Under the pieces are notes generated by a model. That model had not been told where the DNA came from and did not search any database. It saw only the letters and a program-made list of their open reading frames with translations. The position numbers and the translations under genes were made by a program. A stretch of 64,000 nt of DNA, from assembly GCF_000211835.1 (NCBI RefSeq), contig NZ_AEGR01000052.1:62001-126000 (forward strand), in the 5' to 3' direction. The DNA is from Hylemonella gracilis ATCC 19624 (GTDB taxonomy: Bacteria; Pseudomonadota; Gammaproteobacteria; Burkholderiales; Burkholderiaceae_C). This document shows positions 1 through 64,000 of this stretch, one piece after another (positions within the stretch are counted from its first letter, which is position 1; the number at the start of each line of letters is the position of its first letter).

Positions 1-44
1 CCCACACCAACGTCAACGACTTCCGCGCCTTGCTGGTGTTGTGA
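1..44 (+). CDS. glycerate 2-kinase (MOFRL family), C-terminal fragment
   Basis: Only the last 13 codons and the TGA stop (42-44) lie in the window; the reading frame begins at base 3. The residues read HTNVNDFRALLVL. The TNVNDFRA stretch is, from family knowledge, the typical C-terminus of MOFRL-type glycerate 2-kinases (also annotated as hydroxypyruvate reductase, TtuD/GckA), which phosphorylate glycerate to 2-phosphoglycerate. The assignment rests on this short tail alone, so it is tentative. Confidence 0.55.
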   Translation, partial: HTNVNDFRALLVL

Positions 45-53
45 GCCTGCCGT

Positions 54-86
54 GAAGGTCGGCACGCGAGCCGCGTGTCGACCTTC
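54..86. terminator. long hairpin between convergent genes
   Basis: GAAGGTCG (54-61) pairs with CGACCTTC (79-86) and CACGCG (63-68) pairs with CGCGTG (72-77) around a three-base loop, with one G.U pair between the two helices. This makes a stem of about 15 pairs. It lies between the glycerate kinase stop and the end of the convergent hydrolase gene, which suits a shared terminator. It has no clear T-tract, so termination is inferred from position and strength. Confidence 0.55.
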
Positions 87-137
87 ATTCCTACGTGCTG
101 CACGCCGCGTCTTGCTGGACCGCGCCGCGCCGTGGTT

Positions 138-1121
138 TCAGCGGTCGCTGCGGATCGGGCCGAATTCCACCGGAACCCAGGCGTAACCTTGCGGGTCCTT
201 GCGCACATGGCCCAGACCAGGGAAGGGCAGGTGAGCGCCGGCGATGGTCCAGCCGGACTCGCTGGCGCGTTGGAACAGCGCCTTGCGCGTGGCGATGGCC
301 TGCTGCTGGTTCACGTCGAACTCCAGCGACACTTCCGGGTGCTGGAACTGCACCGCGTGGCTGTGCACGATGTCACCCCAGACCAACAGCTTGTGCGCGC
401 CCGAGCTGAAGAGGTAGGAGCTGTGACCCGGCGTGTGGCCCGGTGTGCCCACCACGCTCACCCCTGGCATCAGCGTGTCACCGGCCTTGAAGCTGCGCAG
501 GCGTCCCGCGGTCTTGTAGGGGCGGACCGCGTCCATGGCCATGCGAAAGAACGGCTGGTTGTCTTTCGGGGCCGCGTTGGCCGTTGTTTCATCCAACCAG
601 AAGTCGATGTCCTGTTGCGCGGCCCAGAGCGTGGCCTTGGGGAAGGCCGGTTGCCCGTTCTTGTCGAGCACGCCGCAGAGGTGGTCGGGGTGCAGGTGGG
701 TCAGCAGCACGGCGTCCACCTGCTCCGGCTGGTAGCCTGCGGCGCGGATGTTGTCCTGCACCTGGCCCAGGCTGGGGCCGAAGCAGCTCGCCGCCCCGGC
801 ATCGACCAGCACCAACTGCTCGCCGGTGTTCACCAAATAGGCGTTGACCGCGGTCTGCACGCCCTTGCTGCTGTCGATGAACATGCGCGCCAGCAGGGTC
901 TGGATCTGGTCGGCTCGCAGACCCTTGAGCAGGGGCGTGCCCAGGTCGACGTAGCCGTCGTACAGGGCGGTGACTTCGAAGCTGCCATTGGCATGCCGGT
1001 AATAACCTGGCACCTGGATTTTCTGCGCGGGCGGCGCGGCGTGCAGGCTCAGGGTGCTCAAGGCGAGGCCGAGGGCCATCAGGCTTCGGCGCAGGAGACG
1101 GGTAGGGGTGTGCGTGTGCAT
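138..1121 (-). CDS. periplasmic metallo-beta-lactamase-fold hydrolase
   Basis: A 327-residue MBL-fold metal-dependent hydrolase. An N-terminal signal peptide (basic start, hydrophobic SLMALGLALSTLSLHA, then AAPPAQ) indicates export. The zinc signature THLHPDH lies in the middle and is followed by the second conserved histidine motif GHTPGHS, so both metal-site elements are present. The ATG at 1121 was chosen over an ATG 48 bases upstream because it places the signal peptide at the true N-terminus. Substrate is not evident: the fold covers lactonases, thiol hydrolases and phosphodiesterases, and similar exported proteins are often named only MBL-fold hydrolase. The AraC-type gene lies 124 bases upstream on the same strand and may control it. 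Confidence 0.88.
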   Translation of the reverse strand: MHTHTPTRLLRRSLMALGLALSTLSLHAAPPAQKIQVPGYYRHANGSFEVTALYDGYVDLGTPLLKGLRADQIQTLLARMFIDSSKGVQTAVNAYLVNTGEQLVLVDAGAASCFGPSLGQVQDNIRAAGYQPEQVDAVLLTHLHPDHLCGVLDKNGQPAFPKATLWAAQQDIDFWLDETTANAAPKDNQPFFRMAMDAVRPYKTAGRLRSFKAGDTLMPGVSVVGTPGHTPGHSSYLFSSGAHKLLVWGDIVHSHAVQFQHPEVSLEFDVNQQQAIATRKALFQRASESGWTIAGAHLPFPGLGHVRKDPQGYAWVPVEFGPIRSDR

Positions 1122-1245
1122 GTCGGGTCTCTCGGTCTGATCTCTGTGGGGGATGACGTGACAGCGCAAATGTCAGCGAGGGCTGTCGCAGACCAGTGTA
1201 GGCAGGGGCAATGGTGCGAAGCGCTCAGAATCGCACGCGAACCGT

Positions 1246-2079
1246 TCAAACGCTGCCCACGCGCGACGGTTCCACCCCATAGCGTTCGGCGAAGCGCTTG
1301 CTGAAGCTGGCGGTCGAGGCATAACCGACCCGCATGGCCACCGATTTCACGGGCAGCCGCGTGCTTTGCAGCAGGGTCAGCGCCTGGGCCAGGCGCGCGC
1401 CGGTGATCAGTTCGCGCAGCGAGGTTCCCGAAGCGGCGAGTTGGCGCCGCAAGGTAGCGCCGCTGAGTCCCAGGGCCTGTTCGATGTCGGAGGAACTCCA
1501 GTCGCGCGCCGGCTCGGCCACGACCATGGCGCGGATCTGATCGGCCAGGCTGGGGGTCACCGGCGCCAGCAGGCCGCCGTGGCCCAGTGCGTGCAGGCGC
1601 AGCACCACGCCGACCATCGCGTGGCAGGCGAAGACGGTTTCTCCCTGTTGCACAGTGTCCGCCCAGTGCAAGAGCGCCATCGCCACGTCGTCCAACGCAA
1701 CGCTGGCCAAGTGGCCAGGCTCGCTGGATGCCTGGCCCTGCAGCAGTTGGCGGGCAGCCTCGAGGGTCGGTGTTTCGATGCCAATGGCGATGGCCGTGTA
1801 ATCCCCGCCCTGAGCGTCCGGGATGTTTTCCATGTCGAGGTTGCGTGCACCGGGCACCAACAGCATGTGGCCGGGTTGGACTTGCATCCATGCGCCGCGC
1901 TCGCGGCAGCGCTTGGTGCCTTGCAACGGAATGATCAGCGTGGGACGCACCACCTCCACGGCCTTGATGTGATGGGCGTGCACGGCGCGCAGGCACAGGC
2001 AGGGCAGGGCGCTGCCCAGGCTGCTGAGCTCTTGCAAGCGGGCCAGCAGGAGCTGACCGGGCGTGGGGGCTGCGTTCAT
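1246..2079 (-). CDS. AraC-family transcriptional regulator
   Basis: A 277-residue regulator with an N-terminal cupin-like sensing half (PTLIIPLQGTKRC, then a QPGHMLLVPG segment typical of ligand-binding AraC relatives) and a C-terminal double helix-turn-helix. The second HTH carries the family signature VGYASTASFSKRFAERYGVEPS. The start ATG at 2079 (MNAAPTP) is preferred to the in-frame ATG 57 bases upstream because the longer version adds no conserved sequence. It precedes the MBL hydrolase gene on the same strand, which is the most likely target along with its own promoter. The ligand is unknown. Confidence 0.88.
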   Translation of the reverse strand: MNAAPTPGQLLLARLQELSSLGSALPCLCLRAVHAHHIKAVEVVRPTLIIPLQGTKRCRERGAWMQVQPGHMLLVPGARNLDMENIPDAQGGDYTAIAIGIETPTLEAARQLLQGQASSEPGHLASVALDDVAMALLHWADTVQQGETVFACHAMVGVVLRLHALGHGGLLAPVTPSLADQIRAMVVAEPARDWSSSDIEQALGLSGATLRRQLAASGTSLRELITGARLAQALTLLQSTRLPVKSVAMRVGYASTASFSKRFAERYGVEPSRVGSV

Positions 2080-2174
2080 GGCGGGTCGGGTGGCGTGGAG
2101 GCGGACAGGCCATCCAAGATAGCACGATGCCCCCATCCCCGCGTGCCCCCGATCGCCTCAGGTACGCGGGTGCG

Positions 2175-2615
2175 TCAACTGCACAGCGCCCGGATCTCCG
2201 CTGGGATGGGCAATGCCCGGATGCCCGCGCCATCCTCGCGCCGCGCAGCGAAGATGCGGACCTCCTCGCATTCCATGATCAGCGTCATCTCATCGCCCGT
2301 CTTGTCGGGGTTCACGCGTTCGATGCGGTAGCGCTGCACGAAGCTCTTGTCGCGCCACTCGGCCACATGCACCCGGACGTGCAGCACATCGCCATAGCTG
2401 GCCGTCTTGACGAAGCGCGCGTGGGTATCGACCAGCGGGGTGCCGATGACGCCCGTGGTTTTCTCCGTCTCGTGCCAAGGCGGCACCCCGCATTCGATGA
2501 AGAAATGACGCGATGCGGCGTCGATCCAGCGAAAGAAATTGGGGAACCAGACGATGCCCGCCGGGTCGCAATCGCCGAACTCGACGCGTTGCAGGTAGGT
2601 GATGGTTTTCGACAT
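2175..2615 (-). CDS. 4-hydroxybenzoyl-CoA-type (hot-dog) thioesterase
   Basis: A 146-residue acyl-CoA thioesterase. It begins MSKTITYLQRVEFGDCDPAGIVWFP; the D-x-D-PAGIV(W/Y) segment is the active-site motif of the 4HBT hot-dog family, in which the aspartate before PAGIV is the catalytic carboxylate. The open frame runs another 73 codons upstream, but that stretch is the intergenic repeat, so the ATG at 2615 is the real start. It is the last gene of the minus-strand group iorA-iorB-TctC-thioesterase. In that setting it could release an aryl acid from an aryl-acetyl-CoA made by the oxidoreductase; this is inference. The exact acyl-CoA cannot be told from sequence. Confidence 0.88.
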   Translation of the reverse strand: MSKTITYLQRVEFGDCDPAGIVWFPNFFRWIDAASRHFFIECGVPPWHETEKTTGVIGTPLVDTHARFVKTASYGDVLHVRVHVAEWRDKSFVQRYRIERVNPDKTGDEMTLIMECEEVRIFAARREDGAGIRALPIPAEIRALCS

Positions 2616-2627
2616 GATGATGTTCAC

Positions 2628-2743
2628 CGCTCGCCGCTGGGCCGCCCCAAGGCGAGCGACGGCCCCAAATCCAAGCAAAGCGCAGGACTGACCTGTGCTT
2701 GGGGGCAGCGACCCGTGCAACGGCGGAGGGTGGGGGTCAACAC
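2628..2743. repeat. intergenic GC-rich hairpin repeat, copy 1 (long form)
   Basis: Starts with the inverted pair CGCTCGCC (2628-2635) / GGCGAGCG (2651-2658), continues through CGACGGCCCC, then holds a second hairpin: CCAAGCA (2671-2677) with TGCTTGG (2696-2702) and an inner CAGG/CCTG pair. It ends GGGGGCAGCGACCCG... and a GTGGGGGTCAACA tail. Copy 2 follows directly with nearly identical flanks but a short CCCCC-TC-GGGGG hairpin in place of the long inner stem. It lies between the TctC gene stop and the thioesterase start. Confidence 0.85.
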
Positions 2744-2744
2744 C

Positions 2745-2830
2745 CGCTCGCCGCCGGGCCGCCCCAAGGCGAGCGACGGCCCCCTCGGGGGGCAGCGACC
2801 CGTGCAACGGCGGAGCGTGGGGGTCAACAT
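2745..2830. repeat. intergenic GC-rich hairpin repeat, copy 2 (short form)
   Basis: A tandem, same-orientation copy of the unit at 2628-2743. The flanks are almost identical (CGCTCGCC 2745-2752 / GGCGAGCG 2768-2775, then the GTGCAACGGCGGAG tail), but the inner stem is reduced to CCCCC-TC-GGGGG. It abuts the TGA stop of the TctC-type gene at 2831. Its sequence between co-directional genes suggests an RNA-level role or a mobile miniature element; neither is proven. Confidence 0.85.
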
Positions 2831-3835
2831 TCAATCGCCCTTGATGCCGCGTTCGCGGATCAGCTTGCCAAAGCGTTTCGAATCTTCATCCGCCTTGGCC
2901 GAGAACTGCTTGGGCGTCATGGGCGCGGCGGCGCCGCCCACGGCGTTGATGCGTTCCTTCACGGCGGTCGTGCCTAGGATTTTGTTGATCTCGGTGTTCA
3001 GGCGCGTGACCACGGCGGCCGGCGTGCCCGCGGGCGCGTAGAAGCCGAAGTAGCTGTCGGCGTCAAAGCCCTTGAGGCCGGTGGCTTCGTCCACGGTGGG
3101 CGTGTCGGGCACGATGGCCGCGCGGTGCGGGCTGCCCACGGCCAGCAGCTTGAGCTTGCCCGACTGCACGTGCGGCAGGGCGATGCCCGGATCGAAGGAG
3201 AAGTCGATCTGGCCGGCCAGCAGGTCGTTGAGCGCCGGAGCCGCGCCCTTGTAAGGCACGTGCAGGGCGTCGGTGCCGGTCATGCTCTTGAACATCTCCC
3301 CGGCCAGGTGGGGCGAGCTGCCGTTGCCCGGCGAGCCGTAGGAGAGCTTGCCCGGGTTGGCCTTGAGGTAGGCGATGAATTCCTGGGCGTTGTTGACCGG
3401 CAGGTCCTTGCGCACCACCAGGAACACGGCCACGCGCGCGACCGAAGCCACCGGCACGATGTCCTTGGCCGGGTTGAAGGGCATCTTGTCGTAGATGTGC
3501 GGGTTCACCGACACCAGGCCGCCCGAGCTCATCAGCAGGGTGTAGCCGTCGGCTGGCGACTTGGCCACCGCGTCACCCCCAATGTTGCCGCCCGAGCCGG
3601 CACGGTTTTCCACCACCACCGGCTGGCCCAGCACGTCCTGCAGCGGTGCCGTGACCAGTCGGCCCAGGGTGTCAGCCACGCCGCCGGGCGGGAAGGTCAC
3701 GATGACCTTGACCGGCTTGTTCGGGTAGGCCTGGGCGGCCACCGGCAGGGGCAGCAAACCCAGGGCCAGGCCACCGATGGCGGCGCTGGTCGCCAGCAGT
3801 GCGCGGCGCAGGGGGGAGGTGGATGTCGATGTCAT
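2831..3835 (-). CDS. tripartite tricarboxylate transporter substrate-binding protein (Bug/TctC family)
   Basis: A 334-residue periplasmic binding protein, the usual Bug length. It has a signal peptide ending near LPVAAQA and then AYPNKPVKVIVTFPPGGVADTLGR, the diagnostic N-terminal motif, followed by VENRAGSGGNIGGDAVA and HVPYKGAAPALNDLLAGQIDF. These are all Bug-family landmarks. The start is supported by a GAGGAGA Shine-Dalgarno six bases upstream of the ATG. No TctA or TctB membrane gene is nearby, as is common for the greatly expanded Bug family in Burkholderiales. Its place in the ior operon suggests it captures an aromatic or 2-oxo acid, but ligand identity is inference. Confidence 0.95.
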   Translation of the reverse strand: MTSTSTSPLRRALLATSAAIGGLALGLLPLPVAAQAYPNKPVKVIVTFPPGGVADTLGRLVTAPLQDVLGQPVVVENRAGSGGNIGGDAVAKSPADGYTLLMSSGGLVSVNPHIYDKMPFNPAKDIVPVASVARVAVFLVVRKDLPVNNAQEFIAYLKANPGKLSYGSPGNGSSPHLAGEMFKSMTGTDALHVPYKGAAPALNDLLAGQIDFSFDPGIALPHVQSGKLKLLAVGSPHRAAIVPDTPTVDEATGLKGFDADSYFGFYAPAGTPAAVVTRLNTEINKILGTTAVKERINAVGGAAAPMTPKQFSAKADEDSKRFGKLIRERGIKGD

Positions 3836-3885
3836 GGTGTTGTCTCCTCGTTGAAAGAATCAGGGGTCGGGCACGGGCGCCTTGA

Positions 3886-5502
3886 TCATGGGGTTTTTCT
3901 GAGCGCTGGCTTGCGCACCCAGCGGATGGGCTGGGCTTTCAAGGGCCGCGCTGGGGCGCCGTGCTGCGCCAGGGTCTTGTCCAGGGCTTGGCCGGCGTCG
4001 TCGGTCAGGGCGGCTTGACGCGCGGCGGCGATGGCGGCCGCGCGCGCCGCGTCGTCGCTGAAGTGCGAGGCCGTGGCCAGGTGGCGCACGACGTGCAACA
4101 GATTGTCCTTGCCGCGCTCGTTGGTGCTGCCATAGCCCTTGATCAGACGGCCGCACTGGGCGATCTCGAAGCCACTGGCCCAGTGCCGCGCGGTCTGCTG
4201 CGTCACGGCCCCCAGCCATTCGTCGATCAGGGCTTGCTCGGTGACGAAACGGCTGCCATGCGGGCGCAGCCACTTGAGCCGGGCCAGCAGGCGCAGCGCC
4301 AACATGCCGCCCACGGTGTGCGTGCCGATCTTGAGCGGCAGCGCCCAGGGGGTCTTGCCCGCGAGCGAGCGCCTCCTGTCCCAGGCCAGGAGGCGTTGGG
4401 CCGAGCGCTGCGGCAGCAAGGCCGCGAACTCGGGCACACCGGGCTTGAAGTGGTCGTAAAGCTTGAGCAGGTCTTCGTCCTTGGCCTTGACTTCTCCGAG
4501 CACGCGTTGCCAGCGGGTGGCGCTGCTCTTGAGGTCGGCCACGCGCACGATGTCGTCGAAGGCCATCCACAACGCCAGCCAGCGCGCCATCTCGCGCGTG
4601 ACGGCCCAGCCGCGTCGGCCCTGGGGATCACTAGAGCGCTCGGCCTCCAGCACCGTGTGCAGCCGTTCGATGTAGCGCCGCGCGTAGGCGGCGTTCTGGT
4701 ACTCGTGCAGGCGTGCGCAGGCCAGTGCGATGAGATCGTGCAGCGTGGCGGGAAAACGCGCCGCCACCTCGGCCGGCAGAGCTGGCAACGCCTGAGAGGC
4801 GCTTGCCGCTGACGCCGACGGGGCAGTGGGCGGGCTCAGTACCGCGTCGATGTAGTGGGCCTGCTGACGCTGCGCGTTCACGGCCTCGAAGCCCAGAGCG
4901 AAGCCGCGCAGGCTGGCTTGGGCCATGCTGCCTTCGCCGCCGATGACCTGCTCGTAATCCTCGCGCTTCATGGGCAGTAGGCCGCTGGCCGCGATGCAGC
5001 CCAGCATCACGGCGCTCACCACGGTGCCGGCCTGGCGGGTCAGCTCGGCCATGTCGATCAAGTGGTGGGCGCGGCTGTGTGCCGCGACGAGTTGCGCGAG
5101 CTGGGCGCTGTCGCGTCGGCCGTCGCCCAGCTGCATCTTTTCCATCGTGGTCAGCGTGCGCGCGGTGGAGCTGAGCACCAGGGTGCGTTCACGGCTGGCA
5201 TGGCCCAGGCTGAGTTGACGCGCCGTTTCCAGCAACTCGCTGGACACCAGCGCGTCCAGGCGGCCGGGCATGGGGTAGAGGCCGAGCACGGGGCGCAGGC
5301 CGTTCAGCTCGGACTGGGGCGTGGGAAAGACCTCGAGGTAATAGGTCGTCGCGCCCGTGCGCTGAGCCACACCGGGGATGGAGGTGGCCTGCACTGGGTA
5401 GCCCGCATGGCGCGCGGTCTCGACCAGCCATTCGGTCAGCACGCCGCCGCCTTCGCCGCCGAGGGCGCAGAGCAGGAGAGAAATCGGTTGTTGGGTACTC
5501 AT
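3886..5502 (-). CDS. iorB: indolepyruvate ferredoxin oxidoreductase, beta-type subunit
   Basis: A 538-residue partner of the alpha subunit encoded just upstream. The N-terminal 190 residues form the pyruvate-ferredoxin-oxidoreductase gamma-type domain, with the glycine motif ALGGEGGGVLTEWL and the SIPGVAQRTGATTYY segment. The remaining ~340 residues form the large C-terminal extension (DUF6537 type) found in proteobacterial versions, much longer than the ~200-residue archaeal IorB. The enzyme oxidatively decarboxylates aryl 2-oxo acids such as indolepyruvate or phenylpyruvate to aryl-acetyl-CoA, passing electrons to a low-potential acceptor. It is separated from the alpha gene by a copy of the intergenic repeat, and the two are expected to be co-transcribed. 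Confidence 0.9.
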   Translation of the reverse strand: MSTQQPISLLLCALGGEGGGVLTEWLVETARHAGYPVQATSIPGVAQRTGATTYYLEVFPTPQSELNGLRPVLGLYPMPGRLDALVSSELLETARQLSLGHASRERTLVLSSTARTLTTMEKMQLGDGRRDSAQLAQLVAAHSRAHHLIDMAELTRQAGTVVSAVMLGCIAASGLLPMKREDYEQVIGGEGSMAQASLRGFALGFEAVNAQRQQAHYIDAVLSPPTAPSASAASASQALPALPAEVAARFPATLHDLIALACARLHEYQNAAYARRYIERLHTVLEAERSSDPQGRRGWAVTREMARWLALWMAFDDIVRVADLKSSATRWQRVLGEVKAKDEDLLKLYDHFKPGVPEFAALLPQRSAQRLLAWDRRRSLAGKTPWALPLKIGTHTVGGMLALRLLARLKWLRPHGSRFVTEQALIDEWLGAVTQQTARHWASGFEIAQCGRLIKGYGSTNERGKDNLLHVVRHLATASHFSDDAARAAAIAAARQAALTDDAGQALDKTLAQHGAPARPLKAQPIRWVRKPALRKTP

Positions 5503-5510
5503 GGTGGGTT

Positions 5511-5621
5511 TTGCCGCCGGGCCGCCCCAAGGCGAGACGCGGCCCCAAATTCAAGCAAAGCGCAGGACAAGCCTGTGCTTGAGGGCAGCGCAGCACACGA
5601 AGTGGCAAGCGTGGGGGCCAT
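5511..5621. repeat. intergenic hairpin repeat, copy 3 (long form, diverged)
   Basis: The same family as the copies at 2628-2830, located in the iorA-iorB gap. It keeps GCCGGGCCGCCCCAAGGCGAG and the inner hairpin TCAAGCA (5551-5557) / TGCTTGA (5576-5582) with inner CAGG/CCTG. The outermost pair of this stem is T-A here but C-G in copy 1, a compensated change. The right end has diverged (GCAGCACACGAAGTGGCAAG) but retains GTGGGGG. Confidence 0.82.
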
Positions 5622-5626
5622 GTCTT

Positions 5627-7792
5627 TCAGGCGGGTTGCAAAGCTTTGATGAGGGGGCGGCGCAGGGCGTTGAACAGGCGTTCATGCCAGCGCGGGTTCT
5701 GCACGACCTCGGCGCGGTAGAAGGAGGGGCAGAGCGTGGCCGCGTGCGCGTTGGCGCCGCACAGGCCGCAGCCCACGCAGCCGTCGATCACGGTGGCCAC
5801 CGGGTCCACTTTCAGCGGGTCGGGGTTGTCCTTGAGCGTGAGCGTGGGGCAGCCGGACAGGCGGATGCAGGCGTGGTCGCCGTTGCACACGTCTTCGTCG
5901 ACGCCGTACTTCACACGCTCGACGCGCTTGCCTTTTTTGAGCAGGCTGGCGATCCAGGGCTTGATGCGGCGCTGGCGTTCGAGCTGGCATTCGCCCTCGG
6001 CCACGATGACCTTGAGCCCGTTGAAGTCCGAGGTGAAGGCCTCGACCAGGGTCTTGCGCACCTTCTCCACCTCGTAGGTGTGCACGGTGCGCAGCCATTG
6101 CACGCCCAGGCCCTTGAGCGTGCTCTCGATGGTCTGGTTGGTGTGCACCAGACTCTGGCGCTTGTCGGAGGCCAGGGCCTTGGCCGCGTCGCCGGGGGTG
6201 GAGATGATGTCCTGGGTGCCGGTGGCCGAGGTGTAGCCGTTCTTGAAGATCAGCAGCACGGCGTCGTCGCCGTTGAACAGCGCGCTCTGCACGCCGGTCA
6301 GCAAGCCGTTGTGCCAGAAGCCCCCGTCGCCCATCACCGAGAGCACGCGCCGGTTCATCACCGGTGAGACGCCTGCGCGGCTGGCCAGTGACATGCCGTA
6401 GCCCAGGATGGAGTGACCGAATGAGAAGGGCTCGAAGGTGGCGAGCGCGTGGCAGCCAATGTCGCCGGCCACGTGCACGTCGCCCACCTGCTGCTGCGCG
6501 ATCTTGAGCGCCGAGAACACGGGTCGCTCGGGGCAGCCGATGCACATGCCCGGCGGACGACCTGGCAAGGCCTGGCCGCCGTCCTTCGCGATGTCTCGGG
6601 CGATGGCGGCGCGGCGCTCGCGGTTGCCGGTCAGCCATTCGGGCACGGCCGCGGGCAGCAGCTCATTGCGGTACTGTTTCAGGAATTTTTCCAGGCCGCT
6701 GGCCATGACCTCGGCCGAGTACTCGCCCGCCATGGAGAGCATGTCCTTGCCGTGCAGCGGGGTCTTGATGTCGGCGCGGCGCAGCATCGTGGCGAGCTCT
6801 TGCTCGATGTACTCGGGCTGGCCTTCCTCGACCATCAGCACGGCGCGCTTGCCCACGCAAAACTCGGTCAGCTCCTCGGGCACCAAGGGGTAAGTGACGT
6901 TGAGCACCAGCAGCGGGATGTCGGTTTGGCCGAAGGCATCGGCCAGGCCGAACTGCTGCAGCGTGCGGATCAGGGTGTTGTACAGGCCGCCTTGAACGAC
7001 GATGCCGAGGTCGGCGTGCTTGCCGGGGAACAACTCATTGAGCTGGTGCTGGCGCACGTACGCGCGCGCGGCGGGCAGGCGCTGCTCGATCTTCAACTTC
7101 TCGTGGCGGAAGGTCACGGGCGGATGCGCTAGCCGGTCGTAATTGAAGGCCGCGGGCTCTTCCATCAGCGCGCGCGTGGAGATCTTGGGGGCGCGGTTGT
7201 CGCGCGCGGCGAAGCTGCCGCGCACATGGCAGGCGCGGATGCGCAGTTCCAGGATGGCGGGCATGTTGGACGCCTCGGACAGGGCGAAGCCGTGCTCCAC
7301 CGTGTCCACCATGCATTGCAGGTCGGGGCGCGGGTCCAGGAGCACCATGCCGGACTTGAGCGCGTAGGCGTGCGTGCGTTCCTGGATCACGCTGGCGCCC
7401 TCGCCGTAGTCCTCGCCAACCACGATCAGCACCCCGCCCGTGACACCCGGCGAGGCCAGGTTGGACAGCGCGTCGGCCGCCACATTGGTGCCGACGATGG
7501 ACTTCCAGGTCACGGCCCCGCGCAGCGGGTAGTGGATGGAAGCGCCCAGCATGGCCGCGGCCGAGGCCTCGTTCGAGCACGCCTCGACGTGCACGCCGAG
7601 TTCGTCCATGTAGCCCTTGGCCTGCACCATCACGTCCAGCAGGTGCGACACCGGCGCGCCCTGGTAACCGCCCACGTAGGACACGCCGGACTGCAGCAGG
7701 GCCTTGGTGATGGCGAGGATGCCCTCGCCATGGAAGGTCTGGCCCTCGCCCAGCGCCAGGGACTTGATCTCCTGGCTGAATGAAACTTCCAC
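5627..7792 (-). CDS. iorA: indolepyruvate ferredoxin oxidoreductase, alpha subunit
   Basis: A 721-residue thiamine-diphosphate enzyme subunit. Early residues GGYQGAPVSHLLD and CSNEASAAAMLGASIHYPLRG match the pyrimidine-binding domain; the C-terminal half holds a ThDP/Mg motif (MGDGGFWHNGLLTG). The last ~120 residues carry a ferredoxin-like domain with cysteines in VCNGDHACIRLSGCP and CVGCGLCGANAHAATLCP. The start is a GTG at 7792 with an AGGAGA Shine-Dalgarno; the frame extends 30 codons further upstream, but that part is the non-conserved promoter region shared with the LysR gene. With IorB it converts aryl-pyruvates to aryl-acetyl-CoA during aromatic amino acid breakdown. Control by the divergent LysR protein is likely. 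Confidence 0.93.
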   Translation of the reverse strand: MEVSFSQEIKSLALGEGQTFHGEGILAITKALLQSGVSYVGGYQGAPVSHLLDVMVQAKGYMDELGVHVEACSNEASAAAMLGASIHYPLRGAVTWKSIVGTNVAADALSNLASPGVTGGVLIVVGEDYGEGASVIQERTHAYALKSGMVLLDPRPDLQCMVDTVEHGFALSEASNMPAILELRIRACHVRGSFAARDNRAPKISTRALMEEPAAFNYDRLAHPPVTFRHEKLKIEQRLPAARAYVRQHQLNELFPGKHADLGIVVQGGLYNTLIRTLQQFGLADAFGQTDIPLLVLNVTYPLVPEELTEFCVGKRAVLMVEEGQPEYIEQELATMLRRADIKTPLHGKDMLSMAGEYSAEVMASGLEKFLKQYRNELLPAAVPEWLTGNRERRAAIARDIAKDGGQALPGRPPGMCIGCPERPVFSALKIAQQQVGDVHVAGDIGCHALATFEPFSFGHSILGYGMSLASRAGVSPVMNRRVLSVMGDGGFWHNGLLTGVQSALFNGDDAVLLIFKNGYTSATGTQDIISTPGDAAKALASDKRQSLVHTNQTIESTLKGLGVQWLRTVHTYEVEKVRKTLVEAFTSDFNGLKVIVAEGECQLERQRRIKPWIASLLKKGKRVERVKYGVDEDVCNGDHACIRLSGCPTLTLKDNPDPLKVDPVATVIDGCVGCGLCGANAHAATLCPSFYRAEVVQNPRWHERLFNALRRPLIKALQPA

Positions 7793-7901
7793 GCGTGTCT
7801 CCTCTTGCGTTCGTTGTTCTAGGGGCTGTCTTCCAGCCACGGGGGCCTGGAGGCTGCGGCAGTGTCCCGCGCGGCTCGACATTCTTCAATAGCATCTGCG
7901 A

Positions 7902-7914
7902 GATATGTAATATC
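7902..7914. promoter_or_regulatory. palindrome in the iorA/LysR divergent promoter
   Basis: GATAT-gta-ATATC is a perfect inverted repeat with a three-base centre, ending seven bases before the LysR ATG and within the 128-base intergenic region. Its position over the LysR gene's ribosome binding site suits autoregulation. It is a candidate operator by position only. Confidence 0.4.
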
Positions 7915-7920
7915 AACGCC

Positions 7921-8826
7921 ATGCATATCAACGAGCTGGACCTGAACCTGCTGCGCCTGTTCGACGCCACCTACCGCCTGGGCAGCGTCAGCCGCGCGGC
8001 CGAGGCCGTGGGCCTGACCCAGCCCGCGGCCAGCCATGGCCTGGGCCGCCTGCGCCTGCTGCTGGGCGACGCGCTGTTCGAACGCCGGGCCGGCGGCGTC
8101 AAGCCCACGGCGCGGGCGGACCGGCTCGCTGGCGCGGTGCGCCAAGCCCTGGGCACCTTGGAGGCAGCGCTCAACGAAAGCGCGGCCTTTGACCCGCGCC
8201 AATCCACCCGCACTTTCCGCCTGCACATGAGTGATATGGGTGAGAGCCGCTTCCTGCCCGATCTGATCACCACGCTGCGCGAGCGCGCGCCAGGCGTGCG
8301 GGTACAGACCCTGCCCTTGCCGCGCGATCAGATCGGCGCCGCGCTGGACGAGGGGCGGATCGACTTCGCCTTCGGTTTTCTGCCCATGGTGAAGGACACG
8401 CAACGCGTGCAACTGCTGCAAGACCGCTACATCGTCATGCTGCGCGCCGGCCATCCCTTCCTGGACGTGGCACGGCGCAAGCAGGGCCCCGCCTTGCTGG
8501 ACGCGCTGCGCAGCTTGGAGTTTGTCGCCGGGCGCACCCACTCCGACACGCTGCGCATCTTGCAAGGCCTGCAGCTGGAAGACCGCATCCGCCTCACGGC
8601 CGAGCATTTCATGGCCCTGCCCGCCATCGTGGGCGTGACGGACCTGGCCTTGGTGATGCCGCGCAACATCGCCCGAGGCTTCGCCGCGAACGGTTATGCG
8701 CTGATCGAGCCGCCGTTTCCGCTGCGCGACTTCACGGTCTCCTTGCACTGGAGCCGTCGCTTCGAGGCGGACCCGGCCAACCGCTGGCTGCGCGAACTGA
8801 TGGTGGGCTTGTTCGCGCCGCGCTGA
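7921..8826 (+). CDS. LysR-family regulator, probable controller of the ior operon
   Basis: A 301-residue LysR-type regulator. The N-terminal winged HTH is clear: LDLNLLRLFDATYRLGSVSRAAEAVGLTQPAASHGLGRLR, with the usual FERRAGGVKPT wing. The C-terminal two-thirds is the periplasmic-binding-protein-like effector domain. The ATG at 7921 was chosen over an open frame reaching back to 7780 because homology to the family begins at MHINELDLNL. It is divergent from iorA with about 128 bases between starts, the standard arrangement for a LysR activator of a catabolic operon. The likely effector is an aromatic oxo acid or CoA ester (inference). Confidence 0.92.
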   Translation: MHINELDLNLLRLFDATYRLGSVSRAAEAVGLTQPAASHGLGRLRLLLGDALFERRAGGVKPTARADRLAGAVRQALGTLEAALNESAAFDPRQSTRTFRLHMSDMGESRFLPDLITTLRERAPGVRVQTLPLPRDQIGAALDEGRIDFAFGFLPMVKDTQRVQLLQDRYIVMLRAGHPFLDVARRKQGPALLDALRSLEFVAGRTHSDTLRILQGLQLEDRIRLTAEHFMALPAIVGVTDLALVMPRNIARGFAANGYALIEPPFPLRDFTVSLHWSRRFEADPANRWLRELMVGLFAPR

Positions 8827-8868
8827 CCGCGAAGGTGCGCGACCGCTTCACCCTTGGCGGGCGTGATG

Positions 8869-11091
8869 TCATCCCCCGGCGCCGACCTGTGCGCTGGAGG
8901 CTTTCCGTGATGGGGCGCCGATGCCAAAGGCCGCGGCGAAGTCCTGCGCGGCCACTGGCCGACCGAAGAGATACCCTTGTCCTTCCTCGCAGCCAGAGTC
9001 CTTCAGGCGTCGGTGCTGGGCGGCCGTTTCGATGCCCTCGGCGATGGTGTCGAGACCGAAGCCGCGTGCCATGTCGAGGATGGCACGCACCACCGACGCA
9101 TCGCGTTCTGAATCGACCAGGCCCTGCACGAAACTTCGGTCGATCTTGATGCGGCTCAAGGGGTAGCTCTTGAGCAGGCTGAGCGAGGCGTAGCCGGTGC
9201 CAAAGTCGTCAAAGGCGATGCCCACGCCCAGCGCTCTCAGGCGCTGCAGCGTGTCGAGCACGAGTTCGTCGTGGTCGAGCACGATGTCTTCCGTCACTTC
9301 CAGTTCCAGCGCTTCGGGGGGCAGGCCGTGACGTCGAAGCGCCTGCGTGACCTGCGTGACCAGGTCGTCAACGCGGAACTGTGCGCCGAAGAGGTTGATC
9401 CCGATGCGGAAGTCCGGCGCACCGCTTCGGCGCCACAGCGCGGCTTGTGCGCAGGCTTCATCCAGCACCCAGAAGCCGACGACCGCCGCCAGCGGCCCGC
9501 CCGCCAATGCGGGCAGGAAGGCAGCAGGGGACAAGAGGCCGCGCTGTGGGTGCCGCCAGCGTATCAGCGCCTCCGCGCCGACCAGTGCCCCATCGCTCAG
9601 ACGAATCTGGGGCTGGTAATAGAGCACGAACTCGCCTTCGTCCACCGCGCGGTGTAGCTCGATGGCGTAGAGGCGGCGCGCCATGGCTTCCATGCGCAAG
9701 GCCTGAACGAAGACGAAGGTCTGCCCGCGGCCATGGCGCTTGGCCTGGAAGAGGGCGAGGTCGGCATCGCCGATCAATTCGAGCGCCTCTTGCGCGTGCA
9801 TCGGCGCGAGGGCCAGGCCGCAGCTGGCCCCTACCCGCACGTGATGGCCGTGGAGCAAGACCGGTTCCGTGATCCGCGCAATGGCCTTGCGTGCGCAGAC
9901 CGACGCCGTTCCAGGGTCCGTCACGCCGGGCAAGAGCAGGGCGAATTCGTCGCCCCCGATGCGCGCGACGGTTGCCTCGGGAGGCGCGATGTGCTCGAGG
10001 CGCCTGGCGGTTTCCCGCAGCACGGCATCGCCCACCTCGTGTCCCAGGGTGTCGTTGATGTCCTTGAGGCCACCGAGGTCCATCATCAGCACCGCCGCTT
10101 TGCCGTCGCGTGCCAGCGTGTCTTCGGTGCGCCGGTAGAGCTGCGCGCGGGTCGCCAGACCCGTGAGCGCGTCGGTGTGCGATGTGTCGCCCCGTTCATC
10201 GCCCTGGCGCCGGGTTCCGCTCATGTCGTGCAGGTGCGCGTTGAGCATCAGATGCCCGTTCTCACGCCAGCAGAAAAACGACAGGCCCAGCGGGAACTCC
10301 GAGCCGTCCTTGCGCACGCCGTGGATGCCTTCGGGCACCGACAAACCATCCACCGAGCCCGCTGCCGCCACCCGCGCGATCAAGGCATGCAGGCTCGCCC
10401 GATGCTCCGCTCTGACCAAGGTCTCGAAGGGGCGGCCTGAGCCCTCGTCCACCCGGTAGCCGTGGAGAGCCGCCGCCGCATCGTTCCATGCCAGCACCAC
10501 GCCGTCTTCGTTGAACCAGACGACGGCGGTGGGCGAGCGCTGGGCGTATTCCTCGAACGAGCCCTTGGCCTGTTCCGCAGACATCTCGATGCGGCGCAAT
10601 TCAAGCCGGTCCGCGGCCATCTTGGCGAGTTCGCGCAGGCGGGTTTGGTCCTCCAGGGAGAAATCGTGGCGCGGCCGTTTGTCGATGATGCAAAGCGCGC
10701 CGAGGGCGTGCCCATCGGGCGAGCGCAGGGGCGCCCCTGCGTAGAAACGCAGACCGATGGACCCGGTTACCAGGGGGTTGTCGTGAAAACGAACGTCCTC
10801 GGTGGCGTCGGGCACGACCATCACCTCGTCCTGGGTGATGGCGTGCGCGCAGAAGGAGGCGTCTCGTCGCATGTCCACGTCGCCATCAACGCCGGTGCTG
10901 GCGGCGAAGAACACATGATCACTGCCGATCATGTTCACTGCGGCGACGGGCATGTTGAACATCCGCGCGGCGATCCGGACCACCGGGTCCAAGCTGGGCA
11001 GCGGGCGTTCACCACGCAAGCCGTATTTGGACAGGGCCTTGAGCCGCTCCTGTTCTGTTTCCAGTACGGGTGGGCATCTCATGACCCGCAT
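8869..11091 (-). CDS. GAF-PAS-GGDEF-EAL cyclic-di-GMP protein
   Basis: A 740-residue cytosolic signalling protein. Domain order: GAF (about 10-165; LASTG-like AASTGVDGD, FCAHAI, YAGAPLRSPDGHALGALCI), PAS (about 180-290; ALHGYRVDEGSGRPFETLV), GGDEF (about 310-465) and EAL (about 485-725). The cyclase signature RIGGDEF is intact, but the RxxD product-inhibition site five residues before it is absent. The phosphodiesterase residues GAEALIRW, DDFGTGYASL, KIDRSF and AEGIET are intact. It may thus make or degrade c-di-GMP. The ATG at 11091 is favoured over longer starts running toward dcd; an ATG nine bases further in is also possible. No transmembrane segment was seen, so GAF or PAS ligands give the input. 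Confidence 0.92.
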   Translation of the reverse strand: MRVMRCPPVLETEQERLKALSKYGLRGERPLPSLDPVVRIAARMFNMPVAAVNMIGSDHVFFAASTGVDGDVDMRRDASFCAHAITQDEVMVVPDATEDVRFHDNPLVTGSIGLRFYAGAPLRSPDGHALGALCIIDKRPRHDFSLEDQTRLRELAKMAADRLELRRIEMSAEQAKGSFEEYAQRSPTAVVWFNEDGVVLAWNDAAAALHGYRVDEGSGRPFETLVRAEHRASLHALIARVAAAGSVDGLSVPEGIHGVRKDGSEFPLGLSFFCWRENGHLMLNAHLHDMSGTRRQGDERGDTSHTDALTGLATRAQLYRRTEDTLARDGKAAVLMMDLGGLKDINDTLGHEVGDAVLRETARRLEHIAPPEATVARIGGDEFALLLPGVTDPGTASVCARKAIARITEPVLLHGHHVRVGASCGLALAPMHAQEALELIGDADLALFQAKRHGRGQTFVFVQALRMEAMARRLYAIELHRAVDEGEFVLYYQPQIRLSDGALVGAEALIRWRHPQRGLLSPAAFLPALAGGPLAAVVGFWVLDEACAQAALWRRSGAPDFRIGINLFGAQFRVDDLVTQVTQALRRHGLPPEALELEVTEDIVLDHDELVLDTLQRLRALGVGIAFDDFGTGYASLSLLKSYPLSRIKIDRSFVQGLVDSERDASVVRAILDMARGFGLDTIAEGIETAAQHRRLKDSGCEEGQGYLFGRPVAAQDFAAAFGIGAPSRKASSAQVGAGG

Positions 11092-11215
11092 CGTCCCCGA
11101 TTGCAAGCGGCCAGCCAAGGGAGCGCCGGGAATGTAAATCCATGGCACGTGGGACCGCGAAAGCTGGCCTCCGGTCATGAGTTCTTACAATCTCACGCAT
11201 TCCCGGGAAAACGAC

Positions 11216-11785
11216 ATGACCATCAAGAGTGACAAATGGATCCGCCGCATGGCCGAGCAGCACGGCATGATCGAGCCCTTCGAGCCAGGACAGGTGCGTT
11301 ACGCGGCGGACGGGCACAAGATCGTGAGCTACGGCACCAGCAGCTACGGCTATGACATCCGCTGCGCGCGCGAGTTCAAGGTGTTCACCAACATCCACAG
11401 CACCGTGGTCGACCCCAAGAACTTCGACGAGAAGAGCTTCGTGGACATCGAGAGCGACGTCTGCATCATCCCGCCCAACAGCTTCGCGTTGGCGCGCACG
11501 GTGGAGTACTTCCGCATCCCGCGCAATGTGCTGACCATCTGCCTGGGCAAGAGCACCTATGCGCGTTGCGGGATCATCGTCAACGTGACCCCCTTCGAGC
11601 CCGAGTGGGAGGGGTTCGTGACACTGGAGTTCTCCAACACCACCCCCCTGCCGGCCAAGATCTACGCGGGTGAGGGGTGCGCCCAGGTGCTGTTCTTTGA
11701 AAGCGACGAGGTCTGCGAGACCAGCTACAAGGATCGGGGCGGGAAGTACCAGGGACAAAGCGGCGTGACCTTGCCCAAGACCTGA
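11216..11785 (+). CDS. dcd: dCTP deaminase
   Basis: A 189-residue enzyme (Escherichia coli Dcd has 193) that deaminates dCTP to dUTP, feeding thymidylate synthesis. Landmarks are the N-terminal [61 protein letters not shown] (which holds the catalytic glutamate of the family) and the C-terminal [13 protein letters not shown]. The ATG at 11216 matches the family N-terminus; an open frame begins 39 bases earlier without conserved residues. It is divergent from the GGDEF-EAL gene with 124 bases between starts. It is probably a single-gene transcription unit, since a 300-base gap follows. Confidence 0.96.
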
Positions 11786-12085
11786 GCTGTGCGGCTGATT
11801 TTTTGAAGGCGGGGTTGAGTGTTTCCGCGTTCTGTTTCGTCCCGATGGTGGAGCGTATCGGGCGTGGGTTGTTGTCTGCAAACGGTATGGACGGCGCTTG
11901 CTCCGGCTCGAGGATGAGGTTTCTAGATGGGTTTATTGGGCCGCAAGCGAGGGAAAATCCCAGCGCTTGCTGGGCGAAAATGCAAGAGATTCAACCCTAA
12001 ACTGTGCACTGGCACGCAGGAGCGATGGAGACATGCCCCGGGTGTCGTATTCGATACAACAAAGATTTTTAGGAATTGGATTGAA
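11786..12085. other. 300-base intergenic region upstream of ompW-like gene
   Basis: There is no convincing gene here. It is less GC-rich than its surroundings. It holds a small stem-loop, CCCAGC (11959-11964) / GCTGGG (11969-11974), and near its right end an imperfect palindrome annotated separately. The ompW-type promoter is presumably here, but no strong -35/-10 pair stood out by eye. Confidence 0.5.
12043..12061. promoter_or_regulatory. operator-like palindrome in the ompW leader
   Basis: TGTCGTAT (12043-12050) and ATACAACA (12054-12061) form an inverted repeat with a TCG centre and one mismatched pair out of eight. It ends 24 bases before the OmpW start codon. It does not match the FNR or CRP consensus. 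It is a candidate repressor site or the base of a leader stem. Confidence 0.35.
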
Positions 12086-12829
12086 ATGACGAGCAAGTAT
12101 TCCAAGGCCGCCGCGGTGATCGGCATGGCCATTCTGGCGGGTTCGGCTTATGCACAGAAGGCCGGCGATACCACCTTGTATGTGGGTGTTGCGTATATCA
12201 AGCAAGATGTTTCCGTGGGCGATCTGACGGCTTCTGCCGCCGCTGCTTATAAGCCGACTTATCAAGGCTTTGTGAACGGCGCGAGCGCCGAGGCCAGCGA
12301 CGAAACCACGGTCAAGTTCAACGTGACGCACATGGTCACCAACAACATTGCCGTTGAACTGGCCGCCGGCATTGCGCCGCGAATCCAACTTGATATTGCC
12401 ACGGACGCCACGGGCAACCACAAGAACGCCGCTGAGGCGGATGTGCAGACGCCGTCCCTGTTGGCCAAGTACTTCTTCTTTACGCCTGACGTCAAGCTCC
12501 GTCCTTATGTGGGCCTGGGCGCGACCTATGTGCGCTTCACGGACGTCAAGGTGCACGATGACGGCCCCACGGGGACGATCCACAGATTGGCTGGCTATTC
12601 GGCCAGCGTGGATTCCACCTGGGCGCCGGTCTATAACGTGGGCGTGTCCTACAAGCTCAACGAACAGTGGAGCATTGGCACGTCGTTCAGCTACATACCC
12701 ATCGACACCAAGATGACCTTCAAGGGCCCAGGGGCGTCCAACGCCTCCAAGGTGGATGACGTCACGACCAAGGGTGATGTCACCTTCAATTCGATGATCT
12801 ACGCTGTCAACGTGGGTTACACCTTCTAA
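12086..12829 (+). CDS. OmpW-family outer membrane protein
   Basis: A 247-residue eight-stranded beta-barrel protein. The signal peptide MTSKYSKAAAVIGMAILAGSAYAQ is followed by GDTTLYVGVAYIKQD, and the body has the OmpW pattern LLAKYFFFTPDVKLRPYVGLGATYVRF. It ends in the outer membrane C-terminal aromatic motif VNVGYTF, recognised by BAM. OmpW proteins form narrow hydrophobic channels and are often stress- or iron-regulated. The ATG at 12086 is chosen because the upstream extension (to 11927) lacks a signal peptide. Base composition is less GC-rich than neighbouring genes. A strong bidirectional terminator follows. Confidence 0.92.
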   Translation: MTSKYSKAAAVIGMAILAGSAYAQKAGDTTLYVGVAYIKQDVSVGDLTASAAAAYKPTYQGFVNGASAEASDETTVKFNVTHMVTNNIAVELAAGIAPRIQLDIATDATGNHKNAAEADVQTPSLLAKYFFFTPDVKLRPYVGLGATYVRFTDVKVHDDGPTGTIHRLAGYSASVDSTWAPVYNVGVSYKLNEQWSIGTSFSYIPIDTKMTFKGPGASNASKVDDVTTKGDVTFNSMIYAVNVGYTF

Positions 12830-12868
12830 GACCAGACACGCACCGGCCTAGGCCGGTTGCGGGTGGCC

Positions 12869-12910
12869 CAAGAAAAAAACCTGCCGCGTCAACGGCAGGT
12901 TTTTTTCTTG
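12869..12910. terminator. perfect bidirectional Rho-independent terminator
   Basis: An 18-base arm (12869-12886) is perfectly complementary to 12893-12910 around the six-base loop CGTCAA. The stem core CCTGCCG/CGGCAGG is flanked by A7 on one side and T7 on the other, so it ends both the ompW-type gene (+) and the convergent GGDEF gene (-). It is the best terminator in the window. Confidence 0.95.
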
Positions 12911-12926
12911 GGGAGGTCGAAGTTCT

Positions 12927-14240
12927 TCAAAGTGCTACGGCCAGGCGGTTGCGCCCCTGATGCTTGGCGTCATACAGCGCGGCATCCGCAAACTTGATGA
13001 ATCTTTCCATGTCGGTCACTGCAGCCGATGGGCTGCCAGCGCCCTGCTTGACGGACGCGTCGGACTCACGGGGGCGTGCCAACTTCCCGGGCCGTTGGCT
13101 GGCCACTCCGATGCTCAAGGTGACGATGCCTTCCGGCAGGGGCGTGGCTGCGTGCGGTATGCGTTGCGCCCGCACGGCATCCAGTATTTTCTGGGCCAGC
13201 CTCTCAGCCCCGGCGCTGTCGGTGTCGGGCAAGATCAGCGCGAACTCTTCACCGCCATAGCGGGCCGCCAAGTCACCCGGGCGCTGCGCGGAGGAGCTCA
13301 GCACGCGCGCCACGCGCTCCAGGCAGCGGTCACCTTGGGGGTGGCCGTAGTGATCGTTGTAGAGCTTGAAGTGGTCGATGTCGATCATCAACAAGGCCAG
13401 TGGTTGCCCGCGCCGCATGGCGCGAGCCCATTCGGCGGCCAAGGTTTCGTTGAACTTGCGCCGGTTCGCCAGGTCTGTCAGCGCATCGGTTTCGCTGATC
13501 CAGCGCAACTGTTCCAGGCTGTTTTCCAGCGCGGTGGAACGGCTGCGCAGCTCCGCGTTCAGCGCCGCGGTGTGCATGTTCATGAACGCCGCGAACAAGC
13601 CGACATGCGCCGCCACCATGCCCAGCACCTGCAAGGCCAGGACGTTGTAGATCAACTGCTCGAACACCAGAAAGAGTTCCGTGAAGTTTTGCGCCAGCAC
13701 CACGCGGGTCACCATCAGCACGATCAGCAGCGCCCAGAAGATGATCGGGTCACGTCGGCTGCGGCCGAATTTGTCGAGTTCCTTGGCTTGATCCCGCCCG
13801 CGGGCCAGCGCGGCCAATCCGAAGGCTGCGACCAGGCCGAGCATTGCCGAATGGACCTGCACCACCCGGTCCGCGTCGGAACGGGCAAGCCACATCGCCA
13901 GGGGCTGGATCACCGTCAGAGCGAAAGGCCAGCTCCAGCGCAGGGCGTCGCGTATGCGGCCTTGCAAATCCGGCCGGCGCAGCACGGCGCATTGCCCCGC
14001 GTGCAGCAAGGCCATTCCCAGGGTGACCAGGGTCCCGCTGGCGATGATCACGGACAACGGTGCCAGCGGCGTGTGGCGTAGGTTGACGAGCAGAAAACCG
14101 AGGGCACTGACGCCGAAACCCAAGCCCCACAGCAGGAGGTGAGGCTGTTTTTCTCGGCGCCATAGCAGGTAGAGGCTGATGCCTTGCATCAGGTCGATGA
14201 CGCCAAAGAAGAAATACTGCGTGTAAAGATCCAGATTCAA
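12927..14240 (-). CDS. membrane-bound diguanylate cyclase (GGDEF)
   Basis: About 437 residues. The N-terminal half has roughly six hydrophobic segments (for example YFFFGVIDLMQGISLYLLW and FWALLIVLMVTRVVLA), then a short coiled linker (LRSRSTALENSLEQLRWI) and a GGDEF domain starting at SETDALTDLANRRKFNE. The active site is intact: MIDIDHFKLYND and YGGEEFALILP. An RPGD sequence five residues before GGEEF fits the RxxD inhibitory site, so feedback control by c-di-GMP is expected. No convincing ATG precedes the first membrane segment; a TTG at 14240 preceded by GGGAG is the suggested start. The start region faces the rhlE start across a short divergent promoter. Confidence 0.88.
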   Translation of the reverse strand: MNLDLYTQYFFFGVIDLMQGISLYLLWRREKQPHLLLWGLGFGVSALGFLLVNLRHTPLAPLSVIIASGTLVTLGMALLHAGQCAVLRRPDLQGRIRDALRWSWPFALTVIQPLAMWLARSDADRVVQVHSAMLGLVAAFGLAALARGRDQAKELDKFGRSRRDPIIFWALLIVLMVTRVVLAQNFTELFLVFEQLIYNVLALQVLGMVAAHVGLFAAFMNMHTAALNAELRSRSTALENSLEQLRWISETDALTDLANRRKFNETLAAEWARAMRRGQPLALLMIDIDHFKLYNDHYGHPQGDRCLERVARVLSSSAQRPGDLAARYGGEEFALILPDTDSAGAERLAQKILDAVRAQRIPHAATPLPEGIVTLSIGVASQRPGKLARPRESDASVKQGAGSPSAAVTDMERFIKFADAALYDAKHQGRNRLAVAL

Positions 14241-14356
14241 GAGAGGGAGCTCCCGTGCTGCGCCGCCACTGTAGCGGCGAGGCCCACTCCTGTCGATAAG
14301 TGGCGCCGACCGTGTGTTTGAGGGCGGATCGGCCTGATAGGGGATAATTGAGGGCA

Positions 14357-15877
14357 ATGAATGACGAAATTCGTGCTGAATCCCCAGAGCTCGCATCTCC
14401 GGCCCCCAAGCGCTACGCTGACCTGACCCTGGCCGAGCCGCTCAAACGCGCCGTGGCTGACATGGGCTACGAAACCATGACGCCCATCCAGGCGCAGGCC
14501 ATCCCGGTGGTGCTGGCCGGTCAGGACGTGATGGGTGCGGCTCAGACTGGCACGGGCAAGACGGCGGCTTTCTCGCTGCCCCTGCTGCAGCGCCTGCTCA
14601 AGCACGAAAACGCCTCGACATCTCCCGCGCGCCATCCCGTGCGCGCCCTGGTGCTGCTGCCCACGCGCGAGCTGGCCGACCAAGTGGCGCAACAGGTCAA
14701 GATGTACGCCAAGTACACCCATTTGCGTAGCGCGGTGGTGTTCGGCGGCATGGACATGAAGCCCCAGACCCTGGAACTGAAAAAGGGCGTGGAAGTGCTG
14801 GTGGCCACCCCCGGCCGCTTGCTCGATCACATCGAGGCCAAGAACGCGGTGCTCAACCAGGTGGAGTACGTGGTGCTGGACGAGGCGGACCGCATGCTGG
14901 ACATCGGCTTTCTGCCTGACCTGCAACGCATCCTCAGCCACCTGCCCAAGCAGCGCACCACGCTCCTGTTCAGCGCGACCTTCTCGCCCGAGATCAAACG
15001 CCTGGCCTCGAGCTACCTGCAGAACCCCATCACCATCGAGGTCGCGCGTTCCAACGCCACGGCCACGACGGTGGAGCAGCATTTCTACAGCGTGGGCGAG
15101 GACGACAAGCGCCACGCCCTGCGCCAAGTGCTGCGCGACAAGAACCTCAAGCAGGCTTTCGTCTTTGTCAACAGCAAGCTGGGGTGCGCCCGGCTGGCGC
15201 GCGCGCTGGAACGTGACGGTCTCAAGACCGCGGCCCTGCACGGGGACAAGAGCCAGGACGAACGCCTCAAGGCCTTGGACGCCTTCAAGAAGGGCGAGGT
15301 CGATCTGCTGGTCTGCACCGACGTGGCCGCGCGCGGCCTGGACATCAAGGACGTGCCGGCGGTGTTCAACATCGACATCCCCTTCAATGCCGAGGACTAC
15401 GTGCACCGCATCGGCCGCACGGGCCGGGCCGGGGCCCTGGGCGTCGCGGTGAGCTTTGTGTCGCCGCGCGACGTCAAGTCGGTGGCCGAGATCGAGAAGC
15501 TGATCAAGACCAAGATCGAGATCGAACCCATCGAGTTCGAGGAAGACCGCCCAGATATCCGGCGTCAGGGCCGCTTCAACGAAGGCCATCGCCTCTACGA
15601 CCAGGAGGGCCGCCGTGACGACGGGCGTGGCGTGGGAGTTGAACGCCCCCGTGAACGCGTTGAGGGGAATTCGGAGCGTCGCCGCGAGTCTCGCCCAGCG
15701 CCGCGTTCGGCGCCTGCGGACCCATTCTTCGACCGCCCTTATGAAGCCACCCCCCCCTCCGAAGCGGCCGAGCCCGCTCCCTGGGAAGCGGCGGCCAAGC
15801 CGGCCATCAACCGCGGCAACCTGTCGACCAATATCCGCCCCAAGCGCAAGCTGGCGGCGCTGTTCAAGCAGTCCTGA
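14357..15877 (+). CDS. rhlE: DEAD-box RNA helicase, RhlE type
   Basis: A 506-residue ATP-dependent RNA helicase. Conserved motifs in order: Q-motif region (YETMTPIQAQAIP), motif I AQTGTGKT (about 62-69), PTRELA, motif II DEAD (about 175-178), SAT (LLFSATFS), ARGLDI and HRIGRTGRAG. After about residue 385 comes a charged, Arg- and Pro-rich tail with no fold, ending NLSTNIRPKRKLAALFKQS, typical of RhlE-like tails that bind RNA. RhlE acts in RNA remodelling, ribosome maturation and mRNA decay. The ATG at 14357 (MNDEIRAESP) is used rather than the TTG three codons earlier. Confidence 0.93.
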   Translation: MNDEIRAESPELASPAPKRYADLTLAEPLKRAVADMGYETMTPIQAQAIPVVLAGQDVMGAAQTGTGKTAAFSLPLLQRLLKHENASTSPARHPVRALVLLPTRELADQVAQQVKMYAKYTHLRSAVVFGGMDMKPQTLELKKGVEVLVATPGRLLDHIEAKNAVLNQVEYVVLDEADRMLDIGFLPDLQRILSHLPKQRTTLLFSATFSPEIKRLASSYLQNPITIEVARSNATATTVEQHFYSVGEDDKRHALRQVLRDKNLKQAFVFVNSKLGCARLARALERDGLKTAALHGDKSQDERLKALDAFKKGEVDLLVCTDVAARGLDIKDVPAVFNIDIPFNAEDYVHRIGRTGRAGALGVAVSFVSPRDVKSVAEIEKLIKTKIEIEPIEFEEDRPDIRRQGRFNEGHRLYDQEGRRDDGRGVGVERPRERVEGNSERRRESRPAPRSAPADPFFDRPYEATPPSEAAEPAPWEAAAKPAINRGNLSTNIRPKRKLAALFKQS

Positions 15878-15949
15878 GGCCGGACCGCGACCTCACTTTT
15901 GCCCTGGTTTGGGGCGCGTCCAGTCCTCGACCGAGGTCCGTCGCCGCCC

Positions 15950-17431
15950 TCATTTGAGGGCTGCCAATTCCTTCCACACCGCTTCTTCGTCCACGATGGC
16001 GACCGAGATGCGCGCCATGCGGGATGGCGCTTGAGTGGGTGAGAACAGCGAGCCGGGCGGGATCAACAAACCACGCTCGGCGGCCTCGCGCGCCAATTGC
16101 TCGCTGTCGCGTCCGCAGTCGGTCCAGATGAAGATGCCAGCCTGGGGTTCGTACGGCACGGTGTAGCCGAGTTTGAGCAAGCGTTTCAAACACCGCGTGC
16201 GCGCTTCATCGACCCTCAGTCTGACCCGCTCGACATGGCGGCGGTAGGCCCCATCGGCCAGCACGCGGTGAACCACCCGTTCGCTGAGTTCGCTGGAGGT
16301 CAGACCGCCCAGCATCTTGATGTCGCTCAGGCGCTGCACCAAGTCCTCTTTCGCGGCGAGCCAGCCCACGCGCAGGCTGGCGGCCAGCGTCTTGGCGAAA
16401 CCCCCGGCCAGGATCACGCGGTTGAGACGGTCCAGCTCGGCCAAGCGCGTCAGGCTGCTGCCGCTGTTCGGGTGGAACTCGGCGTAGGTCAGGTCTTCCA
16501 CGATCATGAAGTCGTGCTTCTCTGCGACGCGCAGCATGTCGTAGGCCGACCCGGCGGACAGGCCGTAACCCGTCGGATTGTGGACTGTGCTGTTGGTGAT
16601 GAAGAGCTTGGGCTTGTGCTGGGCGGCGGCCTGCTCCAGCCAGGCCATGTCGGGGCCGTTGGGGCCGCGCGGCACGCCGATCACCCGGGCACCGAAGGCC
16701 GCCAGCCGACCGAAGATGACGTACCACGCCGGGTCTTCCACCAGCACGGTGTCACCGGGTTGCACCAGCAGCCGTGCCACCAGGTCCAGACCGTGGGTGA
16801 CGCCGCTGGTGGTCAGCAGATGCAGGTCTGGGTGGGCTGGCACGTTCTGGGTCTGCAGCAGTGCGGCGAGCTGTTGGCGCAAGGGCGCATAGCCTTGTGG
16901 ATGACCGTAGCCCAGCAGTCGGGCTTGCGCCGTGCGCCCCACGCTGCGCAGCGCGCCTGCGACCAAATCGGCGTCCAGCCAGTCGGGCGGCAAACAGCCC
17001 GCGCTCGCCGGCATGGCGCCATCGATGGGGTTGGATCCGAACAGGCTGCGCAGCATCCAGCGGGTGTCGAGTTGCGCGGGCGCGTTCGGCTTGGTCACCT
17101 TGGCGTTCTGGTCGACCAGTGGTGCCCGGCGGGCCTGCACGAAAAACCCCGCGCCGCGGCGCGACTGCACCAGGCCCTGCGCAACCAAGCGTTCATACGC
17201 CTCGACCACGGTGAAACGGCTGACGCTGGCCTGCTCGGCCATCTGGCGGATCGAGGGCAGACGGGTGCCGGGGCGCAGGCCTTGGTCCTCAATGCGGCGG
17301 GCCAGGTCCTGGCTCAGTTGGGCGACCAGGGTCGCGTCGGCCGCGTGCACAAGCTGCGAGCCCGGCGTGAAAGGGGGGGGCGAGGCCGGTCGGCCGGGGC
17401 TGGAGGTGCTGGAGGGCGGGGCAACTGTCAT
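15950..17431 (-). CDS. MocR-type (GntR HTH plus aminotransferase-like) regulator
   Basis: A 493-residue PLP-dependent transcriptional regulator. The N-terminal GntR winged helix (LAQLSQDLARRIEDQGLRPGTRLPSIRQMAEQ, SRFTVVEAYERLVAQGLVQSRRGAGFFV) is joined to a class I aminotransferase-like domain. This contains TTSGVTHGLDLV, PTGYGLS and the PLP-lysine region RVILAGGFAKTLAASLRVGW. MocR proteins usually control a divergent gene for amine, amino acid or vitamin B6 metabolism. Here the divergent genes are two exporters and a PhzF-fold enzyme. The start at 17431 (MTVAPPSS) is uncertain; an ATG 36 bases upstream is also open. Confidence 0.92.
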   Translation of the reverse strand: MTVAPPSSTSSPGRPASPPPFTPGSQLVHAADATLVAQLSQDLARRIEDQGLRPGTRLPSIRQMAEQASVSRFTVVEAYERLVAQGLVQSRRGAGFFVQARRAPLVDQNAKVTKPNAPAQLDTRWMLRSLFGSNPIDGAMPASAGCLPPDWLDADLVAGALRSVGRTAQARLLGYGHPQGYAPLRQQLAALLQTQNVPAHPDLHLLTTSGVTHGLDLVARLLVQPGDTVLVEDPAWYVIFGRLAAFGARVIGVPRGPNGPDMAWLEQAAAQHKPKLFITNSTVHNPTGYGLSAGSAYDMLRVAEKHDFMIVEDLTYAEFHPNSGSSLTRLAELDRLNRVILAGGFAKTLAASLRVGWLAAKEDLVQRLSDIKMLGGLTSSELSERVVHRVLADGAYRRHVERVRLRVDEARTRCLKRLLKLGYTVPYEPQAGIFIWTDCGRDSEQLAREAAERGLLIPPGSLFSPTQAPSRMARISVAIVDEEAVWKELAALK

Positions 17432-17470
17432 GGTGTTTGGACCGGGCCAGTGTCTGAGGGAAACCATCCA

Positions 17471-17492
17471 ACTGTACCGGTACTGTATTGGT
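17471..17492. promoter_or_regulatory. tandem direct repeats, candidate MocR operator
   Basis: ACTGTACCGGT (17471-17481) and ACTGTATTGGT (17482-17492) are adjacent 11-base direct repeats with nine identities, in the 108-base gap between the MocR gene and the divergent EamA gene. MocR regulators such as GabR and PdxR are known to bind directly repeated sites in this position. The first repeat also overlaps the small palindrome GTACCGGTAC. Confidence 0.6.
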
Positions 17493-17539
17493 CACTGGCC
17501 CTAGAGTGACAGGCCTACCGATGACTGTCAAGGCCCTCC

Positions 17540-18580
17540 ATGCTGACCCGTTCCCCGACGATTTCCCCATCAGGCATCGCATCGCCGCGTGCGGCGATGC
17601 CGACCCCTGCCCCTGGCGCCATCTCCTCCGCTCAGCCCCAAACGGCCGCGGCCACGCCTTGGGAAGGGTATGGCCTGGGCTTGCTGGGCGTGCTGATTTT
17701 CAGCCTCACTCTGCCCATGACGCGCGTGGTCGTCGCTGAATGGCCGCCGCTGCTGGCCGGCCTGGGGCGTGCCTTGGTGGCCGCCTTGCCCGCCGCCGTG
17801 CTGTTGGCCGTGAACTGCAGCCGTCTGCCCACGCGGTCGGAATGGCCCGGCGTGCTGGGCGCGGCGCTGGGCATAGTGATCGGCTGGCCCTTGCTCTCCA
17901 CCTTGGCGCTGCAAAGTGTTTCCGCCTCGCACGGCGCGGTCTTCAACGGCCTGTTGCCGCTGTCCACGGCCCTGTTCGCAACCTGGCGCAGCGGCGAAAA
18001 GCCAGCGCGTGCGTTCTGGGGCTGGGCGGCCGTGGGCGCGGTGCTGGTCACGGGGTACGGCCTGCGGCAAGGCCAGGGGGCCTTGCAAGCGGGCGATCTG
18101 TGGCTGCTGCTGGCCGTGGTGGCGGGGGGCATGGGCTACGCCGAGGGCGCGCGGGCCGCGCGCACCCTCGGCGGCGCGCGCACGATCTGCTGGGCGCTGG
18201 TGATCAGCGCGCCGCTGATCGCCGTGCCCGTGGCCTGGATGGTCGGCGACGCGGCGGAAGCGGCGCGGGCCAGCGGCAGCGTTACCTCCAACCGCGCCTT
18301 GCTCGCCTTTGCGTGGTTGTCATTCGGTTCGATGTTCCTGGGCTTTTTTGCCTGGTACCGTGGCCTGGCCGTGGGGGGCATCGCCCGGGTGGGGCAGGTG
18401 CAGCTGCTGCAGCCCTTCCTGACGGTGATGGCCTGCGCGTTGCTGTTTGGCGAACCGGTCAGCGGCGAGACCTGGGTGTTCGCGATCGCGGTGATCGGCG
18501 TCATCGTGGGCGGGCGGCGATCCTTGCGCGGTGCGACCGCGCAACCGCAACCGCAACCGGCCGCTAGAACACAATCTTGA
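17540..18580 (+). CDS. EamA/DMT-family inner membrane transporter
   Basis: A 346-residue drug/metabolite transporter with about ten hydrophobic segments arranged as two EamA repeats. It starts GYGLGLLGVLIFSLTLPMTRVVV after a polar N-terminus of ~40 residues and ends with VMACALLFGEPVSGETWVFAIAVIGVIVGGRRS, the classic end of the second repeat. Members export amino acids, purines or other small metabolites. AAGG six bases before the ATG at 17540 supports this start; an internal ATG at 17597 is an alternative. It is divergent from the MocR gene, and a LysE-type exporter gene follows 17 bases later, so the two are probably one transcript. Confidence 0.9.
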   Translation: MLTRSPTISPSGIASPRAAMPTPAPGAISSAQPQTAAATPWEGYGLGLLGVLIFSLTLPMTRVVVAEWPPLLAGLGRALVAALPAAVLLAVNCSRLPTRSEWPGVLGAALGIVIGWPLLSTLALQSVSASHGAVFNGLLPLSTALFATWRSGEKPARAFWGWAAVGAVLVTGYGLRQGQGALQAGDLWLLLAVVAGGMGYAEGARAARTLGGARTICWALVISAPLIAVPVAWMVGDAAEAARASGSVTSNRALLAFAWLSFGSMFLGFFAWYRGLAVGGIARVGQVQLLQPFLTVMACALLFGEPVSGETWVFAIAVIGVIVGGRRSLRGATAQPQPQPAARTQS

Positions 18581-18597
18581 TCACGCAAAGGAAGACC

Positions 18598-19236
18598 ATG
18601 GACACGGTTTCGACGCACGCTCTTGCCTGGATGCAGCCCGCCCTGCTGGGGCCGCTGGCGCTGTTCACCTTCATCAGTTCCATCACGCCGGGGCCCAACA
18701 ACACCATGCTGGCCGCGTCGGGGCTGAACTTCGGTCTGCGCCGCACCTGGCCCCATGTCTGGGGCGTGAACATGGGTTTCGTCGCCATGCTGGTGCTGAT
18801 TGGGCTGGGCATGGGCGCGGTGTTCACGCGCTACCCCTGGCTGCATCCCTTGCTGAAATACGTGAGCGCGGCTTACCTGTTGGTCCTGGCCTGGAAGATC
18901 GCGCATGCCGCGCCGCCTTTGCATCCACAAGAGGCGGGCGGACAGGGGCAGCCCATGACGTTTTGGCAGGCGGCCCTGTTCCAATGGGTCAATCCCAAGG
19001 CCTGGGTCATGACCACGGGCATGGTGTCGGCCTATGTGCCTTCGGGCGAGGCCTTCTGGGGGCATTTGGGCCTGGCCGCACTCATCGCCATCACGGTGGG
19101 CATGCCTTGCATCATCCTCTGGGCCGCCTTTGGCAGCGCCTTGCGCCGCTGGCTGCACCGTCCGCGCATGATCCGGGCTTTCAACTGGACCATGGCCGCG
19201 CTGCTGGTGCTGTCGATCGGCTTGTCCTTGGTCTAG
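18598..19236 (+). CDS. LysE-family amino acid exporter
   Basis: A 212-residue membrane protein with about six hydrophobic segments. The LysE/RhtB signature ITPGPNNTMLAASG follows the first segment, and the central FQWVNPKAWVMTTGMVSAY is also family-typical. It exports amino acids or similar amines using the proton gradient. GGAAGACC precedes the ATG at 18598; a TTG 21 bases earlier is open but lacks a ribosome binding site. It follows the EamA gene by 17 bases and precedes the PhzF gene by 99 bases. With MocR upstream, the locus looks like a dedicated efflux module for an amino-compound. Confidence 0.92.
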   Translation: MDTVSTHALAWMQPALLGPLALFTFISSITPGPNNTMLAASGLNFGLRRTWPHVWGVNMGFVAMLVLIGLGMGAVFTRYPWLHPLLKYVSAAYLLVLAWKIAHAAPPLHPQEAGGQGQPMTFWQAALFQWVNPKAWVMTTGMVSAYVPSGEAFWGHLGLAALIAITVGMPCIILWAAFGSALRRWLHRPRMIRAFNWTMAALLVLSIGLSLV

Positions 19237-19335
19237 GGTCCAGGCCCAAGTCCCATCCAAGCCCCATCCAATGCCCACCTCATCTTCGGGTTGCACTGAA
19301 CGTCACGTTGACGATCCCCAGAAAGGCCAAGCAAC

Positions 19336-20130
19336 ATGAAACTCACCCAATACGTCGTCGACGCCTTCACGTCCGAACGCTTCAAGGGCAACTCAGCCGC
19401 CGTGGTGCCTTTGCGGGACTGGCTACCGCCAGCGCTGATGCAGGCGATTGCGATGGAGAACAACCTGTCCGAGACGGCCTTCTTCGTCCAAGCGGCGGAT
19501 GGCCGTTACGACATCCGCTGGTTCTCGCCTTACAAGGAAATCGACTTCTGCGGTCACGCCACCCTGGCCAGTGCCTTCGTGCTTTTCCAGTCCGGCGCGC
19601 CTTCTCCAATCACCTTCCGCGCGCCCGCGGTGGGTGAAGTGCCCGTCGTGAAACTGCCAGACGGGCGCATGGAAATGAGTTTTCCGAACCGCCGTCCCGT
19701 ACCCGTGCCCGTGGCCGAGGTGCCCGCGGCCTTGCGCGACGGGCTGCCCGTGGCACCGGTCGCCGTGCTGCGCAACGCCCAGGCCTGGTTCGCGGTCTAC
19801 GAGAACGAGGCCCAGGTGCGCGCCTTGCGTCCGGACTTCAAGCGGCTGGCCGAACTTGGGCCGCTGGACGTGACGGTGACCGCGCCCGGCGCGGACTGCG
19901 ATTTCGTGTCGCGTTACTTCTGGCCGGCCAACGGCGGCGAGGAGGACCCGGTGACTGGCTCCATCCACGCGGGCCTCGCGCCTTACTGGGTGGACCGTTT
20001 GGCGAAGAACACGCTGGTCGCGGTGCAGCTGTCCTCTCGCACGGGCACCTTGCATTGCCGGGTCGAGGGTGAGCGGGTGCATGTTTCCGGCTCAGCCGTC
20101 CAGTTCCTGCGGGGCGAGATCGATGTCTGA
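19336..20130 (+). CDS. PhzF-family isomerase/epimerase
   Basis: A 264-residue protein of the PhzF/diaminopimelate-epimerase fold. It starts MKLTQYVVDAFTSERFKGNSAAVV, carries the catalytic glutamate in NNLSETAFF (Glu46), the motif DFCGHATLASA and the C-terminal GGEEDPVTGSIHAGLAPYW. In PhzF itself the glutamate catalyses isomerisation of dihydro-3-hydroxyanthranilate; most genomic relatives have unknown substrates. AAAGG precedes the ATG. It lies third after the EamA and LysE exporters and may act on the same compound, but nothing here suggests phenazine synthesis. Confidence 0.92.
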   Translation: MKLTQYVVDAFTSERFKGNSAAVVPLRDWLPPALMQAIAMENNLSETAFFVQAADGRYDIRWFSPYKEIDFCGHATLASAFVLFQSGAPSPITFRAPAVGEVPVVKLPDGRMEMSFPNRRPVPVPVAEVPAALRDGLPVAPVAVLRNAQAWFAVYENEAQVRALRPDFKRLAELGPLDVTVTAPGADCDFVSRYFWPANGGEEDPVTGSIHAGLAPYWVDRLAKNTLVAVQLSSRTGTLHCRVEGERVHVSGSAVQFLRGEIDV

Positions 20131-20145
20131 TGCGCGCGCCGCCGG

Positions 20146-20201
20146 CTAGGGCCTCTACACACCTCATTCGCACTCGGGAAATGAGTGTGAACAGGCCCTA
20201 G
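20146..20201. terminator. nested hairpin between convergent phzF-like gene and apaH
   Basis: CTAGGGCCT (20146-20154) is perfectly complementary to AGGCCCTAG (20193-20201). Inside, CTCATT (20163-20168) pairs with AATGAG (20180-20185) and can be extended by CACA/TGTG with one bulge. The structure fills the gap between two convergent genes, consistent with a two-way terminator, though no T-tract follows. Confidence 0.5.
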
Positions 20202-20223
20202 GCACGGGTGGATTCCGTCGCAC

Positions 20224-21090
20224 TCAGAAAGGCTTGCGCACCGGCTCGCAGTCTTCCTGCACCAGGACGTGCGCCGTCGCGCCCGGCATGACCCGCAGCG
20301 CGCTCAGTTGCCCGCCCCAGATGCAGCCGGAGTCCAGGGCCCACAGGCGGACACGGCGCAACACGTTCTGCGGCTCGGCCAAGCCCAGGGTGGACCAGTG
20401 GCCGAAGGCGATGGTCACGTCCTCGCTGGCCGTGCGTCGCCCCGGCACCTCGAACCAGGGCAGGTAACCCGGCGGCGCGGTGTCCAATCCTTCCTTCGCA
20501 TTGAACTCCATGGCGCCCTCGGGCGTGCAAAAGCGCAGGCGCGTCAAGGCGTTGACGATCACCCGCAGGCGGTCATCACCGCGCAGATCGTCTCGCCAAG
20601 CGCTCGGCTCGTTGCCATACATCTGGTGGATGAAGCCGATCCAGTCGGGGCCGGCCAGCACGTCCTGCACTTCGGCGGCCAGCGCGAGCGTTTGCGCCGT
20701 GCTCCATTGCGGCAGCACCCCGGCGTGCACCATCAGGAAGTCATGGCCCTCCAGCCTCGCGCCCAGGGCCAGGGGCTGACGGCGTACCCAATCCAGCAAC
20801 GCCGCGCGGTCGGGTGCCTCAAGGACGTCGTCCACGGTGTCGCCACGGTGGGCGCGGCGCACGCCCAGCGAGACAGCGAGAAGGTGCAGGTCGTGGTTGC
20901 CCAGCAGGCAGCGCGCCGCGTCCGCGTAGCCCATGAGGCGGCGCAGCACGGCGGCCGATGAGGGGCCACGGTTGACGAGGTCACCCATCAGCCACAGGGT
21001 GTCGCGGCTGGGGGAGTAATCGACGGTGTCGAGCAGGCGGCCGAGCGCGGCATCACAGCCTTGCACGTCGCCAATCAGGTAATGGGCCAT
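20224..21090 (-). CDS. apaH: symmetrical bis(5'-nucleosyl)-tetraphosphatase
   Basis: A 288-residue metallophosphatase that splits Ap4A into two ADP, limiting alarmone and RNA-cap (Np4) levels. The metal and phosphate motifs are present in order: GDVQGCD near the N-terminus, GDLVNRG, GNHDLHL, and later FGHWSTLG and ALDSGCIWGGQLSA, which mark the ApaH family. The ATG at 21090 (MAHYLIGDVQG) fits the family; the open frame runs 90 codons further upstream across the promoter and into the divergent gene's leader, which is not coding. It is divergent from the CNNM/CorC gene with 112 bases between starts. Confidence 0.95.
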   Translation of the reverse strand: MAHYLIGDVQGCDAALGRLLDTVDYSPSRDTLWLMGDLVNRGPSSAAVLRRLMGYADAARCLLGNHDLHLLAVSLGVRRAHRGDTVDDVLEAPDRAALLDWVRRQPLALGARLEGHDFLMVHAGVLPQWSTAQTLALAAEVQDVLAGPDWIGFIHQMYGNEPSAWRDDLRGDDRLRVIVNALTRLRFCTPEGAMEFNAKEGLDTAPPGYLPWFEVPGRRTASEDVTIAFGHWSTLGLAEPQNVLRRVRLWALDSGCIWGGQLSALRVMPGATAHVLVQEDCEPVRKPF

Positions 21091-21202
21091 GCGGCGTTTT
21101 CGTTGCGGAATTGGAAACGGGACTGGCGCTGGATTATCCGGCCCGTCGGTGTGCGTCCGCGCAGCGCGCAAGGTGAAAAGCCCACGCGGTACAGTTCTGG
21201 GC

Positions 21203-22558
21203 ATGGACTTTTTGCTGATTGCCTTGCTGATCGTGCTCAATGGCGCCTTCGCCATGTCGGAAATGGCCCTGGCCTCCAGCCGCCGGGCGCGCCTGATGGC
21301 CGTCGCGGAGGCAGGCGACGGCGGCGCCAAGAAGGCGCTGGAGTTGATGGACAACCCCAATCAGTTCCTGTCCACCGTTCAGATTGGCATCACCTCGATC
21401 GGCGTGCTCAACGGCATCGTGGGCGAGGCTGCCTTCAGCGATGACCTGGCGGCGCTGCTCCAAACGCTGGGTGTGAGCGAGGGTGCCTCGGGCGTCACCG
21501 CCACGGCGCTGGTCGTCACCCTGATCACGTTCCTGACCATCATCTTCGGTGAGTTGGTGCCCAAGCGCGTCGGGCAGCTCTATCCCGAGCTGGTGGCGCG
21601 CTGGGTGTCGCGGCCCATGGGCGGCTTGGCCATGGGGGCCAAGCCTTTCGTCAAGCTGCTGTCGGCCAGCACCCAGGCGGTTCTGAAGCTGTTGCGCGTG
21701 CCCGACGTCGCGCGCAGCGTGACGGAAGAGGAAATCCGCCACAGCCTGGAGGAGGGCGTGGACGCGGGCCTGATCGAGGAGCACGAGCACCAGATGGTGC
21801 GCAACGTCTTCCGCCTCGACGACCGGCCACTGATTTCCATGATGGCGCCGCGCGCTGACATTGCCTGGCTGGACGCCGGACTGAACGCGTTGCAATGCCT
21901 GGAGCAGCTCGCGCTGAGCAGCCAGACCGAGCAGGATGCCCAGCAGGGCGAGCAGGAAAGTGGCAGCGTGCATTCCTGGTACCCCGTGTGCCGCGGCTCC
22001 TTGGACGATGTCGTGGGGCAGATCAGCGTGGGGGCGCTGCTGGCCCTGGCGCGTGATCCGGCCCGTGCCCAGGATCCGGTCGAGCGCCATGCCCAATCGG
22101 CCGTTTTCGTGCCCGAAACGCTGTCCGGCATGGAACTGGTGGAGCAGTTCCGCGCCCGTTCCCTGCGCATGATGTTCGTGGTCGACGAGTACGGGGCGAT
22201 CCAGGGCTTGCTCACGCCCGCCGACTTGCTGGAAGCCATCACGGGCGAACTGCAGTCGGCTCCGGTGGATGCCTGGGCCACGCAGCGCGACGATGGGTCC
22301 TGGCTGCTCGACGGCGTGATGCCAGTGGACGAGCTGAAGGCCCGCTTCGAAATCCGCGAGTTGCCGGACGAAGACCGGGGTCGTTACAACACGGTGGCTG
22401 GCCTGCTGCTGGCCGTCAGCGGACGCTTGCTCAAGACGGGTGAGCGCGTCAGTTGCGCGGGTTGGGATTTTGAGGTCGTCGATCTCGATGGCCGGCGCAT
22501 CGACAAGGTGCTGGCGCGGCCTGTGCCGCTGACCACGTCTGACACCGCCACGGCCTGA
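21203..22558 (+). CDS. CNNM/CorC-family (hemolysin-like) membrane transporter protein
   Basis: A 451-residue protein with an N-terminal CNNM (DUF21) membrane domain of about 180 residues (MDFLLIALLIVLNGAFAMSEMALASSRRARL, then STVQIGITSIGVLNG and FGELVPKRVG). A CBS-pair region and a C-terminal CorC_HlyC domain follow (LLDGVMPVDELKARFEIRELPDEDRGRYNTVAGLLL). Family members are implicated in magnesium or sodium efflux and cobalt resistance; the older hemolysin name has no support here. The ATG at 21203 begins the first membrane segment. It appears monocistronic. Confidence 0.9.
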   Translation: MDFLLIALLIVLNGAFAMSEMALASSRRARLMAVAEAGDGGAKKALELMDNPNQFLSTVQIGITSIGVLNGIVGEAAFSDDLAALLQTLGVSEGASGVTATALVVTLITFLTIIFGELVPKRVGQLYPELVARWVSRPMGGLAMGAKPFVKLLSASTQAVLKLLRVPDVARSVTEEEIRHSLEEGVDAGLIEEHEHQMVRNVFRLDDRPLISMMAPRADIAWLDAGLNALQCLEQLALSSQTEQDAQQGEQESGSVHSWYPVCRGSLDDVVGQISVGALLALARDPARAQDPVERHAQSAVFVPETLSGMELVEQFRARSLRMMFVVDEYGAIQGLLTPADLLEAITGELQSAPVDAWATQRDDGSWLLDGVMPVDELKARFEIRELPDEDRGRYNTVAGLLLAVSGRLLKTGERVSCAGWDFEVVDLDGRRIDKVLARPVPLTTSDTATA

Positions 22559-22675
22559 CGCGCGCCGTTCCTGCTCCTGGTCCGCGAACCAGTTCCCAGC
22601 CACACTTGGGCCTCGGTGGGGGCCTCGGAGCTGGTCGGGCGTCTCCCGTGTCTCCCGTGTCCGCGACAGGCTCAT

Positions 22676-22699
22676 ATAGCCTGCCTATCCCCGCAATAG
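22676..22699. promoter_or_regulatory. partial OxyR-like site upstream of ahpC
   Basis: CTAT (22685-22688) and ATAG (22696-22699) are separated by exactly seven bases, which matches the centre of the ATAG-N7-CTAT-N7-ATAG-N7-CTAT OxyR pattern. An outer ATAG (22676-22679) exists but at five rather than seven bases, and the downstream CTAT is missing. ahpC-ahpF is a common OxyR target, so this is a plausible but imperfect site about 130 bases before the start codon. Confidence 0.4.
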
Positions 22700-22747
22700 A
22701 TACGCCGAGCGCGTAAGTCAATCCTGGAAAGCTAAACTTTGCCCTAT

Positions 22748-22778
22748 CGGTTTTCCCAGGGGTGTTTCCCCTGAACCG
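22748..22778 (+). promoter_or_regulatory. stem-loop in the ahpC leader
   Basis: CGGTT (22748-22752) pairs with AACCG (22774-22778) and CAGGGG (22757-22762) with CCCCTG (22768-22773), closing a TGTTT loop, with a four-base bulge on the 5' side. It ends 50 bases before the ahpC ATG, so if transcribed it forms a leader hairpin. Its role is unknown. The 270-base gap 22559-22828 otherwise holds the presumed promoter and a short GTCTCCCGT tandem duplication at 22641-22658. Confidence 0.5.
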
Positions 22779-22828
22779 GTTGCAAAGCAAGCTAGCTTCC
22801 TTTCCACCTTTCACTACAGGAGATTTCC

Positions 22829-23392
22829 ATGTCCCTTATCAACACCCAGGTTCCGGCGTTCAAGACCGAGGCCTTCCACAACGGCAAGTTCATCACCGTG
22901 AGCGATGCCACGCTGAAGGGCAAGTGGTCCGTGCTGATCTTCATGCCGGCCGCTTTCACCTTCAACTGCCCGACCGAAGTGGAAGACGCCGCCGACAACT
23001 ACGCCGAGTTCCAGAAGCTGGGTGCCGAGGTGTACATCGTCACGACCGACACGCATTTCTCGCACAAGGTGTGGCATGAGACCTCCCCCGCCGTGGGCAA
23101 GGCCAAGTTCCCGCTGGTGGGTGACCCGACCCACACGCTGACGCGCGCCCTGGGCGTGCACATCGAGGAAGAAGGCCTGGCCCTGCGCGGTACTTTCGTG
23201 ATCAATCCCGATGGCGTGATCAAGACGGCCGAAGTGCACTCCAACGAGATTGCGCGCGACGTGAAGGAAACCCTGCGCAAGCTCAAGGCCGCTCAGTACA
23301 CCGCCGCGCACCCGGGCCAAGTCTGCCCCGCCAAGTGGAACGAAGGCGCCAAGACGCTGACGCCCTCGCTGGATCTGGTCGGCAAGATCTGA
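22829..23392 (+). CDS. ahpC: alkyl hydroperoxide reductase, peroxiredoxin subunit
   Basis: A 187-residue typical 2-Cys peroxiredoxin. The peroxidatic cysteine is Cys47 in FNCPTEVED and the resolving cysteine is Cys166 in GQVCPAKW; length and spacing match Escherichia coli AhpC. It reduces hydrogen peroxide, organic hydroperoxides and peroxynitrite and is recycled by AhpF. A strong AGGAGA lies seven bases before the ATG. ahpF follows 209 bases downstream in the same direction. A partial OxyR-like site lies upstream. Confidence 0.98.
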   Translation: MSLINTQVPAFKTEAFHNGKFITVSDATLKGKWSVLIFMPAAFTFNCPTEVEDAADNYAEFQKLGAEVYIVTTDTHFSHKVWHETSPAVGKAKFPLVGDPTHTLTRALGVHIEEEGLALRGTFVINPDGVIKTAEVHSNEIARDVKETLRKLKAAQYTAAHPGQVCPAKWNEGAKTLTPSLDLVGKI

Positions 23393-23407
23393 TTTCGCCA
23401 CGGGCGC

Positions 23408-23428
23408 GGACCGCGTGATACGCGGTCC
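23408..23428 (+). terminator. stable hairpin between ahpC and ahpF
   Basis: GGACCGCGT (23408-23416) and ACGCGGTCC (23420-23428) form a perfect nine-pair stem with a three-base loop, 15 bases after the ahpC stop. There is no T-tract, so it may be an attenuator or mRNA-stabilising stem that lets ahpC be made in excess over ahpF, as the stoichiometry of the system requires. Confidence 0.5.
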
Positions 23429-23601
23429 CTGCGCAAGCAGTGCCGCGGCCGGATGGGCTGCGTATGCCTGGAATCTCCAGGAAAGCGCGGCCCATCTCAC
23501 GGCGGTAGACCTCGGCGGCAGAGCGCGGTCATAGACCGGCTCGGTATTTCCAGGTTCGCACCCATCTATCTGTCACCCATCACGCTTCCCAGGAGAACCC
23601 C

Positions 23602-25179
23602 ATGCTCGACGACGCCATGAAGTCCCAGTTGCAGGCTTACCTGACCAAGCTGCAACGCCCTATTCGCCTGATCGCATCCCTCGATGGCGGCGAGAGGTCG
23701 GCCGAACTGCGCGAGTTGCTGCAGGAGATCGCTGGCCTGTCCGACCAGGTCCGCTACGACGAGAGTGGCAACGACGCGCGCAAGCCCTCCTTCGTGATCG
23801 CGCGTGAAGGAGAAACCACGGGTGTTCGCTTCGCGGCCATTCCACTGGGCCACGAGTTCACTTCCCTGGTGCTCGCCTTGCTGTGGACCGGCGGCCATCC
23901 GCCCAAGGTCGAGCCCGAGGTGATCGAGCAGATTCGCAACCTCGAGGGTGAATTCAAGTTCGAGGTCTACATGTCCTTGACCTGCCACAACTGCCCTGAC
24001 GTGGTCCAGGCCGTGAGCTTGATGAGCATCGTCAACCCACGCGTGCAAGCCACCATCGTGGACGGCGGCCTCTACCAATCCGAAGTGGACGAGCGGCAGA
24101 TCATGGCCGTGCCCGCCACCTGGCTCAACGGCAAGATGTTCGCGTCCGGCCGCATGACGGTGGAGGAAATTGTCGCCAAGCTGGACGTCAAGAGCGAGCA
24201 GCGCGAAGCGGCTAAGTTGTCCGCGAAGGATCCGTATGACGTGCTGATCGTGGGCGGTGGTCCCGCGGGTGCCGCCGCGGCGGTCTACGCCGCGCGCAAG
24301 GGCATCCGAGTCGGCGTCGCGGCGGAGCGTTTCGGTGGCCAGGTCAACGACACCTTGGCGATCGAGAATTACATCTCCGTGCTGGAGACTGAAGGACCGA
24401 AGTTCGCGGCTGCGCTGGAAGCCCAGGTGCGCCACTACGAGGTGGACATCATGAACCTGCAGCGCGCCGACAAGCTGGTGCCGGCCGCGCAGCCTGGCGG
24501 GCTGACCGAGGTGCACATGGCCAATGGCGGCGTGCTCAAGGCGCGCAGTGTCATCCTGTCGACCGGCGCGCGCTGGCGCAACGTGAATGTGCCGGGCGAG
24601 CAGGAGTACAAAAACAAGGGCGTGGCCTATTGCCCGCACTGTGATGGCCCCTTGTTCAAGGGCAAGAAGGTCGCCGTGATCGGCGGCGGCAACTCGGGCG
24701 TCGAGGCCGCCATCGACCTGGCTGGCATCGTCGAGCACGTGACCCTCTTGGAGTTCGGTGATCAACTCAAGGCCGATGCCGTGCTGGTGAGCAAGCTCAA
24801 GAGTCTGCCGAATGTGCAGATCATCACGCAGGCGCAAACCACCGAGTTCTCCGGCGCGGGCGGCAAGCTCGCCGGCATGGACTACCTGGACCGGACCACG
24901 GGCGAGAAGAAGCACGTGGACGTGGAAGGCGTGTTCGTGCAGATCGGCCTGGTGCCCAACACCGAATGGCTCAAGGGCACGCTGGAGCTGTCGAAGTTCG
25001 GCGAGATCGTGGTCGATGCCAAGGGGCACACCAGCCTTCCCGGCGTGTTCGCCGCGGGCGATTGCACGACGGTGCCCTACAAGCAGATCGTGATCGCCGC
25101 CGGCGAAGGCGCGAAAGCCGCCTTGAGCGCCTTTGACCACTTGATTCGCACCCCGGCCCACGAAACCGTGACAGCCTGA
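23602..25179 (+). CDS. ahpF: alkyl hydroperoxide reductase, flavoprotein subunit
   Basis: A 525-residue NADH:AhpC disulfide reductase. The N-terminal double-thioredoxin domain carries TCHNC (Cys128, Cys131). FAD- and NAD-binding motifs are [21 protein letters not shown] and [14 protein letters not shown], and the redox pair is CPHC (Cys344, Cys347). Cysteine positions agree with the Salmonella/E. coli enzyme within one residue. It passes electrons from NADH to oxidised AhpC. An AGGAGA ribosome binding site precedes the ATG. A Rho-independent terminator follows 23 bases after the stop. Confidence 0.98.
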
Positions 25180-25201
25180 AGCGTTGGCTTGCCGGACCGT
25201 C

Positions 25202-25229
25202 AAGGGGCTGCTTGCGCAGCCCCTTTTTT
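25202..25229 (+). terminator. Rho-independent terminator of ahpF
   Basis: AGGGGCTGC (25203-25211) pairs perfectly with GCAGCCCCT (25216-25224) around the loop TTGC, followed by a run of six T (25224-25229). It is a classical intrinsic terminator for the plus strand. Its right end touches the stop codon of the small minus-strand gene at 25229. Confidence 0.95.
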
Positions 25230-25429
25230 CATCGCATTTGCTGCAGTGACTGCCTTAGCGCCTGTCTCAGCGCTTGCCGACCCGCTTGGCGCTCGCTCTT
25301 GGCCGTTTTGCGGTGCGCGCCGGCCTTGCGCTTAAGCGCCGGCGACACCAAAGGGTTGCGCGGCGCGGGCAGCGTGAGGGGCTTGAGCCTGAGTGCGAGT
25401 CGGCGCTTGGCGAGTCGTGCGGAGTTCAT
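25229..25429 (-). CDS. small, highly basic hypothetical protein
   Basis: An open frame for 66 residues starting MNSARLAKRRLALRLKPL. The composition is extremely basic, with a central APRNPLVSPALKRKAGAHRKTAKSER and a tail QALRQALRQSLQQ that could form an amphipathic helix. The RNPLV...RKAGAHRK pattern looks like a conserved family of short proteins rather than random GC-rich frame, but I cannot name it. It has no signal peptide or membrane segment and probably binds nucleic acid or ribosomes (inference). It faces the ahpF terminator and is divergent from the phosphomannomutase gene, 16 bases from its ATG. No strong ribosome binding site is visible. Confidence 0.55.
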   Translation of the reverse strand: MNSARLAKRRLALRLKPLTLPAPRNPLVSPALKRKAGAHRKTAKSERQAGRQALRQALRQSLQQMR

Positions 25430-25445
25430 GGTGTAATTCTTGCCC

Positions 25446-26864
25446 ATGAAAGTTACTGCTTCGATCTTCAAGGCCTATGACATTCGCGGCGTGGTGCCGT
25501 CAACACTGGATGAATCCGTTGCCGAGAGCCTGGGGCGCGCCTTTGGACTGGCCGCGCGCGCGGAAGGGGAGGGCTGGGTCGCCGTGGGCCGGGACGGCCG
25601 ACTCAGCGGCCCCGCGCTGAGTGCCGCCCTGATCCGTGGCCTGCGCACCGTGGGCATGGATGTGATCGATCTGGGCATGGTCACCACGCCCATGCTGTAC
25701 TACGCGGCCAGCACGGTGTGCAAGAGCGGCATCCAGGTGACGGGCAGCCACAATCCCGCGGACTACAACGGCTTCAAGATGGTGCTGGCCGGCCGCGCGA
25801 TCTATGGCGATGAAATCCAGGCTTTGCGCAAGGCGATGGAAGCGGATCAGACTCCCTTGCTCGGCGAGACCGGTGCCTTGCCCACCAAGGCCGGCAAGCT
25901 GACCAAGCTCGACATCCAGTCGTCTTACAGTGACCGCATTGTCGGCGACGTGCACCTGCACCGCCGCATGAAGATCGTCGTCGATTCCGGCAACGGCGTG
26001 GCCGGTGGCTCCGCGCCGGGCATCTTGCGCGCCCTGGGCTGCGACGTGCGCGAGCTGTACAGCACCGTCGACGGCACCTTCCCCAATCACCACCCCGACC
26101 CAAGCAAACCCGAGAATCTGCGCGACTTGGTCAAGATCCTGCGCGAGACCGATGCCGAGATCGGCCTGGCCTTCGATGGCGACGGCGACCGTCTCGGCGT
26201 CGTGACCAAGGACGGGCAGATCATCTATCCAGATCGGCAACTGATGCTCTTCGCGCGCGACGTGCTCAAGCGCGCGCCCAACAGCTTCATCCTGTTCGAT
26301 GTGAAGTGCACGCAGCGTCTGGCGCCTGCCATCAAGGAAGCCGGTGGCAAGCCACTCATGTACAAGACGGGGCACTCCCTGATCAAGGCGCGCATGAAGG
26401 AGATTGACGCACCCTTGGGCGGCGAAATGAGCGGCCACGTCTTTTTCAAGGAACGCTGGTACGGTTTCGACGATGGCACCTACGCCGCCGCCCGCCTGCT
26501 GGAAATCCTGAGCCGTTCCCCCGACGCGAGCGCCGTGCTGAACGCCTTGCCGACGAGTCATTCCACTCCGGAGTTGAACGTGGCCTGCGCCGAGGGCGAG
26601 CCACACCGGATCGTGGCCGAGCTGCAGAAGAAGGCCCTGGCCAGTGGCACCTTTCCCAAGCCCGCCGAAGTCAGCACCATCGATGGCGTGCGCGTCGATT
26701 GGCCCGATGGTTTCGGCCTGGTTCGGGCTTCCAACACCACCCCGGTGCTGGTGCTGCGCTTCGAGGGACACACATCGCAGGCCCTCCAGCGCATCGAGGG
26801 CGAGATGCTCGCCCTGCTCAAGAGCGTCAAGCCGGACGCCGCCCTGGGCGCCGCCGCGCACTGA
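25446..26864 (+). CDS. algC: phosphomannomutase/phosphoglucomutase
   Basis: A 472-residue alpha-D-phosphohexomutase that interconverts the 1- and 6-phosphates of mannose or glucose for exopolysaccharide and LPS precursors. The catalytic phosphoserine loop is VTGSHNPADYNGFK, the metal loop is FDGDGDRLG and the sugar-binding loop is GGEMSGH. The C-terminal phosphate-binding segment reads GLVRASNTTPVLVLRFEG. Length matches Pseudomonas AlgC (463). The start at ATG 25446 (MKVTASIFKAYDIRG) fits the family; a TTG two codons earlier is open but unneeded. The symbol follows the Pseudomonas homologue; manB is a common alternative name. Confidence 0.94.
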   Translation: MKVTASIFKAYDIRGVVPSTLDESVAESLGRAFGLAARAEGEGWVAVGRDGRLSGPALSAALIRGLRTVGMDVIDLGMVTTPMLYYAASTVCKSGIQVTGSHNPADYNGFKMVLAGRAIYGDEIQALRKAMEADQTPLLGETGALPTKAGKLTKLDIQSSYSDRIVGDVHLHRRMKIVVDSGNGVAGGSAPGILRALGCDVRELYSTVDGTFPNHHPDPSKPENLRDLVKILRETDAEIGLAFDGDGDRLGVVTKDGQIIYPDRQLMLFARDVLKRAPNSFILFDVKCTQRLAPAIKEAGGKPLMYKTGHSLIKARMKEIDAPLGGEMSGHVFFKERWYGFDDGTYAAARLLEILSRSPDASAVLNALPTSHSTPELNVACAEGEPHRIVAELQKKALASGTFPKPAEVSTIDGVRVDWPDGFGLVRASNTTPVLVLRFEGHTSQALQRIEGEMLALLKSVKPDAALGAAAH

Positions 26865-26902
26865 GCGGCCGCCCAAGGCACGGTGCCAGGGCTGCGCCGG
26901 AC

Positions 26903-28279
26903 TTACTTGGACTGCGCGGGCTTGCTCGCTGGCGCGGTCGCGCTGTTCGCGAGCAGCGCGTTGATGTTCTGCAGGTCGTTGCTGTTCAGGTCACCACTGG
27001 CCTGACGCAGGCGCAGGGTTGCCAGCAGCACGTTGTAGCGGGCTTGGGACAGATCCCGCTTGGTCTGATACAGCTGACTCTGCGAGTTCAACACATCGAT
27101 GTTGATGCGCACACCCACGCGGTAGCCCAGTTGGTTGGCGTCCAGCGCGCTCTGGCTCGAGGTTTCGGCCGCTTCCAGCGCCTTCACCTGGCTCAGGCCC
27201 GACAGCACGCCCAGGTAGGCCGTGCGCGCGCCCTGTGAGACCGAGCGCTCAGCGCCTTGCAGCTGGGCCTGGGCCTGGTCTTCCAAGGCCAAGGTTTCGC
27301 GCAGGCGGTTCTGCGTCGCGAATCCGGCGAACAGCGGCAGGGTCAATTGCACGCCGACGGTGGTGACATTCGCCGAATCCGTCTGGCCAGTGGAGCCGCC
27401 ATTGGTGTATTTGTTGAGGCTGCGACTGGCCGTCAAATCCACCGTGGGCAAATGGCCCGAGATGGCCTTGGTGCTTTCCAGCTCGGCGTTGCGCAGTGCC
27501 ACGCGGGCCTGCCGCACCGACGGGTGCTGGGCTTTGGCCAGATCGACCCAGTAGTTGATGTCTTGCGGCGCGACCGCGGGCAGCGCGACCGCGGGCGCCA
27601 GTGGCAAGGGTCGAACGTCTTGCAGGCCCACAAGCTGGTCCAGCGCCAGTTTCTTGATGCGCAGGTCATTGTCGGCCGCGATCTCCTGGGCGACCACGAG
27701 GTCGAATCGCGCCTGGGCTTCACGGGTGTCGGTGATGGTGGCCGCGCCAACTTCGAAGTTGCGTTGCGCGGCGGCCAGCTGCTCGCGCACGGCGGTCTTC
27801 TGCGCTTGCACGAAGGTGAGGCTGTCTTGCGCGCTCAGCACATCGAAGTAGGCCTGGCTGACCCGCAGGATCAGGTCCTGCTCCGAGGCCAGCCATTGGG
27901 CCTCCGCCAATTCCTCCTGCTGCGCGCCCTGACGGAAGGTCGCGAAATTGGCGGGGCGGAACAAAGGTTGGCTCAGATTGATGCTGGTGCTGCGGGTCTG
28001 GTAGTCCAGGTTGCTGCTGCCGCCACTGGACAGCTCGGCATCCTGGTCCGTGCGGTTCACGCTCGCGCTCAGGGTGACGGTCGGCAGCAGGGCGGCCTTG
28101 GCCTGATCGGCGCGTTGCTGCCCGGCCTCGTACTGAGCGCGTGCAGCCTGGTAGGTGGCGTCGTGGCCGCGCGCGGCTTGGTACAGGTCCAGCAGGCTCT
28201 GGGCCTGCGCGACGGGGGCGAACAGAGTGGCGACGGCCAGAGCCAGGGTGGCGCGCGGGAACAAGCGTTGCAGTTTCAT
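26903..28279 (-). CDS. tolC: TolC-family type I secretion/efflux outer membrane channel
   Basis: A 458-residue outer membrane factor. The signal peptide (RATLALAVATLFAPVAQAQ) is followed by SLLDLYQAARGHDATYQAARAQYEAGQQ, the typical TolC start, and two long helical repeats. These include NYWVDLAKAQHPSVRQARVALRNAELE and the later GYRVGVRINIDVLNSQSQLYQTKRDLSQARYN. The ATG at 28279 begins the signal peptide; the frame extends 26 codons upstream without one. It could serve the RND pump encoded a few genes away, or a type I secretion system. A 29-base palindrome sits 64-92 bases upstream of the start. The convergent neighbour is algC. Confidence 0.93.
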   Translation of the reverse strand: MKLQRLFPRATLALAVATLFAPVAQAQSLLDLYQAARGHDATYQAARAQYEAGQQRADQAKAALLPTVTLSASVNRTDQDAELSSGGSSNLDYQTRSTSINLSQPLFRPANFATFRQGAQQEELAEAQWLASEQDLILRVSQAYFDVLSAQDSLTFVQAQKTAVREQLAAAQRNFEVGAATITDTREAQARFDLVVAQEIAADNDLRIKKLALDQLVGLQDVRPLPLAPAVALPAVAPQDINYWVDLAKAQHPSVRQARVALRNAELESTKAISGHLPTVDLTASRSLNKYTNGGSTGQTDSANVTTVGVQLTLPLFAGFATQNRLRETLALEDQAQAQLQGAERSVSQGARTAYLGVLSGLSQVKALEAAETSSQSALDANQLGYRVGVRINIDVLNSQSQLYQTKRDLSQARYNVLLATLRLRQASGDLNSNDLQNINALLANSATAPASKPAQSK

Positions 28280-28342
28280 AGGACGAAGGGGCAGAAGGTG
28301 GGCGTTTTCTCTCTCAGATGCATTCCCAGAGAGGCGGGCCAA

Positions 28343-28371
28343 ACATATAGTAAGCAATGCTTATTATATGT
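28343..28371. promoter_or_regulatory. 29-base near-perfect palindrome in the tolC promoter
   Basis: The sequence is symmetrical about base 28357: 13 of 14 pairs match, the only mismatch being 28350/28364. The core is TAAGCA-A-TGCTTA (28351-28363), flanked by ACATATA and TATATGT-type arms. It lies between the rhodanese gene and tolC, which suits a repressor operator covering the tolC promoter. The shape is like that of TetR- or MarR-family sites. It is unlike the palindrome in front of the tetR gene at 35 kb, so a different regulator is implied. Confidence 0.7.
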
Positions 28372-28452
28372 CTTGCTTGCAATCTGGGGGCAAAGGTGCA
28401 TGGTGCAAGAGGGCAAAGGGCAGCAAGCGCTTCGTGGCGCGGAAATCGGCGA

Positions 28453-28842
28453 TCAGTACCGCGGAATGCTCGGGTCGCGCTGCGCGGCCCAGGCCTCGAT
28501 GCCGCCGCTGATGTTCACGACGCGTTCGAAACCTTGGTGTCTCAGGTACTCGGCGACCCGTAGGCTGCGGCCCCCGTGGTGGCACAGGCAGGCGATCGGG
28601 CGCTGGGATGGACGGCCCGCCGCGTCGAGCCGATCCAGCGCGCCCGGCACGGTGTTCATGGGGATGTGCAGCAATTCATAGCCGGCATCCGCTGCGGGGC
28701 GCAGCGCGGCCAACTGCAATTCATGCGCCTCGCGGACGTCCAGCACCAGCGGGCCAGGCGCGTCCGGGCCCTGGGCCTGCGTGGCTGCTTGCGCTTGCCG
28801 CAGCCAAGTGTCGAAATCGCCAGGGTGGATGTGCTGGATCAT
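28453..28842 (-). CDS. single-domain rhodanese-like sulfurtransferase
   Basis: A 129-residue cytosolic protein with one rhodanese domain: LVLDVREAHELQLA, HIPMNTVPGALDRL and the active-site loop around Cys87, CHHGGRS. The catalytic cysteine and the six-residue loop are intact, so sulfurtransferase activity is likely. The end NISGGIEAWAAQRDPSIPRY is typical. It lies 76 bases after the PCM gene and before tolC on the same strand; this PCM-rhodanese-TolC order recurs in Burkholderiales. Its physiological partner is unknown. Confidence 0.93.
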   Translation of the reverse strand: MIQHIHPGDFDTWLRQAQAATQAQGPDAPGPLVLDVREAHELQLAALRPAADAGYELLHIPMNTVPGALDRLDAAGRPSQRPIACLCHHGGRSLRVAEYLRHQGFERVVNISGGIEAWAAQRDPSIPRY

Positions 28843-28918
28843 GCCGATGCCTTCAAACGCGAGTGGGGTCAGCGCACACGGCCGGGGGCGCCGCGTGCAG
28901 TCTGGTGTGATGGAGGGG

Positions 28919-29599
28919 TCAGAAACTGAAACGCGCCGCTTCGGGGAAATTGCGCAGCCGTGGCGCCACCGTGTCCCACCCCTGGTTGCTGTGGTAGGTC
29001 TGGTCCTCGGCGCGCGTGATGAGGGTGGCGCGCATCGTGGGCGCGTTCGGTTCGCCCACGATCGCGAACAGCCGCCCGCCCGCGGCGAGCTGCGCCAGCA
29101 GGGCGGCGGGCACTTCGGCCACCGAACCGGCCAGCACGATCACGTCGAACGGCGCTTCGGCGGGCGCGCCCTGGCTCCCATCAGCCTGTTGAACCTGGGC
29201 GTTGGTGATCCCTGCTTTCTGCAGGTTGGCGCGGGCCAGCGCGGCCAGTTCGGCGTCGATCTCCAGCGCGATCACCTGCTTCGAGCGCTTGGCCAGCAGG
29301 GCAGCCAGATAACCGGAACCCGCGCCGACCAGCAGCACCTTGTCCTGCGGCTGGGCGGCGACATCCTGAACGATGCGTGCCTGCACGCGGGGCGCGAGCA
29401 TCACGGGCGCATCTTCGCCACTCTTCAAGGGCAGTTCAGTGTCCGTGAAGGCCAGGGCTCGCAGGCCCGCGGGCACGAAGTCCTCCCGCTTGATCTCGGA
29501 CAGCAGGGCGAGCACGTCCGCGTCGAGCACGTTCCAGGGGCGGATCTGCTGCTCGATCATGTTGAAGCGGGCTTTTTCGGTGTTCATGAAGGTGTTCAT
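28919..29599 (-). CDS. protein-L-isoaspartate O-methyltransferase family protein
   Basis: A 226-residue SAM-dependent methyltransferase of the PCM family. The N-terminus MIEQQIRPWNVLDADVLALLSEIKREDFVP matches the family, and the SAM-binding motif I is KVLLVGAGSGYLAALLAK (VGAGSGY). Classical Pcm repairs isoaspartyl residues by methylating them. This betaproteobacterial branch lacks the usual TGSGYQTA wording and sits beside rhodanese and tolC, so its true substrate may differ. The ATG at 29599 is used; a second ATG four codons in is possible. Confidence 0.85.
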   Translation of the reverse strand: MNTFMNTEKARFNMIEQQIRPWNVLDADVLALLSEIKREDFVPAGLRALAFTDTELPLKSGEDAPVMLAPRVQARIVQDVAAQPQDKVLLVGAGSGYLAALLAKRSKQVIALEIDAELAALARANLQKAGITNAQVQQADGSQGAPAEAPFDVIVLAGSVAEVPAALLAQLAAGGRLFAIVGEPNAPTMRATLITRAEDQTYHSNQGWDTVAPRLRNFPEAARFSF

Positions 29600-29668
29600 G
29601 GCGTCGGTTCCGTGGGAGTTGGAAGGTAAGTCGTTGGGAGGCGGTCAAAAATTTTAGTGAGTTCCTGA

Positions 29669-29690
29669 ATCGTTGCGATATCGCAGCAAT
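29669..29690. promoter_or_regulatory. 22-base palindrome upstream of the PCM gene
   Basis: TGCGATATCGCA (29674-29685) is a perfect 12-base palindrome; extending to 29669-29690 adds three matching pairs and two mismatches. It lies 70-91 bases upstream of the PCM start, just after the RND gene end. It is a good candidate operator for the PCM-rhodanese unit. Confidence 0.5.
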
Positions 29691-29709
29691 AAATCCTGTT
29701 CGTGTGCGT

Positions 29710-32700
29710 TCAAGGAGTCTGCTCTGGGGTGGCCTGCCTTCCATGCCAGAGCCGGCGCAGCCACTGTGCGAAGTCGTCCAGGTAGCAGTAGGCCACGGGC
29801 ACGACCACCAAGGTGAGCAGCGAGGAGGTGATGATGCCGCCGATCACGGCCTGCCCCATCGGCGCGCGCTGCTCCGAGCCTTCGGACAAGGCGAAGGCCA
29901 GCGGCACCATGCCGAAGATCATGGCCAGCGTGGTCATCAGGATGGGCCGCAGCCGAACTTGTGCGGCGGTCAGCAGGGCTTGCTCGCGCGCCATGCCCGG
30001 CACCGGGCGACCCTCCGTGTCCAGCCCGCCTTCGCGGGCGCGGATGGCGAAATCCAGCAGCAGGATGGCGTTCTTGGTCACCAAGCCCATGAGCATCACG
30101 ACGCCGATGATCGAGAACATGGACAGAGAGGAGCCGAACAGCATCAGCGCCAGCACCACGCCGATCAAGGTCAGTGGCAGCGAGGTCATCAGCGCCAGGG
30201 GCTGGAAGAAGCTCTTGAATTGGCTGGCCAGGATCATGTAGATGAAGATGATGGCCATGGCCAGGGCGGAGATCGCATAGCCAAAACTTTCTTCCATGTT
30301 CTTGGTGGCGCCGCCAAAACGGTAGCGGTAGCCGGGCGGGAAGCTGGTGCTTGCCAAGGCCTGGCGGATGTCGGCCGACACCTCGCCCAGCGACCGGCCA
30401 TGCACATTGGCCGTGATGGTGACTTCTCGCATCAGGTCGCGCCGGTTGATCTGACTGGACCCTGTGCCTTGCACCAAGGTGGCGGCCTGGTTCAGGCGGA
30501 TCACGCGCGCGCTGCCATCCGAAGCCTGGCCCAGGGCGAAGGGCAGGCGCTCCAGGTTGCCCATGTCCTCGCGTGCTTCAGGGGCCAGGCGCACGTTCAC
30601 GTCGTAGGTCTGGTCGTCGCTGGCGCGCCAGTTGCCCACCGTGTTGCCGGCGACCAGGGCGCGCAGGGCGGCGGCGATCTGGTTGACGTTCAGGCCCAGG
30701 TCGGCGGCGGCTTCGCGGTTGACTTGCACGGAGATGGTCGGGCGGCCGGGCTTGGCGCTGCTGTCCAGGTCCACCAAGCCTGGAATGGGCGCGATCTTCT
30801 CCAGCACCGTCTGGGTCAGTCGCTCCAGCTCGCGCAAGTCTTGGCCCTGGAGCGAGAATTCCAGCTGCTTCTGACCGCCCACGGCGTCCATCAGGCCCAC
30901 GTGCGTGACGGTGATGCCCGGCACGACGCGCAGCCGTTCGCGCAGCTGGGCGGAGATCTGGTTCACGTTACGCTGACGTTGCACCCGGTCCACGAGGCGC
31001 ACGTAGATGCTGACGTAGTTCTTGCCTTGCGCATTGCCCGTGTTGAGGGTGGCGAGGGAGTAACGCACCTCCGGAAACTCCCGTTGCAGCAGGTCCTGCA
31101 CCTGCCGCGCCCTGGCCTCGGTCGCCTCGATGGACGTGCCTTCGGGGGTGCGGAAATTGACCGTGGTCTCGGAGAAGTCGGCGGTGGGCACGAACTCCGA
31201 GCCCAGCAAGGGCACGAGCAGGATGCTGGCCACGAAGATGGCGAAGGCCACGATCAACGTGGTGAGCTTGTGACCCAGCGACCAGCTCAGCAGGCGCTGG
31301 TAGACCTGGGCCAGGCGGTCGGTGGCGCGGTCGAACCAGCCGGTGACCCGGCCCACCGTCCGGTCGTAGAAGTTGCGGGGCGCGAGGGGGCTCGCGCCGT
31401 GTTGGTGGATGTTCGGGTCAGGCCAGACGGACGACAGCATGGGGTCCAGCGTGAAGCTCACGAACATGGAGATCAGCACCGCCGCCACGATGGTGATGCC
31501 GAACTGGTGGAAGAACTTCCCGATGATGCCGCCCATGAAACCGATGGGCAGGAACACCGCCACGATGGACAGCGTGGTCGCCAGCACCGCGAGGCCGATT
31601 TCTTCGGTGCCCTCGAGCGCGGCCTGGTAGTGGCCCTTGCCCATCTGCACGTGGCGCACGATGTTCTCGCGCACCACGATGGCATCGTCGATCAGCAGGC
31701 CCACGCAGAGCGACAGCGCCATCAGCGTGATCATGTTGATCGTGAAACCGAAGGCCTGCATGAAAAGAAAGGTGCCGATCAGCGCGATCGGCAGCGTCAG
31801 CCCCGTGATCACGGTGGAACGCCAGGAGTTCAGGAACAGGAAGACGATCAGCACCGTGAGCATCGCGCCTTCGAACAGGGTCTGGCGCACGTTATGGACC
31901 GCAACACGGATGGGGCGCGAGCCGTCTTGAATGGGTTCCAGCCGCACGCCCGCGGGCAGCAGGCCCTGGGTCTTCAACTCGGCCACGGCCTTGGTCAGGC
32001 CGTCGATCACGGCGATGGTGTTCTCGTCCTGAGACTTCTGAACGGTCAGCAAGAGGGTGCGTTGGCCGTTGTAAAGCGCCAGGCTCTCCAGCTCCTGCGC
32101 GCCATCGCGGATGGTGGCCACTTGGCCCAGGCGCACGGGAGTGTCCACGCCGCTCGTGCCGCCCTTGCGTGCGACGATGATGCGCGCGAAATCCTCCGGG
32201 CGCTGCATGCGTGCGTCGATCTGCACCGCGATTTCGCGCGTGCTGGAGCGCACCGCGCCCAGGGGCAGTTCCTGGTTCTCGCCGCGCACCGCCTCGACGA
32301 TCTGGGTGGGCGTGAGTCCGTAGGCCTCCAGCGCCTCGGGGCGCAGGTAGATGTTGATTTCGCGTTTGGTGCCGCCCACCAGGTTGACGGCGCCCACGCC
32401 GCGCACATTCTCCAGGCGCTTTTTCAGTACCTGGTCGGCCCAATTCGTGAGTTCCACCGGCGACCAACTCTGGGCCCCCGCGCTGGCCGCCGCGCCTGCC
32501 GCGCTGCCTCCCGGAGGAACGCTCACACCTTGCGACGGCCCAGCGCTGGAGTCTTGGCCCGACGCATCGCCGAGCACGGCCAGCGACCAGATGGCGCGGC
32601 TCGACGGGTCAAAGCGCAGCACGCGCGGCTCTTCCACCTCGTCACGCAGGGAGGGGCGCAGCGCGGCGACCTTCTCGCGCACGTCTTCGGCGGCCTTGCG

Positions 32701-33003
32701 ACCGTCGACGGTGAGCTGGAACTCGATGATGACGACCGACTGGTTCTCGTAGCTGCGCGAGGTCAGGGTGTTGATGCCCGCGATCGAGTTGACGCCTTCC
32801 TCGATCTTCTTGCTCACCTCGCTCTCGACGATCTCGGGCGAAGCCCCGGGGTAAGCCGTGCTGACCACCACCACCGGGAACTCGATGTTTGGAAACTGGT
32901 CGACCTGCAGACGCTGGTACGAGAACAGGCCCAGCACCACCAGCGCCATCATCATCATGGTGGCGAACACGGGGTTCTTCAGGCTGACTCGGGTGAACCA
33001 CAT
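29710..33003 (-). CDS. RND-family efflux pump inner membrane permease (HAE1 type)
   Basis: A 1097-residue proton-driven multidrug pump subunit. The start [40 protein letters not shown] and the transmembrane relay region [17 protein letters not shown] (the paired Asp residues of TM4) are intact, and the C-terminal half carries [12 protein letters not shown]. Topology is the usual 12 helices with two large periplasmic loops. A Gly/Ser/Ala-rich insertion (about residues 146-180) interrupts the first porter subdomain and is absent from typical MdtB/MdtC/AcrB proteins. It is the third gene of the tetR-MFP-RND operon, 48 bases after the adaptor gene. Together with TolC it would expel drugs, detergents or aromatic compounds. 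Confidence 0.95.
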
Positions 33004-33051
33004 GGCGGGTTATGGGGTCGTTGACGGCGGGGCTTGTGGCGGCGCCAAGTT

Positions 33052-34302
33052 TCAGTGGCCTGGCGCGGCGGCGCCGGTCGTCGCATTGACGGGGGTGACG
33101 ACCGCTTCGCGCACCGGTGTGCCTTCGCGCAGCGCGCCGACCACGCCCTGCAGCACCTTGCGCCCTTCCAGGGGGCTGCCGTCCACGGCCCGCACGGCAA
33201 TCAGTTCACCTTCGTTGCCCTGGTCTGATCTGTTGGCATCGAGGCCGCGCAGGCCCAGCGTCACGCTGACGTGCCGCACTTGATCTTGGTCCAGTAGCTG
33301 CAGATAGGGTTGCGGTTTGTCATAGCGCACGGCGGATGCCGGTGCCGCCACCGCGCGCGCGGTTTCGGTGGCCAGCGCGCCCTGGGCGAACAGGCCCTGG
33401 CGCAGTCCCGCCTTGACGATGTCTTGGGAGTCCAATTTGAGATAGACCAGCACGCTGCGGCTGCCCGTCTGCGCGCTGGGGTTGATGCGCGCCACGTGCG
33501 CGGTCAGCGCCTCGGGCACGCCCTCCACCTGCAAGCGCGCCTGTTGGCCCACGCGCACGCTGACCGAATCCGCGGCGCTGATCGCGGCCTCGATTTCCAT
33601 GTGCGACAGGTCGACGATCTCGACGATGCGCGCGTCGATGGCCACCCGTTCGCCAGGCTGCGTCAGCCGCTGGGCGATCTGTCCGCCCATGGGGGCACGC
33701 AGCACCGTGTCGTCCGCGCTTTTCTGGGCCACGTCGGCCGCGGCCAGCGCGGCCTGGTAGTTGGCGCGCGCGGCGTTGAGCTGGGCCAGGGAGGCGTCCA
33801 GCGCGGTCGATGAAATGAAGCCTTGCTGAACGAGCGCCTCGTTGTTCTGGTATTGGCGCAGATTGATGTCGAGCTGGGCCTTGGCCGCGTCGGCTTGCAG
33901 CCGCGCCTGACGCAGCCGCGCCGTGTACTCGGCGGGGTCGATGCGAGCGACGACTTGACCGGCCTGCACGGTATCCCCCTCACGCAGCGTGAGGTCCTGC
34001 AACTCCCCGGACACGCGGGCCTTGACCAGCGCGGAACGGACGGCCCGCAGCGTGCCCGACACGGGCAAGCTCCGTTGCAGGGTGCGTTGCCGCAGCGTCG
34101 TGTGGTCTTGCGCCTGGAGTTCGATCACCGGGCCCGCCTTGTCGGCGGCAGCCTGGGGCGGCACGGCCGGCGACGCAGGTGCGCGAGAGCGCAGCAGCAT
34201 GAATGTGATCCCGCCGGCGACCAGCAGCACCAACGCACCGATCAGGAAGCGGGAGCGCCAAGCGCGCGAGGCTGCAGCAGGACGTCGTTGCAGTGGGATC
34301 AT
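33052..34302 (-). CDS. RND efflux periplasmic adaptor (membrane fusion protein)
   Basis: A 416-residue MFP. One N-terminal membrane anchor (FLIGALVLLVAGGITFMLLR) has no lipobox cysteine. It is followed by a beta-barrel/lipoyl segment (SLPVSGTLRAVRSALVKARVSGELQDLTLREGDTVQAGQVVARID), a coiled-coil hairpin (about 125-195) and the returning lipoyl half (TVLRAPMGGQIAQRLTQPGERV). It links the RND permease to a TolC-type channel. It lies between tetR (22-base gap) and the RND gene, so it is co-transcribed with both. Confidence 0.94.
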   Translation of the reverse strand: MIPLQRRPAAASRAWRSRFLIGALVLLVAGGITFMLLRSRAPASPAVPPQAAADKAGPVIELQAQDHTTLRQRTLQRSLPVSGTLRAVRSALVKARVSGELQDLTLREGDTVQAGQVVARIDPAEYTARLRQARLQADAAKAQLDINLRQYQNNEALVQQGFISSTALDASLAQLNAARANYQAALAAADVAQKSADDTVLRAPMGGQIAQRLTQPGERVAIDARIVEIVDLSHMEIEAAISAADSVSVRVGQQARLQVEGVPEALTAHVARINPSAQTGSRSVLVYLKLDSQDIVKAGLRQGLFAQGALATETARAVAAPASAVRYDKPQPYLQLLDQDQVRHVSVTLGLRGLDANRSDQGNEGELIAVRAVDGSPLEGRKVLQGVVGALREGTPVREAVVTPVNATTGAAAPGH

Positions 34303-34324
34303 GGCGTTTGAGGAATGGGCCGGG

Positions 34325-35080
34325 TCAAGCGGTGCTGGCCGCTCTCATGGCGGGGGACGTCGTGGCCGTGGGCGCGCACAGCCCGTGCAGCAGGATGCGC
34401 GCCTGTTGTTCCAAGTAGCGCACGGGGTCGATGGCTTCGGTGGGTGCGGCGCAGGCGCCAAAGGAGTGCTTCCAAGACATCAGGAACAGCATGGGCGCCA
34501 GCACCGCGTAGACCGCATGCCGCATGTCAGCCGGGGCGATGAGCCGGAATTCCCCCCGGTCCACGCCGCGTTGCAAAATGCGTTGCACCAGCGAGCGGCC
34601 AGGCGCCATGACCTCGCTCTCATAGAAGGACGCGAGCTCGGGGAAGTTGGCGGCTTCGCTCATCATGAGTTTGGTGATGCCCGCCACGGGTGTGCTGCCG
34701 ACCCGCTCCCACCATTCCCGCAAAGCATATTGAAGCAGCTCCGAGGTGTTGCCGGACCAGACATCGAACTCGGCATTCCATTCGGGAAAATGGCCGGCCA
34801 AGTTCTCGCGCACCACGGCCTTGAAGAGTTCTTCCTTGTTGGCGAAGTACAGGAACAGCGTGCCCTTGGACACGCCAGCGAGTTGGGCCACCTCTTCGAC
34901 ACGGGTCGCGGCATAGCCTTTTTCGACGAACAGCGTCAGCGCCGCGGCCAGCAACTCGCCGGGCCGGGCTTCCTTGCGCCGCGCGCGCTTGGCCGGTGTG
35001 CTCGTGTCCTCGCCGCCCTTGCGCCGTGAACTCAGCGCCGAGACAAGGGTGGCCGCCACAGGGCATGCTTTTCTGATCAT
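34325..35080 (-). CDS. TetR-family repressor of the adjacent RND operon
   Basis: A 251-residue regulator with a ~35-residue basic N-terminal extension and then the TetR HTH: LLAAALTLFVEKGYAATRVEEVAQLAGVSKGTLFLYFANKEELFKAV. The C-terminal ligand domain resembles AcrR/TetR_C proteins (GITKLMMSEAANFPELASFYESEVM). It is the first gene of the efflux operon and begins 10 bases from a near-perfect 20-base palindrome, which points to autoregulation of the whole operon. Binding of a pump substrate would relieve repression (family knowledge). Confidence 0.93.
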   Translation of the reverse strand: MIRKACPVAATLVSALSSRRKGGEDTSTPAKRARRKEARPGELLAAALTLFVEKGYAATRVEEVAQLAGVSKGTLFLYFANKEELFKAVVRENLAGHFPEWNAEFDVWSGNTSELLQYALREWWERVGSTPVAGITKLMMSEAANFPELASFYESEVMAPGRSLVQRILQRGVDRGEFRLIAPADMRHAVYAVLAPMLFLMSWKHSFGACAAPTEAIDPVRYLEQQARILLHGLCAPTATTSPAMRAASTA

Positions 35081-35090
35081 CTTTTGATTT

Positions 35091-35110
35091 TAATGACTGG
35101 CCGGTCATTA
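35091..35110. promoter_or_regulatory. TetR operator candidate before the efflux operon
   Basis: TAATGACTGG (35091-35100) and CCGGTCATTA (35101-35110) form a 20-base palindrome with nine of ten pairs matched (mismatch 35098/35103). The half-site TGAC...GTCA is typical of TetR-family operators. It starts 11 bases upstream of the tetR ATG, where it would block the operon promoter. The rest of the 250-base gap to msrA (35111-35330) shows no gene. Confidence 0.75.
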
Positions 35111-35330
35111 GGCAAGTTCAAGGGCTGTTTCCACCCCCTCGACGGCGTGTGCGATTCGCCCCATCGGACAATGGCGCATTCGCTGGTGGATTCGCTGGCG
35201 CAAGCCAAGGCGCGAGTCAGGTTCATCGATAAGCCTTTTGGCGATTGGGCGAGCGTCCAGACTTCCATCATGGCAGACTCGCCCCGAACTGCCTTGCGGG
35301 CCCCCAGTCCCTCAAGTGCGTGCGCAAACC

Positions 35331-35933
35331 ATGAAACCCTTGGCGGACCCTATACAGATGCAAGACACCCAGACTTCGGACACTCCGGTAACCGCGACCG
35401 AGACCCTGGTGCTCGGCGGTGGCTGCTTCTGGTGCACCGAGGCCATCTTCACCCGCGTGCGCGGCGTGATCGATGTCGAGAACGGCTACAGCAATGGCCA
35501 TGTGAAGCAACCCAGTTACGAGGATGTGTGCACCGGCGATACCGGCCATGCCGAAGTGGTGCGCGTTGTCTACGACCCGGCCGAGATCAGCCTGCAGCAG
35601 TTGCTTGGGATTTTCTTTTCCATCCACGACCCAACCACGCTCAATCGGCAGGGCAATGACGTGGGGCCTCAATACCGCAGTGGCATCTACACGAGATCGG
35701 CCGAGCAGGCGCGCGTGGCTCGGGAAATGATCGCCGACCTCGAGCAGGGCCGCATCTTCAGCTCGCCCATCGTGACCGAGGTGCAGCCGCTGAGCAATTA
35801 CTGGCCCGCCGAGGACTACCACCAGGATTACTTCGAGCACCACCCCGAACAAAGCTACTGCGCCTTTGTCGTCGGTCCCAAGGTGGAAAAGTTTCGCAAG
35901 CATTTCGTCGAATTGCTCAAGCCCGGGGCTTGA
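35331..35933 (+). CDS. msrA: peptide-methionine (S)-S-oxide reductase
   Basis: A 200-residue enzyme that reduces methionine-S-sulfoxide in proteins. The catalytic motif is GGGCFWCTEAIF, followed by GYSNGHVKQPSYEDVCTGDTGHAEVVRV and QYRSGIY, all characteristic of MsrA. The last segment EQSYCAFVVGPKVEKFRKHF is also typical. The start is uncertain: ATG 35331 is used, but ATG 35358 gives an N-terminus closer to the family. It is divergent from the tetR operon. It belongs with AhpCF as oxidative damage defence. Confidence 0.95.
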   Translation: MKPLADPIQMQDTQTSDTPVTATETLVLGGGCFWCTEAIFTRVRGVIDVENGYSNGHVKQPSYEDVCTGDTGHAEVVRVVYDPAEISLQQLLGIFFSIHDPTTLNRQGNDVGPQYRSGIYTRSAEQARVAREMIADLEQGRIFSSPIVTEVQPLSNYWPAEDYHQDYFEHHPEQSYCAFVVGPKVEKFRKHFVELLKPGA

Positions 35934-35954
35934 CGCGCCGCCTAAAATGGCGGG

Positions 35955-36359
35955 GTGACGCTTGACCTTGCCGTGAACCCGCTCCAACGTCTGGGCCCTG
36001 CCTGGCGCAGGGTCTTGCTCGGGCTGGTCCTGCTGCTGCCGCTGGCGCAATGGGGCGCCGTGCTGCACGGGCTGGAACACGACGTCCAAGCGTCGGCGCA
36101 TCTGACCGATTCAGCGGACCCGTTTGACCCGGCCAACCCGGCCAATGGTGCGGACTCCCATGGGCCGGACTCCTCCGCAGCGCATGCCTGCGGGACCTGC
36201 CTGGCCTATGCCTCCCTCGGCGTGTTGGGCTTGCATGGCCTGCTGGCCGCGCCCTTGATCAGCGGCCTCGCCTTTGGGCTCGCCGTGCTGGTTCCGTGCC
36301 TGATCCCACGTCTGGCCGTGGTTCGAGCACGCAACCGGGGCCCGCCCGCGTTGGGCTGA
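35955..36359 (+). CDS. small membrane protein with His/Cys motif (DUF2946-like)
   Basis: A 134-residue protein starting at a GTG (MTLDLAVNPLQRLG). It has a hydrophobic N-terminal segment (VLLGLVLLLPLAQWGAVLHG), then HGLEHD, a polar stretch with several His and Asp residues, and ACGTCLAYASL, and a second hydrophobic segment near the C-terminus. The hydrophobic-HxxxH...CxxC layout resembles DUF2946 proteins found beside copper or zinc TonB receptors. Metal binding by the His and Cys residues is inferred. It is the first gene of a plus-strand cassette with two DUF3299 genes and a ZnuD-like receptor. A short stem (35938-35953) lies right before the start codon. Confidence 0.65.
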   Translation: MTLDLAVNPLQRLGPAWRRVLLGLVLLLPLAQWGAVLHGLEHDVQASAHLTDSADPFDPANPANGADSHGPDSSAAHACGTCLAYASLGVLGLHGLLAAPLISGLAFGLAVLVPCLIPRLAVVRARNRGPPALG

Positions 36360-36504
36360 GTGCCGTTGCTCTGGGGCGAGCGAGTCCGTCTTGGCGGACG
36401 CAGTCCCCCATTCAGCCGATTCCTGCGACTCCGCCCCGCGCTGGGGGCCCGTCTCGCGCCGTGGGCTCACCGTGGCCACGCACCTTCCTCTTCAGGGCAT
36501 GCTC

Positions 36505-37110
36505 ATGAAATCCGGTGGTTTCAAATTTCTTCCCGCCTTCCTGGCGCTGGCCGTGTTGGTGCTGCTGCCCATCGCGACGCGCAAGCTGATGGGCGGGCGT
36601 GATTTCAGCGAAGACCGCCCGGCGGCCACCGCAGGACCTGCTGCAGACCCCGTGTTCCGCGAGCTTGCTTGGCGCGAGCTCGAGCCTGAGAACTGGAATC
36701 CTGAGTCGGTCCTCAAGCAGGTGCGGCAAGGCGCGCCCTCCTTGGACGACAACGATCCCCGCATGCGCGAGCGCATGCAGCTGATGACCATGCTCTGGGC
36801 CAACGCACCCACGAACGCGCGCATGGACGAGTCTTCGGTGCGGCTGTCGGGCTATGTCGTTCCCCTGGAAAAAAACGAGGAGGGCATCACGGAATTCCTG
36901 CTGGTGCCGTATTACGGCGCCTGCATCCACGTGCCGCCGCCGCCCGCCAACCAGATCGTCCGCGTCGTTGCCCGTCCCGCCGTGCGCGACCTGCGCACCA
37001 TGGACCCCGTGCGGGTCAGCGGGGTGCTGCGCATCGAGCGCAACAACTCCGAGCTCGGTCACAGCGGCTATGCGATGGTGGCCGCACGCGTCGAGCCCTA
37101 CACCCCCTGA
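36505..37110 (+). CDS. DUF3299 protein, first of a tandem pair
   Basis: A 201-residue protein with an N-terminal membrane anchor or uncleaved signal (FLPAFLALAVLVLLPIATRKLMG) and a periplasmic DUF3299 domain: LSGYVVPLEKNEEGITEFLLVPYYGACIHVPPPPANQIV. The GACIH-x-PPPPANQ block is the family hallmark and holds a conserved Cys and His. DUF3299 genes are linked to zinc-responsive loci in other proteobacteria, including an operon of Pseudomonas aeruginosa under Zur control (established, from memory). AGGG seven bases before ATG 36505 supports this start; ATG 36499 is also possible. A paralogue follows 44 bases downstream. Confidence 0.8.
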   Translation: MKSGGFKFLPAFLALAVLVLLPIATRKLMGGRDFSEDRPAATAGPAADPVFRELAWRELEPENWNPESVLKQVRQGAPSLDDNDPRMRERMQLMTMLWANAPTNARMDESSVRLSGYVVPLEKNEEGITEFLLVPYYGACIHVPPPPANQIVRVVARPAVRDLRTMDPVRVSGVLRIERNNSELGHSGYAMVAARVEPYTP

Positions 37111-37124
37111 GCGCCCGCTTGCGC

Positions 37125-37154
37125 AAGGACAAGGACAAGGACAAGGACAAGGAC
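37125..37154 (+). repeat. five tandem AAGGAC hexamers abutting a start codon
   Basis: AAGGAC is repeated exactly five times (37125-37154) and runs straight into the ATG of the second DUF3299 gene. Each unit contains AAGGA, a Shine-Dalgarno-like sequence, so the array supplies several overlapping ribosome binding sites at different spacings. Changes in copy number would alter the leader by six bases without changing frame. Confidence 0.9.
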
Positions 37155-37793
37155 ATGACCATGCCATTCCTTCTTGATGCCGTGCCACGGGGCTCCCTCG
37201 TGCGGTGCCTGCTGCGTCGTGCCAGGACGGCCCTGGTGCTGATGCCCTTCGTCCTTCCCTTGGTGTTGCCGGTCGTGCACGCTTACCAGGGCAATCCTCC
37301 GCCGGTCGTGCCGCCATTCCAGGGCGACTACAAGGTGACCCGCTGGGGCGAACTGGTGCCCAAGGATTGGGACCCTTACGCCTCCCTGGGCGCCTTGAAT
37401 CCGCAAGGTTCAGCGGCCCTGCCGTTCAACGACGCCTCGCCCGAGGCCATGGAGTTGAATGCCAAGTTGCGCGAAGTCTGGGACCACGCCCCGACCAACC
37501 GAGCCCTCGATGGCGCGCTCACGCGTCTGCCCGGTTACGTCGTTCCCCTGGAGGAAAGCCGGCAGGGCTTGAAGGAGTTCCTGCTCGTGCCTTACTTCGG
37601 CGCCTGCATCCACACCCCGCCACCGCCCGCCAACCAAATCGTCCACGTGGTGCTGGACAAGCCCATGCAAGGCGTGCGTTCCATGGACGCGGTCTGGGTC
37701 GTGGGCACGCTCAAGACCGTGCGCCGCGGCAGTGACATGGGCGTGAGCGGCTACCAGCTGCGCGCCACGGCGCTCGCGCCCTACCAGCGCTGA
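37155..37793 (+). CDS. DUF3299 protein, second of a tandem pair
   Basis: A 212-residue exported protein. The signal-like N-terminus (TALVLMPFVLPLVLPVVHA) is followed by a DUF3299 domain: LPGYVVPLEESRQGLKEFLLVPYFGACIHTPPPPANQIVHVV, closely matching the paralogue's core but with little similarity elsewhere. The ATG at 37155 is taken because the frame upstream (from a TTG at 37119) would translate the AAGGAC array into Lys-Asp repeats before the signal sequence. An ATG two codons further in is possible. It probably works with the upstream paralogue and the TonB receptor in metal handling. Confidence 0.8.
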   Translation: MTMPFLLDAVPRGSLVRCLLRRARTALVLMPFVLPLVLPVVHAYQGNPPPVVPPFQGDYKVTRWGELVPKDWDPYASLGALNPQGSAALPFNDASPEAMELNAKLREVWDHAPTNRALDGALTRLPGYVVPLEESRQGLKEFLLVPYFGACIHTPPPPANQIVHVVLDKPMQGVRSMDAVWVVGTLKTVRRGSDMGVSGYQLRATALAPYQR

Positions 37794-37800
37794 ACGCGGC

Positions 37801-38259
37801 ATGCCCATGCGCCCCAGACTCCAGCACGACCTTGGCGTCACAGCGCGTGCGCGGCGCTGTGCGCGTCAATGTGCACGTGCGCGGGCGATGCCCGCCTGGG
37901 TTGCGATGCTGCTGGTACTGGCCCTGCTCTGGGCGCAGGTGCTGGGGCTGGCGCACGGGGTGCGCCATGTCCACGCGCCGCAGGCCCACGTGCAGCACAG
38001 CCCGAAGGCTGGCGACGCGCACATGGACCCTGCCCATGTCGAACCACAAAGTCTCTTGGAGCACTTGGCCGCGCCCGATGGCGAGGTCCAGGACTGCCGT
38101 CTGTATGACCAACTCGGTCATGGCGGCCCGGTCGCGGTGCCGCTCATCGCCGCGCTGACGCATGCCTCACCGCTGACACCCGCCTGGGTCGTGCTGCAGG
38201 CCTTGCAGCCCCGACCCTGCGTCGCTTTCGCGGCGCGCGCCCCGCCCACGTCTCGCTGA
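37801..38259 (+). CDS. small His-rich exported protein
   Basis: A 152-residue protein seven bases after the second DUF3299 gene. It has a basic N-terminus, one hydrophobic segment (AWVAMLLVLALLWAQVLGLAHG), and then a strikingly His-rich periplasmic stretch: HGVRHVHAPQAHVQHSP, HMDPAHVEP and later CRLYDQLGHG. Nine or more histidines within about 60 residues suggest reversible metal binding. It resembles small DUF2946-type proteins beside metal receptors, but I cannot assign a named family with confidence. Immediately downstream is the ZnuD-like receptor, a plausible partner. Confidence 0.62.
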   Translation: MPMRPRLQHDLGVTARARRCARQCARARAMPAWVAMLLVLALLWAQVLGLAHGVRHVHAPQAHVQHSPKAGDAHMDPAHVEPQSLLEHLAAPDGEVQDCRLYDQLGHGGPVAVPLIAALTHASPLTPAWVVLQALQPRPCVAFAARAPPTSR

Positions 38260-38346
38260 TTCCCTCTTCTTCTTGGCCAGGCCATGCAGTCCCCGTCGGA
38301 CCGCGTGGTGGCCTGTTTTTGACTTGAAAATGATCGAGACGCTTTC

Positions 38347-40386
38347 ATGAACCGAATGTCATCTTCCCGGCCCGTGCGGCACGGGGTTTTCGCGCTGGCG
38401 CCCGTCGCCGCGCTGGTCCTGATCAGCTGCCAGGCTTGGGCGCAGGACGCCGCCACCTTGCCCTCCGTCGTGGTGACGGGCAACCCGCTGGGCACGGCCG
38501 AGCAAATCGCTCCTGCTGAACAGCTGTCGGGCACCGCATTGCTGGAGCGCGGGCAGTCCACCCTGGGCGAAACGCTCAAGGGCTTGCCCGGCGTCAGCAG
38601 CACCTGGTTCGGCCCCAATGCCAGCCGCCCGGTGATCCGCGGGCAAGACGGCGACCGCATCGCCATCCTCAACAACGGCGGCGCCAGCCTCGACCTCTCC
38701 GCGCTGAGTTATGACCATGCCGTCACCTTGGATCCGCTGTTGACCGAACGCGTCGAGGTCCTGCGCGGTCCGGGCGTGCTGCAGTACGGCGGCAGCGCCG
38801 TGGGGGGGGTGGTCAACGTGATCGACAACCGCATTCCCCGCACGGCCGAATTTGGCGAGGAGGGCGGCGTCGCGGGCCGACTCGGCGCCTACTACGCCAC
38901 GGGCGGCGACGAACGCGGCGGGGTCCTCTCCTTGGACGGGGGCAACAACCGCTATGCCTTGCATGTGGACGCGATGGCGCGCAAGTCCGACGACGTGGAC
39001 ATTCCGGTGTCGCGTGAGTGCACGCCCGACGGCGTGACACGCAGCGCCAAGCGCATCTGCAACTCGGCCAGCGAGTCCAGCGGCGGCGCCGTGGGCGGCA
39101 CCCTGTTCTTCGACCGCGGTTACCTCGGGGCCTCGGTCTCCACCTACGACAAGGACTATGGCGCCGTGGCCGAGGACGAGGTCACGATCCAGATGCGCTC
39201 CAACCGCGTGGCGCTCGAAGGTGAACTGCGCGACCTGGGGCCCGTGCTGCGCAGCGTGAAGGCCCAGTTCAGCCAGACCGATTACCAGCACACCGAGTAC
39301 GAGGGCGATGAAGTCGGCACACGCTTCAAGACCGATGGCCAGGACCTGCGCCTGGAGGCGCGCCATGTGCCCGTCGATGCCTTCGGCGGCGCGCTGGACG
39401 GCGTCGTGGGCTTGCAGTTCGACCGCACCGACTTCTCGGCCGATGGGGATGAGGCCTATGCCCCCAGCAGCCGCACGCGCCAGAGCGCCATCTTTGCCTA
39501 CGAGGAACTTGGCCTGGGCTGGGGCAAGCTCAGCGCGGGCGCGCGGGTGGAGTCGGTCAAGGTCGAGTCCCTCGGCGCGGACGGCAATCCGGCCTTCACC
39601 ACGGGCTCGCGCAGCTTCACGCCCACCAGCTACGCCCTGGGCGCCTTGTGGAACGTGGCGACGGAGTGGAAGCTGACTTCCAACCTCTCGCTCAACGAGC
39701 GCGCGCCGCGGCACTACGAGCTGTACGCCAACGGCGAGCATGTTGCAACGAACGCGGAAGAAATTGGCGACCCGGACCTGGACCTGGAGCGTTCCGTCAA
39801 CGTGGACGTGGGCACGCAATGGCAACGTGGCGCGCACAAGGCGCAGTTGCAGTTGTTCCAGCACCGCTTCAGCAACTACATCTCGCTGGAAAGCACCGAT
39901 CCGGCCAGCGATCCGCCGCAGTACACCTACACCGGGCTGCGCGCGCGCTTCACCGGCCTGGAAGCGAGCGGCAATGTGCGCTTGCTGGATGAACGCAATA
40001 AGCTGGACCTGGGCCTGAGCGCCGACCGCGTGAAAGCCGAGAACACCAGCACGGGGGAACCCCTGCCGCGCATCGCGCCGATGCGCGTCGGCGCCACGCT
40101 GCGCTGGAGCCGTGCCGCCTGGAAAGCGGGCGTGGGCGTGGACCGTTACGCCGAGCAGGACCGCGTGCCCGACGGCCAGGAAACCACCGACGGCTACATG
40201 CTGTGGAACGCCTCGCTCAACTACAGCGACAAGCTCGGTGGCCTGCCCGCGCTGTGGTACGCGCGCGTGGACAACATCGGTGACGTGGAGGCGTACTCGG
40301 CCTCGTCCATCCTGACGCAGACCGCGCCGGGCAAGTCACCGTTGCCGGGACGCAGCCTCAAGGTGGGCATGCAGCTGAGCTTCTGA
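38347..40386 (+). CDS. znuD: TonB-dependent outer membrane receptor, ZnuD-like
   Basis: A 679-residue receptor with a signal peptide ending in CQAWAQ, a plug domain and a barrel. The plug has VVVTGNPLG, PVIRGQDGDRIAILNNGGASLDLSALSYDHAVTLDPLLTERVEVLRGPGVLQYGGSAVGGVVNVID, which closely follows ZnuD-type zinc receptors, as does the barrel segment APRHYELYANGEHVATNAEEIGDPDL. It ends in the barrel signature VGMQLSF. It would import zinc (or a zinc-bound ligand) using TonB energy. No clear Zur box was seen upstream. It ends the cassette with DUF3299 and His-rich proteins; copper cannot be excluded. Confidence 0.85.
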   Translation: MNRMSSSRPVRHGVFALAPVAALVLISCQAWAQDAATLPSVVVTGNPLGTAEQIAPAEQLSGTALLERGQSTLGETLKGLPGVSSTWFGPNASRPVIRGQDGDRIAILNNGGASLDLSALSYDHAVTLDPLLTERVEVLRGPGVLQYGGSAVGGVVNVIDNRIPRTAEFGEEGGVAGRLGAYYATGGDERGGVLSLDGGNNRYALHVDAMARKSDDVDIPVSRECTPDGVTRSAKRICNSASESSGGAVGGTLFFDRGYLGASVSTYDKDYGAVAEDEVTIQMRSNRVALEGELRDLGPVLRSVKAQFSQTDYQHTEYEGDEVGTRFKTDGQDLRLEARHVPVDAFGGALDGVVGLQFDRTDFSADGDEAYAPSSRTRQSAIFAYEELGLGWGKLSAGARVESVKVESLGADGNPAFTTGSRSFTPTSYALGALWNVATEWKLTSNLSLNERAPRHYELYANGEHVATNAEEIGDPDLDLERSVNVDVGTQWQRGAHKAQLQLFQHRFSNYISLESTDPASDPPQYTYTGLRARFTGLEASGNVRLLDERNKLDLGLSADRVKAENTSTGEPLPRIAPMRVGATLRWSRAAWKAGVGVDRYAEQDRVPDGQETTDGYMLWNASLNYSDKLGGLPALWYARVDNIGDVEAYSASSILTQTAPGKSPLPGRSLKVGMQLSF

Positions 40387-40404
40387 GCTGCGTTTCACTG
40401 CGCA

Positions 40405-40466
40405 GGGCAGGCCGCCGCCGTGACCGTGATGCCCACCCGGGGCGGCGGCGGCGGTCGGCCCTGCCC
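40405..40466. terminator. long GC hairpin downstream of znuD-like gene
   Basis: GGGCAG plus GCCGCCGCCG (40405-40420) can pair with GGCGGCGGCGGCGG...CCCTGCCC (about 40441-40466) to give a very stable GC stem with a small internal mismatch. It begins 18 bases after the znuD-like stop and separates it from the AsmA-like gene. No T-tract follows. The rest of the gap to 40650 shows no gene and presumably holds the promoter of the next operon. Confidence 0.5.
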
Positions 40467-40650
40467 ATGGCGTGGCCAGACCTGCGCCGCCGTCCCGCGG
40501 TCCGTTCTGCCCGCAGGGGCCTCGGGTACGATCACCGTCGTGAATCAACTGGCTCTGACTCCGCTCCCTGGGCAAGGCGGGTATCGCGCTTGCGTGCCAC
40601 CCGCCACGGCGGCACTTCCCCTACGCATGCAGAGGCAAACGGAGGCTTGA

Positions 40651-43600
40651 ATGTCCATGCCCCGATGGACCCGGGTCGTCGCTGGCGTGCTGCTGGCCTT
40701 GGTGGTGGCGGCGGTCGCGGTGTTGGCCATGGCGGCGCTGCTGTTGCGGCAGCTGGACCATCCCTGGATCAAGCCGCGCATCGTCGCGGCGGTCGAAGCG
40801 GCCTCGGGCCTGCGCGTCGACTACCAGCGGGCCAGCGCATCACTCACCTCCGGCCTGCGGCTCGAACAACTGGTCGTGTACACGCCCGCGCCCTTCAATG
40901 GCGTCGCGCCCGAACTGCTGCGCGTGGGCCGCTTGGAAGCGGATTGGTCGCTGCGTTCGCTCGCGCTCGGCCCTGCACGGGTGGCGCGCGTGGCCGTGCA
41001 CGATCTGTCCCTGACCTGGGTCGCCGATGAGGCGGGTGCCAACTCGCTGTCGGCGCTCACTTCCGAGCCGTCCGAGCCGCATGCGAATAACGACGACGCC
41101 TCGAGTGGGGCGTCGCGGCAACTCGCCAACATCTTCTCCGCGCTGGCGCCAGTCGCCCAGCTGGAGGTGACCGGGGTGGTGCTCGAGCACGTGCGCGTGC
41201 GCGGTGGCGCTGTCGTGGATCGCTGGTCTTTGCGTGGACTGGCCCTGGTGGCAAGGGCCCTGCAACAGAAGAACCCGGAAGGAGCGGCAGAAGTACCGGC
41301 GAGCGGCTGGGCGCTGCAGGCGGAGATGGGGCGGCCCGATGCGCCGCTGGCCCTGACCCTGTCGCGCACCGTGCCCTCGCAGGGCGCGAGCCCCAAGCAT
41401 GAGAACACCGCCCTTGCAGGGCAGGGGCCAGCGGTGGCCGAGTTGATGCTGTCGTGGGGCATCCAAGCCGATGCCGCGGGGGCCCAAACGCAGATCGGTG
41501 TGGCGGTGACACGCCAGAACTTCGATGCGCGCATCCCCGCCGCCGTGCCCTTGCTAAGCGGCGCGGCGTCTGCGAAGGTCGATGCAAGTCGGCGCGGACT
41601 GGACATCGAGCTGCACCCCACCCGATTGGCCGACAGCGCCGAGGCGCAAGCCCAGCTGTTCCTGCCCGACGATGCCCAGGCCTCGCTGGTCCTGTCGCAG
41701 GCCCGGGTCGATGCCGATTTGGCCCGGCTGCTGCGGCTCATTCCCGCCGATCTGCGCCCCCTCACACTGGAGCGCGGCATGCTGCACCTGGAGTTGGCGG
41801 GACTGACGCTGGAGCCGGGCAACCCGCAGCCTTCGGTGCTGCGCTCTCCCGCGCGTTTGCGCTTGAACGTGCAAGCCGACGCCGCCCAGGCCCAGCTGGA
41901 GGCGGACAAGGCCGGCGACACGGTGAGTTGGAAGGCTGCTATTCATGCGCCCGATCTGGCCCTGGTCCGCCCCTTCGTGTCCCCAGCCGTCCTGGCCCGT
42001 CTGCCTTGGCAGCGCATGGGCGTGGACTTGTCCTCCCAAGGCCGGGCGGAGGCGCTCTTGTCATCCGCGCCGCGCATCACCCAGCGCACCGAGCTGCGCG
42101 TGCGTCAACCGGCGTGGGACCCCGTCGTGTCGGCCCGCGAGGTGGTCGCCGTGCTGGACTCGCGAGGCGACGCCTGGCGGCATCAGGGCGAATTGCACCT
42201 CGAGGCCGAGGGCTTGCGTGTCCATGAGCAAGACGCGGGCGCGCAGCGCTACACGCTGGCGTTCGACGTGAATCGCCCCTCGTCCGCGCCCAAGGACCAG
42301 ACATTCGAAGCGCGGGTGCGGCTGTCCAGCCAGGCCGGGGTGAGGCTCGCGCTCGAGGCCGCGCTGGCCTTCGATCCGCGGGCCCGTGCCCTGCGCGGCA
42401 GCGTGAAAGCGAATCTGCCCGCCCAGCCTGTGCCTGCGGCCTTGCAGGCCTGGCTGCCCGCGCAACTCGATGCCGAGCGCTTGGCGCTGGACGTGGACGC
42501 GCAGGGGGTGCTGACGGGCGTGATCACCGGCGTCGGGGACGACGGCCTGCCCCAGTTCGCCCCCGACCCCCTGGCCAGCGCGGCACTGAACGGACAGGCC
42601 ATGATCGAGGCGCGCGGCATCGACTGGCAGCAAGACGGTCTGATGGTGCAGGTGCCTGCGCTGCGCTGGCACCTGGTGTCGCATGCCGCCCCCGCGGCCC
42701 TGGCGCCAGCCCAGGCGCGTCGCACGCTGACCGGGACCTTGACCATGGAACGTGCGCGCGTCACCTTGGCCGAGCGCGGCCTGATCTTGACTGGTCTCTC
42801 GGCCAGCACGGGGGCCAGCTTTGGCGCGCAGCTGGGCGATGAACCCGAGTTCTCGCTGCAGCTCAAGATCGACGCCCTGGAGCAGCAACCCGCCTTGCCT
42901 TATGCCGTGCGCGGCCTGGTCTGGCAGCTGCGCGCCCGTCGCGACGCCGAGGGCGCATTCCTCCTGCCCGAGTTCAAGCTCACGCATGCGGCCACCCGCA
43001 CCAGCCTCGCGGCCCAAGGGCGGCTCGACCTCGCGCCCGGGCGGCGGCGCTTCGCGCTGCAGGGCGCCGTGTCGCAAGACGTGGCGGGCTTGAACCTGCC
43101 CGGCGTGATGGAGGGGCGTGGACGCGCCAGCGTGGATTTCGAACTGGCCTCACCCGACCTCGCCACCTTCCGCACCCAAGCCAGCTTGCGGCTGGACGGC
43201 GTGAACCTGAGCCTGCCCGCGCAGGGCATCGTGGTCGAGGGGCTCGACGGCGACATCCCCGTGTACGAAGACCTCCACGTGGCGCAAGGCCGCGTGCGGC
43301 TGCTGGACACGCTCGCGTTCAACCCCTACGCCATGCTGCGCTTCACCGACCAATCACCGCTGCTGTCGCGCGGTGGCTATGTGTCGGCCGTGAGCATCAC
43401 GACGCCATTAGTCCGCATCGCGCCGCTCGCGGGCAACTTGACGGTGCGGCAGAACGTGTTCGCCATGTCCCAGCTCGAAATGGGGGTGCGCGGAGGCCGC
43501 GTCACTGGCCAGAGCCGCTTGGACTGGCGCGGGCGGGATTCCTTGCTCGAGCTGCGCGTGCGCGCCACTGGGCTGCGCTCGTCGCGTGGTGAACCGTTCG

Positions 43601-43926
43601 ACGGCCATGCCGCCGTGGTGATCGCCGCCCGGGACCGCAGCGTGAACGGGCGCGCGGAGATCCTGCGCATTGGCAACCGCCATCTCTTGGACTTGCTGGA
43701 CTTGGCCGATCCCCGCGCCACCGACCCTGCGATCAACCAAGTCCGCCTCGCCCTGGGCCTGGGCTACCCCGATCACGTCCGGTTGCGATTCGACCAAGGC
43801 TTTGGCCGGCTGCTGGTCAAACTGGGTGGCGGGGCTGAACTGGTCCGCATCGACGAGGTCCGCGGCATTCCGCTGGGGCCGCTCGTGGACCGGGCCCTGC
43901 ACGCCATGCAAATTTCGACAGACTGA
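40651..43926 (+). CDS. giant AsmA-like inner-membrane-anchored protein
   Basis: A 1091-residue protein with one N-terminal transmembrane helix (VVAGVLLALVVAAVAVLAMAALLL) and a very long periplasmic region rich in short beta-strands. It begins with the AsmA-type HPWIKPRIVAAVEAASGLRVDYQRASASLTSGLRLEQLVV. The C-terminal part (LPAQGIVVEGLDGDIPVYEDLHV, LRVRATGLRSSRGEPFDGHAAVV) is also AsmA/TamB/YdbH-like. Such proteins form hydrophobic grooves that carry phospholipid between the membranes. A GGAGG ribosome binding site precedes the ATG. A lipoprotein gene starts three bases after the stop, recalling E. coli ydbH-ynbE. I cannot decide by eye which AsmA subfamily it belongs to. Confidence 0.82.
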   Translation: MSMPRWTRVVAGVLLALVVAAVAVLAMAALLLRQLDHPWIKPRIVAAVEAASGLRVDYQRASASLTSGLRLEQLVVYTPAPFNGVAPELLRVGRLEADWSLRSLALGPARVARVAVHDLSLTWVADEAGANSLSALTSEPSEPHANNDDASSGASRQLANIFSALAPVAQLEVTGVVLEHVRVRGGAVVDRWSLRGLALVARALQQKNPEGAAEVPASGWALQAEMGRPDAPLALTLSRTVPSQGASPKHENTALAGQGPAVAELMLSWGIQADAAGAQTQIGVAVTRQNFDARIPAAVPLLSGAASAKVDASRRGLDIELHPTRLADSAEAQAQLFLPDDAQASLVLSQARVDADLARLLRLIPADLRPLTLERGMLHLELAGLTLEPGNPQPSVLRSPARLRLNVQADAAQAQLEADKAGDTVSWKAAIHAPDLALVRPFVSPAVLARLPWQRMGVDLSSQGRAEALLSSAPRITQRTELRVRQPAWDPVVSAREVVAVLDSRGDAWRHQGELHLEAEGLRVHEQDAGAQRYTLAFDVNRPSSAPKDQTFEARVRLSSQAGVRLALEAALAFDPRARALRGSVKANLPAQPVPAALQAWLPAQLDAERLALDVDAQGVLTGVITGVGDDGLPQFAPDPLASAALNGQAMIEARGIDWQQDGLMVQVPALRWHLVSHAAPAALAPAQARRTLTGTLTMERARVTLAERGLILTGLSASTGASFGAQLGDEPEFSLQLKIDALEQQPALPYAVRGLVWQLRARRDAEGAFLLPEFKLTHAATRTSLAAQGRLDLAPGRRRFALQGAVSQDVAGLNLPGVMEGRGRASVDFELASPDLATFRTQASLRLDGVNLSLPAQGIVVEGLDGDIPVYEDLHVAQGRVRLLDTLAFNPYAMLRFTDQSPLLSRGGYVSAVSITTPLVRIAPLAGNLTVRQNVFAMSQLEMGVRGGRVTGQSRLDWRGRDSLLELRVRATGLRSSRGEPFDGHAAVVIAARDRSVNGRAEILRIGNRHLLDLLDLADPRATDPAINQVRLALGLGYPDHVRLRFDQGFGRLLVKLGGGAELVRIDEVRGIPLGPLVDRALHAMQISTD

Positions 43927-43929
43927 GCC

Positions 43930-44502
43930 ATGACGCATTCGATGAAGTATTCCACCCTGAACCCGCTGGTCTGTGCCCTGGCCTTGACGCTCGGCGGCTG
44001 CATCAGCGCCCCCGACGTGGTGCTGGTGGACCGCGCGACGGCGCTGGAAGAGCAGGCCGCCGGTTCGTTCGAGGAGTTGGAGCTGCGCTTGGCGCGCGCG
44101 GGCATGAATCCCACGCCTGTTCCCCTCACGCCCAACCAGCTCGAAGATCTGGGCATGCAGGCGCCGCCGCTGGTGGACCGGCTGAACAAGACACCCGCTG
44201 ACCGGGTGGACGAGCTGCTGCGCCGCCACTGCATTGGCGAAGGCAACGATGGCTTGCTGGCCGACACACGCCGCGATTGCAAGGCCGGGCGCATGACGGC
44301 GGAGGACACCGCGCTGGTGCAGCGCGTCAACAGCGCGCGCCAGCAGTTGTGGGCGTGGATGCGCGAGCAAAAATCACGCACCGTGCCACAGGTCAGCGCG
44401 GACGACCTCCGCATGCGCTGGCAGCGCGTGCATGCCCAGGGCGTGGTGTGCGGCGCGCTGGTGCAGGCCGCGGACGGCAGCTGGGGCGAGAAGACATGCT
44501 GA
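43930..44502 (+). CDS. lipoprotein encoded with AsmA-like protein
   Basis: A 190-residue lipoprotein: the signal sequence ends in ALTLGGC, giving a lipobox with Cys24, and the residue at +2 is Ile, so outer membrane sorting is expected. The mature part holds four further cysteines (in RRHC, RRDC, VVCGAL and the final KTC), compatible with two disulfides. It is otherwise unrecognised. It is wedged between the AsmA-like gene (three-base gap) and the propeller/TPR gene (seven-base overlap), so all three are translated together. By analogy with YnbE it may anchor the AsmA-like bridge at the outer membrane; that is inference. Confidence 0.8.
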   Translation: MTHSMKYSTLNPLVCALALTLGGCISAPDVVLVDRATALEEQAAGSFEELELRLARAGMNPTPVPLTPNQLEDLGMQAPPLVDRLNKTPADRVDELLRRHCIGEGNDGLLADTRRDCKAGRMTAEDTALVQRVNSARQQLWAWMREQKSRTVPQVSADDLRMRWQRVHAQGVVCGALVQAADGSWGEKTC

Positions 44503-47500
44503 GGCGGCTCGCGCGCCGCAGTGCATCGCTTGCGCTGTGCGTGTTCGCCGCCAGCGCCGGTCTGGCGCAGGCGCAGGATGCCGGGGGCCTGCGCGAGGGC
44601 GTGCTCGAGAGCGTGCTCGAGGGGGGCGACGGTGGCGATGGTGGCGACGGTTTGCGCGTTCCCGCGCGGCTGACCGTGGGCCTGGGCGACCAGTTCCTGG
44701 GGCAATTGGCGCCCCCCGACTCCCCCCTGAGCAGCACCTTGCTCTTCGTCTCGAATCGCAGCGTCGTGACCGAGCTGTACGCGCAGGACCTGGAGCAGGG
44801 GCGCGAGCGCCGATTGTTCGACGAAGGCGCCGACGTGACCTGGCCGCGCCTCAGCCCTGACGGACGGTGGCTGCTCTACATCTCCTTCCGCCGCGAGGCG
44901 GGCGGTCAGCTGTGCGTGCGTGAGATGCCCCGCGAGAATGGCCAGGACGACGAGGTGGGGAACCGCCGTTGCCTCGGCGCCGAGGTGCTGGCTTTGCAGG
45001 CCGAGTGGAAGGACAACACGCAGATCGTGCTGCTGCACCGCACGACCATCCAGGATGACCTGCAGTTGTCGCTGGTGACTGTGGTTCCTCCGAAGGAAGG
45101 CGGGGAGGGCGCCGCGTTCCAGCTTCACCCCCTGCCGAGTCGCAATCTCAGCAGCCCCGCTGTTTCGCCCGATGGGCGCTGGCTGGTGTATGTGCCGGTG
45201 CAGCGTTCAGCCAAGCCCGTGGGGCCGGGCTTCGCGGCGCGCGCCAGTGCCCGGCTGGAAGCGTTACGCCTGGACCAGCCCGGCGCCACCCCGGTGCCGC
45301 TGCCGCTGGACTTGCCCGGGCAAAGTGGCCAACCAGCGTTCTCGCGTGATGGACGCTGGCTGTATGTCACGCAGTTCTTCACCGACTCCAACGCCGACGG
45401 CGTGATCGATGCCGATGACCGCGGCGTGCTGTTTCGCCTGCCCTTTGACAGCGGCCGTGACGACGCCGTGGAACGGGCCGTCGCCGCCAGTCCCGACCAA
45501 CTCAGCAGCCAGGCGTGGAACTGCCAGTACCCGGCCCCGGCGGCCACGGTGCTGGTGGCGACCTGTGAGCGTCATGGCGCGCTGGATGTCTACCAGTTGC
45601 CGCTCGACGGTCAGGTGCCCACGGCCTGGGACCTCCCGCGCCTGCGCGCTGAACTGCGCATGGTGGACCGCAAGGAAGACGAACTCCTGCTGTACCGCCA
45701 GCGCACCCAGCGCGAGACCCAGCCCGGCCCGCGACGCTTGTTGCTGATGCGCATGGCCCGCTTGCACCTGGGCTTGGAGGACTTTGACGCCGCGGCCCAC
45801 TACGCGCGCCGCATGCGCGCGGTCGACGACCCCGCCACCGCGGGCCTGGAAGCGCCGCTCCTGGCCTTGATCGAACATCGGCAGGGGCTCAAGCTGGCCG
45901 AGCAGGGGCGCACGTTGGTCGCGGCGGCGCGCATGACGCAGGCCGAGCAGCGCGTCGCGCTCGACATCGCCGCCGCGCCCAGTCCGTCATCGGGCGCCTT
46001 GCGCCGCATCGTTCGCAGCGAGTTGGCGCAAGCCGCGGGCGACTACCCCCAGGCCCGCCAAGAGTTGGAGGCTGCCACCGCGATTCTGCGGGGCGCTGTC
46101 TCGGACACCATCCCGCGCGCGCTGCTGGAAATTTGGTACGAACGCGCCGACGCGCTCTACCGCTTGCTCGGCGAGCGCGATGCCTTGGTGGAGGCGGGCC
46201 GGTGGCTGTCGCACCATCCGGCGCTCAGCGACGAAGACCGCTTCGATTACGCCCGCGCCGGCGTTCGTGCCCTCTACCGCGGACGTCCCCAGGCTGAGGC
46301 CGACGCCGTGCTGGCCGGTGCATTGGCCCAGACGAATGTGAGTGCGAATGTGAGTGCAAAGGCGAGTGGACAGGCGAAGGCAGAGCGGCAGCCCCCGTCC
46401 TCTGCAGCGCAGGCGGCGCCGCAGCTGGATTCCACGTGGATCTTTGCCTTGGAACTCGGCCGCCACATCCTGGCGCTGCGCGAGGAGCGCGTGCCCCGCG
46501 CCCAGCGCGAAGCCTTGCTGGCCTTCTATCGCCAGCAGGACGGCCTGCCCAATGCCTCATGGGTTGCGCTGCGTCGGCGCGCCCTGGTGCAAGACGCGGT
46601 GGAACGCGCCGCGGAACTGGGCGCCGACAGCGTGATTGAGCTGCTGGCCCCGGTGTATCTGGACGACACGCCAGCCGGGACTCAGGAACACCGCCAAGCC
46701 GAGCGCCTCTACAGCCGCGCGCTCATGGGCCGCGCCTACCGGCGCCTTGCCAACCAGCGCCATGACGAAGCCCGCGCCGATTTCGACAGCGTGACGCGGC
46801 GCACCGGTTCCCTGGAAGCCGCGGTCGAATCCATCAGCCTGCGCTTAAGGGCCAACGTGGATTCCGAGGTGATCGAGCAGGAAGTCACGACCACCGCGCC
46901 CGGCATGGCCGAGCCCTTGCGGCGTTTCGTCAAGGCCTACGTGCTCACACGCCAGCTGGGCCGGATCAGGGACGGGCAAGAACACGAGAAAGCCGCGGCG
47001 GCGGCATGGGCCGAACTGCGCGCCGCCTGGCCCGTCTTGAAAGACCGCCCCGAGGCGCACGCGCTGCAGGGCGCCATCAAGCACGAAGATTTTTTGCGCA
47101 ACCGCGAAGCGGCTTCGGCCGAGCGCGCCAACCGCAGTTACCGGGTGGCGCTCGACCTGGAGAGAGACAACCTGCGCCACCGGGCCATGCTGCTGGGTGC
47201 CTTGGGTTTGCTGCACACCCAGGCTGGCAACTACGCCATCGCCCTGGGGTATCTGGACCAGCGTGACCAGCTGCCCTACACCGACGACGCGGCGGGTTTG
47301 GCGGTGTCGCTGGCACGCGCCCGTGCGCTGCTGCACACCGGCCGCGACGCCGATGCAGCGCAGGCGGCGGACGAGGCCTTGGCGATGGTGGATGCCGCGT
47401 CCCGGACGTCCACATCGCCCGCATCGCCCGCATCACGTTTGGCCGAGCGCTACGGCGCGCTGGTGCAAGATCGCGCCGCGCTCTACAACCTGTCGGCGGG

Positions 47501-48293
47501 GCGCTTTGACCGTTCCCTGGCGCTGTACGACCGCCTCCTCGCGCCCTCGGACGCCCGCGCTGAAACCTCAGCGCCCTCGCTGCCCACCCGCAACGCGCTG
47601 GTGCAGCGCCTGGCCCGCAGCGCCGCGGCGCTGGGCGCGCAGCAGCCAGTGCGGGCGCTGGTGGACCTGACGCGGCTCGAGCGTGAACTGGCCCATCCCG
47701 CGACGCCGGCCGTGTTGCCTGCACCCGGTTCGCGCGCCACGCCGACGCAGGCCTTGCGCGCGCAGCGCATCGTGGCGTCAGGGCTGCAGGCCCAGGCGCA
47801 TGCGCGCTTGGGCCACTTCGAGGAGGCGGCCCTGGCGCTGGAAGAACGGCGCGGCCTGTTCGTCGCGCAGTTCAGCGAAACGGACCGCGACGAAGACCTG
47901 CGTGCGCTCATGCTGACGGAACTGCAGCTGGCCGAGAACGCGGTGGACCGCAGCGATGCGCCGAAGGTTGCACGCTGGCTGGGGCAAGCCCTGCGCCGTG
48001 CCGATGCCTTGGCGCGCCGCGCCGGCGTTCCGCTGGACGTGGGGCAGCTCAACACGCTCTGGTTCGCGGCGCAATGGCAGGAGGGGCTGGCCGGGCAGGC
48101 AGGCCGCGCTGACTCCGTACCCGCAACCGCGCGGCCCTCCCTGCCCTTCGATCTGCCGGCGCGCCTTGAACAGGCGCGCCGGGGGCTTGCTGAACGAGCC
48201 GACCGGGACGCGGTCTGGCGTGTCTGGCAGGCCTGGTTCGAGGTCTATCTCGCGCTTGGCGACAACGATCTCCGAGTGACCGGCCCGCGCTGA
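44496..48293 (+). CDS. large exported beta-propeller (PD40/TolB-like) and TPR protein
   Basis: 1265 residues with a signal peptide (LARRSASLALCVFAASAGLAQAQ). Roughly residues 60-380 carry WD40-like/PD40 repeats: LSPDGRWLLYISF, VSPDGRWLVYVPV, FSRDGRWLYVTQF. The third repeat is followed by a calcium-loop-like DSNADGVIDADD (about residue 297). From about residue 400 to the end it is alpha-helical with TPR-like repeats (LGLLHTQAGNYAIALGYLDQRDQLP, HARLGHFEEAALALEERRG), interrupted by low-complexity Ala/Ser patches. The ATG at 44496 overlaps the lipoprotein stop in ATGCTGA, showing translational coupling. No enzymatic motif is visible; a scaffold or stress-sensing role in the envelope is inferred. 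Confidence 0.8.
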   Translation: MLRRLARRSASLALCVFAASAGLAQAQDAGGLREGVLESVLEGGDGGDGGDGLRVPARLTVGLGDQFLGQLAPPDSPLSSTLLFVSNRSVVTELYAQDLEQGRERRLFDEGADVTWPRLSPDGRWLLYISFRREAGGQLCVREMPRENGQDDEVGNRRCLGAEVLALQAEWKDNTQIVLLHRTTIQDDLQLSLVTVVPPKEGGEGAAFQLHPLPSRNLSSPAVSPDGRWLVYVPVQRSAKPVGPGFAARASARLEALRLDQPGATPVPLPLDLPGQSGQPAFSRDGRWLYVTQFFTDSNADGVIDADDRGVLFRLPFDSGRDDAVERAVAASPDQLSSQAWNCQYPAPAATVLVATCERHGALDVYQLPLDGQVPTAWDLPRLRAELRMVDRKEDELLLYRQRTQRETQPGPRRLLLMRMARLHLGLEDFDAAAHYARRMRAVDDPATAGLEAPLLALIEHRQGLKLAEQGRTLVAAARMTQAEQRVALDIAAAPSPSSGALRRIVRSELAQAAGDYPQARQELEAATAILRGAVSDTIPRALLEIWYERADALYRLLGERDALVEAGRWLSHHPALSDEDRFDYARAGVRALYRGRPQAEADAVLAGALAQTNVSANVSAKASGQAKAERQPPSSAAQAAPQLDSTWIFALELGRHILALREERVPRAQREALLAFYRQQDGLPNASWVALRRRALVQDAVERAAELGADSVIELLAPVYLDDTPAGTQEHRQAERLYSRALMGRAYRRLANQRHDEARADFDSVTRRTGSLEAAVESISLRLRANVDSEVIEQEVTTTAPGMAEPLRRFVKAYVLTRQLGRIRDGQEHEKAAAAAWAELRAAWPVLKDRPEAHALQGAIKHEDFLRNREAASAERANRSYRVALDLERDNLRHRAMLLGALGLLHTQAGNYAIALGYLDQRDQLPYTDDAAGLAVSLARARALLHTGRDADAAQAADEALAMVDAASRTSTSPASPASRLAERYGALVQDRAALYNLSAGRFDRSLALYDRLLAPSDARAETSAPSLPTRNALVQRLARSAAALGAQQPVRALVDLTRLERELAHPATPAVLPAPGSRATPTQALRAQRIVASGLQAQAHARLGHFEEAALALEERRGLFVAQFSETDRDEDLRALMLTELQLAENAVDRSDAPKVARWLGQALRRADALARRAGVPLDVGQLNTLWFAAQWQEGLAGQAGRADSVPATARPSLPFDLPARLEQARRGLAERADRDAVWRVWQAWFEVYLALGDNDLRVTGPR

Positions 48294-48327
48294 ATCGCTG
48301 GGGCCACGGCTATACTGATTCGATCCT

Positions 48328-49659
48328 ATGAAATTGCTCAAGCGACTGCTGACCATGGGCGGTGCCGTTCCCTTGATCGGCATGACCCTCTTGGCCTTGT
48401 TGGTGCTGGTGGTCGCCGTGCTGGGCTTCGGTTTCAGCCCCGCGCCCGGCGATACCCTCACCATCGCCGCCGGGCCAGAAGGCAGCAACTTTGCGCGGAC
48501 CGCGGCGCGCTACCAGAAGATCCTGGAGCAGCAGGGCGTCAAGCTCAACATCCTGACCACCGGCGGCTCTCGCGACAACCTGCGCCGGCTGATGGACCCC
48601 CAGCAGAAGGTCGACGTGGCCTTGGTGCTGGGCGGCCAAGCTGGCGAGGCGGAGGTGGAAAAGCTGGTGTCGCTGGGCAGCGTGTCGTACCAGCCGCTGA
48701 TGCTCTTCTACCACGGGCAACCGAAGAAACTGCTGTCGGAATTCAAGGGCTTGCGCCTGGACATTGGCGAGGAGGGCAGTGGCTCTCGCACGCTGGCCTT
48801 GGCGCTCCTGGCCGCCAACGGCATCAAGCCTGGCACGGATGGAGCGCAAGGGGGTGACAATACGGTGCTGGTCAACACCCCCGACCAGGACATTGCCAAG
48901 GCGCTGGTGAGCGGGCAAGTGCATGCCTTCTTCGCCATGAACGAATCCACGCCCACCGCCCTGATCCGCGAGCTGCTGCGCAGCGGCAAGGTGCACCTGT
49001 TCGATTTCGCGCAGGCCGAGGCCTACACGCGGCGCTTCTCCTACCTGAACAAGCTGACCTTGCCGCGCGGCGCCATCAACCTGGGTGAGGACATCCCTGC
49101 CACCGACGTGCGGCTGATTGGCCCCACCGTGCAACTGGTGGCGCGGGAGGGCTTGCACCCGGCCTTGTCGGACCTGTTGCTGGAGGCAGCGCGTGCCGTG
49201 CATGCACGTCCCGGCATGTATGCCAAGCCCGGCGAGTTTCCATCGCCGATCGAGCGCGAGTTCCGCATCAGCGAGGACGCGCAGCGCTACTACAGCTCGG
49301 GCCGCAACGTCCTCTACCGAACTTTCCCCTTCTGGGTGGCGAGCCTGATCGCACGGGTGGCGGCCATCCTGGTGCCGGTCCTCATCGTGCTGATCCCGGG
49401 CATGCGCGTTCTGCCCGTGGTCTACCGATGGAGCATGACCCGCCGCATCTACCGCTATTACGGCGAATTGCAGAAGCTGGAGAAGGAATGGCCAGATGCG
49501 GACACGGCGCGGCGTGCGGAATTGCTGCAGCGTTTGGACCGCATTGACGCCGCGGTGTTCAACACCCGCGTGCCCTCGGCCTTCGGCGACCTGTTCTATG
49601 ACCTGCGCGGGCACATCGCCCAGGTGCGTCTGCAGTTGCAGCAGAAACCCACGGCGTGA
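48328..49659 (+). CDS. orphan, membrane-anchored TAXI-family binding protein
   Basis: A 443-residue protein with an N-terminal membrane helix (PLIGMTLLALLVLVVAVLGFG), then a TAXI-type binding domain (TLTIAAGPEGSNFARTAARYQKILEQQG, LTTGGSRDNLRRL, DIGEEGSGSRTLALALL). A second hydrophobic segment (VASLIARVAAILVPVLIVLIPGMRVLP) precedes a helical cytoplasmic tail of about 85 residues. Classical TAXI proteins are free periplasmic receptors for TRAP transporters; no DctQ/DctM genes are nearby and this one is anchored at both ends. That suggests a sensing or structural role. It follows the propeller/TPR gene by 34 bases and probably belongs to the same operon. Confidence 0.87.
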   Translation: MKLLKRLLTMGGAVPLIGMTLLALLVLVVAVLGFGFSPAPGDTLTIAAGPEGSNFARTAARYQKILEQQGVKLNILTTGGSRDNLRRLMDPQQKVDVALVLGGQAGEAEVEKLVSLGSVSYQPLMLFYHGQPKKLLSEFKGLRLDIGEEGSGSRTLALALLAANGIKPGTDGAQGGDNTVLVNTPDQDIAKALVSGQVHAFFAMNESTPTALIRELLRSGKVHLFDFAQAEAYTRRFSYLNKLTLPRGAINLGEDIPATDVRLIGPTVQLVAREGLHPALSDLLLEAARAVHARPGMYAKPGEFPSPIEREFRISEDAQRYYSSGRNVLYRTFPFWVASLIARVAAILVPVLIVLIPGMRVLPVVYRWSMTRRIYRYYGELQKLEKEWPDADTARRAELLQRLDRIDAAVFNTRVPSAFGDLFYDLRGHIAQVRLQLQQKPTA

Positions 49660-49688
49660 CAAACGCCGGCGCGTTCTTTCATTTATCC

Positions 49689-50678
49689 ATGAATTCCAAC
49701 GTCATCGCCGCACTGCTTCCCGTCGTGCTCCTCGTGGTCCTGGGTTATGTCGCGGGCCGCTTGCGCTGGCTGCGTCCCGAATCCGCCAAGGACCTGTCCA
49801 ACCTTGTTTTCCTCGTGCTCATGCCGGCGCTGATGTTCCGCACCATGAGCAAGGTGGACATCGCGCACCTCGACCCGCTGCCGCTGCTGGGCTACTTCAG
49901 CGCCGCCTTGCTGCTCTTCGCGTTGACGCTGGCCTACCACGGCATGCACCGGCTGTCGCTGGTCAAGGGGGCCGTGCTGGGCGTGGCCGCCACCTTCAGC
50001 AACCTCGTGATGATTGGCATCGCCTTCATGAGCCTGGTCTACGGCGAAGCGGGACTGGTGGTGCTGCTGTCCATCGTCTCCGTCAACGCCCTGGTGCTGC
50101 TGACCACGGGCTCCGTCGTGCTGGAGCTGGCCGTGGCGCACGAGGCGCTTCAAGCGCCGCACCCGTCTGGGGCCGCGCCAGCGAGGCCGTCGGGTGGTCG
50201 CGTGCTGGGCCGCACGGTGGCGCAGGCGGTGAAAAAATCACTGCTGCACCCCGTGCCCATTCCCATCGTTGCGGGCTTGCTGTTTGGCCAGACCGGCTGG
50301 GTCATTCCCGAGGTGATCGACAAGCCTCTGCAATGGCTGGGCAACGCGATGGGGCCGCTGGCCCTGCTGCTGGTGGGCGTCACGTTGGCGGGTGCCCGTG
50401 CGCGTGAACACCTGCGCGGCGCCTTGGCCCTGACCTTGGTGAAGAACCTCGTGCTGCCCGCGCTGGTGGCGTGTTTTGGCCTGCTCTACGGCGTCTCGGG
50501 CCTGCCCCTGGTGGTGATGGTGGTCGCCGCCTCCTTGCCCGCGGGCGCCAATTCCTTCCTGTTCGCCCAGCGCTACAAGGTGGCGGAGGATCTGGTCACG
50601 GCCGGCATCACCGCGTCCACCTTCGCCGGGCTGTTGACGGTGCCGCTGGTGATGGCGCTGGCGGCGCGCTTGGGCTGA
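49689..50678 (+). CDS. AEC-family (auxin efflux carrier-like) transporter
   Basis: A 329-residue membrane protein with about ten hydrophobic segments in the AEC pattern: ALLPVVLLVVLGYVAGRLRWL, DLSNLVFLVLMPALMFRTMS and a final SLPAGANSFLFAQRYKVAEDLVTAGITASTFAGLLTVPL. Bacterial members carry dicarboxylates or other organic acids (malonate, malate). A GTG at 49656 overlaps the TAXI stop, but the ATG at 49689 (MNSNVIAALLPV) matches the family start. The short spacing suggests it can be transcribed with the TAXI gene. Confidence 0.9.
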   Translation: MNSNVIAALLPVVLLVVLGYVAGRLRWLRPESAKDLSNLVFLVLMPALMFRTMSKVDIAHLDPLPLLGYFSAALLLFALTLAYHGMHRLSLVKGAVLGVAATFSNLVMIGIAFMSLVYGEAGLVVLLSIVSVNALVLLTTGSVVLELAVAHEALQAPHPSGAAPARPSGGRVLGRTVAQAVKKSLLHPVPIPIVAGLLFGQTGWVIPEVIDKPLQWLGNAMGPLALLLVGVTLAGARAREHLRGALALTLVKNLVLPALVACFGLLYGVSGLPLVVMVVAASLPAGANSFLFAQRYKVAEDLVTAGITASTFAGLLTVPLVMALAARLG

Positions 50679-50698
50679 ATCCCGGAAGCCCTCCGCAA

Positions 50699-51325
50699 TC
50701 AACTCCGCGCCGGCGTGGTCACCGGAAAAGGTTCCCGCCACGCCGCAAGCTCATTCAGCCGTTCGTGCCAGCGTCGGATCGCGGGGAATTCCTGCAGCGG
50801 AATCCGGGCGCGCTCGGCGTAGGGCAGCGTCACGGCCACGGCGAAGTCGGCCACGCTCAAGGTTTCACCGACCAGGAAGCTGCGCGTGCGCAGATGCGCG
50901 TCAAGCACCTGCGCGCTGGTCTCGAAGAACGCGGTGGCGCTGTGCACTGCTGCCGCGTCTGGCGCGCCCAGGCCCAGCGCCGGCTTGATCAGGTACTCGA
51001 AGTACAGCGTGCCACCATGGCGCGTGAAGTGCGCCATGTCCCAACTGAGCCAGCGCAGCACCTCGATCTGCCGCGCATCGTGCGGCCAGAGGCCGGCACC
51101 GGTCAGGTCGGATAGGTGGCACATGATGGCGTTGGATTCCCACAGCGTGCCGCTGGCGTGCTGCAACACCGGCACCTTGCCATTCGGATTCAGCGCCAGG
51201 AAGTCGGGCTGTTTGTGCTCGCCCCGGGCGAGGTCGACGTGCACGAATTCCACCGGCGCCTGCATGTGTCTGGCCGCCGCGCAGGCTTTGCGCGGGTTCA
51301 GCGTTTCGGCGTAAAAGAGCTTCAT
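50699..51325 (-). CDS. glutathione S-transferase family protein
   Basis: A 208-residue GST. The thioredoxin-like half begins MKLFYAETLNPRKACAAARH and includes NPNGKVPVLQ and LWESNAIMCHLSD, where the (E/Q)SxAI motif binds the gamma-glutamyl part of glutathione. The helical half contains FLVGETLSVADFAVAV, the conserved N-capping motif. It may conjugate or reduce electrophiles. Its ATG overlaps the AHSA1 gene stop by four bases, so it is the last gene of an arsR-AHSA1-GST operon. Confidence 0.92.
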   Translation of the reverse strand: MKLFYAETLNPRKACAAARHMQAPVEFVHVDLARGEHKQPDFLALNPNGKVPVLQHASGTLWESNAIMCHLSDLTGAGLWPHDARQIEVLRWLSWDMAHFTRHGGTLYFEYLIKPALGLGAPDAAAVHSATAFFETSAQVLDAHLRTRSFLVGETLSVADFAVAVTLPYAERARIPLQEFPAIRRWHERLNELAAWREPFPVTTPARS

Positions 51326-51801
51326 GCGTCTTGCTCAGTGGCCAGCAGTTCAACCAGTTGCTCGAAGCTGCTGGTCCAGCCCTCGTTGTGGCCATCGCGC
51401 GAGGCCACGGAAGTGAAGCCGGTCTGCAGGAAATTCATCCGCGTCCTGCGTGGTCCGAGTGCCTCGAAGGTCACGGTGACCAGTGTCATGGGGCCGGGCT
51501 GGCCCTGATCGTCGAGCCAGCCGTGCGTCATGACCAGGCGTTCGGGTTCCACGATTTCCCGGTACACGCCATGCACCCAGTGGTCTTGCCCTTCGGGCGA
51601 GCGGATGCAGGCGCGGTAGGCGCCGCCCACCCGCACGTCGGAGCTGGCTTCACCGCGGGTGAAGCCGCGCGGAGCAGCCCAGCGGGCCATCTGCTCGGGG
51701 TCGGTCCAGGCGCGGAACACCAGGGCACGCGGGGCGTCGAAGATGCGCGTGAGGATGAGTTCGCTGTCGGCAGAGGTGAGGGCCTCAGTCCTTGCGTTCA
51801 T
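51322..51801 (-). CDS. SRPBCC/AHSA1 domain protein
   Basis: A 159-residue START-like protein: LILTRIFDAPRALVFRAWTDPEQMARWAAPRGF is the AHSA1 signature, followed by GGAYRACIRSPEG and YREIVEPERLVMTHGWLD. Such proteins bind small hydrophobic ligands, and in bacteria commonly pair with an ArsR regulator. Its start (ATG 51801) overlaps the arsR gene end by 17 bases; a more upstream ATG at 51831 is open. It is translationally coupled to both neighbours. Confidence 0.92.
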   Translation of the reverse strand: MNARTEALTSADSELILTRIFDAPRALVFRAWTDPEQMARWAAPRGFTRGEASSDVRVGGAYRACIRSPEGQDHWVHGVYREIVEPERLVMTHGWLDDQGQPGPMTLVTVTFEALGPRRTRMNFLQTGFTSVASRDGHNEGWTSSFEQLVELLATEQDA

Positions 51802-52135
51802 GGGATTGCTCCTGCTGTTGAAGTTCATCAAGGTGGGCGGCGAGCTGGTCGAAGCTCCGTTCCCAGTAGCTGCGGTAGTGGGTCACCCAGTCGGCCGCAG
51901 CCTTCAGCGGCACCGCTTCCAGGCGGCAGGGCCGTGCCTGCTTGGCGCGCGAGCGGGTGATGAGCCCGGCGCGCTCCAGCACCTTCAGGTGCTTGGAGAT
52001 GGCGGGCTGGCTCATGGCAAAGGGCTCGGCCAGTTCCGTGACGTTGGCTTCTCCGGTGGCCAGGCGGGCCAGGATCGCGCGGCGCGTCGGGTCCGCCAGG
52101 GCGGCGAAGGTGGCACTCAAGGGGTCCATGTGCAT
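51785..52135 (-). CDS. ArsR-family regulator
   Basis: A 116-residue winged-helix repressor: MDPLSATFAALADPTRRAILARLATGEANVTELAEPFAMSQPAISKHLKVLERAGLI. The recognition helix is clear. There is no CxC or other classical metal site, so it is of the metal-independent type often encoded with AHSA1 proteins, whose partner is thought to modulate it. It heads the arsR-AHSA1-GST operon and probably represses it through the palindromes just upstream of its start. Confidence 0.93.
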   Translation of the reverse strand: MHMDPLSATFAALADPTRRAILARLATGEANVTELAEPFAMSQPAISKHLKVLERAGLITRSRAKQARPCRLEAVPLKAAADWVTHYRSYWERSFDQLAAHLDELQQQEQSHERKD

Positions 52136-52141
52136 TTAAAT

Positions 52142-52170
52142 AACCAATTGGTTTTATAACTGATTGGATT
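52142..52170. promoter_or_regulatory. double operator-like site upstream of arsR
   Basis: AACCAATTGGTT (52142-52153) is a perfect 12-base palindrome. A related element, AACTGATTGGATT (52158-52170), lies 16 bases further on in the same orientation, about 1.5 helical turns away. Both sit 6-35 bases before the arsR ATG in an AT-rich promoter, a placement typical of ArsR autoregulation. Confidence 0.65.
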
Positions 52171-52502
52171 TTTAATGGGTAATGGCGCCGTGTCAAGCGT
52201 GTTGCTTGAATGGCCACTGGCGAAAAGGGGGGGCGGCTGGTCGCTGCGGGCCCGCGCGGCAAGTGACGCCCTGGCGATCGCGGGCGGATGTGGGATGTGG
52301 TGCGGCAGCTCGGTGCTGACGTTTGAAGAAGCTGATCGCGCAAGGGCAGCGAGCGCGAATTTCAACAGCCGTTCAGGGCTGCGCCGAACCGGTTCGTTCG
52401 CGTTGTGCCTGTCGAAACGCGCCCTGGCCCATCCACGGTGGGCAGAGGCTCAGCAGTCCGAACGGGGGGCCTTTTTCAGCATGTCCCTGGCTGGATTCAA
52501 CC
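52171..52502. other. 330-base gap between arsR operon and pdxH
   Basis: There is no supported gene. Several overlapping open frames exist, but none shows family motifs, a ribosome binding site or a stable start. There is no tRNA, repeat or clear terminator hairpin; it is downstream of pdxH and upstream of arsR, both minus strand. Confidence 0.5.
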
Positions 52503-53171
52503 TCAGGGGGCCAGTCGCTCGCGCACCCAGTTTGTGCCTTCCAGCCGGTAGCGCAGCCTATCGTGCAGCCGGCTCGGCCGGCCCTGCCAAAACTCCCAAC
52601 GGTCCGGCACCAAACGGAACCCGCCCCAATGTGGCGGGCGGGGCGGGTTCAGCAAGTATTGCGCGCCGTAACGGGCCGCGTTGGCAACGAGCACGCCGCG
52701 CCCTGCGATGACCTGGCTTTGCGGGCTGGCCCAGGCGCCGATGCGTGAGTCCAGCGGGCGGCTCTGGTAGTAGGCGTCGCTTTCTTGCGCGCTGACCTTC
52801 TCCACGCGGCCTTCGATGCGCACCACGCGTTCCAGCTCGACCCAGTGGAATTGCAGCGCCGCATAGGGGTTGCCCGCGAGTTCGCGGCCCTTACGGCTGT
52901 CGTAGTTGCTGTACCAAACGACGCCGCGTTCGTCGTAGCCTTTGATCAGCACGACCCGGGACGAGGGCCGCAGGTCGCTGCCCACGGTGGCCAGCGTCAT
53001 CGCGTTGGGTTCGGGCAGCTCGGCCTGCAAGGCCTCGTTCAGCCATTGTGCGAACTGCCGCAGCGGGTCCGCGTGCGAGGCATCTTCGCTGAGTTCGGCG
53101 CGTCCGTAGGTCTTGCGCAGCGCCGCCAGTTCGGTGGCGTTCAAGGGCGTCGCGGGTGGGGTAGGGCTCAT
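52503..53171 (-). CDS. pdxH: pyridoxamine/pyridoxine 5'-phosphate oxidase
   Basis: A 222-residue FMN enzyme (E. coli 218) that makes the cofactor pyridoxal 5'-phosphate. Landmarks: [57 protein letters not shown], the [30 protein letters not shown] block and the C-terminal WVRERLAP. The ATG at 53171 overlaps the LysR stop in ATGA, so it is coupled to that gene; the longer open frame reaching back to 53462 is not coding. Supplying PLP is a general housekeeping role. Confidence 0.96.
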
Positions 53172-54076
53172 GGCGCGATTGTAGGTAGCCGCTCTCGCAG
53201 GAAGTCCAGGAACACCCGCGTCTTGACCGGCAGGTGGGCCTGCTGCGGGTGGTAGGCGTACAAGCCCGGAAATCCGGCGCTGTACTCCGGCAGCACCTCG
53301 ACCAGCGCGCCCGTGCGCAGGGGCTCGGCCAAGGTCAGGTCCCAGCCCATGGCGATGCCCAGGCCCGCCACCGCCGCGTTCAGGCTGGTCTGCCAATGGG
53401 TGATGACCAGGGGGCCGCGCACCGCGTATTCGACGATGACGCCATCCACCAGAAACTCCCATTTGTAGATCGCGCCGCTGCTGCGCATGCGGTAGTTGAT
53501 GCAGCGGTGCGCCGCCAGCTCGTCAGGGTGCCGCGGCGTGCCGAACTCGCGCAGGTAAGCGGGCGAGGCCACGCAGCGCATGCGGAACTCGCGTGTCAGC
53601 GGCACGGCCACCATGTCGCGTTCCAGCGATTCACCGATGCGCATGCCCAGGTCCAGGCCATCGCGCACGATGTCCACGAACCCATCGTCGTACATCAGTT
53701 CCAGGCCGATGTGGGGGTGTCGCGCGAAGAACTCGGGCAGCAGCGGCTCGATCAGGAACTGGCCCGCCATGTAGCTCAGCGTCAGCCGCAGGGTGCCGCC
53801 CTCGACGCCCGCGCTCGATTGCAGGTCCTCGGTGGCGGCCTTGAGACTGGCCAGCGCGGGCGCGACGCGGGCCAGGTAGGCGTGGCCGGCTTCACTGAGG
53901 TTCACACTGCGGGTGGTGCGTTCGAACAAGCGGACACCCAACCGGGTTTCCAGCTTTTTGATGGTCTGGGACAGCGCGGCGGGTGTCACGCCCAGGGCGT
54001 GGGCCGCCTGCGTGAGGCTGCGGTGGGCCGCTACCTGCTCAAAAGCCGCCAGTGCGGCCAGAACGTCGGATTGCAT
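53168..54076 (-). CDS. LysR-family regulator divergent from the molybdenum hydroxylase operon
   Basis: A 302-residue regulator: [58 protein letters not shown] is a standard LysR HTH, followed by the substrate-binding domain with the [12 protein letters not shown] segment of the CrgA-like branch. It is divergent from the (2Fe-2S) subunit gene (168-base gap) and overlaps pdxH by four bases. The likely target is the oxidoreductase operon. An inverted GTTA...TAAC pair (54087-54106) lies in the shared gap. Confidence 0.92.
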
Positions 54077-54244
54077 GGGGGCGATTGTTAAGTGGAAGTT
54101 GATAACCTAGATAGACACTTGGTATTTCTCTTTATGTCGCACTGCGGCACACTGCCGCGGTTTGTTGCGTCCATGACCCGTTCCCCGCTCGGACGTGGCG
54201 CCTGATCCGCTTTCCCGCAGACCCCTTCAGCCCAAGGAGACTCC

Positions 54245-54706
54245 ATGGCAGTTTCATTCACCCTCAACGGCAAACCTGCTTCGGTCAATGTTGACCCGGG
54301 CACGCCCATCCTCTGGACGCTGCGCGACACGCTGGGCATGACTGGCACCAAGTTCGGCTGCGGCATGGCCATGTGCGGTGCTTGCACCGTGCACCTCAAT
54401 GGCGCGGCCATCCGTTCCTGCGTCACCCCGGTGGCCTCGGCCGAAGGCCAGCGCATCACCACCATCGAATCGCTGGCGACCGACAAAGTTGGGCGCGCGG
54501 TCGAGGACGCCTGGGTCAAGCACGACGTGGCCCAGTGCGGCTACTGCCAAAGCGGCCAGATCATGAGCGCCACCGCGCTGCTGGCCAGCAACAAGAAGCC
54601 GAGCGATGCCGACATCGACGCCGCCATGGCCGGCAATGTCTGCCGCTGCGGCACCTACGCGCGCATCCGCGCCGCCATCCATGACGCGGCCCGCGCCTTG
54701 GCCTGA
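54245..54706 (+). CDS. (2Fe-2S) subunit of a molybdenum hydroxylase
   Basis: A 153-residue iron-sulfur subunit, a stand-alone small subunit of the xanthine oxidase family (IorA/isoquinoline 1-oxidoreductase type). The plant-ferredoxin cluster uses Cys39, Cys44, Cys47 and Cys59 (CGMAMCGAC); the second cluster uses Cys98, Cys101, Cys133 and Cys135 (QCGYCQSG, NVCRCGTY). All eight ligands are present. An AAGGAG ribosome binding site precedes the ATG. The molybdopterin subunit gene follows 18 bases downstream. It would pass electrons from the Mo site onward; no FAD subunit is encoded here. Confidence 0.95.
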   Translation: MAVSFTLNGKPASVNVDPGTPILWTLRDTLGMTGTKFGCGMAMCGACTVHLNGAAIRSCVTPVASAEGQRITTIESLATDKVGRAVEDAWVKHDVAQCGYCQSGQIMSATALLASNKKPSDADIDAAMAGNVCRCGTYARIRAAIHDAARALA

Positions 54707-54724
54707 GAACGAAGGGAGAACCTC

Positions 54725-57025
54725 ATGACCACCACCACACCCTTCCATTCCCGACTGATCGACGCCCAACTGATCGGCGCCTTGCCCAAAGGCCTGCAGG
54801 CCTTGGCCCAGCGCCAGAGCGGCACGGCACTCGACGCCGGTGACGGCCTGCCGCGACGCTCCTTCCTCAAGCTCGCCGCGGGCTCGGGCTTCGCGCTCGG
54901 CGCCTTCCCGCTCGTCGCCTCGGCGCAAGGCGCGGGCGGCGCGGCGGCCGGCGGCCTCAAACCCACGCAACAACCCGCGGCCTTCGTGCGCATCACCCGC
55001 GACGGCGTCGTCACCGTCACGGTCAACCGACTGGAGTTCGGCCAGGGCTCTCACACGGGCTTGGCCATGGTGCTGGCCGAGGAACTGGACGCCGATTGGG
55101 CCCAGGTGCGTGCCGTGCACGGCAACGCCGACGCGGCCTATGTGGACCCGGCCTTCGGCATCCACATCACGGGGGGCTCCAACGCGCTCAAGAATTCCTA
55201 CACCCAGTACCGCGAGCTGGGCGCGCGCACCCGCGCCATGCTGTTGGCCGCGGCCGCCCAGCAATGGAAGGTCGCACCGTCCGCGCTGCGCACCCAGGCT
55301 GGCGTGGTGATTGGCCCCGGCGGCGCCAAGCTGAGCTACGGCGAACTGGCCGAGGCCGCGATGCAGCTGCCCGTGCCGGAACAAGTGACGCTCAAGGACC
55401 CGAAACAATTCCGCCTGATCGGCCAGCCCACGGGGCGGCTGGACGCGCGCGCCAAGTCCAGCGGCGGCCAGGCTTTCGGCATCGACGTGCGCTTGCCCGG
55501 CCTGCTGACGGCCGTGGTCGCCTACCCGCCTGTCTTTGGTGCCAAGCTGCAGTCGGTGGACGACGCGGCGGCCAAGGCCGTACAAGGCGTGCGTGCCGTG
55601 CTGCGCGTGCCCCTGGAACGCGGCGCCGAGGGTGTGGCCGTGATCGCCGAGGGCTATTGGGCCGCCAAGCAGGGGCGCGACGCGCTCAAGGTCGAATGGA
55701 ACACCAGTGGCGTCGAGAAGGTGGACAGCGCGCGCCAGCTCGCCGCCTACCGTGAACTGGCGACCAAGCCGGGCGCCTTGAAGTACGACGCCGACCTGTC
55801 CAAGCTGGCTGGCGCGCCCCGCAAGATCAGCGCGGAGTTCGTGTTCCCCTACCTGGCCCATGCGCCCATGGAGCCGCTCAATTGCACCGTGCAACTCACG
55901 GGTCAGGGTGCGAATGCGAAGGCCGAACTGTGGACCGGCACGCAGATGCCCGGTCTCGACGCTCTGGCTGCCGCGAACACGCTGGGCGTGACGCCGCAGA
56001 ACCTCAAGATGAACGTGCAGATGGCCGGTGGTGGCTTCGGCCGCCGCGCCGTGCCCAGCAGCGAGTACGTGGTTCATGCCTGCGCGGTGGCCAAGGCCGC
56101 GCGCACGGCGGGACTGGACGCCCCGGTGCGCACGCTCTGGAGCCGCGAGGACGACATCAAGGGCGGCTATTACCGTCCCATGCACCTGCACCGCGCCGAG
56201 ATCGGCTTCGATGCCAAGGGCGAGATCCTGGGCTGGAACCACGTGATCGTGGGCCAGTCCATCCTCAAGGGCTCGCCCTTCGAGGCCTTCATGGTCCAGA
56301 ACGGCGTGGACGCCACGATGGTCGAGGGCATGAAGGAGCCCTACGACGTGCCGATGAAGCTCACGGTGCACCACCCGCAGCAGAATGTGCCCGTGCTCTG
56401 GTGGCGCAGCGTGGGCTCCACCCACACGGCCTACGTGATGGAGACCCTGGTGGACGAGATTGCTCGCGCCACGAAGCAAGACCCGGTGGCCTACCGCCTG
56501 AAGCTGATCGAAGGCAAGCACCCGCGCCACGAAGCCGCGCTGAAGCTCGCGGTCGAGAAATCTGGCTACGGCAAGAAGAAGCTCGCCGCCGGGCGCGCCT
56601 GGGGCGTGGCCGTGCACGAGTCCTTCAACACCGTGGTCGCCTACGTGGTCGAGGCCTCGGTGAAGGACGGCATGCCCAAGTTACACACCGTGACCGTGGG
56701 CGTGCACTGCAACCTGGCCGTCAATCCCAAGAGCGTGGAAGCCCAGGTGCAGGGCGCGGCCCTGATGGGCCTGGGCATGTGCCTGCCGGGCGCGGCCATC
56801 ACGCTCAAGGACGGCGTGGTGGAGCAAAGCAACTTCCACGACTACACGGTGGCCCGCATCACCGACATGCCTAAGATTGCCGTGCACATCGTGCCCAGCG
56901 CCGATGCGCCCACGGGCATGGGCGAACCGGGCTTGCCGCCCCTGGCGCCGGCCTTCGCCAACGCCATCGCGCGGTTGACGGGCAAGACACCGCGCCAGCT
57001 CCCCTTCAAGCTGGACGCGGCCTGA
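54725..57025 (+). CDS. periplasmic molybdopterin-binding oxidoreductase subunit
   Basis: A 766-residue large subunit of the xanthine dehydrogenase family, aldehyde/N-heterocycle oxidising branch. A twin-arginine motif RRSFLKLA (Arg44-Arg45) followed by a hydrophobic AGSGFALGAFPLVASA places the complex in the periplasm, with export as a hitch-hiked pair with the small subunit. Molybdopterin contacts include GGGFGRRA, and the catalytic glutamate sits in GMGEPGLPP (about Glu734). Substrates in the family are aldehydes, quinolines or isoquinolines; which applies here is not decided. It is followed by xdhC- and mocA-type maturation genes. Confidence 0.94.
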   Translation: MTTTTPFHSRLIDAQLIGALPKGLQALAQRQSGTALDAGDGLPRRSFLKLAAGSGFALGAFPLVASAQGAGGAAAGGLKPTQQPAAFVRITRDGVVTVTVNRLEFGQGSHTGLAMVLAEELDADWAQVRAVHGNADAAYVDPAFGIHITGGSNALKNSYTQYRELGARTRAMLLAAAAQQWKVAPSALRTQAGVVIGPGGAKLSYGELAEAAMQLPVPEQVTLKDPKQFRLIGQPTGRLDARAKSSGGQAFGIDVRLPGLLTAVVAYPPVFGAKLQSVDDAAAKAVQGVRAVLRVPLERGAEGVAVIAEGYWAAKQGRDALKVEWNTSGVEKVDSARQLAAYRELATKPGALKYDADLSKLAGAPRKISAEFVFPYLAHAPMEPLNCTVQLTGQGANAKAELWTGTQMPGLDALAAANTLGVTPQNLKMNVQMAGGGFGRRAVPSSEYVVHACAVAKAARTAGLDAPVRTLWSREDDIKGGYYRPMHLHRAEIGFDAKGEILGWNHVIVGQSILKGSPFEAFMVQNGVDATMVEGMKEPYDVPMKLTVHHPQQNVPVLWWRSVGSTHTAYVMETLVDEIARATKQDPVAYRLKLIEGKHPRHEAALKLAVEKSGYGKKKLAAGRAWGVAVHESFNTVVAYVVEASVKDGMPKLHTVTVGVHCNLAVNPKSVEAQVQGAALMGLGMCLPGAAITLKDGVVEQSNFHDYTVARITDMPKIAVHIVPSADAPTGMGEPGLPPLAPAFANAIARLTGKTPRQLPFKLDAA

Positions 57026-57064
57026 GACGCGGGCACGCGCTGACGCAACGACGAGGAGCGCCCC

Positions 57065-58177
57065 ATGGACAGTCTGGACTTGCGCGTGCTGGCCGATGCG
57101 CTGGCGTGGAAGCGGGCCGGCCACGCCGTGTCCCTGGTCACGGTGGTGCAGACCTGGGGTAGCGCGCCGCGCCCGCCGGGCGCGCTGCTGGCCGTGCGCG
57201 GGGACGGGCTGGTGAGCGGCTCGGTCTCGGGCGGCTGCGTCGAGGATGACTTGATCGCCCGCGCCAAGGCCGCCTTGGCGGCCGCAGCCTCAACGGCCGA
57301 CGCCGCGACAGAAGCAAGGTCCCGTCCCGAACTCATCGTCTACGGTGTGGACAAGGACGAGGCGGCGCGCTTTGGCCTGCCCTGCGGTGGCACGCTGCGC
57401 TTGGTGCATGAGCCGCTGCAGTCGGTGTCCTGGATCGAGGACGTGTTGACCCGCACGGCGGCGCACCAGTTGGTGGCTCGCACGCTGGACCTGGCCACGG
57501 GCGCGGTCACGCTGGCCCCGGCCGTGCGTGGGCAGGAGCTGGTGTTCGATGGCCAGCAACTGACCACGCTCTTTGGCCCGCGCTGGCGCCTGCTGCTGAT
57601 CGGCGCGGGGCAGCTCTCGCAGGCCGTGGCGCAGATGGCGAAGCTGCTGGATTTCGAGGTGCTGGTTTGCGACCCGCGCGAGGAATACGCCGGCAGCTTC
57701 GATGGCGCTTCGGGGGCAGGCCCGCACGCCATGCCGGACAGTGTTCAGAGGATCGCCGGCATGCCAGACGATGTGGTGCGTGAGCTGATGCCCGATGCCC
57801 ACACCGCCATCGTCGCGCTCACGCACGACCCCAAGCTCGACGACATGGCGCTGCTCGAAGCCCTCAAGTCCGCCGCCTTCTACGTGGGCGCGTTGGGTTC
57901 TCGGCGCAACCAAGGCGCGCGCAAGCAGCGCCTGGCCGAGCACTTTGACCTCAGTGCCGAGGAACTGGCGCGCCTGCATGGCCCGGTCGGCCTGGACCTG
58001 GGCGCGCGCACGCCGGCCGAGATCGCCGTGTCCATCCTTGCCGAGATCGTGCAAGTGCGCAACGCGACCTATCTGCGCGCGCGGCGCGAAGCCGCCGCGG
58101 CATCGGATGCCGCGTTGGACGACGTGACGACTGCCATGGCAGGCATCGCTGCTTCCACCTGCGCGGTCGCGCGCTGA
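57065..58177 (+). CDS. xdhC: XdhC-family molybdenum cofactor maturation protein
   Basis: A 370-residue protein. The N-terminal XdhC_CoxI domain begins DLRVLADALAWKRAGHAVSLVTVVQTWGSAPRPPGALLAV and contains the Cys of VSGGCVEDD. The C-terminal XdhC_C Rossmann domain holds LLLIGAGQLSQAVAQMAKLLDFEVLVCDPR and YVGALGSRRNQGARKQRL. XdhC-like proteins bind and sulfurate the cofactor of molybdenum hydroxylases. GAGGAG precedes the ATG. It lies 39 bases after the large subunit gene and 13 bases before the mocA-like gene. Confidence 0.94.
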   Translation: MDSLDLRVLADALAWKRAGHAVSLVTVVQTWGSAPRPPGALLAVRGDGLVSGSVSGGCVEDDLIARAKAALAAAASTADAATEARSRPELIVYGVDKDEAARFGLPCGGTLRLVHEPLQSVSWIEDVLTRTAAHQLVARTLDLATGAVTLAPAVRGQELVFDGQQLTTLFGPRWRLLLIGAGQLSQAVAQMAKLLDFEVLVCDPREEYAGSFDGASGAGPHAMPDSVQRIAGMPDDVVRELMPDAHTAIVALTHDPKLDDMALLEALKSAAFYVGALGSRRNQGARKQRLAEHFDLSAEELARLHGPVGLDLGARTPAEIAVSILAEIVQVRNATYLRARREAAAASDAALDDVTTAMAGIAASTCAVAR

Positions 58178-58190
58178 ACCCGGCCGCGCG

Positions 58191-58745
58191 ATGAGCTTTG
58201 TCGTCCTGCTGCTCGCCTCGGGACGGGGTGAGCGTTTCCTGGCCTCGGGCGGCGCGGCGTTGGCGCCGCACAAACTGCAAGCCCCCCTCGAGGGGCAGAC
58301 CGTGTTGCAGCGCACGCTGGACGCCGTGCGCGCCAGTGGCCTGCCCTGGCATTTGGAGCAGGCCGGTCATCCTGGCATGGGCGACAGCATCGCCGCGGCC
58401 GTGCGCGCGGCATCGCTCACTTATCCAAATGCGCGGGGCTGGCTCATCCTGCCCGCGGACCTGCCGCTGATCCTGCCCGACACCTTGCGCCGCGTGGCCA
58501 ACGCGCCCCCTGCGTGGCGGGTCGTGCGGCCCGTGTACCAGGGCGAGGCAGGGCACCCGGTGCGCTTCACCCAGGACTGCACGCCCGACCTTCTGGAGCT
58601 GCGCGGGGATGTGGGGGCTGCGGCGGTGGCGCGCCGTCATGGCCCGCCGCAAGCGATCGAGGTGGACGATGTCGGCTGCGTCACCGACATCGACACGGTG
58701 GAGGATTGGGTCCGCGCCCAGGCCTTGTGGCGCGCGCGCGTCTGA
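58191..58745 (+). CDS. mocA: molybdenum cofactor cytidylyltransferase (MocA-like)
   Basis: A 184-residue nucleotidyltransferase. The N-terminal LLASGRGERFLASGG is a variant of the (L)AAGxGxRxG signature, and the next block APHKLQAPLEGQTVLQRTLDAV follows the family pattern. The acceptor region PADLPLILPDTL is typical of MocA/MobA folds. MocA adds CMP to molybdopterin to make MCD, the cofactor form used by xanthine oxidase-family enzymes, so its place in this operon is logical. The family name is inferred from context plus motifs. It ends the operon. Confidence 0.85.
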   Translation: MSFVVLLLASGRGERFLASGGAALAPHKLQAPLEGQTVLQRTLDAVRASGLPWHLEQAGHPGMGDSIAAAVRAASLTYPNARGWLILPADLPLILPDTLRRVANAPPAWRVVRPVYQGEAGHPVRFTQDCTPDLLELRGDVGAAAVARRHGPPQAIEVDDVGCVTDIDTVEDWVRAQALWRARV

Positions 58746-58771
58746 ACCGTCAGGCCGCCCTGCGCCAAGTT

Positions 58772-59395
58772 TCAGGGTGTGTTTCTCGGCGCGTGTTTCA
58801 GCAACGCCTCCAACGCCCGGTCTCGTATGCCGTGGGCGCGCAGGCTCTCCAGTGTCTGCAAGGCGTAGTCCTGGGTGCTGCCGTAGATGCCGCGCGCGTT
58901 CTTGAAGATGTGTTCGTACTGTTGCGCGCTCAGGTTGCCGGTGTAGTTGGGGCTGCGCCGTGACAAGGTGAAGGCCAGGGCCTGTACGGGGCCATGCGGC
59001 GTCTCGCAGTGCATCCAGCGTGGGTCGTAGACGCCTGTGGGCATCTCGCGTTGCCAGAGTTGAGTCAAGGTGGCGGGGGCTTGCTTGCGCGCGATTCGGT
59101 AGACCACGCCCTGGCAGCTGCCGCCGGACAGCAGGGCGAAGACCAGGCCCGGCAACTCGACCGTGCCGCGGTTGATGCGGCTCCACATCTTGAGCGCGCG
59201 GTGCCAGCCGCGCACCCGGGCCATGCGGCGCTCGGTGTAGTCGAAGTCCGGCCGCCAGATCAGTGAGCCATAGCCGAACAGCCAGAAATCGCCTTGGTGG
59301 GGACCGTGCTCGGGGTGGTGCTCCGACCATTCGCGCAGCGCGCGCGCGAGCAAGGGAGCCGGGTCACGCAAGGGGCGGGGCCAGGTGGCGGTCAT
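58772..59395 (-). CDS. chaC: glutathione-specific gamma-glutamylcyclotransferase (ChaC family)
   Basis: A 207-residue enzyme with the ChaC signature FGYGSLIWRPDFDYTERRMARVRGWHR near the start, and LPGLVFALLSGGSCQGVVYRI in the middle. It converts glutathione to 5-oxoproline and Cys-Gly. The catalytic glutamate region (QLWQREMPTGVYDPRW) is present. It is convergent with the mocA-like gene and stands upstream of no clear partner. It links to glutathione turnover alongside the GST and gloA genes in this window. Confidence 0.93.
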   Translation of the reverse strand: MTATWPRPLRDPAPLLARALREWSEHHPEHGPHQGDFWLFGYGSLIWRPDFDYTERRMARVRGWHRALKMWSRINRGTVELPGLVFALLSGGSCQGVVYRIARKQAPATLTQLWQREMPTGVYDPRWMHCETPHGPVQALAFTLSRRSPNYTGNLSAQQYEHIFKNARGIYGSTQDYALQTLESLRAHGIRDRALEALLKHAPRNTP

Positions 59396-59412
59396 GCGCG
59401 GGAAATTCTGGT

Positions 59413-61386
59413 TCAGGTCGGACCGAGTCGGCCCCCATGGGCCAGCCAGCGGTCCAGCGGTTGTGGCTTGGCGTGCAGGTAGCCTTGCTGCGCCGTGCAG
59501 CCGTGAGAGGAAAGGAAGTCCGACTGGGCGCGTGTTTCCACGCCCTCGGCGACCACCTTGAGTTCAAGGTGGCGTGCCATGGACAGGATCATCTCGACGA
59601 TGGCCGTGTCGCCCGGATCGTGCGGCGTGTCGGTGATGAAGCTGCGGTCGATCTTCAGCTCGTGCAAGGGCAAGCGCTTGAGGTAGGCCAGGCTGGAGTA
59701 ACCGGTGCCGAAGTCGTCGATCGAAAAGCGGATGCCGCGTTCGGCCAGCGCTTCCATGCGCTCGATGGTCTGCTCCAGATCGTCCAGCAGCAGCCCTTCG
59801 GTGACTTCAAAGATCAGTTGCGTGGGGTCGGCGTGCTGCCGGTCCAGCAAGGCCAAGGCATGTTCCACGAAATCAGGTTGGTGGAATTGCTGCGGGCTGA
59901 CGTTGATGGACACCGGCACCGGATGGCCCGCCTCACGCAACTGACGCTGGATGCGGCAGCCTTGTTCCAGCACCCAGTCCCCCAGGTTGAGGATCAGATT
60001 GCTTTCCTCGGCGATGGGGATGAAGCGCGAGGGCGGGATGGCGCCCAGCGTGGGGTGGGTCCAGCGCAGCAGGAGTTCGACGCCCACGATCGCGCCCACC
60101 GCGTCGACCTGGGATTGCAGGTGCAGCGCCAGTTGGTCCTGCGTGATCGCATGCATCAGGTCGTGCTCGAGCTTGAGCTTGTCTTCCACCTCTTGTTGCA
60201 TGCCCGCCTCGAAATACGCGACGCGGTTGCGGCCCGCGGACTTGGCGCGGTACATGGCCGTGTCCGCGTCGCGCAGCAGTTCCTCGGCACCCTGGGCCAT
60301 GCCGCCCAACACCACCACGCCGATGCTGGCGTGGGTGCTGTAGGGCTGCCCATCGAGCATGAAGGGCTGTCCGAAGGACTCCCGCACCTTGTCCGCCACC
60401 ACGCGCGCGGCGCGGGCCTCGCCTTGCGCGTCCATCGGGCTGTGCGGCGAGAGGATCACGAATTCATCGCCGCCCAGGCGCGCCACCGTGTCTTCCTCGC
60501 GCAGCAGCCCGCTCAGGCGCTTCGCCACCGCGACCAGCAGGGCGTCGCCGGCGGCGTGGCCGCGCGCGTCATTGATGTTCTTGAATCGGTCCAAGTCCAG
60601 GTAGAGCAGGGTGCCCCCCTGGGTGCCGCGCCGCGCGCTGGCCTGGGCCTGGTTGAGACGGTCGATCAAGAGGCGGCGGTTGGGCAGGCCCGTGAGCTCG
60701 TCGTAGTAGGCCAGCCGGTTCAGGGCCTGGGCCGTGTGCTGCAGCTCGGTGTTCACGCGCCGCAGATCGTCCTGTCCCTCTTTCAGCGACAAGGCGAAAT
60801 CCCGCTGGCGCTCCAGCGAGCGTTCCAGTTGCTGCAGCAGCACCGCGCAGGACAGGGTGATGACGGCGTTGATGAACAGGAAGTTGACGGTGATGACCAC
60901 CCACTCGACGAAGGGACGTTCGTCAAAGCCAGCGACGTGCAAGTCGGTGTTGCCCAAGTAGCCGATGGTCATCAACGTGACGGCGTTCACCGCCAGCGCG
61001 AACAAGGCCGGGCGTAGGCCCAGCAGCAGCGCCGCCATGACCGGAAAGGCGATCAGGTAGATCTGACTGACGGGGCCGACGTAGAACAGGAACCAGACGC
61101 CGATCAGGTAGATCAGGGCCAGCAGGTTCCAGGTGCGTGCCAGGTAACTCAGGCGCTGGGACCGCCACAGCACCAGCACCCAGACGAGGGCGATCAAGTC
61201 CACCCACGCGATGCCCCACAGGCCTTGCTGCGCGGCCAGCCAAATGCCAGGCGCCGCCGTCAGCACGCCCAGTACTGCGACGAAGGCCAGGATGGTGGAG
61301 AGAATGCGTGCGCGCCAGTCGTGCAGCACCTCGGGCTCGGACGCGGTCGAGGCCAGGGCGTGCTGAAGCAGGGTGGTTGCTTTCAA
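59413..61386 (-). CDS. membrane-bound GGDEF-EAL protein
   Basis: A 657-residue c-di-GMP protein. The N-terminal ~190 residues have about five hydrophobic segments (ILSTILAFVAVLGVLTAAPGIWLAAQ, LLALIYLIGVWFLFYVG). They are followed by a GGDEF domain (YDELTGLPNRRLLIDRL, LDLDRFKNIND, LGGDEF) and an EAL domain. REED, five residues before GGDEF, fits the inhibitory RxxD site. The EAL motif reads ELL (GVELLLRW), but SINVSPQQF, FEVTEGLLLDD, DDFGTGYSSL, KIDRSF and AEGVET are intact. It starts at a TTG at 61386 (no ATG is available before the first helix). It is probably a bifunctional enzyme. Confidence 0.92.
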   Translation of the reverse strand: MKATTLLQHALASTASEPEVLHDWRARILSTILAFVAVLGVLTAAPGIWLAAQQGLWGIAWVDLIALVWVLVLWRSQRLSYLARTWNLLALIYLIGVWFLFYVGPVSQIYLIAFPVMAALLLGLRPALFALAVNAVTLMTIGYLGNTDLHVAGFDERPFVEWVVITVNFLFINAVITLSCAVLLQQLERSLERQRDFALSLKEGQDDLRRVNTELQHTAQALNRLAYYDELTGLPNRRLLIDRLNQAQASARRGTQGGTLLYLDLDRFKNINDARGHAAGDALLVAVAKRLSGLLREEDTVARLGGDEFVILSPHSPMDAQGEARAARVVADKVRESFGQPFMLDGQPYSTHASIGVVVLGGMAQGAEELLRDADTAMYRAKSAGRNRVAYFEAGMQQEVEDKLKLEHDLMHAITQDQLALHLQSQVDAVGAIVGVELLLRWTHPTLGAIPPSRFIPIAEESNLILNLGDWVLEQGCRIQRQLREAGHPVPVSINVSPQQFHQPDFVEHALALLDRQHADPTQLIFEVTEGLLLDDLEQTIERMEALAERGIRFSIDDFGTGYSSLAYLKRLPLHELKIDRSFITDTPHDPGDTAIVEMILSMARHLELKVVAEGVETRAQSDFLSSHGCTAQQGYLHAKPQPLDRWLAHGGRLGPT

Positions 61387-61519
61387 GGGGCGGAACCTCG
61401 CAGGGGGCTGGCCGGCGCAAGCCGCTGGCCAGCCCTCATCCTAGCGTGAGTCGGGCAGGGCGGGTAGCGTGCGCGTGCACTCCGAAGCGGGCCAACGCGG
61501 CTGACCCGGCGGGTGCCAC

Positions 61520-61933
61520 TCAGCGCAGCCCGGCGCCCGCGGCGTATTCGGCGCGCTGGATCAGTTCCACCTTGTAGCCGTCCGGGTCCGTCACGAAGGC
61601 GATCACCGTCGTGCCGCCCTTGACCGGGCCCGGCTCACGCGTGACATTGCCTCCCGCCGCCTTGATCTTCTCGCAGGCCGCGTAGGCGTCTGGCACGCCG
61701 ATGGCGATGTGCCCGTAGGCTCCGCCCATTTCATACTTTTCAACACCCCAGTTGTAGGTCAGCTCGATCTCGGCCTGGTCCGGATTGCCGTTGCCGTAGC
61801 CGATGAACGCCAGCGAGTACTTGTACTCCGGGTTCTCGGACCGGCGCAGCAAGTTCATGCCGAGGACCTTCGTGTAGAAATCGATGGAGCGCTGCAGGTC
61901 GCCGACGCGCAGCATGGTGTGGAGGAGGCGCAT
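61520..61933 (-). CDS. gloA: lactoylglutathione lyase (glyoxalase I)
   Basis: A 137-residue enzyme that converts the methylglyoxal-glutathione hemithioacetal to S-lactoylglutathione. Metal ligands match E. coli GloA: His5, Glu57 (IELTYNWGV), His75 (GHIAIGV) and Glu123 (YKVELIQ). The short form without the eukaryotic insertions predicts a nickel- or cobalt-dependent enzyme (family knowledge). It is likely a single-gene unit; the 191-base gap to the LysR gene (61934-62124) shows no gene. Confidence 0.96.
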
Positions 61934-62124
61934 GAGAGGAATTCCCTGGATTGGAAGCCTAAAAACAGGCGCGCAGCATAGCGCGTAGGGGGAAAGCGGG
62001 TGGGGTTACCGGGAAATATTTCGGCGCCGACGAAGCGCGAAGTGGCACCAACTGCAAAAGGACCTCGCGAAGTGCGTGCCCATCTACGCCACGGAGCATC
62101 AAGGCGCCCAGCAGGCAAGTTGTG

Positions 62125-63087
62125 TCACTTACCGGAGCGACGGCGTGGTTGGGCCGTGCGTAGCTCCTTCTCGCTAAGCACGTATTCCGATTTGTCGTGG
62201 AGTCGTTGAACCGCCAAATCGATGAACGCACGGGTACGAGCCGGCTGCGACGACCTGTTGCCGAAATAGACGAAGTAGTTCGCGTAGTTGGGCATGTGGT
62301 CGACGAGGATGGGAACCAACTGGCCTGAACGGATATAGGGTGCCGCCGTCACGCCGGCGAGTTGCCCGAGAACCTTGCCGGCCAGGACGGCCTGCAATTC
62401 AAACAGCTCGTCGTTGCTGCAAATCGCCGGCACGACAGGTTGATCCGCCGCCTGGTCGCCGAGCTTCACGCGCCACGGAAGAACCTTGCCCGTGCTCGGG
62501 TGCCGATAAGCGCTGCAGCGATGCGAGGCAAGGTCGGCCAGGGAATCGGGTACTCCATGCCGCTGGAAATACGAGGGCGCGCCGCAAATCGGCATCTGCA
62601 CCGGAAACAGCCGCCGGGCGATGACGCCTTCATGGGGTGAGGGCCCGAGGCGAAAACCGACATCCACCCGATCCTCCACCCAGTTGCCGATCCGATCATC
62701 CAGCAGCACATCCGGCTGTATGCCTGGATGCAGGTCGCAAAACTCCTCCACCAACCGCCAGACAATGGGCTGGAACGTCGTGCGCGGCCCCGTGATGCGC
62801 AGGGGGCCAGCAAACTCGTCCTTGGCCGACCTGGCCGCCTGCAGCGCTCGCTGCATCCCCAGCACGGACGGCTGCACGTCTTCGAGCAGGCGATGCCCCG
62901 CATCGGTCAGCGACATCACGCGGGTCGTGCGATGGAACAAGCGGGCGTCCAGATGCGTCTCCAACTGGGCCAGCGCCTTGCTTGCCGCCTGGGGACTGAT
63001 GCCCAGCTCCAGGGCTGCTTTGCGCAGGCTGCCCAACTCTGCTGCCTTGATGAAGGTCGTGACGGACCGAAGTTCGTTGATTGCCAT
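62125..63087 (-). CDS. LysR-family regulator divergent from aldo/keto reductase
   Basis: A 320-residue regulator: ELRSVTTFIKAAELGSLRKAALELGISPQAASKALAQLETHLDARLFHRTTRVMSLTDAG is a typical LysR HTH of the CrgA-like group. The effector domain follows (PLRITGPRTTFQPIVWRLVEEF, DVGFRLGPSPHEGVIARRL). It is divergent from the aldo/keto reductase with a 126-base gap, so it probably regulates that gene. Base composition is less GC-rich than the window average. The ATG at 63087 begins the HTH as expected. Confidence 0.92.
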   Translation of the reverse strand: MAINELRSVTTFIKAAELGSLRKAALELGISPQAASKALAQLETHLDARLFHRTTRVMSLTDAGHRLLEDVQPSVLGMQRALQAARSAKDEFAGPLRITGPRTTFQPIVWRLVEEFCDLHPGIQPDVLLDDRIGNWVEDRVDVGFRLGPSPHEGVIARRLFPVQMPICGAPSYFQRHGVPDSLADLASHRCSAYRHPSTGKVLPWRVKLGDQAADQPVVPAICSNDELFELQAVLAGKVLGQLAGVTAAPYIRSGQLVPILVDHMPNYANYFVYFGNRSSQPARTRAFIDLAVQRLHDKSEYVLSEKELRTAQPRRRSGK

Positions 63088-63120
63088 GGAGCGCCTCCTG
63101 CTCTGACTCTATTGTCATCA

Positions 63121-64000
<880 letters not shown>

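Follow-up and report, generated by a model that had tools for sequence, protein, structure and literature searches.

A putative zinc acquisition operon of Hylemonella gracilis with two candidate regulatory leader ORFs

What do two small His/Cys proteins do in a metal locus that encodes two DUF3299 proteins and a TonB-dependent receptor, without a local ABC transporter? This question is raised by a locus in a 64,000-nt stretch of DNA from Hylemonella gracilis ATCC 19624, which we call the window. The first-pass annotation described a metal cassette, a description that our analysis bears out, and proposed a periplasmic relay from the receptor via the His-rich protein to the DUF3299 proteins. We favor another reading, with a probability of roughly 0.62: the operon probably serves to acquire zinc, or possibly both zinc and copper, and its two small His/Cys proteins are regulatory leader ORFs and not carriers.

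Gene content, conservation and the receptor

The five ORFs described before are all present on the + strand, in the order given. The unit was incomplete, however, as the upstream msrA gene also belongs to it. The features are as follows.

35238-35933, + strand: msrA, peptide methionine sulfoxide reductase A (Pfam PMSR, 222 bits)
35955-36359, + strand: leader ORF 1 (GTG start), DUF2946-like, candidate CruR-type arrest peptide by motif spacing
36336-36347, + strand: RGPP, putative arrest motif of leader ORF 1 (from sequence; RAPP/RGPP arrest in accessible parts of PMC12992588)
36360-36498, no strand: 139-nt gap that separates leader ORF 1 from the DUF3299 pair; no unusual fold (z +1.18)
36499-37110, + strand: DUF3299 protein 1, N-terminal hydrophobic anchor, GACIH block at 36916-36954 (Pfam, 141.7 bits)
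37155-37793, + strand: DUF3299 protein 2, signal-peptide-like N-terminus (by eye, from hydropathy), GACIH block at 37599-37637 (Pfam, 145.9 bits)
37801-38259, + strand: leader ORF 2 (the "His-rich protein"), a possible arrest peptide linked to zinc (CRLY and RAPP motifs, relatives)
38275-38320, + strand: attenuator-like hairpin (38275-38313) and TTTTT (38316-38320) in the gap after leader ORF 2, ahead of the receptor gene, from folding
38347-40386, + strand: ZnuD-like TonB-dependent receptor (4rdr match, ligand alignment, Pfam plug and barrel)

The true start of msrA is probably 35331 or 35358. In relatives msrA heads the operon, and it overlaps an ABC ATPase gene by 4 nt in six loci (L153, L154, L156, L157, L159 and L164). 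In the window, msrA ends 21 nt before leader ORF 1, the second DUF3299 gene ends 7 nt before leader ORF 2, and leader ORF 2 directly precedes the receptor gene across an 87-nt gap. Gene order is identical in the sister genome G151, with DNA identities of 68-90% in the six coding parts and of 61%, 53% and 78% in the three gaps compared. Moreover, dN/dS is below 1 in each of the six genes (for DUF3299 protein 1, dN 0.157 and dS 0.686). Because G151 keeps the order, the coding parts and a dN/dS below 1, the locus is not a chance arrangement.

The ZnuD-like character assigned to the receptor was confirmed: it matches the ZnuD structure 4rdr (E 9.1e-59), its only solved match at E 1e-10, and the NCBIfam ZnuD profile is its best model. 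Residues D123, H124, E317 and H465 align with the identical zinc ligands D99, H100, E340 and H499 of ZnuD, the four high-affinity positions given in PMC4557270, and all four are kept in 44/44 aligned receptors. A regular-expression version of the ligand test was discarded, as flanking letters left the three motifs together in only 22/44 receptors. We use the term "ZnuD-like" because the score against NCBIfam ZnuD (NF038289), 328 bits, misses the cut-off of 950. With the copper-receptor model TIGR01778 it scores 78.7, where 472 is the cut-off.

The two small ORFs and their downstream stretches

RAPP and RGPP motifs arrest ribosomes (accessible text of PMC12992588), and the leader peptide CruR has a spacing of 45 residues (PMC9426467, in its accessible part). 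In leader ORF 1, which has two hydrophobic segments, CGTC at residues 79-82 is followed by 45 residues, RGPP, ALG and the stop. This is the CruR-type arrangement, a CXXC 45 residues, give or take one or two, before a C-terminal RAPP-like motif. The G151 counterpart reads CAGC-45-RGPP, with equal spacing though the two proteins are 48.8% identical and unequal in length. The earlier label "DUF2946-like" holds as a likeness, which is all we claim: the ORF scores 20.6 bits (E 8e-4) against Pfam DUF2946, below the cut-off of 23.7.

The fourth ORF encodes a small His-rich protein, as annotated, and is itself DUF2946-like, a label missed at first pass, with a Pfam score of 11.8 bits, below the cut-off; only 2/16 aligned relatives match Pfam DUF2946 even at E<1. 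In this protein, CRLY at residues 99-102 (38095-38106) precedes 43 residues, RAPP (38236-38247), TSR and the stop, so that both small proteins have R[A/G]PP three residues ahead of the stop. Leader ORF 2 shares with CruR this C-terminal motif, an N-terminal hydrophobic segment and a long gap before the receptor gene. The CXXC metal motif is missing, with CRLY instead, and for this reason we file leader ORF 2 as a possible CruR-like variant and not as CruR. An H-x3-H motif is invariant across the 16 aligned relatives, and dN/dS is about 0.25. By gene order both leaders lie inside the operon and not at its head, where CruR genes are reported to stand. That leader ORF 2 might sense metal without the copper-sensing CXXC of CruR is a guess.

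A profile-free scan for ORFs that end in R[AG]PP, no more than 8 residues from the stop, and have a Cys 41-47 residues before this motif found such leaders upstream of 40/44 ZnuD-like receptors versus 1/361 control genes (SFC-type 0/48, msrA 0/46, msrA-locus permease 0/45, msrA-locus ATPase 0/44, Zrg permease 0/91, Zrg ATPase 1/87). They also precede 5/66 zrgA genes and 2/122 GACIH-type DUF3299 genes. The second Cys is missing in 38 of the 40 receptor leaders; the two with CXXC (L104 and L107) count against a clean split.

Searches with a leader-2 profile gave matches in 102/299 family genomes. Among the 71 members read from 104 listed places (30 loci plus 40, with 8 repeats of first-set places), the Cys lies at 42-44 in every case (at 43 in 60), none has CXXC, exactly three residues follow RxPP in 54, and 69 stand directly before a ZnuD-like receptor (62 by the stricter first rule). 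Canonical DUF2946 leaders, with the arrest motif in 28 of 30 loci returned, have CXXC in 28/28 and a ZnuD-like receptor of at least 60 bits downstream in 0/28, but the contrast between classes is partly circular because each profile was seeded with one motif, and only the profile-free scan avoids a leader profile. A GACIH-type DUF3299 gene is the upstream neighbor of 1/71 leaders, namely that of the window. A lack of conserved co-occurrence, named at first pass as a refutation, applies in part: the small protein and the receptor pair widely, but of all loci read, this one and that of G151 alone have a GACIH-type DUF3299 pair beside them.

RNA folding was examined downstream of the leaders. Positions 38257-38330 fold at -24.8 kcal/mol (z -2.29), and the whole gap, 38257-38349, reaches only z -1.36. 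The stretch after the leader in relatives has a mean z of -1.49 versus -0.13 for receptor coding sequence and is lower in 33/39. A terminator-like rule is passed after the leader by 14/39 relatives (3.8 expected; 25/39 fail) and by 2/156 coding stretches. A terminator scan of 34900-40700 returned two sites, one being the hairpin after leader ORF 2, where shuffles give 4.2. RNAalifold on 17 intergenic RNAs detected weak covariation (7 pairs, 5 changed on both sides, term -0.83); the relatives in this set have hairpins too, but column-by-column alignment fails. The excess of C over G is greater across the final 300 nt of leaders than it is in receptors at 37/37 loci tested (of 39); this C-over-G bubble is small and equally high in DUF3299 genes, and was thus dropped as not leader-specific.

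DUF3299 genes, ABC partners and promoter elements

Both DUF3299 proteins exceed the Pfam cut-off (PF11736, 22 bits) and carry the FLLVPYxGACIHxPPPPANQ block. The common blocks reported for the pair, GACIHVPPPPANQ and GACIHTPPPPANQ, are present, and the two proteins are 38% identical. DUF3299 protein 2 matches the PA4066 structure 4hsp (E 7.9e-30), and by sequence homology both genes are PA4066/ZrgE homologues. The statement that DUF3299 is known from zinc-responsive loci agrees with the literature on Vibrio and Pseudomonas, where zinc regulates the DUF3299/Zrg loci (accessible parts of PMC9817125 and PMC11481552).

The annotation had found no ABC transporter gene and concluded that delivery must use other parts. 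The former is true of the locus alone, as contig C25 of this genome carries a ZrgA-ATPase-permease-DUF3299-Fur-family operon; the latter needs revision, given this operon and one ZIP match in the same genome. The C25 operon has the full Zrg composition (ZrgA, ATPase and MacB-like permease with DUF3299), which the window locus lacks. No match to the ZnuA family was found in this genome.

In relatives, the operon reads msrA-ABC-DUF3299-like-leader-receptor. The window locus has lost the ABC genes, and two Zrg-type DUF3299 genes fill the slot. DUF3299-like genes of the SFC type lie beside ABC genes in 15/16 genus loci (permease scored), 31/32 family loci and 7/7 other-family loci read. The ABC-SFC unit also occurs without an adjacent receptor, which is found in 14/32 family loci and 0/7 other-family loci. 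Of 26 genus genomes, 3 have the Zrg permease, 15 the msrA-locus permease, none both and 8 neither. This exclusion may reflect one event, as the 3 genomes seem to form a single clade. Of the 26 genomes, 10 are less than 90% complete. Both DUF3299 types occur in 3 of 150 family genomes (one-sided p 0.019, uncorrected for kinship). Variovorax also has DUF3299 genes away from ABC genes alongside a Zrg operon (J22R193: L045, L052; NBRC 15149: L055, L060). In the tree, DUF3299_2 is placed beside the third DUF3299 of L011 (97/92) and DUF3299_1 with L099 (87/85); many deep forks are open, and we claim no donor for the pair.

Single deletions of zrgD or zrgE (DUF3299) leave growth of Vibrio cholerae unaffected (PMC9820375, accessible part), and PA4063-PA4066 has been argued to export pyochelin-cobalt and not to import zinc (accessible part of PMC11481552). 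Two distinct operon types link DUF3299 proteins with split MacB-like transporters, which provides a lead for this family of unknown function.

A Zur box had been suggested as a check on the cassette. Scans of 22 loci with the canonical consensus gave no site near the window locus, where other box types are possible, and whole-genome scans gave 47 sites versus 62 for the reversed control. The one notable hit, a 12/14 match to the consensus, stands some 50 nt ahead of zrgA at L030, in another genome. For the regions upstream of 66 zrgA genes, a de novo motif search gave coding-like motifs only. Three species share an identical 22-bp element ahead of the Zrg operon; it was rejected as a link to the window operon, since 21 bp of it occur once in the genome (at most 3 mismatches). 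The palindrome TAATGACTggccGGTCATTA upstream of msrA is conserved in three species and adjoins a divergent TetR gene, and was thus taken as a TetR operator.

Proposed mechanism, rival explanations and known systems

These sequence features are best read as a zinc branch of leaders of the CruR type. Under metal scarcity, the ribosome would stall at R[A/G]PP in the C-terminus of the nascent chain and keep the downstream hairpin and T-run, or Rho, from ending expression, so that the next gene is made. Once the conserved Cys, some 43-45 residues before this motif, has bound metal on the nascent chain, whose His-rich part would lie outside the ribosome, the stall would be relieved and expression would stop. 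Leader 1 (CXXC-45-RGPP) may control the DUF3299 pair, and leader 2 (CRLY-43-RAPP) the ZnuD-like receptor, presumably a zinc importer across the outer membrane. The DUF3299 proteins would act in the periplasm as accessories to a split ABC transporter of the MacB/FtsX type; with the local ABC genes lost, the partner in trans is most likely the Zrg-type ABC of contig C25, in whichever direction it transports. A bolder version, to which we would give somewhat less than even odds, is that metal-sensing arrest peptides include a large zinc branch. Its members would be DUF2946-like leaders in which a degenerate C-x-x-hydrophobic motif stands 42-44 residues ahead of R[A/G]PP, and they would switch ZnuD-type zinc receptors, and sometimes zrgA, on and off via the nascent chain. 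The window would then hold a copper-type and a zinc-type leader in series, one transcript gated by two metals.

The metal could instead be copper, sensed by both leaders as by CruR and taken up by the receptor, alone or as a complex. CXXC-45-RGPP in leader 1 matches CruR, CruR and CutF respond to copper (accessible parts of PMC9426467 and PMC9973294), and two leaders before ZnuD-like receptors carry CXXC. We consider this unlikely, as the receptor has retained all four ZnuD zinc-ligand positions, has ZnuD as its only solved match at E 1e-10 and falls well below the copper-receptor cut-off, CXXC occurs in 0/71 members of the leader-2 class, and the zinc regulation of DUF3299/Zrg loci in Vibrio and Pseudomonas points away from copper. 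The relay, with the His-rich protein as a stable periplasmic or membrane zinc carrier, would explain the invariant H-x3-H, the close linkage of leader and receptor and the low dN/dS of this protein. It is less probable still: the protein has an arrest motif and a CruR-type upstream position, a Cys at a fixed distance from a C-terminal R[AG]PP is needed by an arrest peptide and not by a carrier, most leader-2 members place that motif exactly three residues before the stop, and of the 71 leaders only the window's own has a GACIH-type DUF3299 gene as its upstream neighbor. Least plausible to us is a decaying or transitional locus whose DUF3299 copies lost their function with the local ABC genes. 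Those genes are indeed absent, and the DUF3299 proteins are each 75.1% identical in G151 versus 93.1% for the receptor, but both genes are intact in two species, with dN/dS of about 0.23 and 0.28, and Variovorax likewise has ABC-distant DUF3299 genes in genomes with a Zrg operon.

If the zinc-receptor leader is real family-wide, zinc gains a post-transcriptional switch, which would fit the missing canonical Zur box at this locus. Furthermore, His/Cys "metal-binding membrane proteins" annotated beside receptors may be leader peptides, a likely misreading that would be corrected. The leader pieces are short and defined, and thus testable in cell-free systems.

CruR was reported as the first leader ORF answering to a transition metal, and as most likely exported and then degraded, in the accessible part of PMC9426467, which also remarks that neither copper nor zinc had a described riboswitch. 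That RAPP/RGPP leaders precede TonB-related genes in general is already known (accessible part of PMC12992588). The word zinc is absent from PMC9426467 and PMC12992588, and the symbol Zn occurs in the former. We found no report of a zinc-linked leader in the open-access literature searched, outside which most subscription papers fall (accessible parts of PMC9426467, PMC9973294, PMC12992588 and PMC12914433).

Among known systems, ZrgABCDE of Vibrio and PA4063-PA4066 of Pseudomonas aeruginosa combine DUF3299 with a split MacB-like ABC transporter and respond to zinc, their transport being disputed between zinc import and metallophore export in the accessible literature. The C25 operon has the same make-up, whereas the window locus has DUF3299 without ZrgA or ABC genes, beside a receptor and leaders. 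The receptor shares its four high-affinity zinc-ligand positions, plug and barrel with ZnuD of Neisseria meningitidis (4RDR, 4RDT, 4RVW) and differs in reaching 328 of 950 bits against NCBIfam ZnuD. CutF of Rhodobacter capsulatus, also of the DUF2946 family, is a nascent exported protein whose C-terminus is rich in proline and whose gene is separated from the next one by a stem-loop, but it activates a copper oxidase gene, has a CxxxC motif and lacks a receptor. The closest parallel in layout is CruR-bfrG-bp2921 of Bordetella pertussis, with a DUF2946 leader and a TonB receptor: CruR and leader 2 are small exported-type ORFs in which a conserved Cys motif lies about 45 residues ahead of a C-terminal RAPP, three residues before the stop, and which are followed by a long gap and a TonB-dependent receptor gene. 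CruR has CXXC, responds to copper, acts Rho-dependently and is reported first in its operon, whereas leader 2 has C-R-L-Y and a downstream hairpin, is operon-internal, and lies before a ZnuD-like receptor.

The operon and its immediate relatives

Our data favor reading this locus as an operon for a zinc-type receptor in which the small proteins are most plausibly arrest-peptide leaders, a reading with a probability of about 0.62. The five genes that the first-pass annotation had placed in a single direction are present at the positions it gave.

35238-35933, +, msrA (methionine sulfoxide reductase)
35955-36359, +, leader 1 (candidate), DUF2946-like ORF
36499-37110, +, DUF3299_1
37155-37793, +, DUF3299_2
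37801-38259, +, leader 2 (candidate), small His-rich ORF
38275-38313, hairpin followed by TTTTT, between leader 2 and the receptor gene
38347-40386, +, ZnuD-like TonB-dependent receptor

The DUF3299 profile scores 141.7 bits at 36499-37110 and 145.9 bits at 37155-37793 against a cut-off of 22. The two proteins are 38% identical over the aligned length and both carry FLLVPYxGACIHxPPPPANQ (GACIH-type hereafter); moreover, a search against solved structures pairs DUF3299_2 with PA4066 (4hsp, E 7.9e-30). ZnuD (4rdr, E 9.1e-59) is the only solved match of the receptor at E 1e-10. Four zinc-ligand residues of ZnuD, mapped on the basis that chain and paper numbering differ by 14 residues (counted on the printed alignment), are conserved in 44/44 aligned receptors, namely all those available that score at least 300 bits. 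An earlier test of these residues by regular expression had detected its full set of three motifs in 22/44.

Gene order is identical in the sister species G151. DNA identity between the two is 68-90% across the six coding parts and 61%, 53% and 78% in gaps 1, 2 and 3; dN/dS is below 1 in all six genes. Under the start codons adopted here, on which these lengths depend, the gaps after the leaders are long (139 nt after leader 1, 87 nt after leader 2), and the remaining junctions measure 21, 44 and 7 nt. Five tandem copies of AAGGAC, absent from G151, lie at 37125-37154 immediately 5' of the DUF3299_2 start; they resemble repeated ribosome-binding sites, and their number could vary. Further upstream, a palindrome adjoining the divergent TetR gene (TAATGACTggccGGTCATTA, 35091-35110), kept in three species with a variable centre, is probably a TetR operator for the upstream RND efflux genes.

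Locus arrangements and the Zrg operon

The receptor is present in 25 of 26 genus genomes, the sole exception being 72% complete. Fifteen genus loci share the order MacB/FtsX-type permease, divergent DUF3299-like protein, small His-rich protein, receptor. msrA stands at the front in 13 of them (L152-L157, L159-L164, L173); in L151 the contig ends first, and L158 has none within the stretch examined. An ABC ATPase gene lies between msrA and permease in all nine loci checked for it, and the msrA and ATPase genes overlap in six. The divergent protein carries TCSFCxPGGPES in place of the GACIHxPPPPANQ of DUF3299, and we label it SFC-type; its profile aligns with that of DUF3299 at 96.6% probability. 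The SFC-type gene adjoins ABC genes in 15/16 genus loci (permease scored), in 31/32 family loci (the 32 examined come from 38 loci that matched DUF3299 weakly and lie outside the genus) and in 7/7 loci from other families. Of the 32 family loci, 14 include a receptor and 23 include msrA; none of the seven other-family loci has a receptor next to the ABC/SFC-type unit. GACIH-type genes were found with another transporter: among the 80 best loci retrieved with DUF3299_2, 69 have a Zrg-type permease (ZrgA-ATPase-permease-DUF3299 system) within the stretch, and at least one of the remaining 11 is at a contig end.

Neither ABC genes nor an SFC-type gene is present at the window locus, where their slot is occupied by the DUF2946-like ORF and the two GACIH-type genes. 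The genus genome G150, with msrA, SFC-type gene, small protein and receptor and no ABC genes, looks like an intermediate arrangement. The window's genome, G150 and G151 each carry zrgA, ATPase, permease (863-912 bits) and DUF3299 at another place, and a Zrg-type permease was found in 0/15 genus genomes having the msrA-locus permease; eight genus genomes, several of them incomplete, have neither. Across 150 family genomes, GACIH-type proteins occur in 29, SFC-type in 40 and both in three, as counted by hand from the search table (one-sided p 0.019, which ignores kinship). The Zrg operon of the window's genome and an element upstream of such operons are as follows.

Contig C25, window's genome: zrgA (Pfam ZrgA 163 bits), ATPase, permease, DUF3299, Fur-family gene
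L004 205-226, AATGATAATGAATAATTGATAA element
L046 5236-5257, AATGATAATGAATAATTGATAA element
L198 3409-3430, AATGATAATGAATAATTGATAA element

We infer that the window DUF3299 proteins serve the C25 transporter. The genome has one ZIP match and none to PF01297 (ZnuA), a profile that matched 11/14 control genomes. The C25 Fur-family protein finds its best solved match in 3mwm, annotated as a putative metal uptake regulation protein, which we take to be a Streptomyces Zur; iron Furs and a FurB that bears the label zinc uptake regulator score within about 3 bits of it, and therefore the metal of this protein is not settled. The 22-bp AT-rich element has the same sequence in three species, and the window's genome contains 21 bp of it at a single site when up to 3 mismatches are allowed. 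Three 7-bp TGATAAT-type repeats seem to compose it, in the manner of a Fur box. In a Burkholderiaceae MAG (L030, ~5275), a 12/14 match to the canonical Zur-type consensus lies about 50 nt before zrgA, the only one of its kind among 22 loci scanned.

The function of Zrg/PA4063-PA4066-type transporters is disputed between zinc uptake and export. The Vibrio reports describe Zrg as a zinc uptake system and note that a single zrgE deletion has no growth effect (PMC9817125, PMC9820375); another report argues that PA4063-PA4066 exports pyochelin and cobalt as a MacB-type system (PMC11481552).

Candidate leaders upstream of ZnuD-like receptors

CruR of Bordetella pertussis is described as a DUF2946 leader ORF that governs a receptor gene by arresting translation at its C-terminal RAPP; it perceives copper via a CXXC 45 residues before RAPP, and this spacing matters (PMC9426467). 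A further study reports ribosome arrest by RAPP and RGPP both in vitro and in living cells, demonstrates CruR arrest in vitro, and finds both motifs avoided in proteomes, tending to occur near the ends of small proteins, including some upstream of TonB-related, copper and other genes (PMC12992588). Leader 1 ends in CGTC, 45 residues, RGPP, ALG and stop. In G151 the counterpart is nine residues shorter and 48.8% identical, with the ending CAGC, 45 residues, RGPP, ALR and stop. Leader 2 ends in CRLY, 43 residues, RAPP, TSR and stop.

The independent test of the leader/receptor link was a scan that used no small-protein model and sought ORFs of at least 80 residues with R[AG]PP at most 8 residues from the stop and a Cys 41-47 residues back. 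A leader was found upstream of 40/44 ZnuD-like receptors and of 1/361 control genes from the same loci, in a set not thinned for loci duplicated between collections (SFC-type 0/48, msrA 0/46, msrA-locus permease 0/45 and ATPase 0/44, Zrg permease 0/91, Zrg ATPase 1/87). Leaders also precede 5/66 zrgA genes and 2/122 GACIH-type genes, the latter in the window and G151. The four misses comprise L207, which has a leader and a receptor ORF called too long (same place as L245), second receptors within their genomes (L171, L174), and L067. In the 40 leaders the fourth motif position holds Y in 26, L in 7, F in 4, C in 2 and H in 1.

The small-protein profile A3 matches in 102/299 family genomes and 59/126 genera. 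We examined 71 of 104 listed places, from 30 loci returned and 40 chosen; the 33 left out include most of the weakest, and eight of the 70 loci duplicate places already in the first set. In all 71 leaders a Cys lies 42-44 residues ahead of R[AG]PP (60 at 43), with a hydrophobic fourth residue (Y 37, F 17, L 12, I 4, M 1; Cys 0). A ZnuD-like receptor comes next after 62/71 by the first rule and after 69/71 when over-long receptor ORFs are allowed. One exception, in L272, has no receptor found after it; the other, in L268, precedes what by eye looks like another TonB receptor, the second R[AG]PP leader of that locus standing before a ZnuD-like one. In the contrast set, made up of the 30 loci listed by a Pfam DUF2946 search of 120 family genomes, the arrest motif is present in 28/30, with CXXC at 43-47 in 28/28 (CPCC in L312) and a ZnuD-like receptor of at least 60 bits downstream in 0/28. 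This contrast is partly built in, because each profile started from seeds carrying one of the two motifs. L011 (978-8477) contains zrgA, ATPase and permease genes, with DUF3299 copies flanking what by eye looks like a different TonB receptor, and a CXXC-45-RGPP leader precedes zrgA.

The RNA after leader 2 gives a fold z of -2.29 for the 74-nt stretch with the hairpin and -1.36 for the whole gap. The terminator scan lists this hairpin, among 2 sites in the region vs 4.2 in shuffles. Across 39 loci, the window included, the post-leader stretch folds more stably than shuffles, with a mean z of -1.49 vs -0.13 for receptor coding sequence, and is lower in 33, and the hairpin sequences differ. A stem followed by TTTT occurs in 14/39 post-leader stretches (3.8 expected from shuffles) and 2/156 coding stretches. 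Some relatives could pair TGAATC, at the stop, with a GATTCA just 5' of the receptor start, and L158 could pair TGAACC with GGTTCA; this is at most suggestive, since RNAalifold found little covariation. A ribosome stalled on the leader might act on a terminator, the ribosome-binding site or Rho.

Metal specificity and known systems

The first-pass annotation had suggested that metal passes from the receptor to the His-rich protein and then to the DUF3299 proteins. We consider such a relay improbable and prefer to read the His-rich protein as an arrest-peptide leader. That these leaders form a zinc-sensing branch is a tentative proposal, to which we give somewhat less than even odds.

Our literature search did not find the ZnuD-like-receptor variant of the leader, its motif or its breadth. 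ZrgD (DUF2607) of the Vibrio zrg operon, described as about 101 residues long, with one membrane helix and missing in some species (PMC9817125, PMC9820375), may also be a leader ORF. One report places CutF-like proteins with His motifs only near nickel- and cobalt-linked genes, and leaders for non-copper metals have therefore already been suggested (PMC9973294); the text consulted makes no mention of zinc receptors. The CruR-type system is itself of a known kind.
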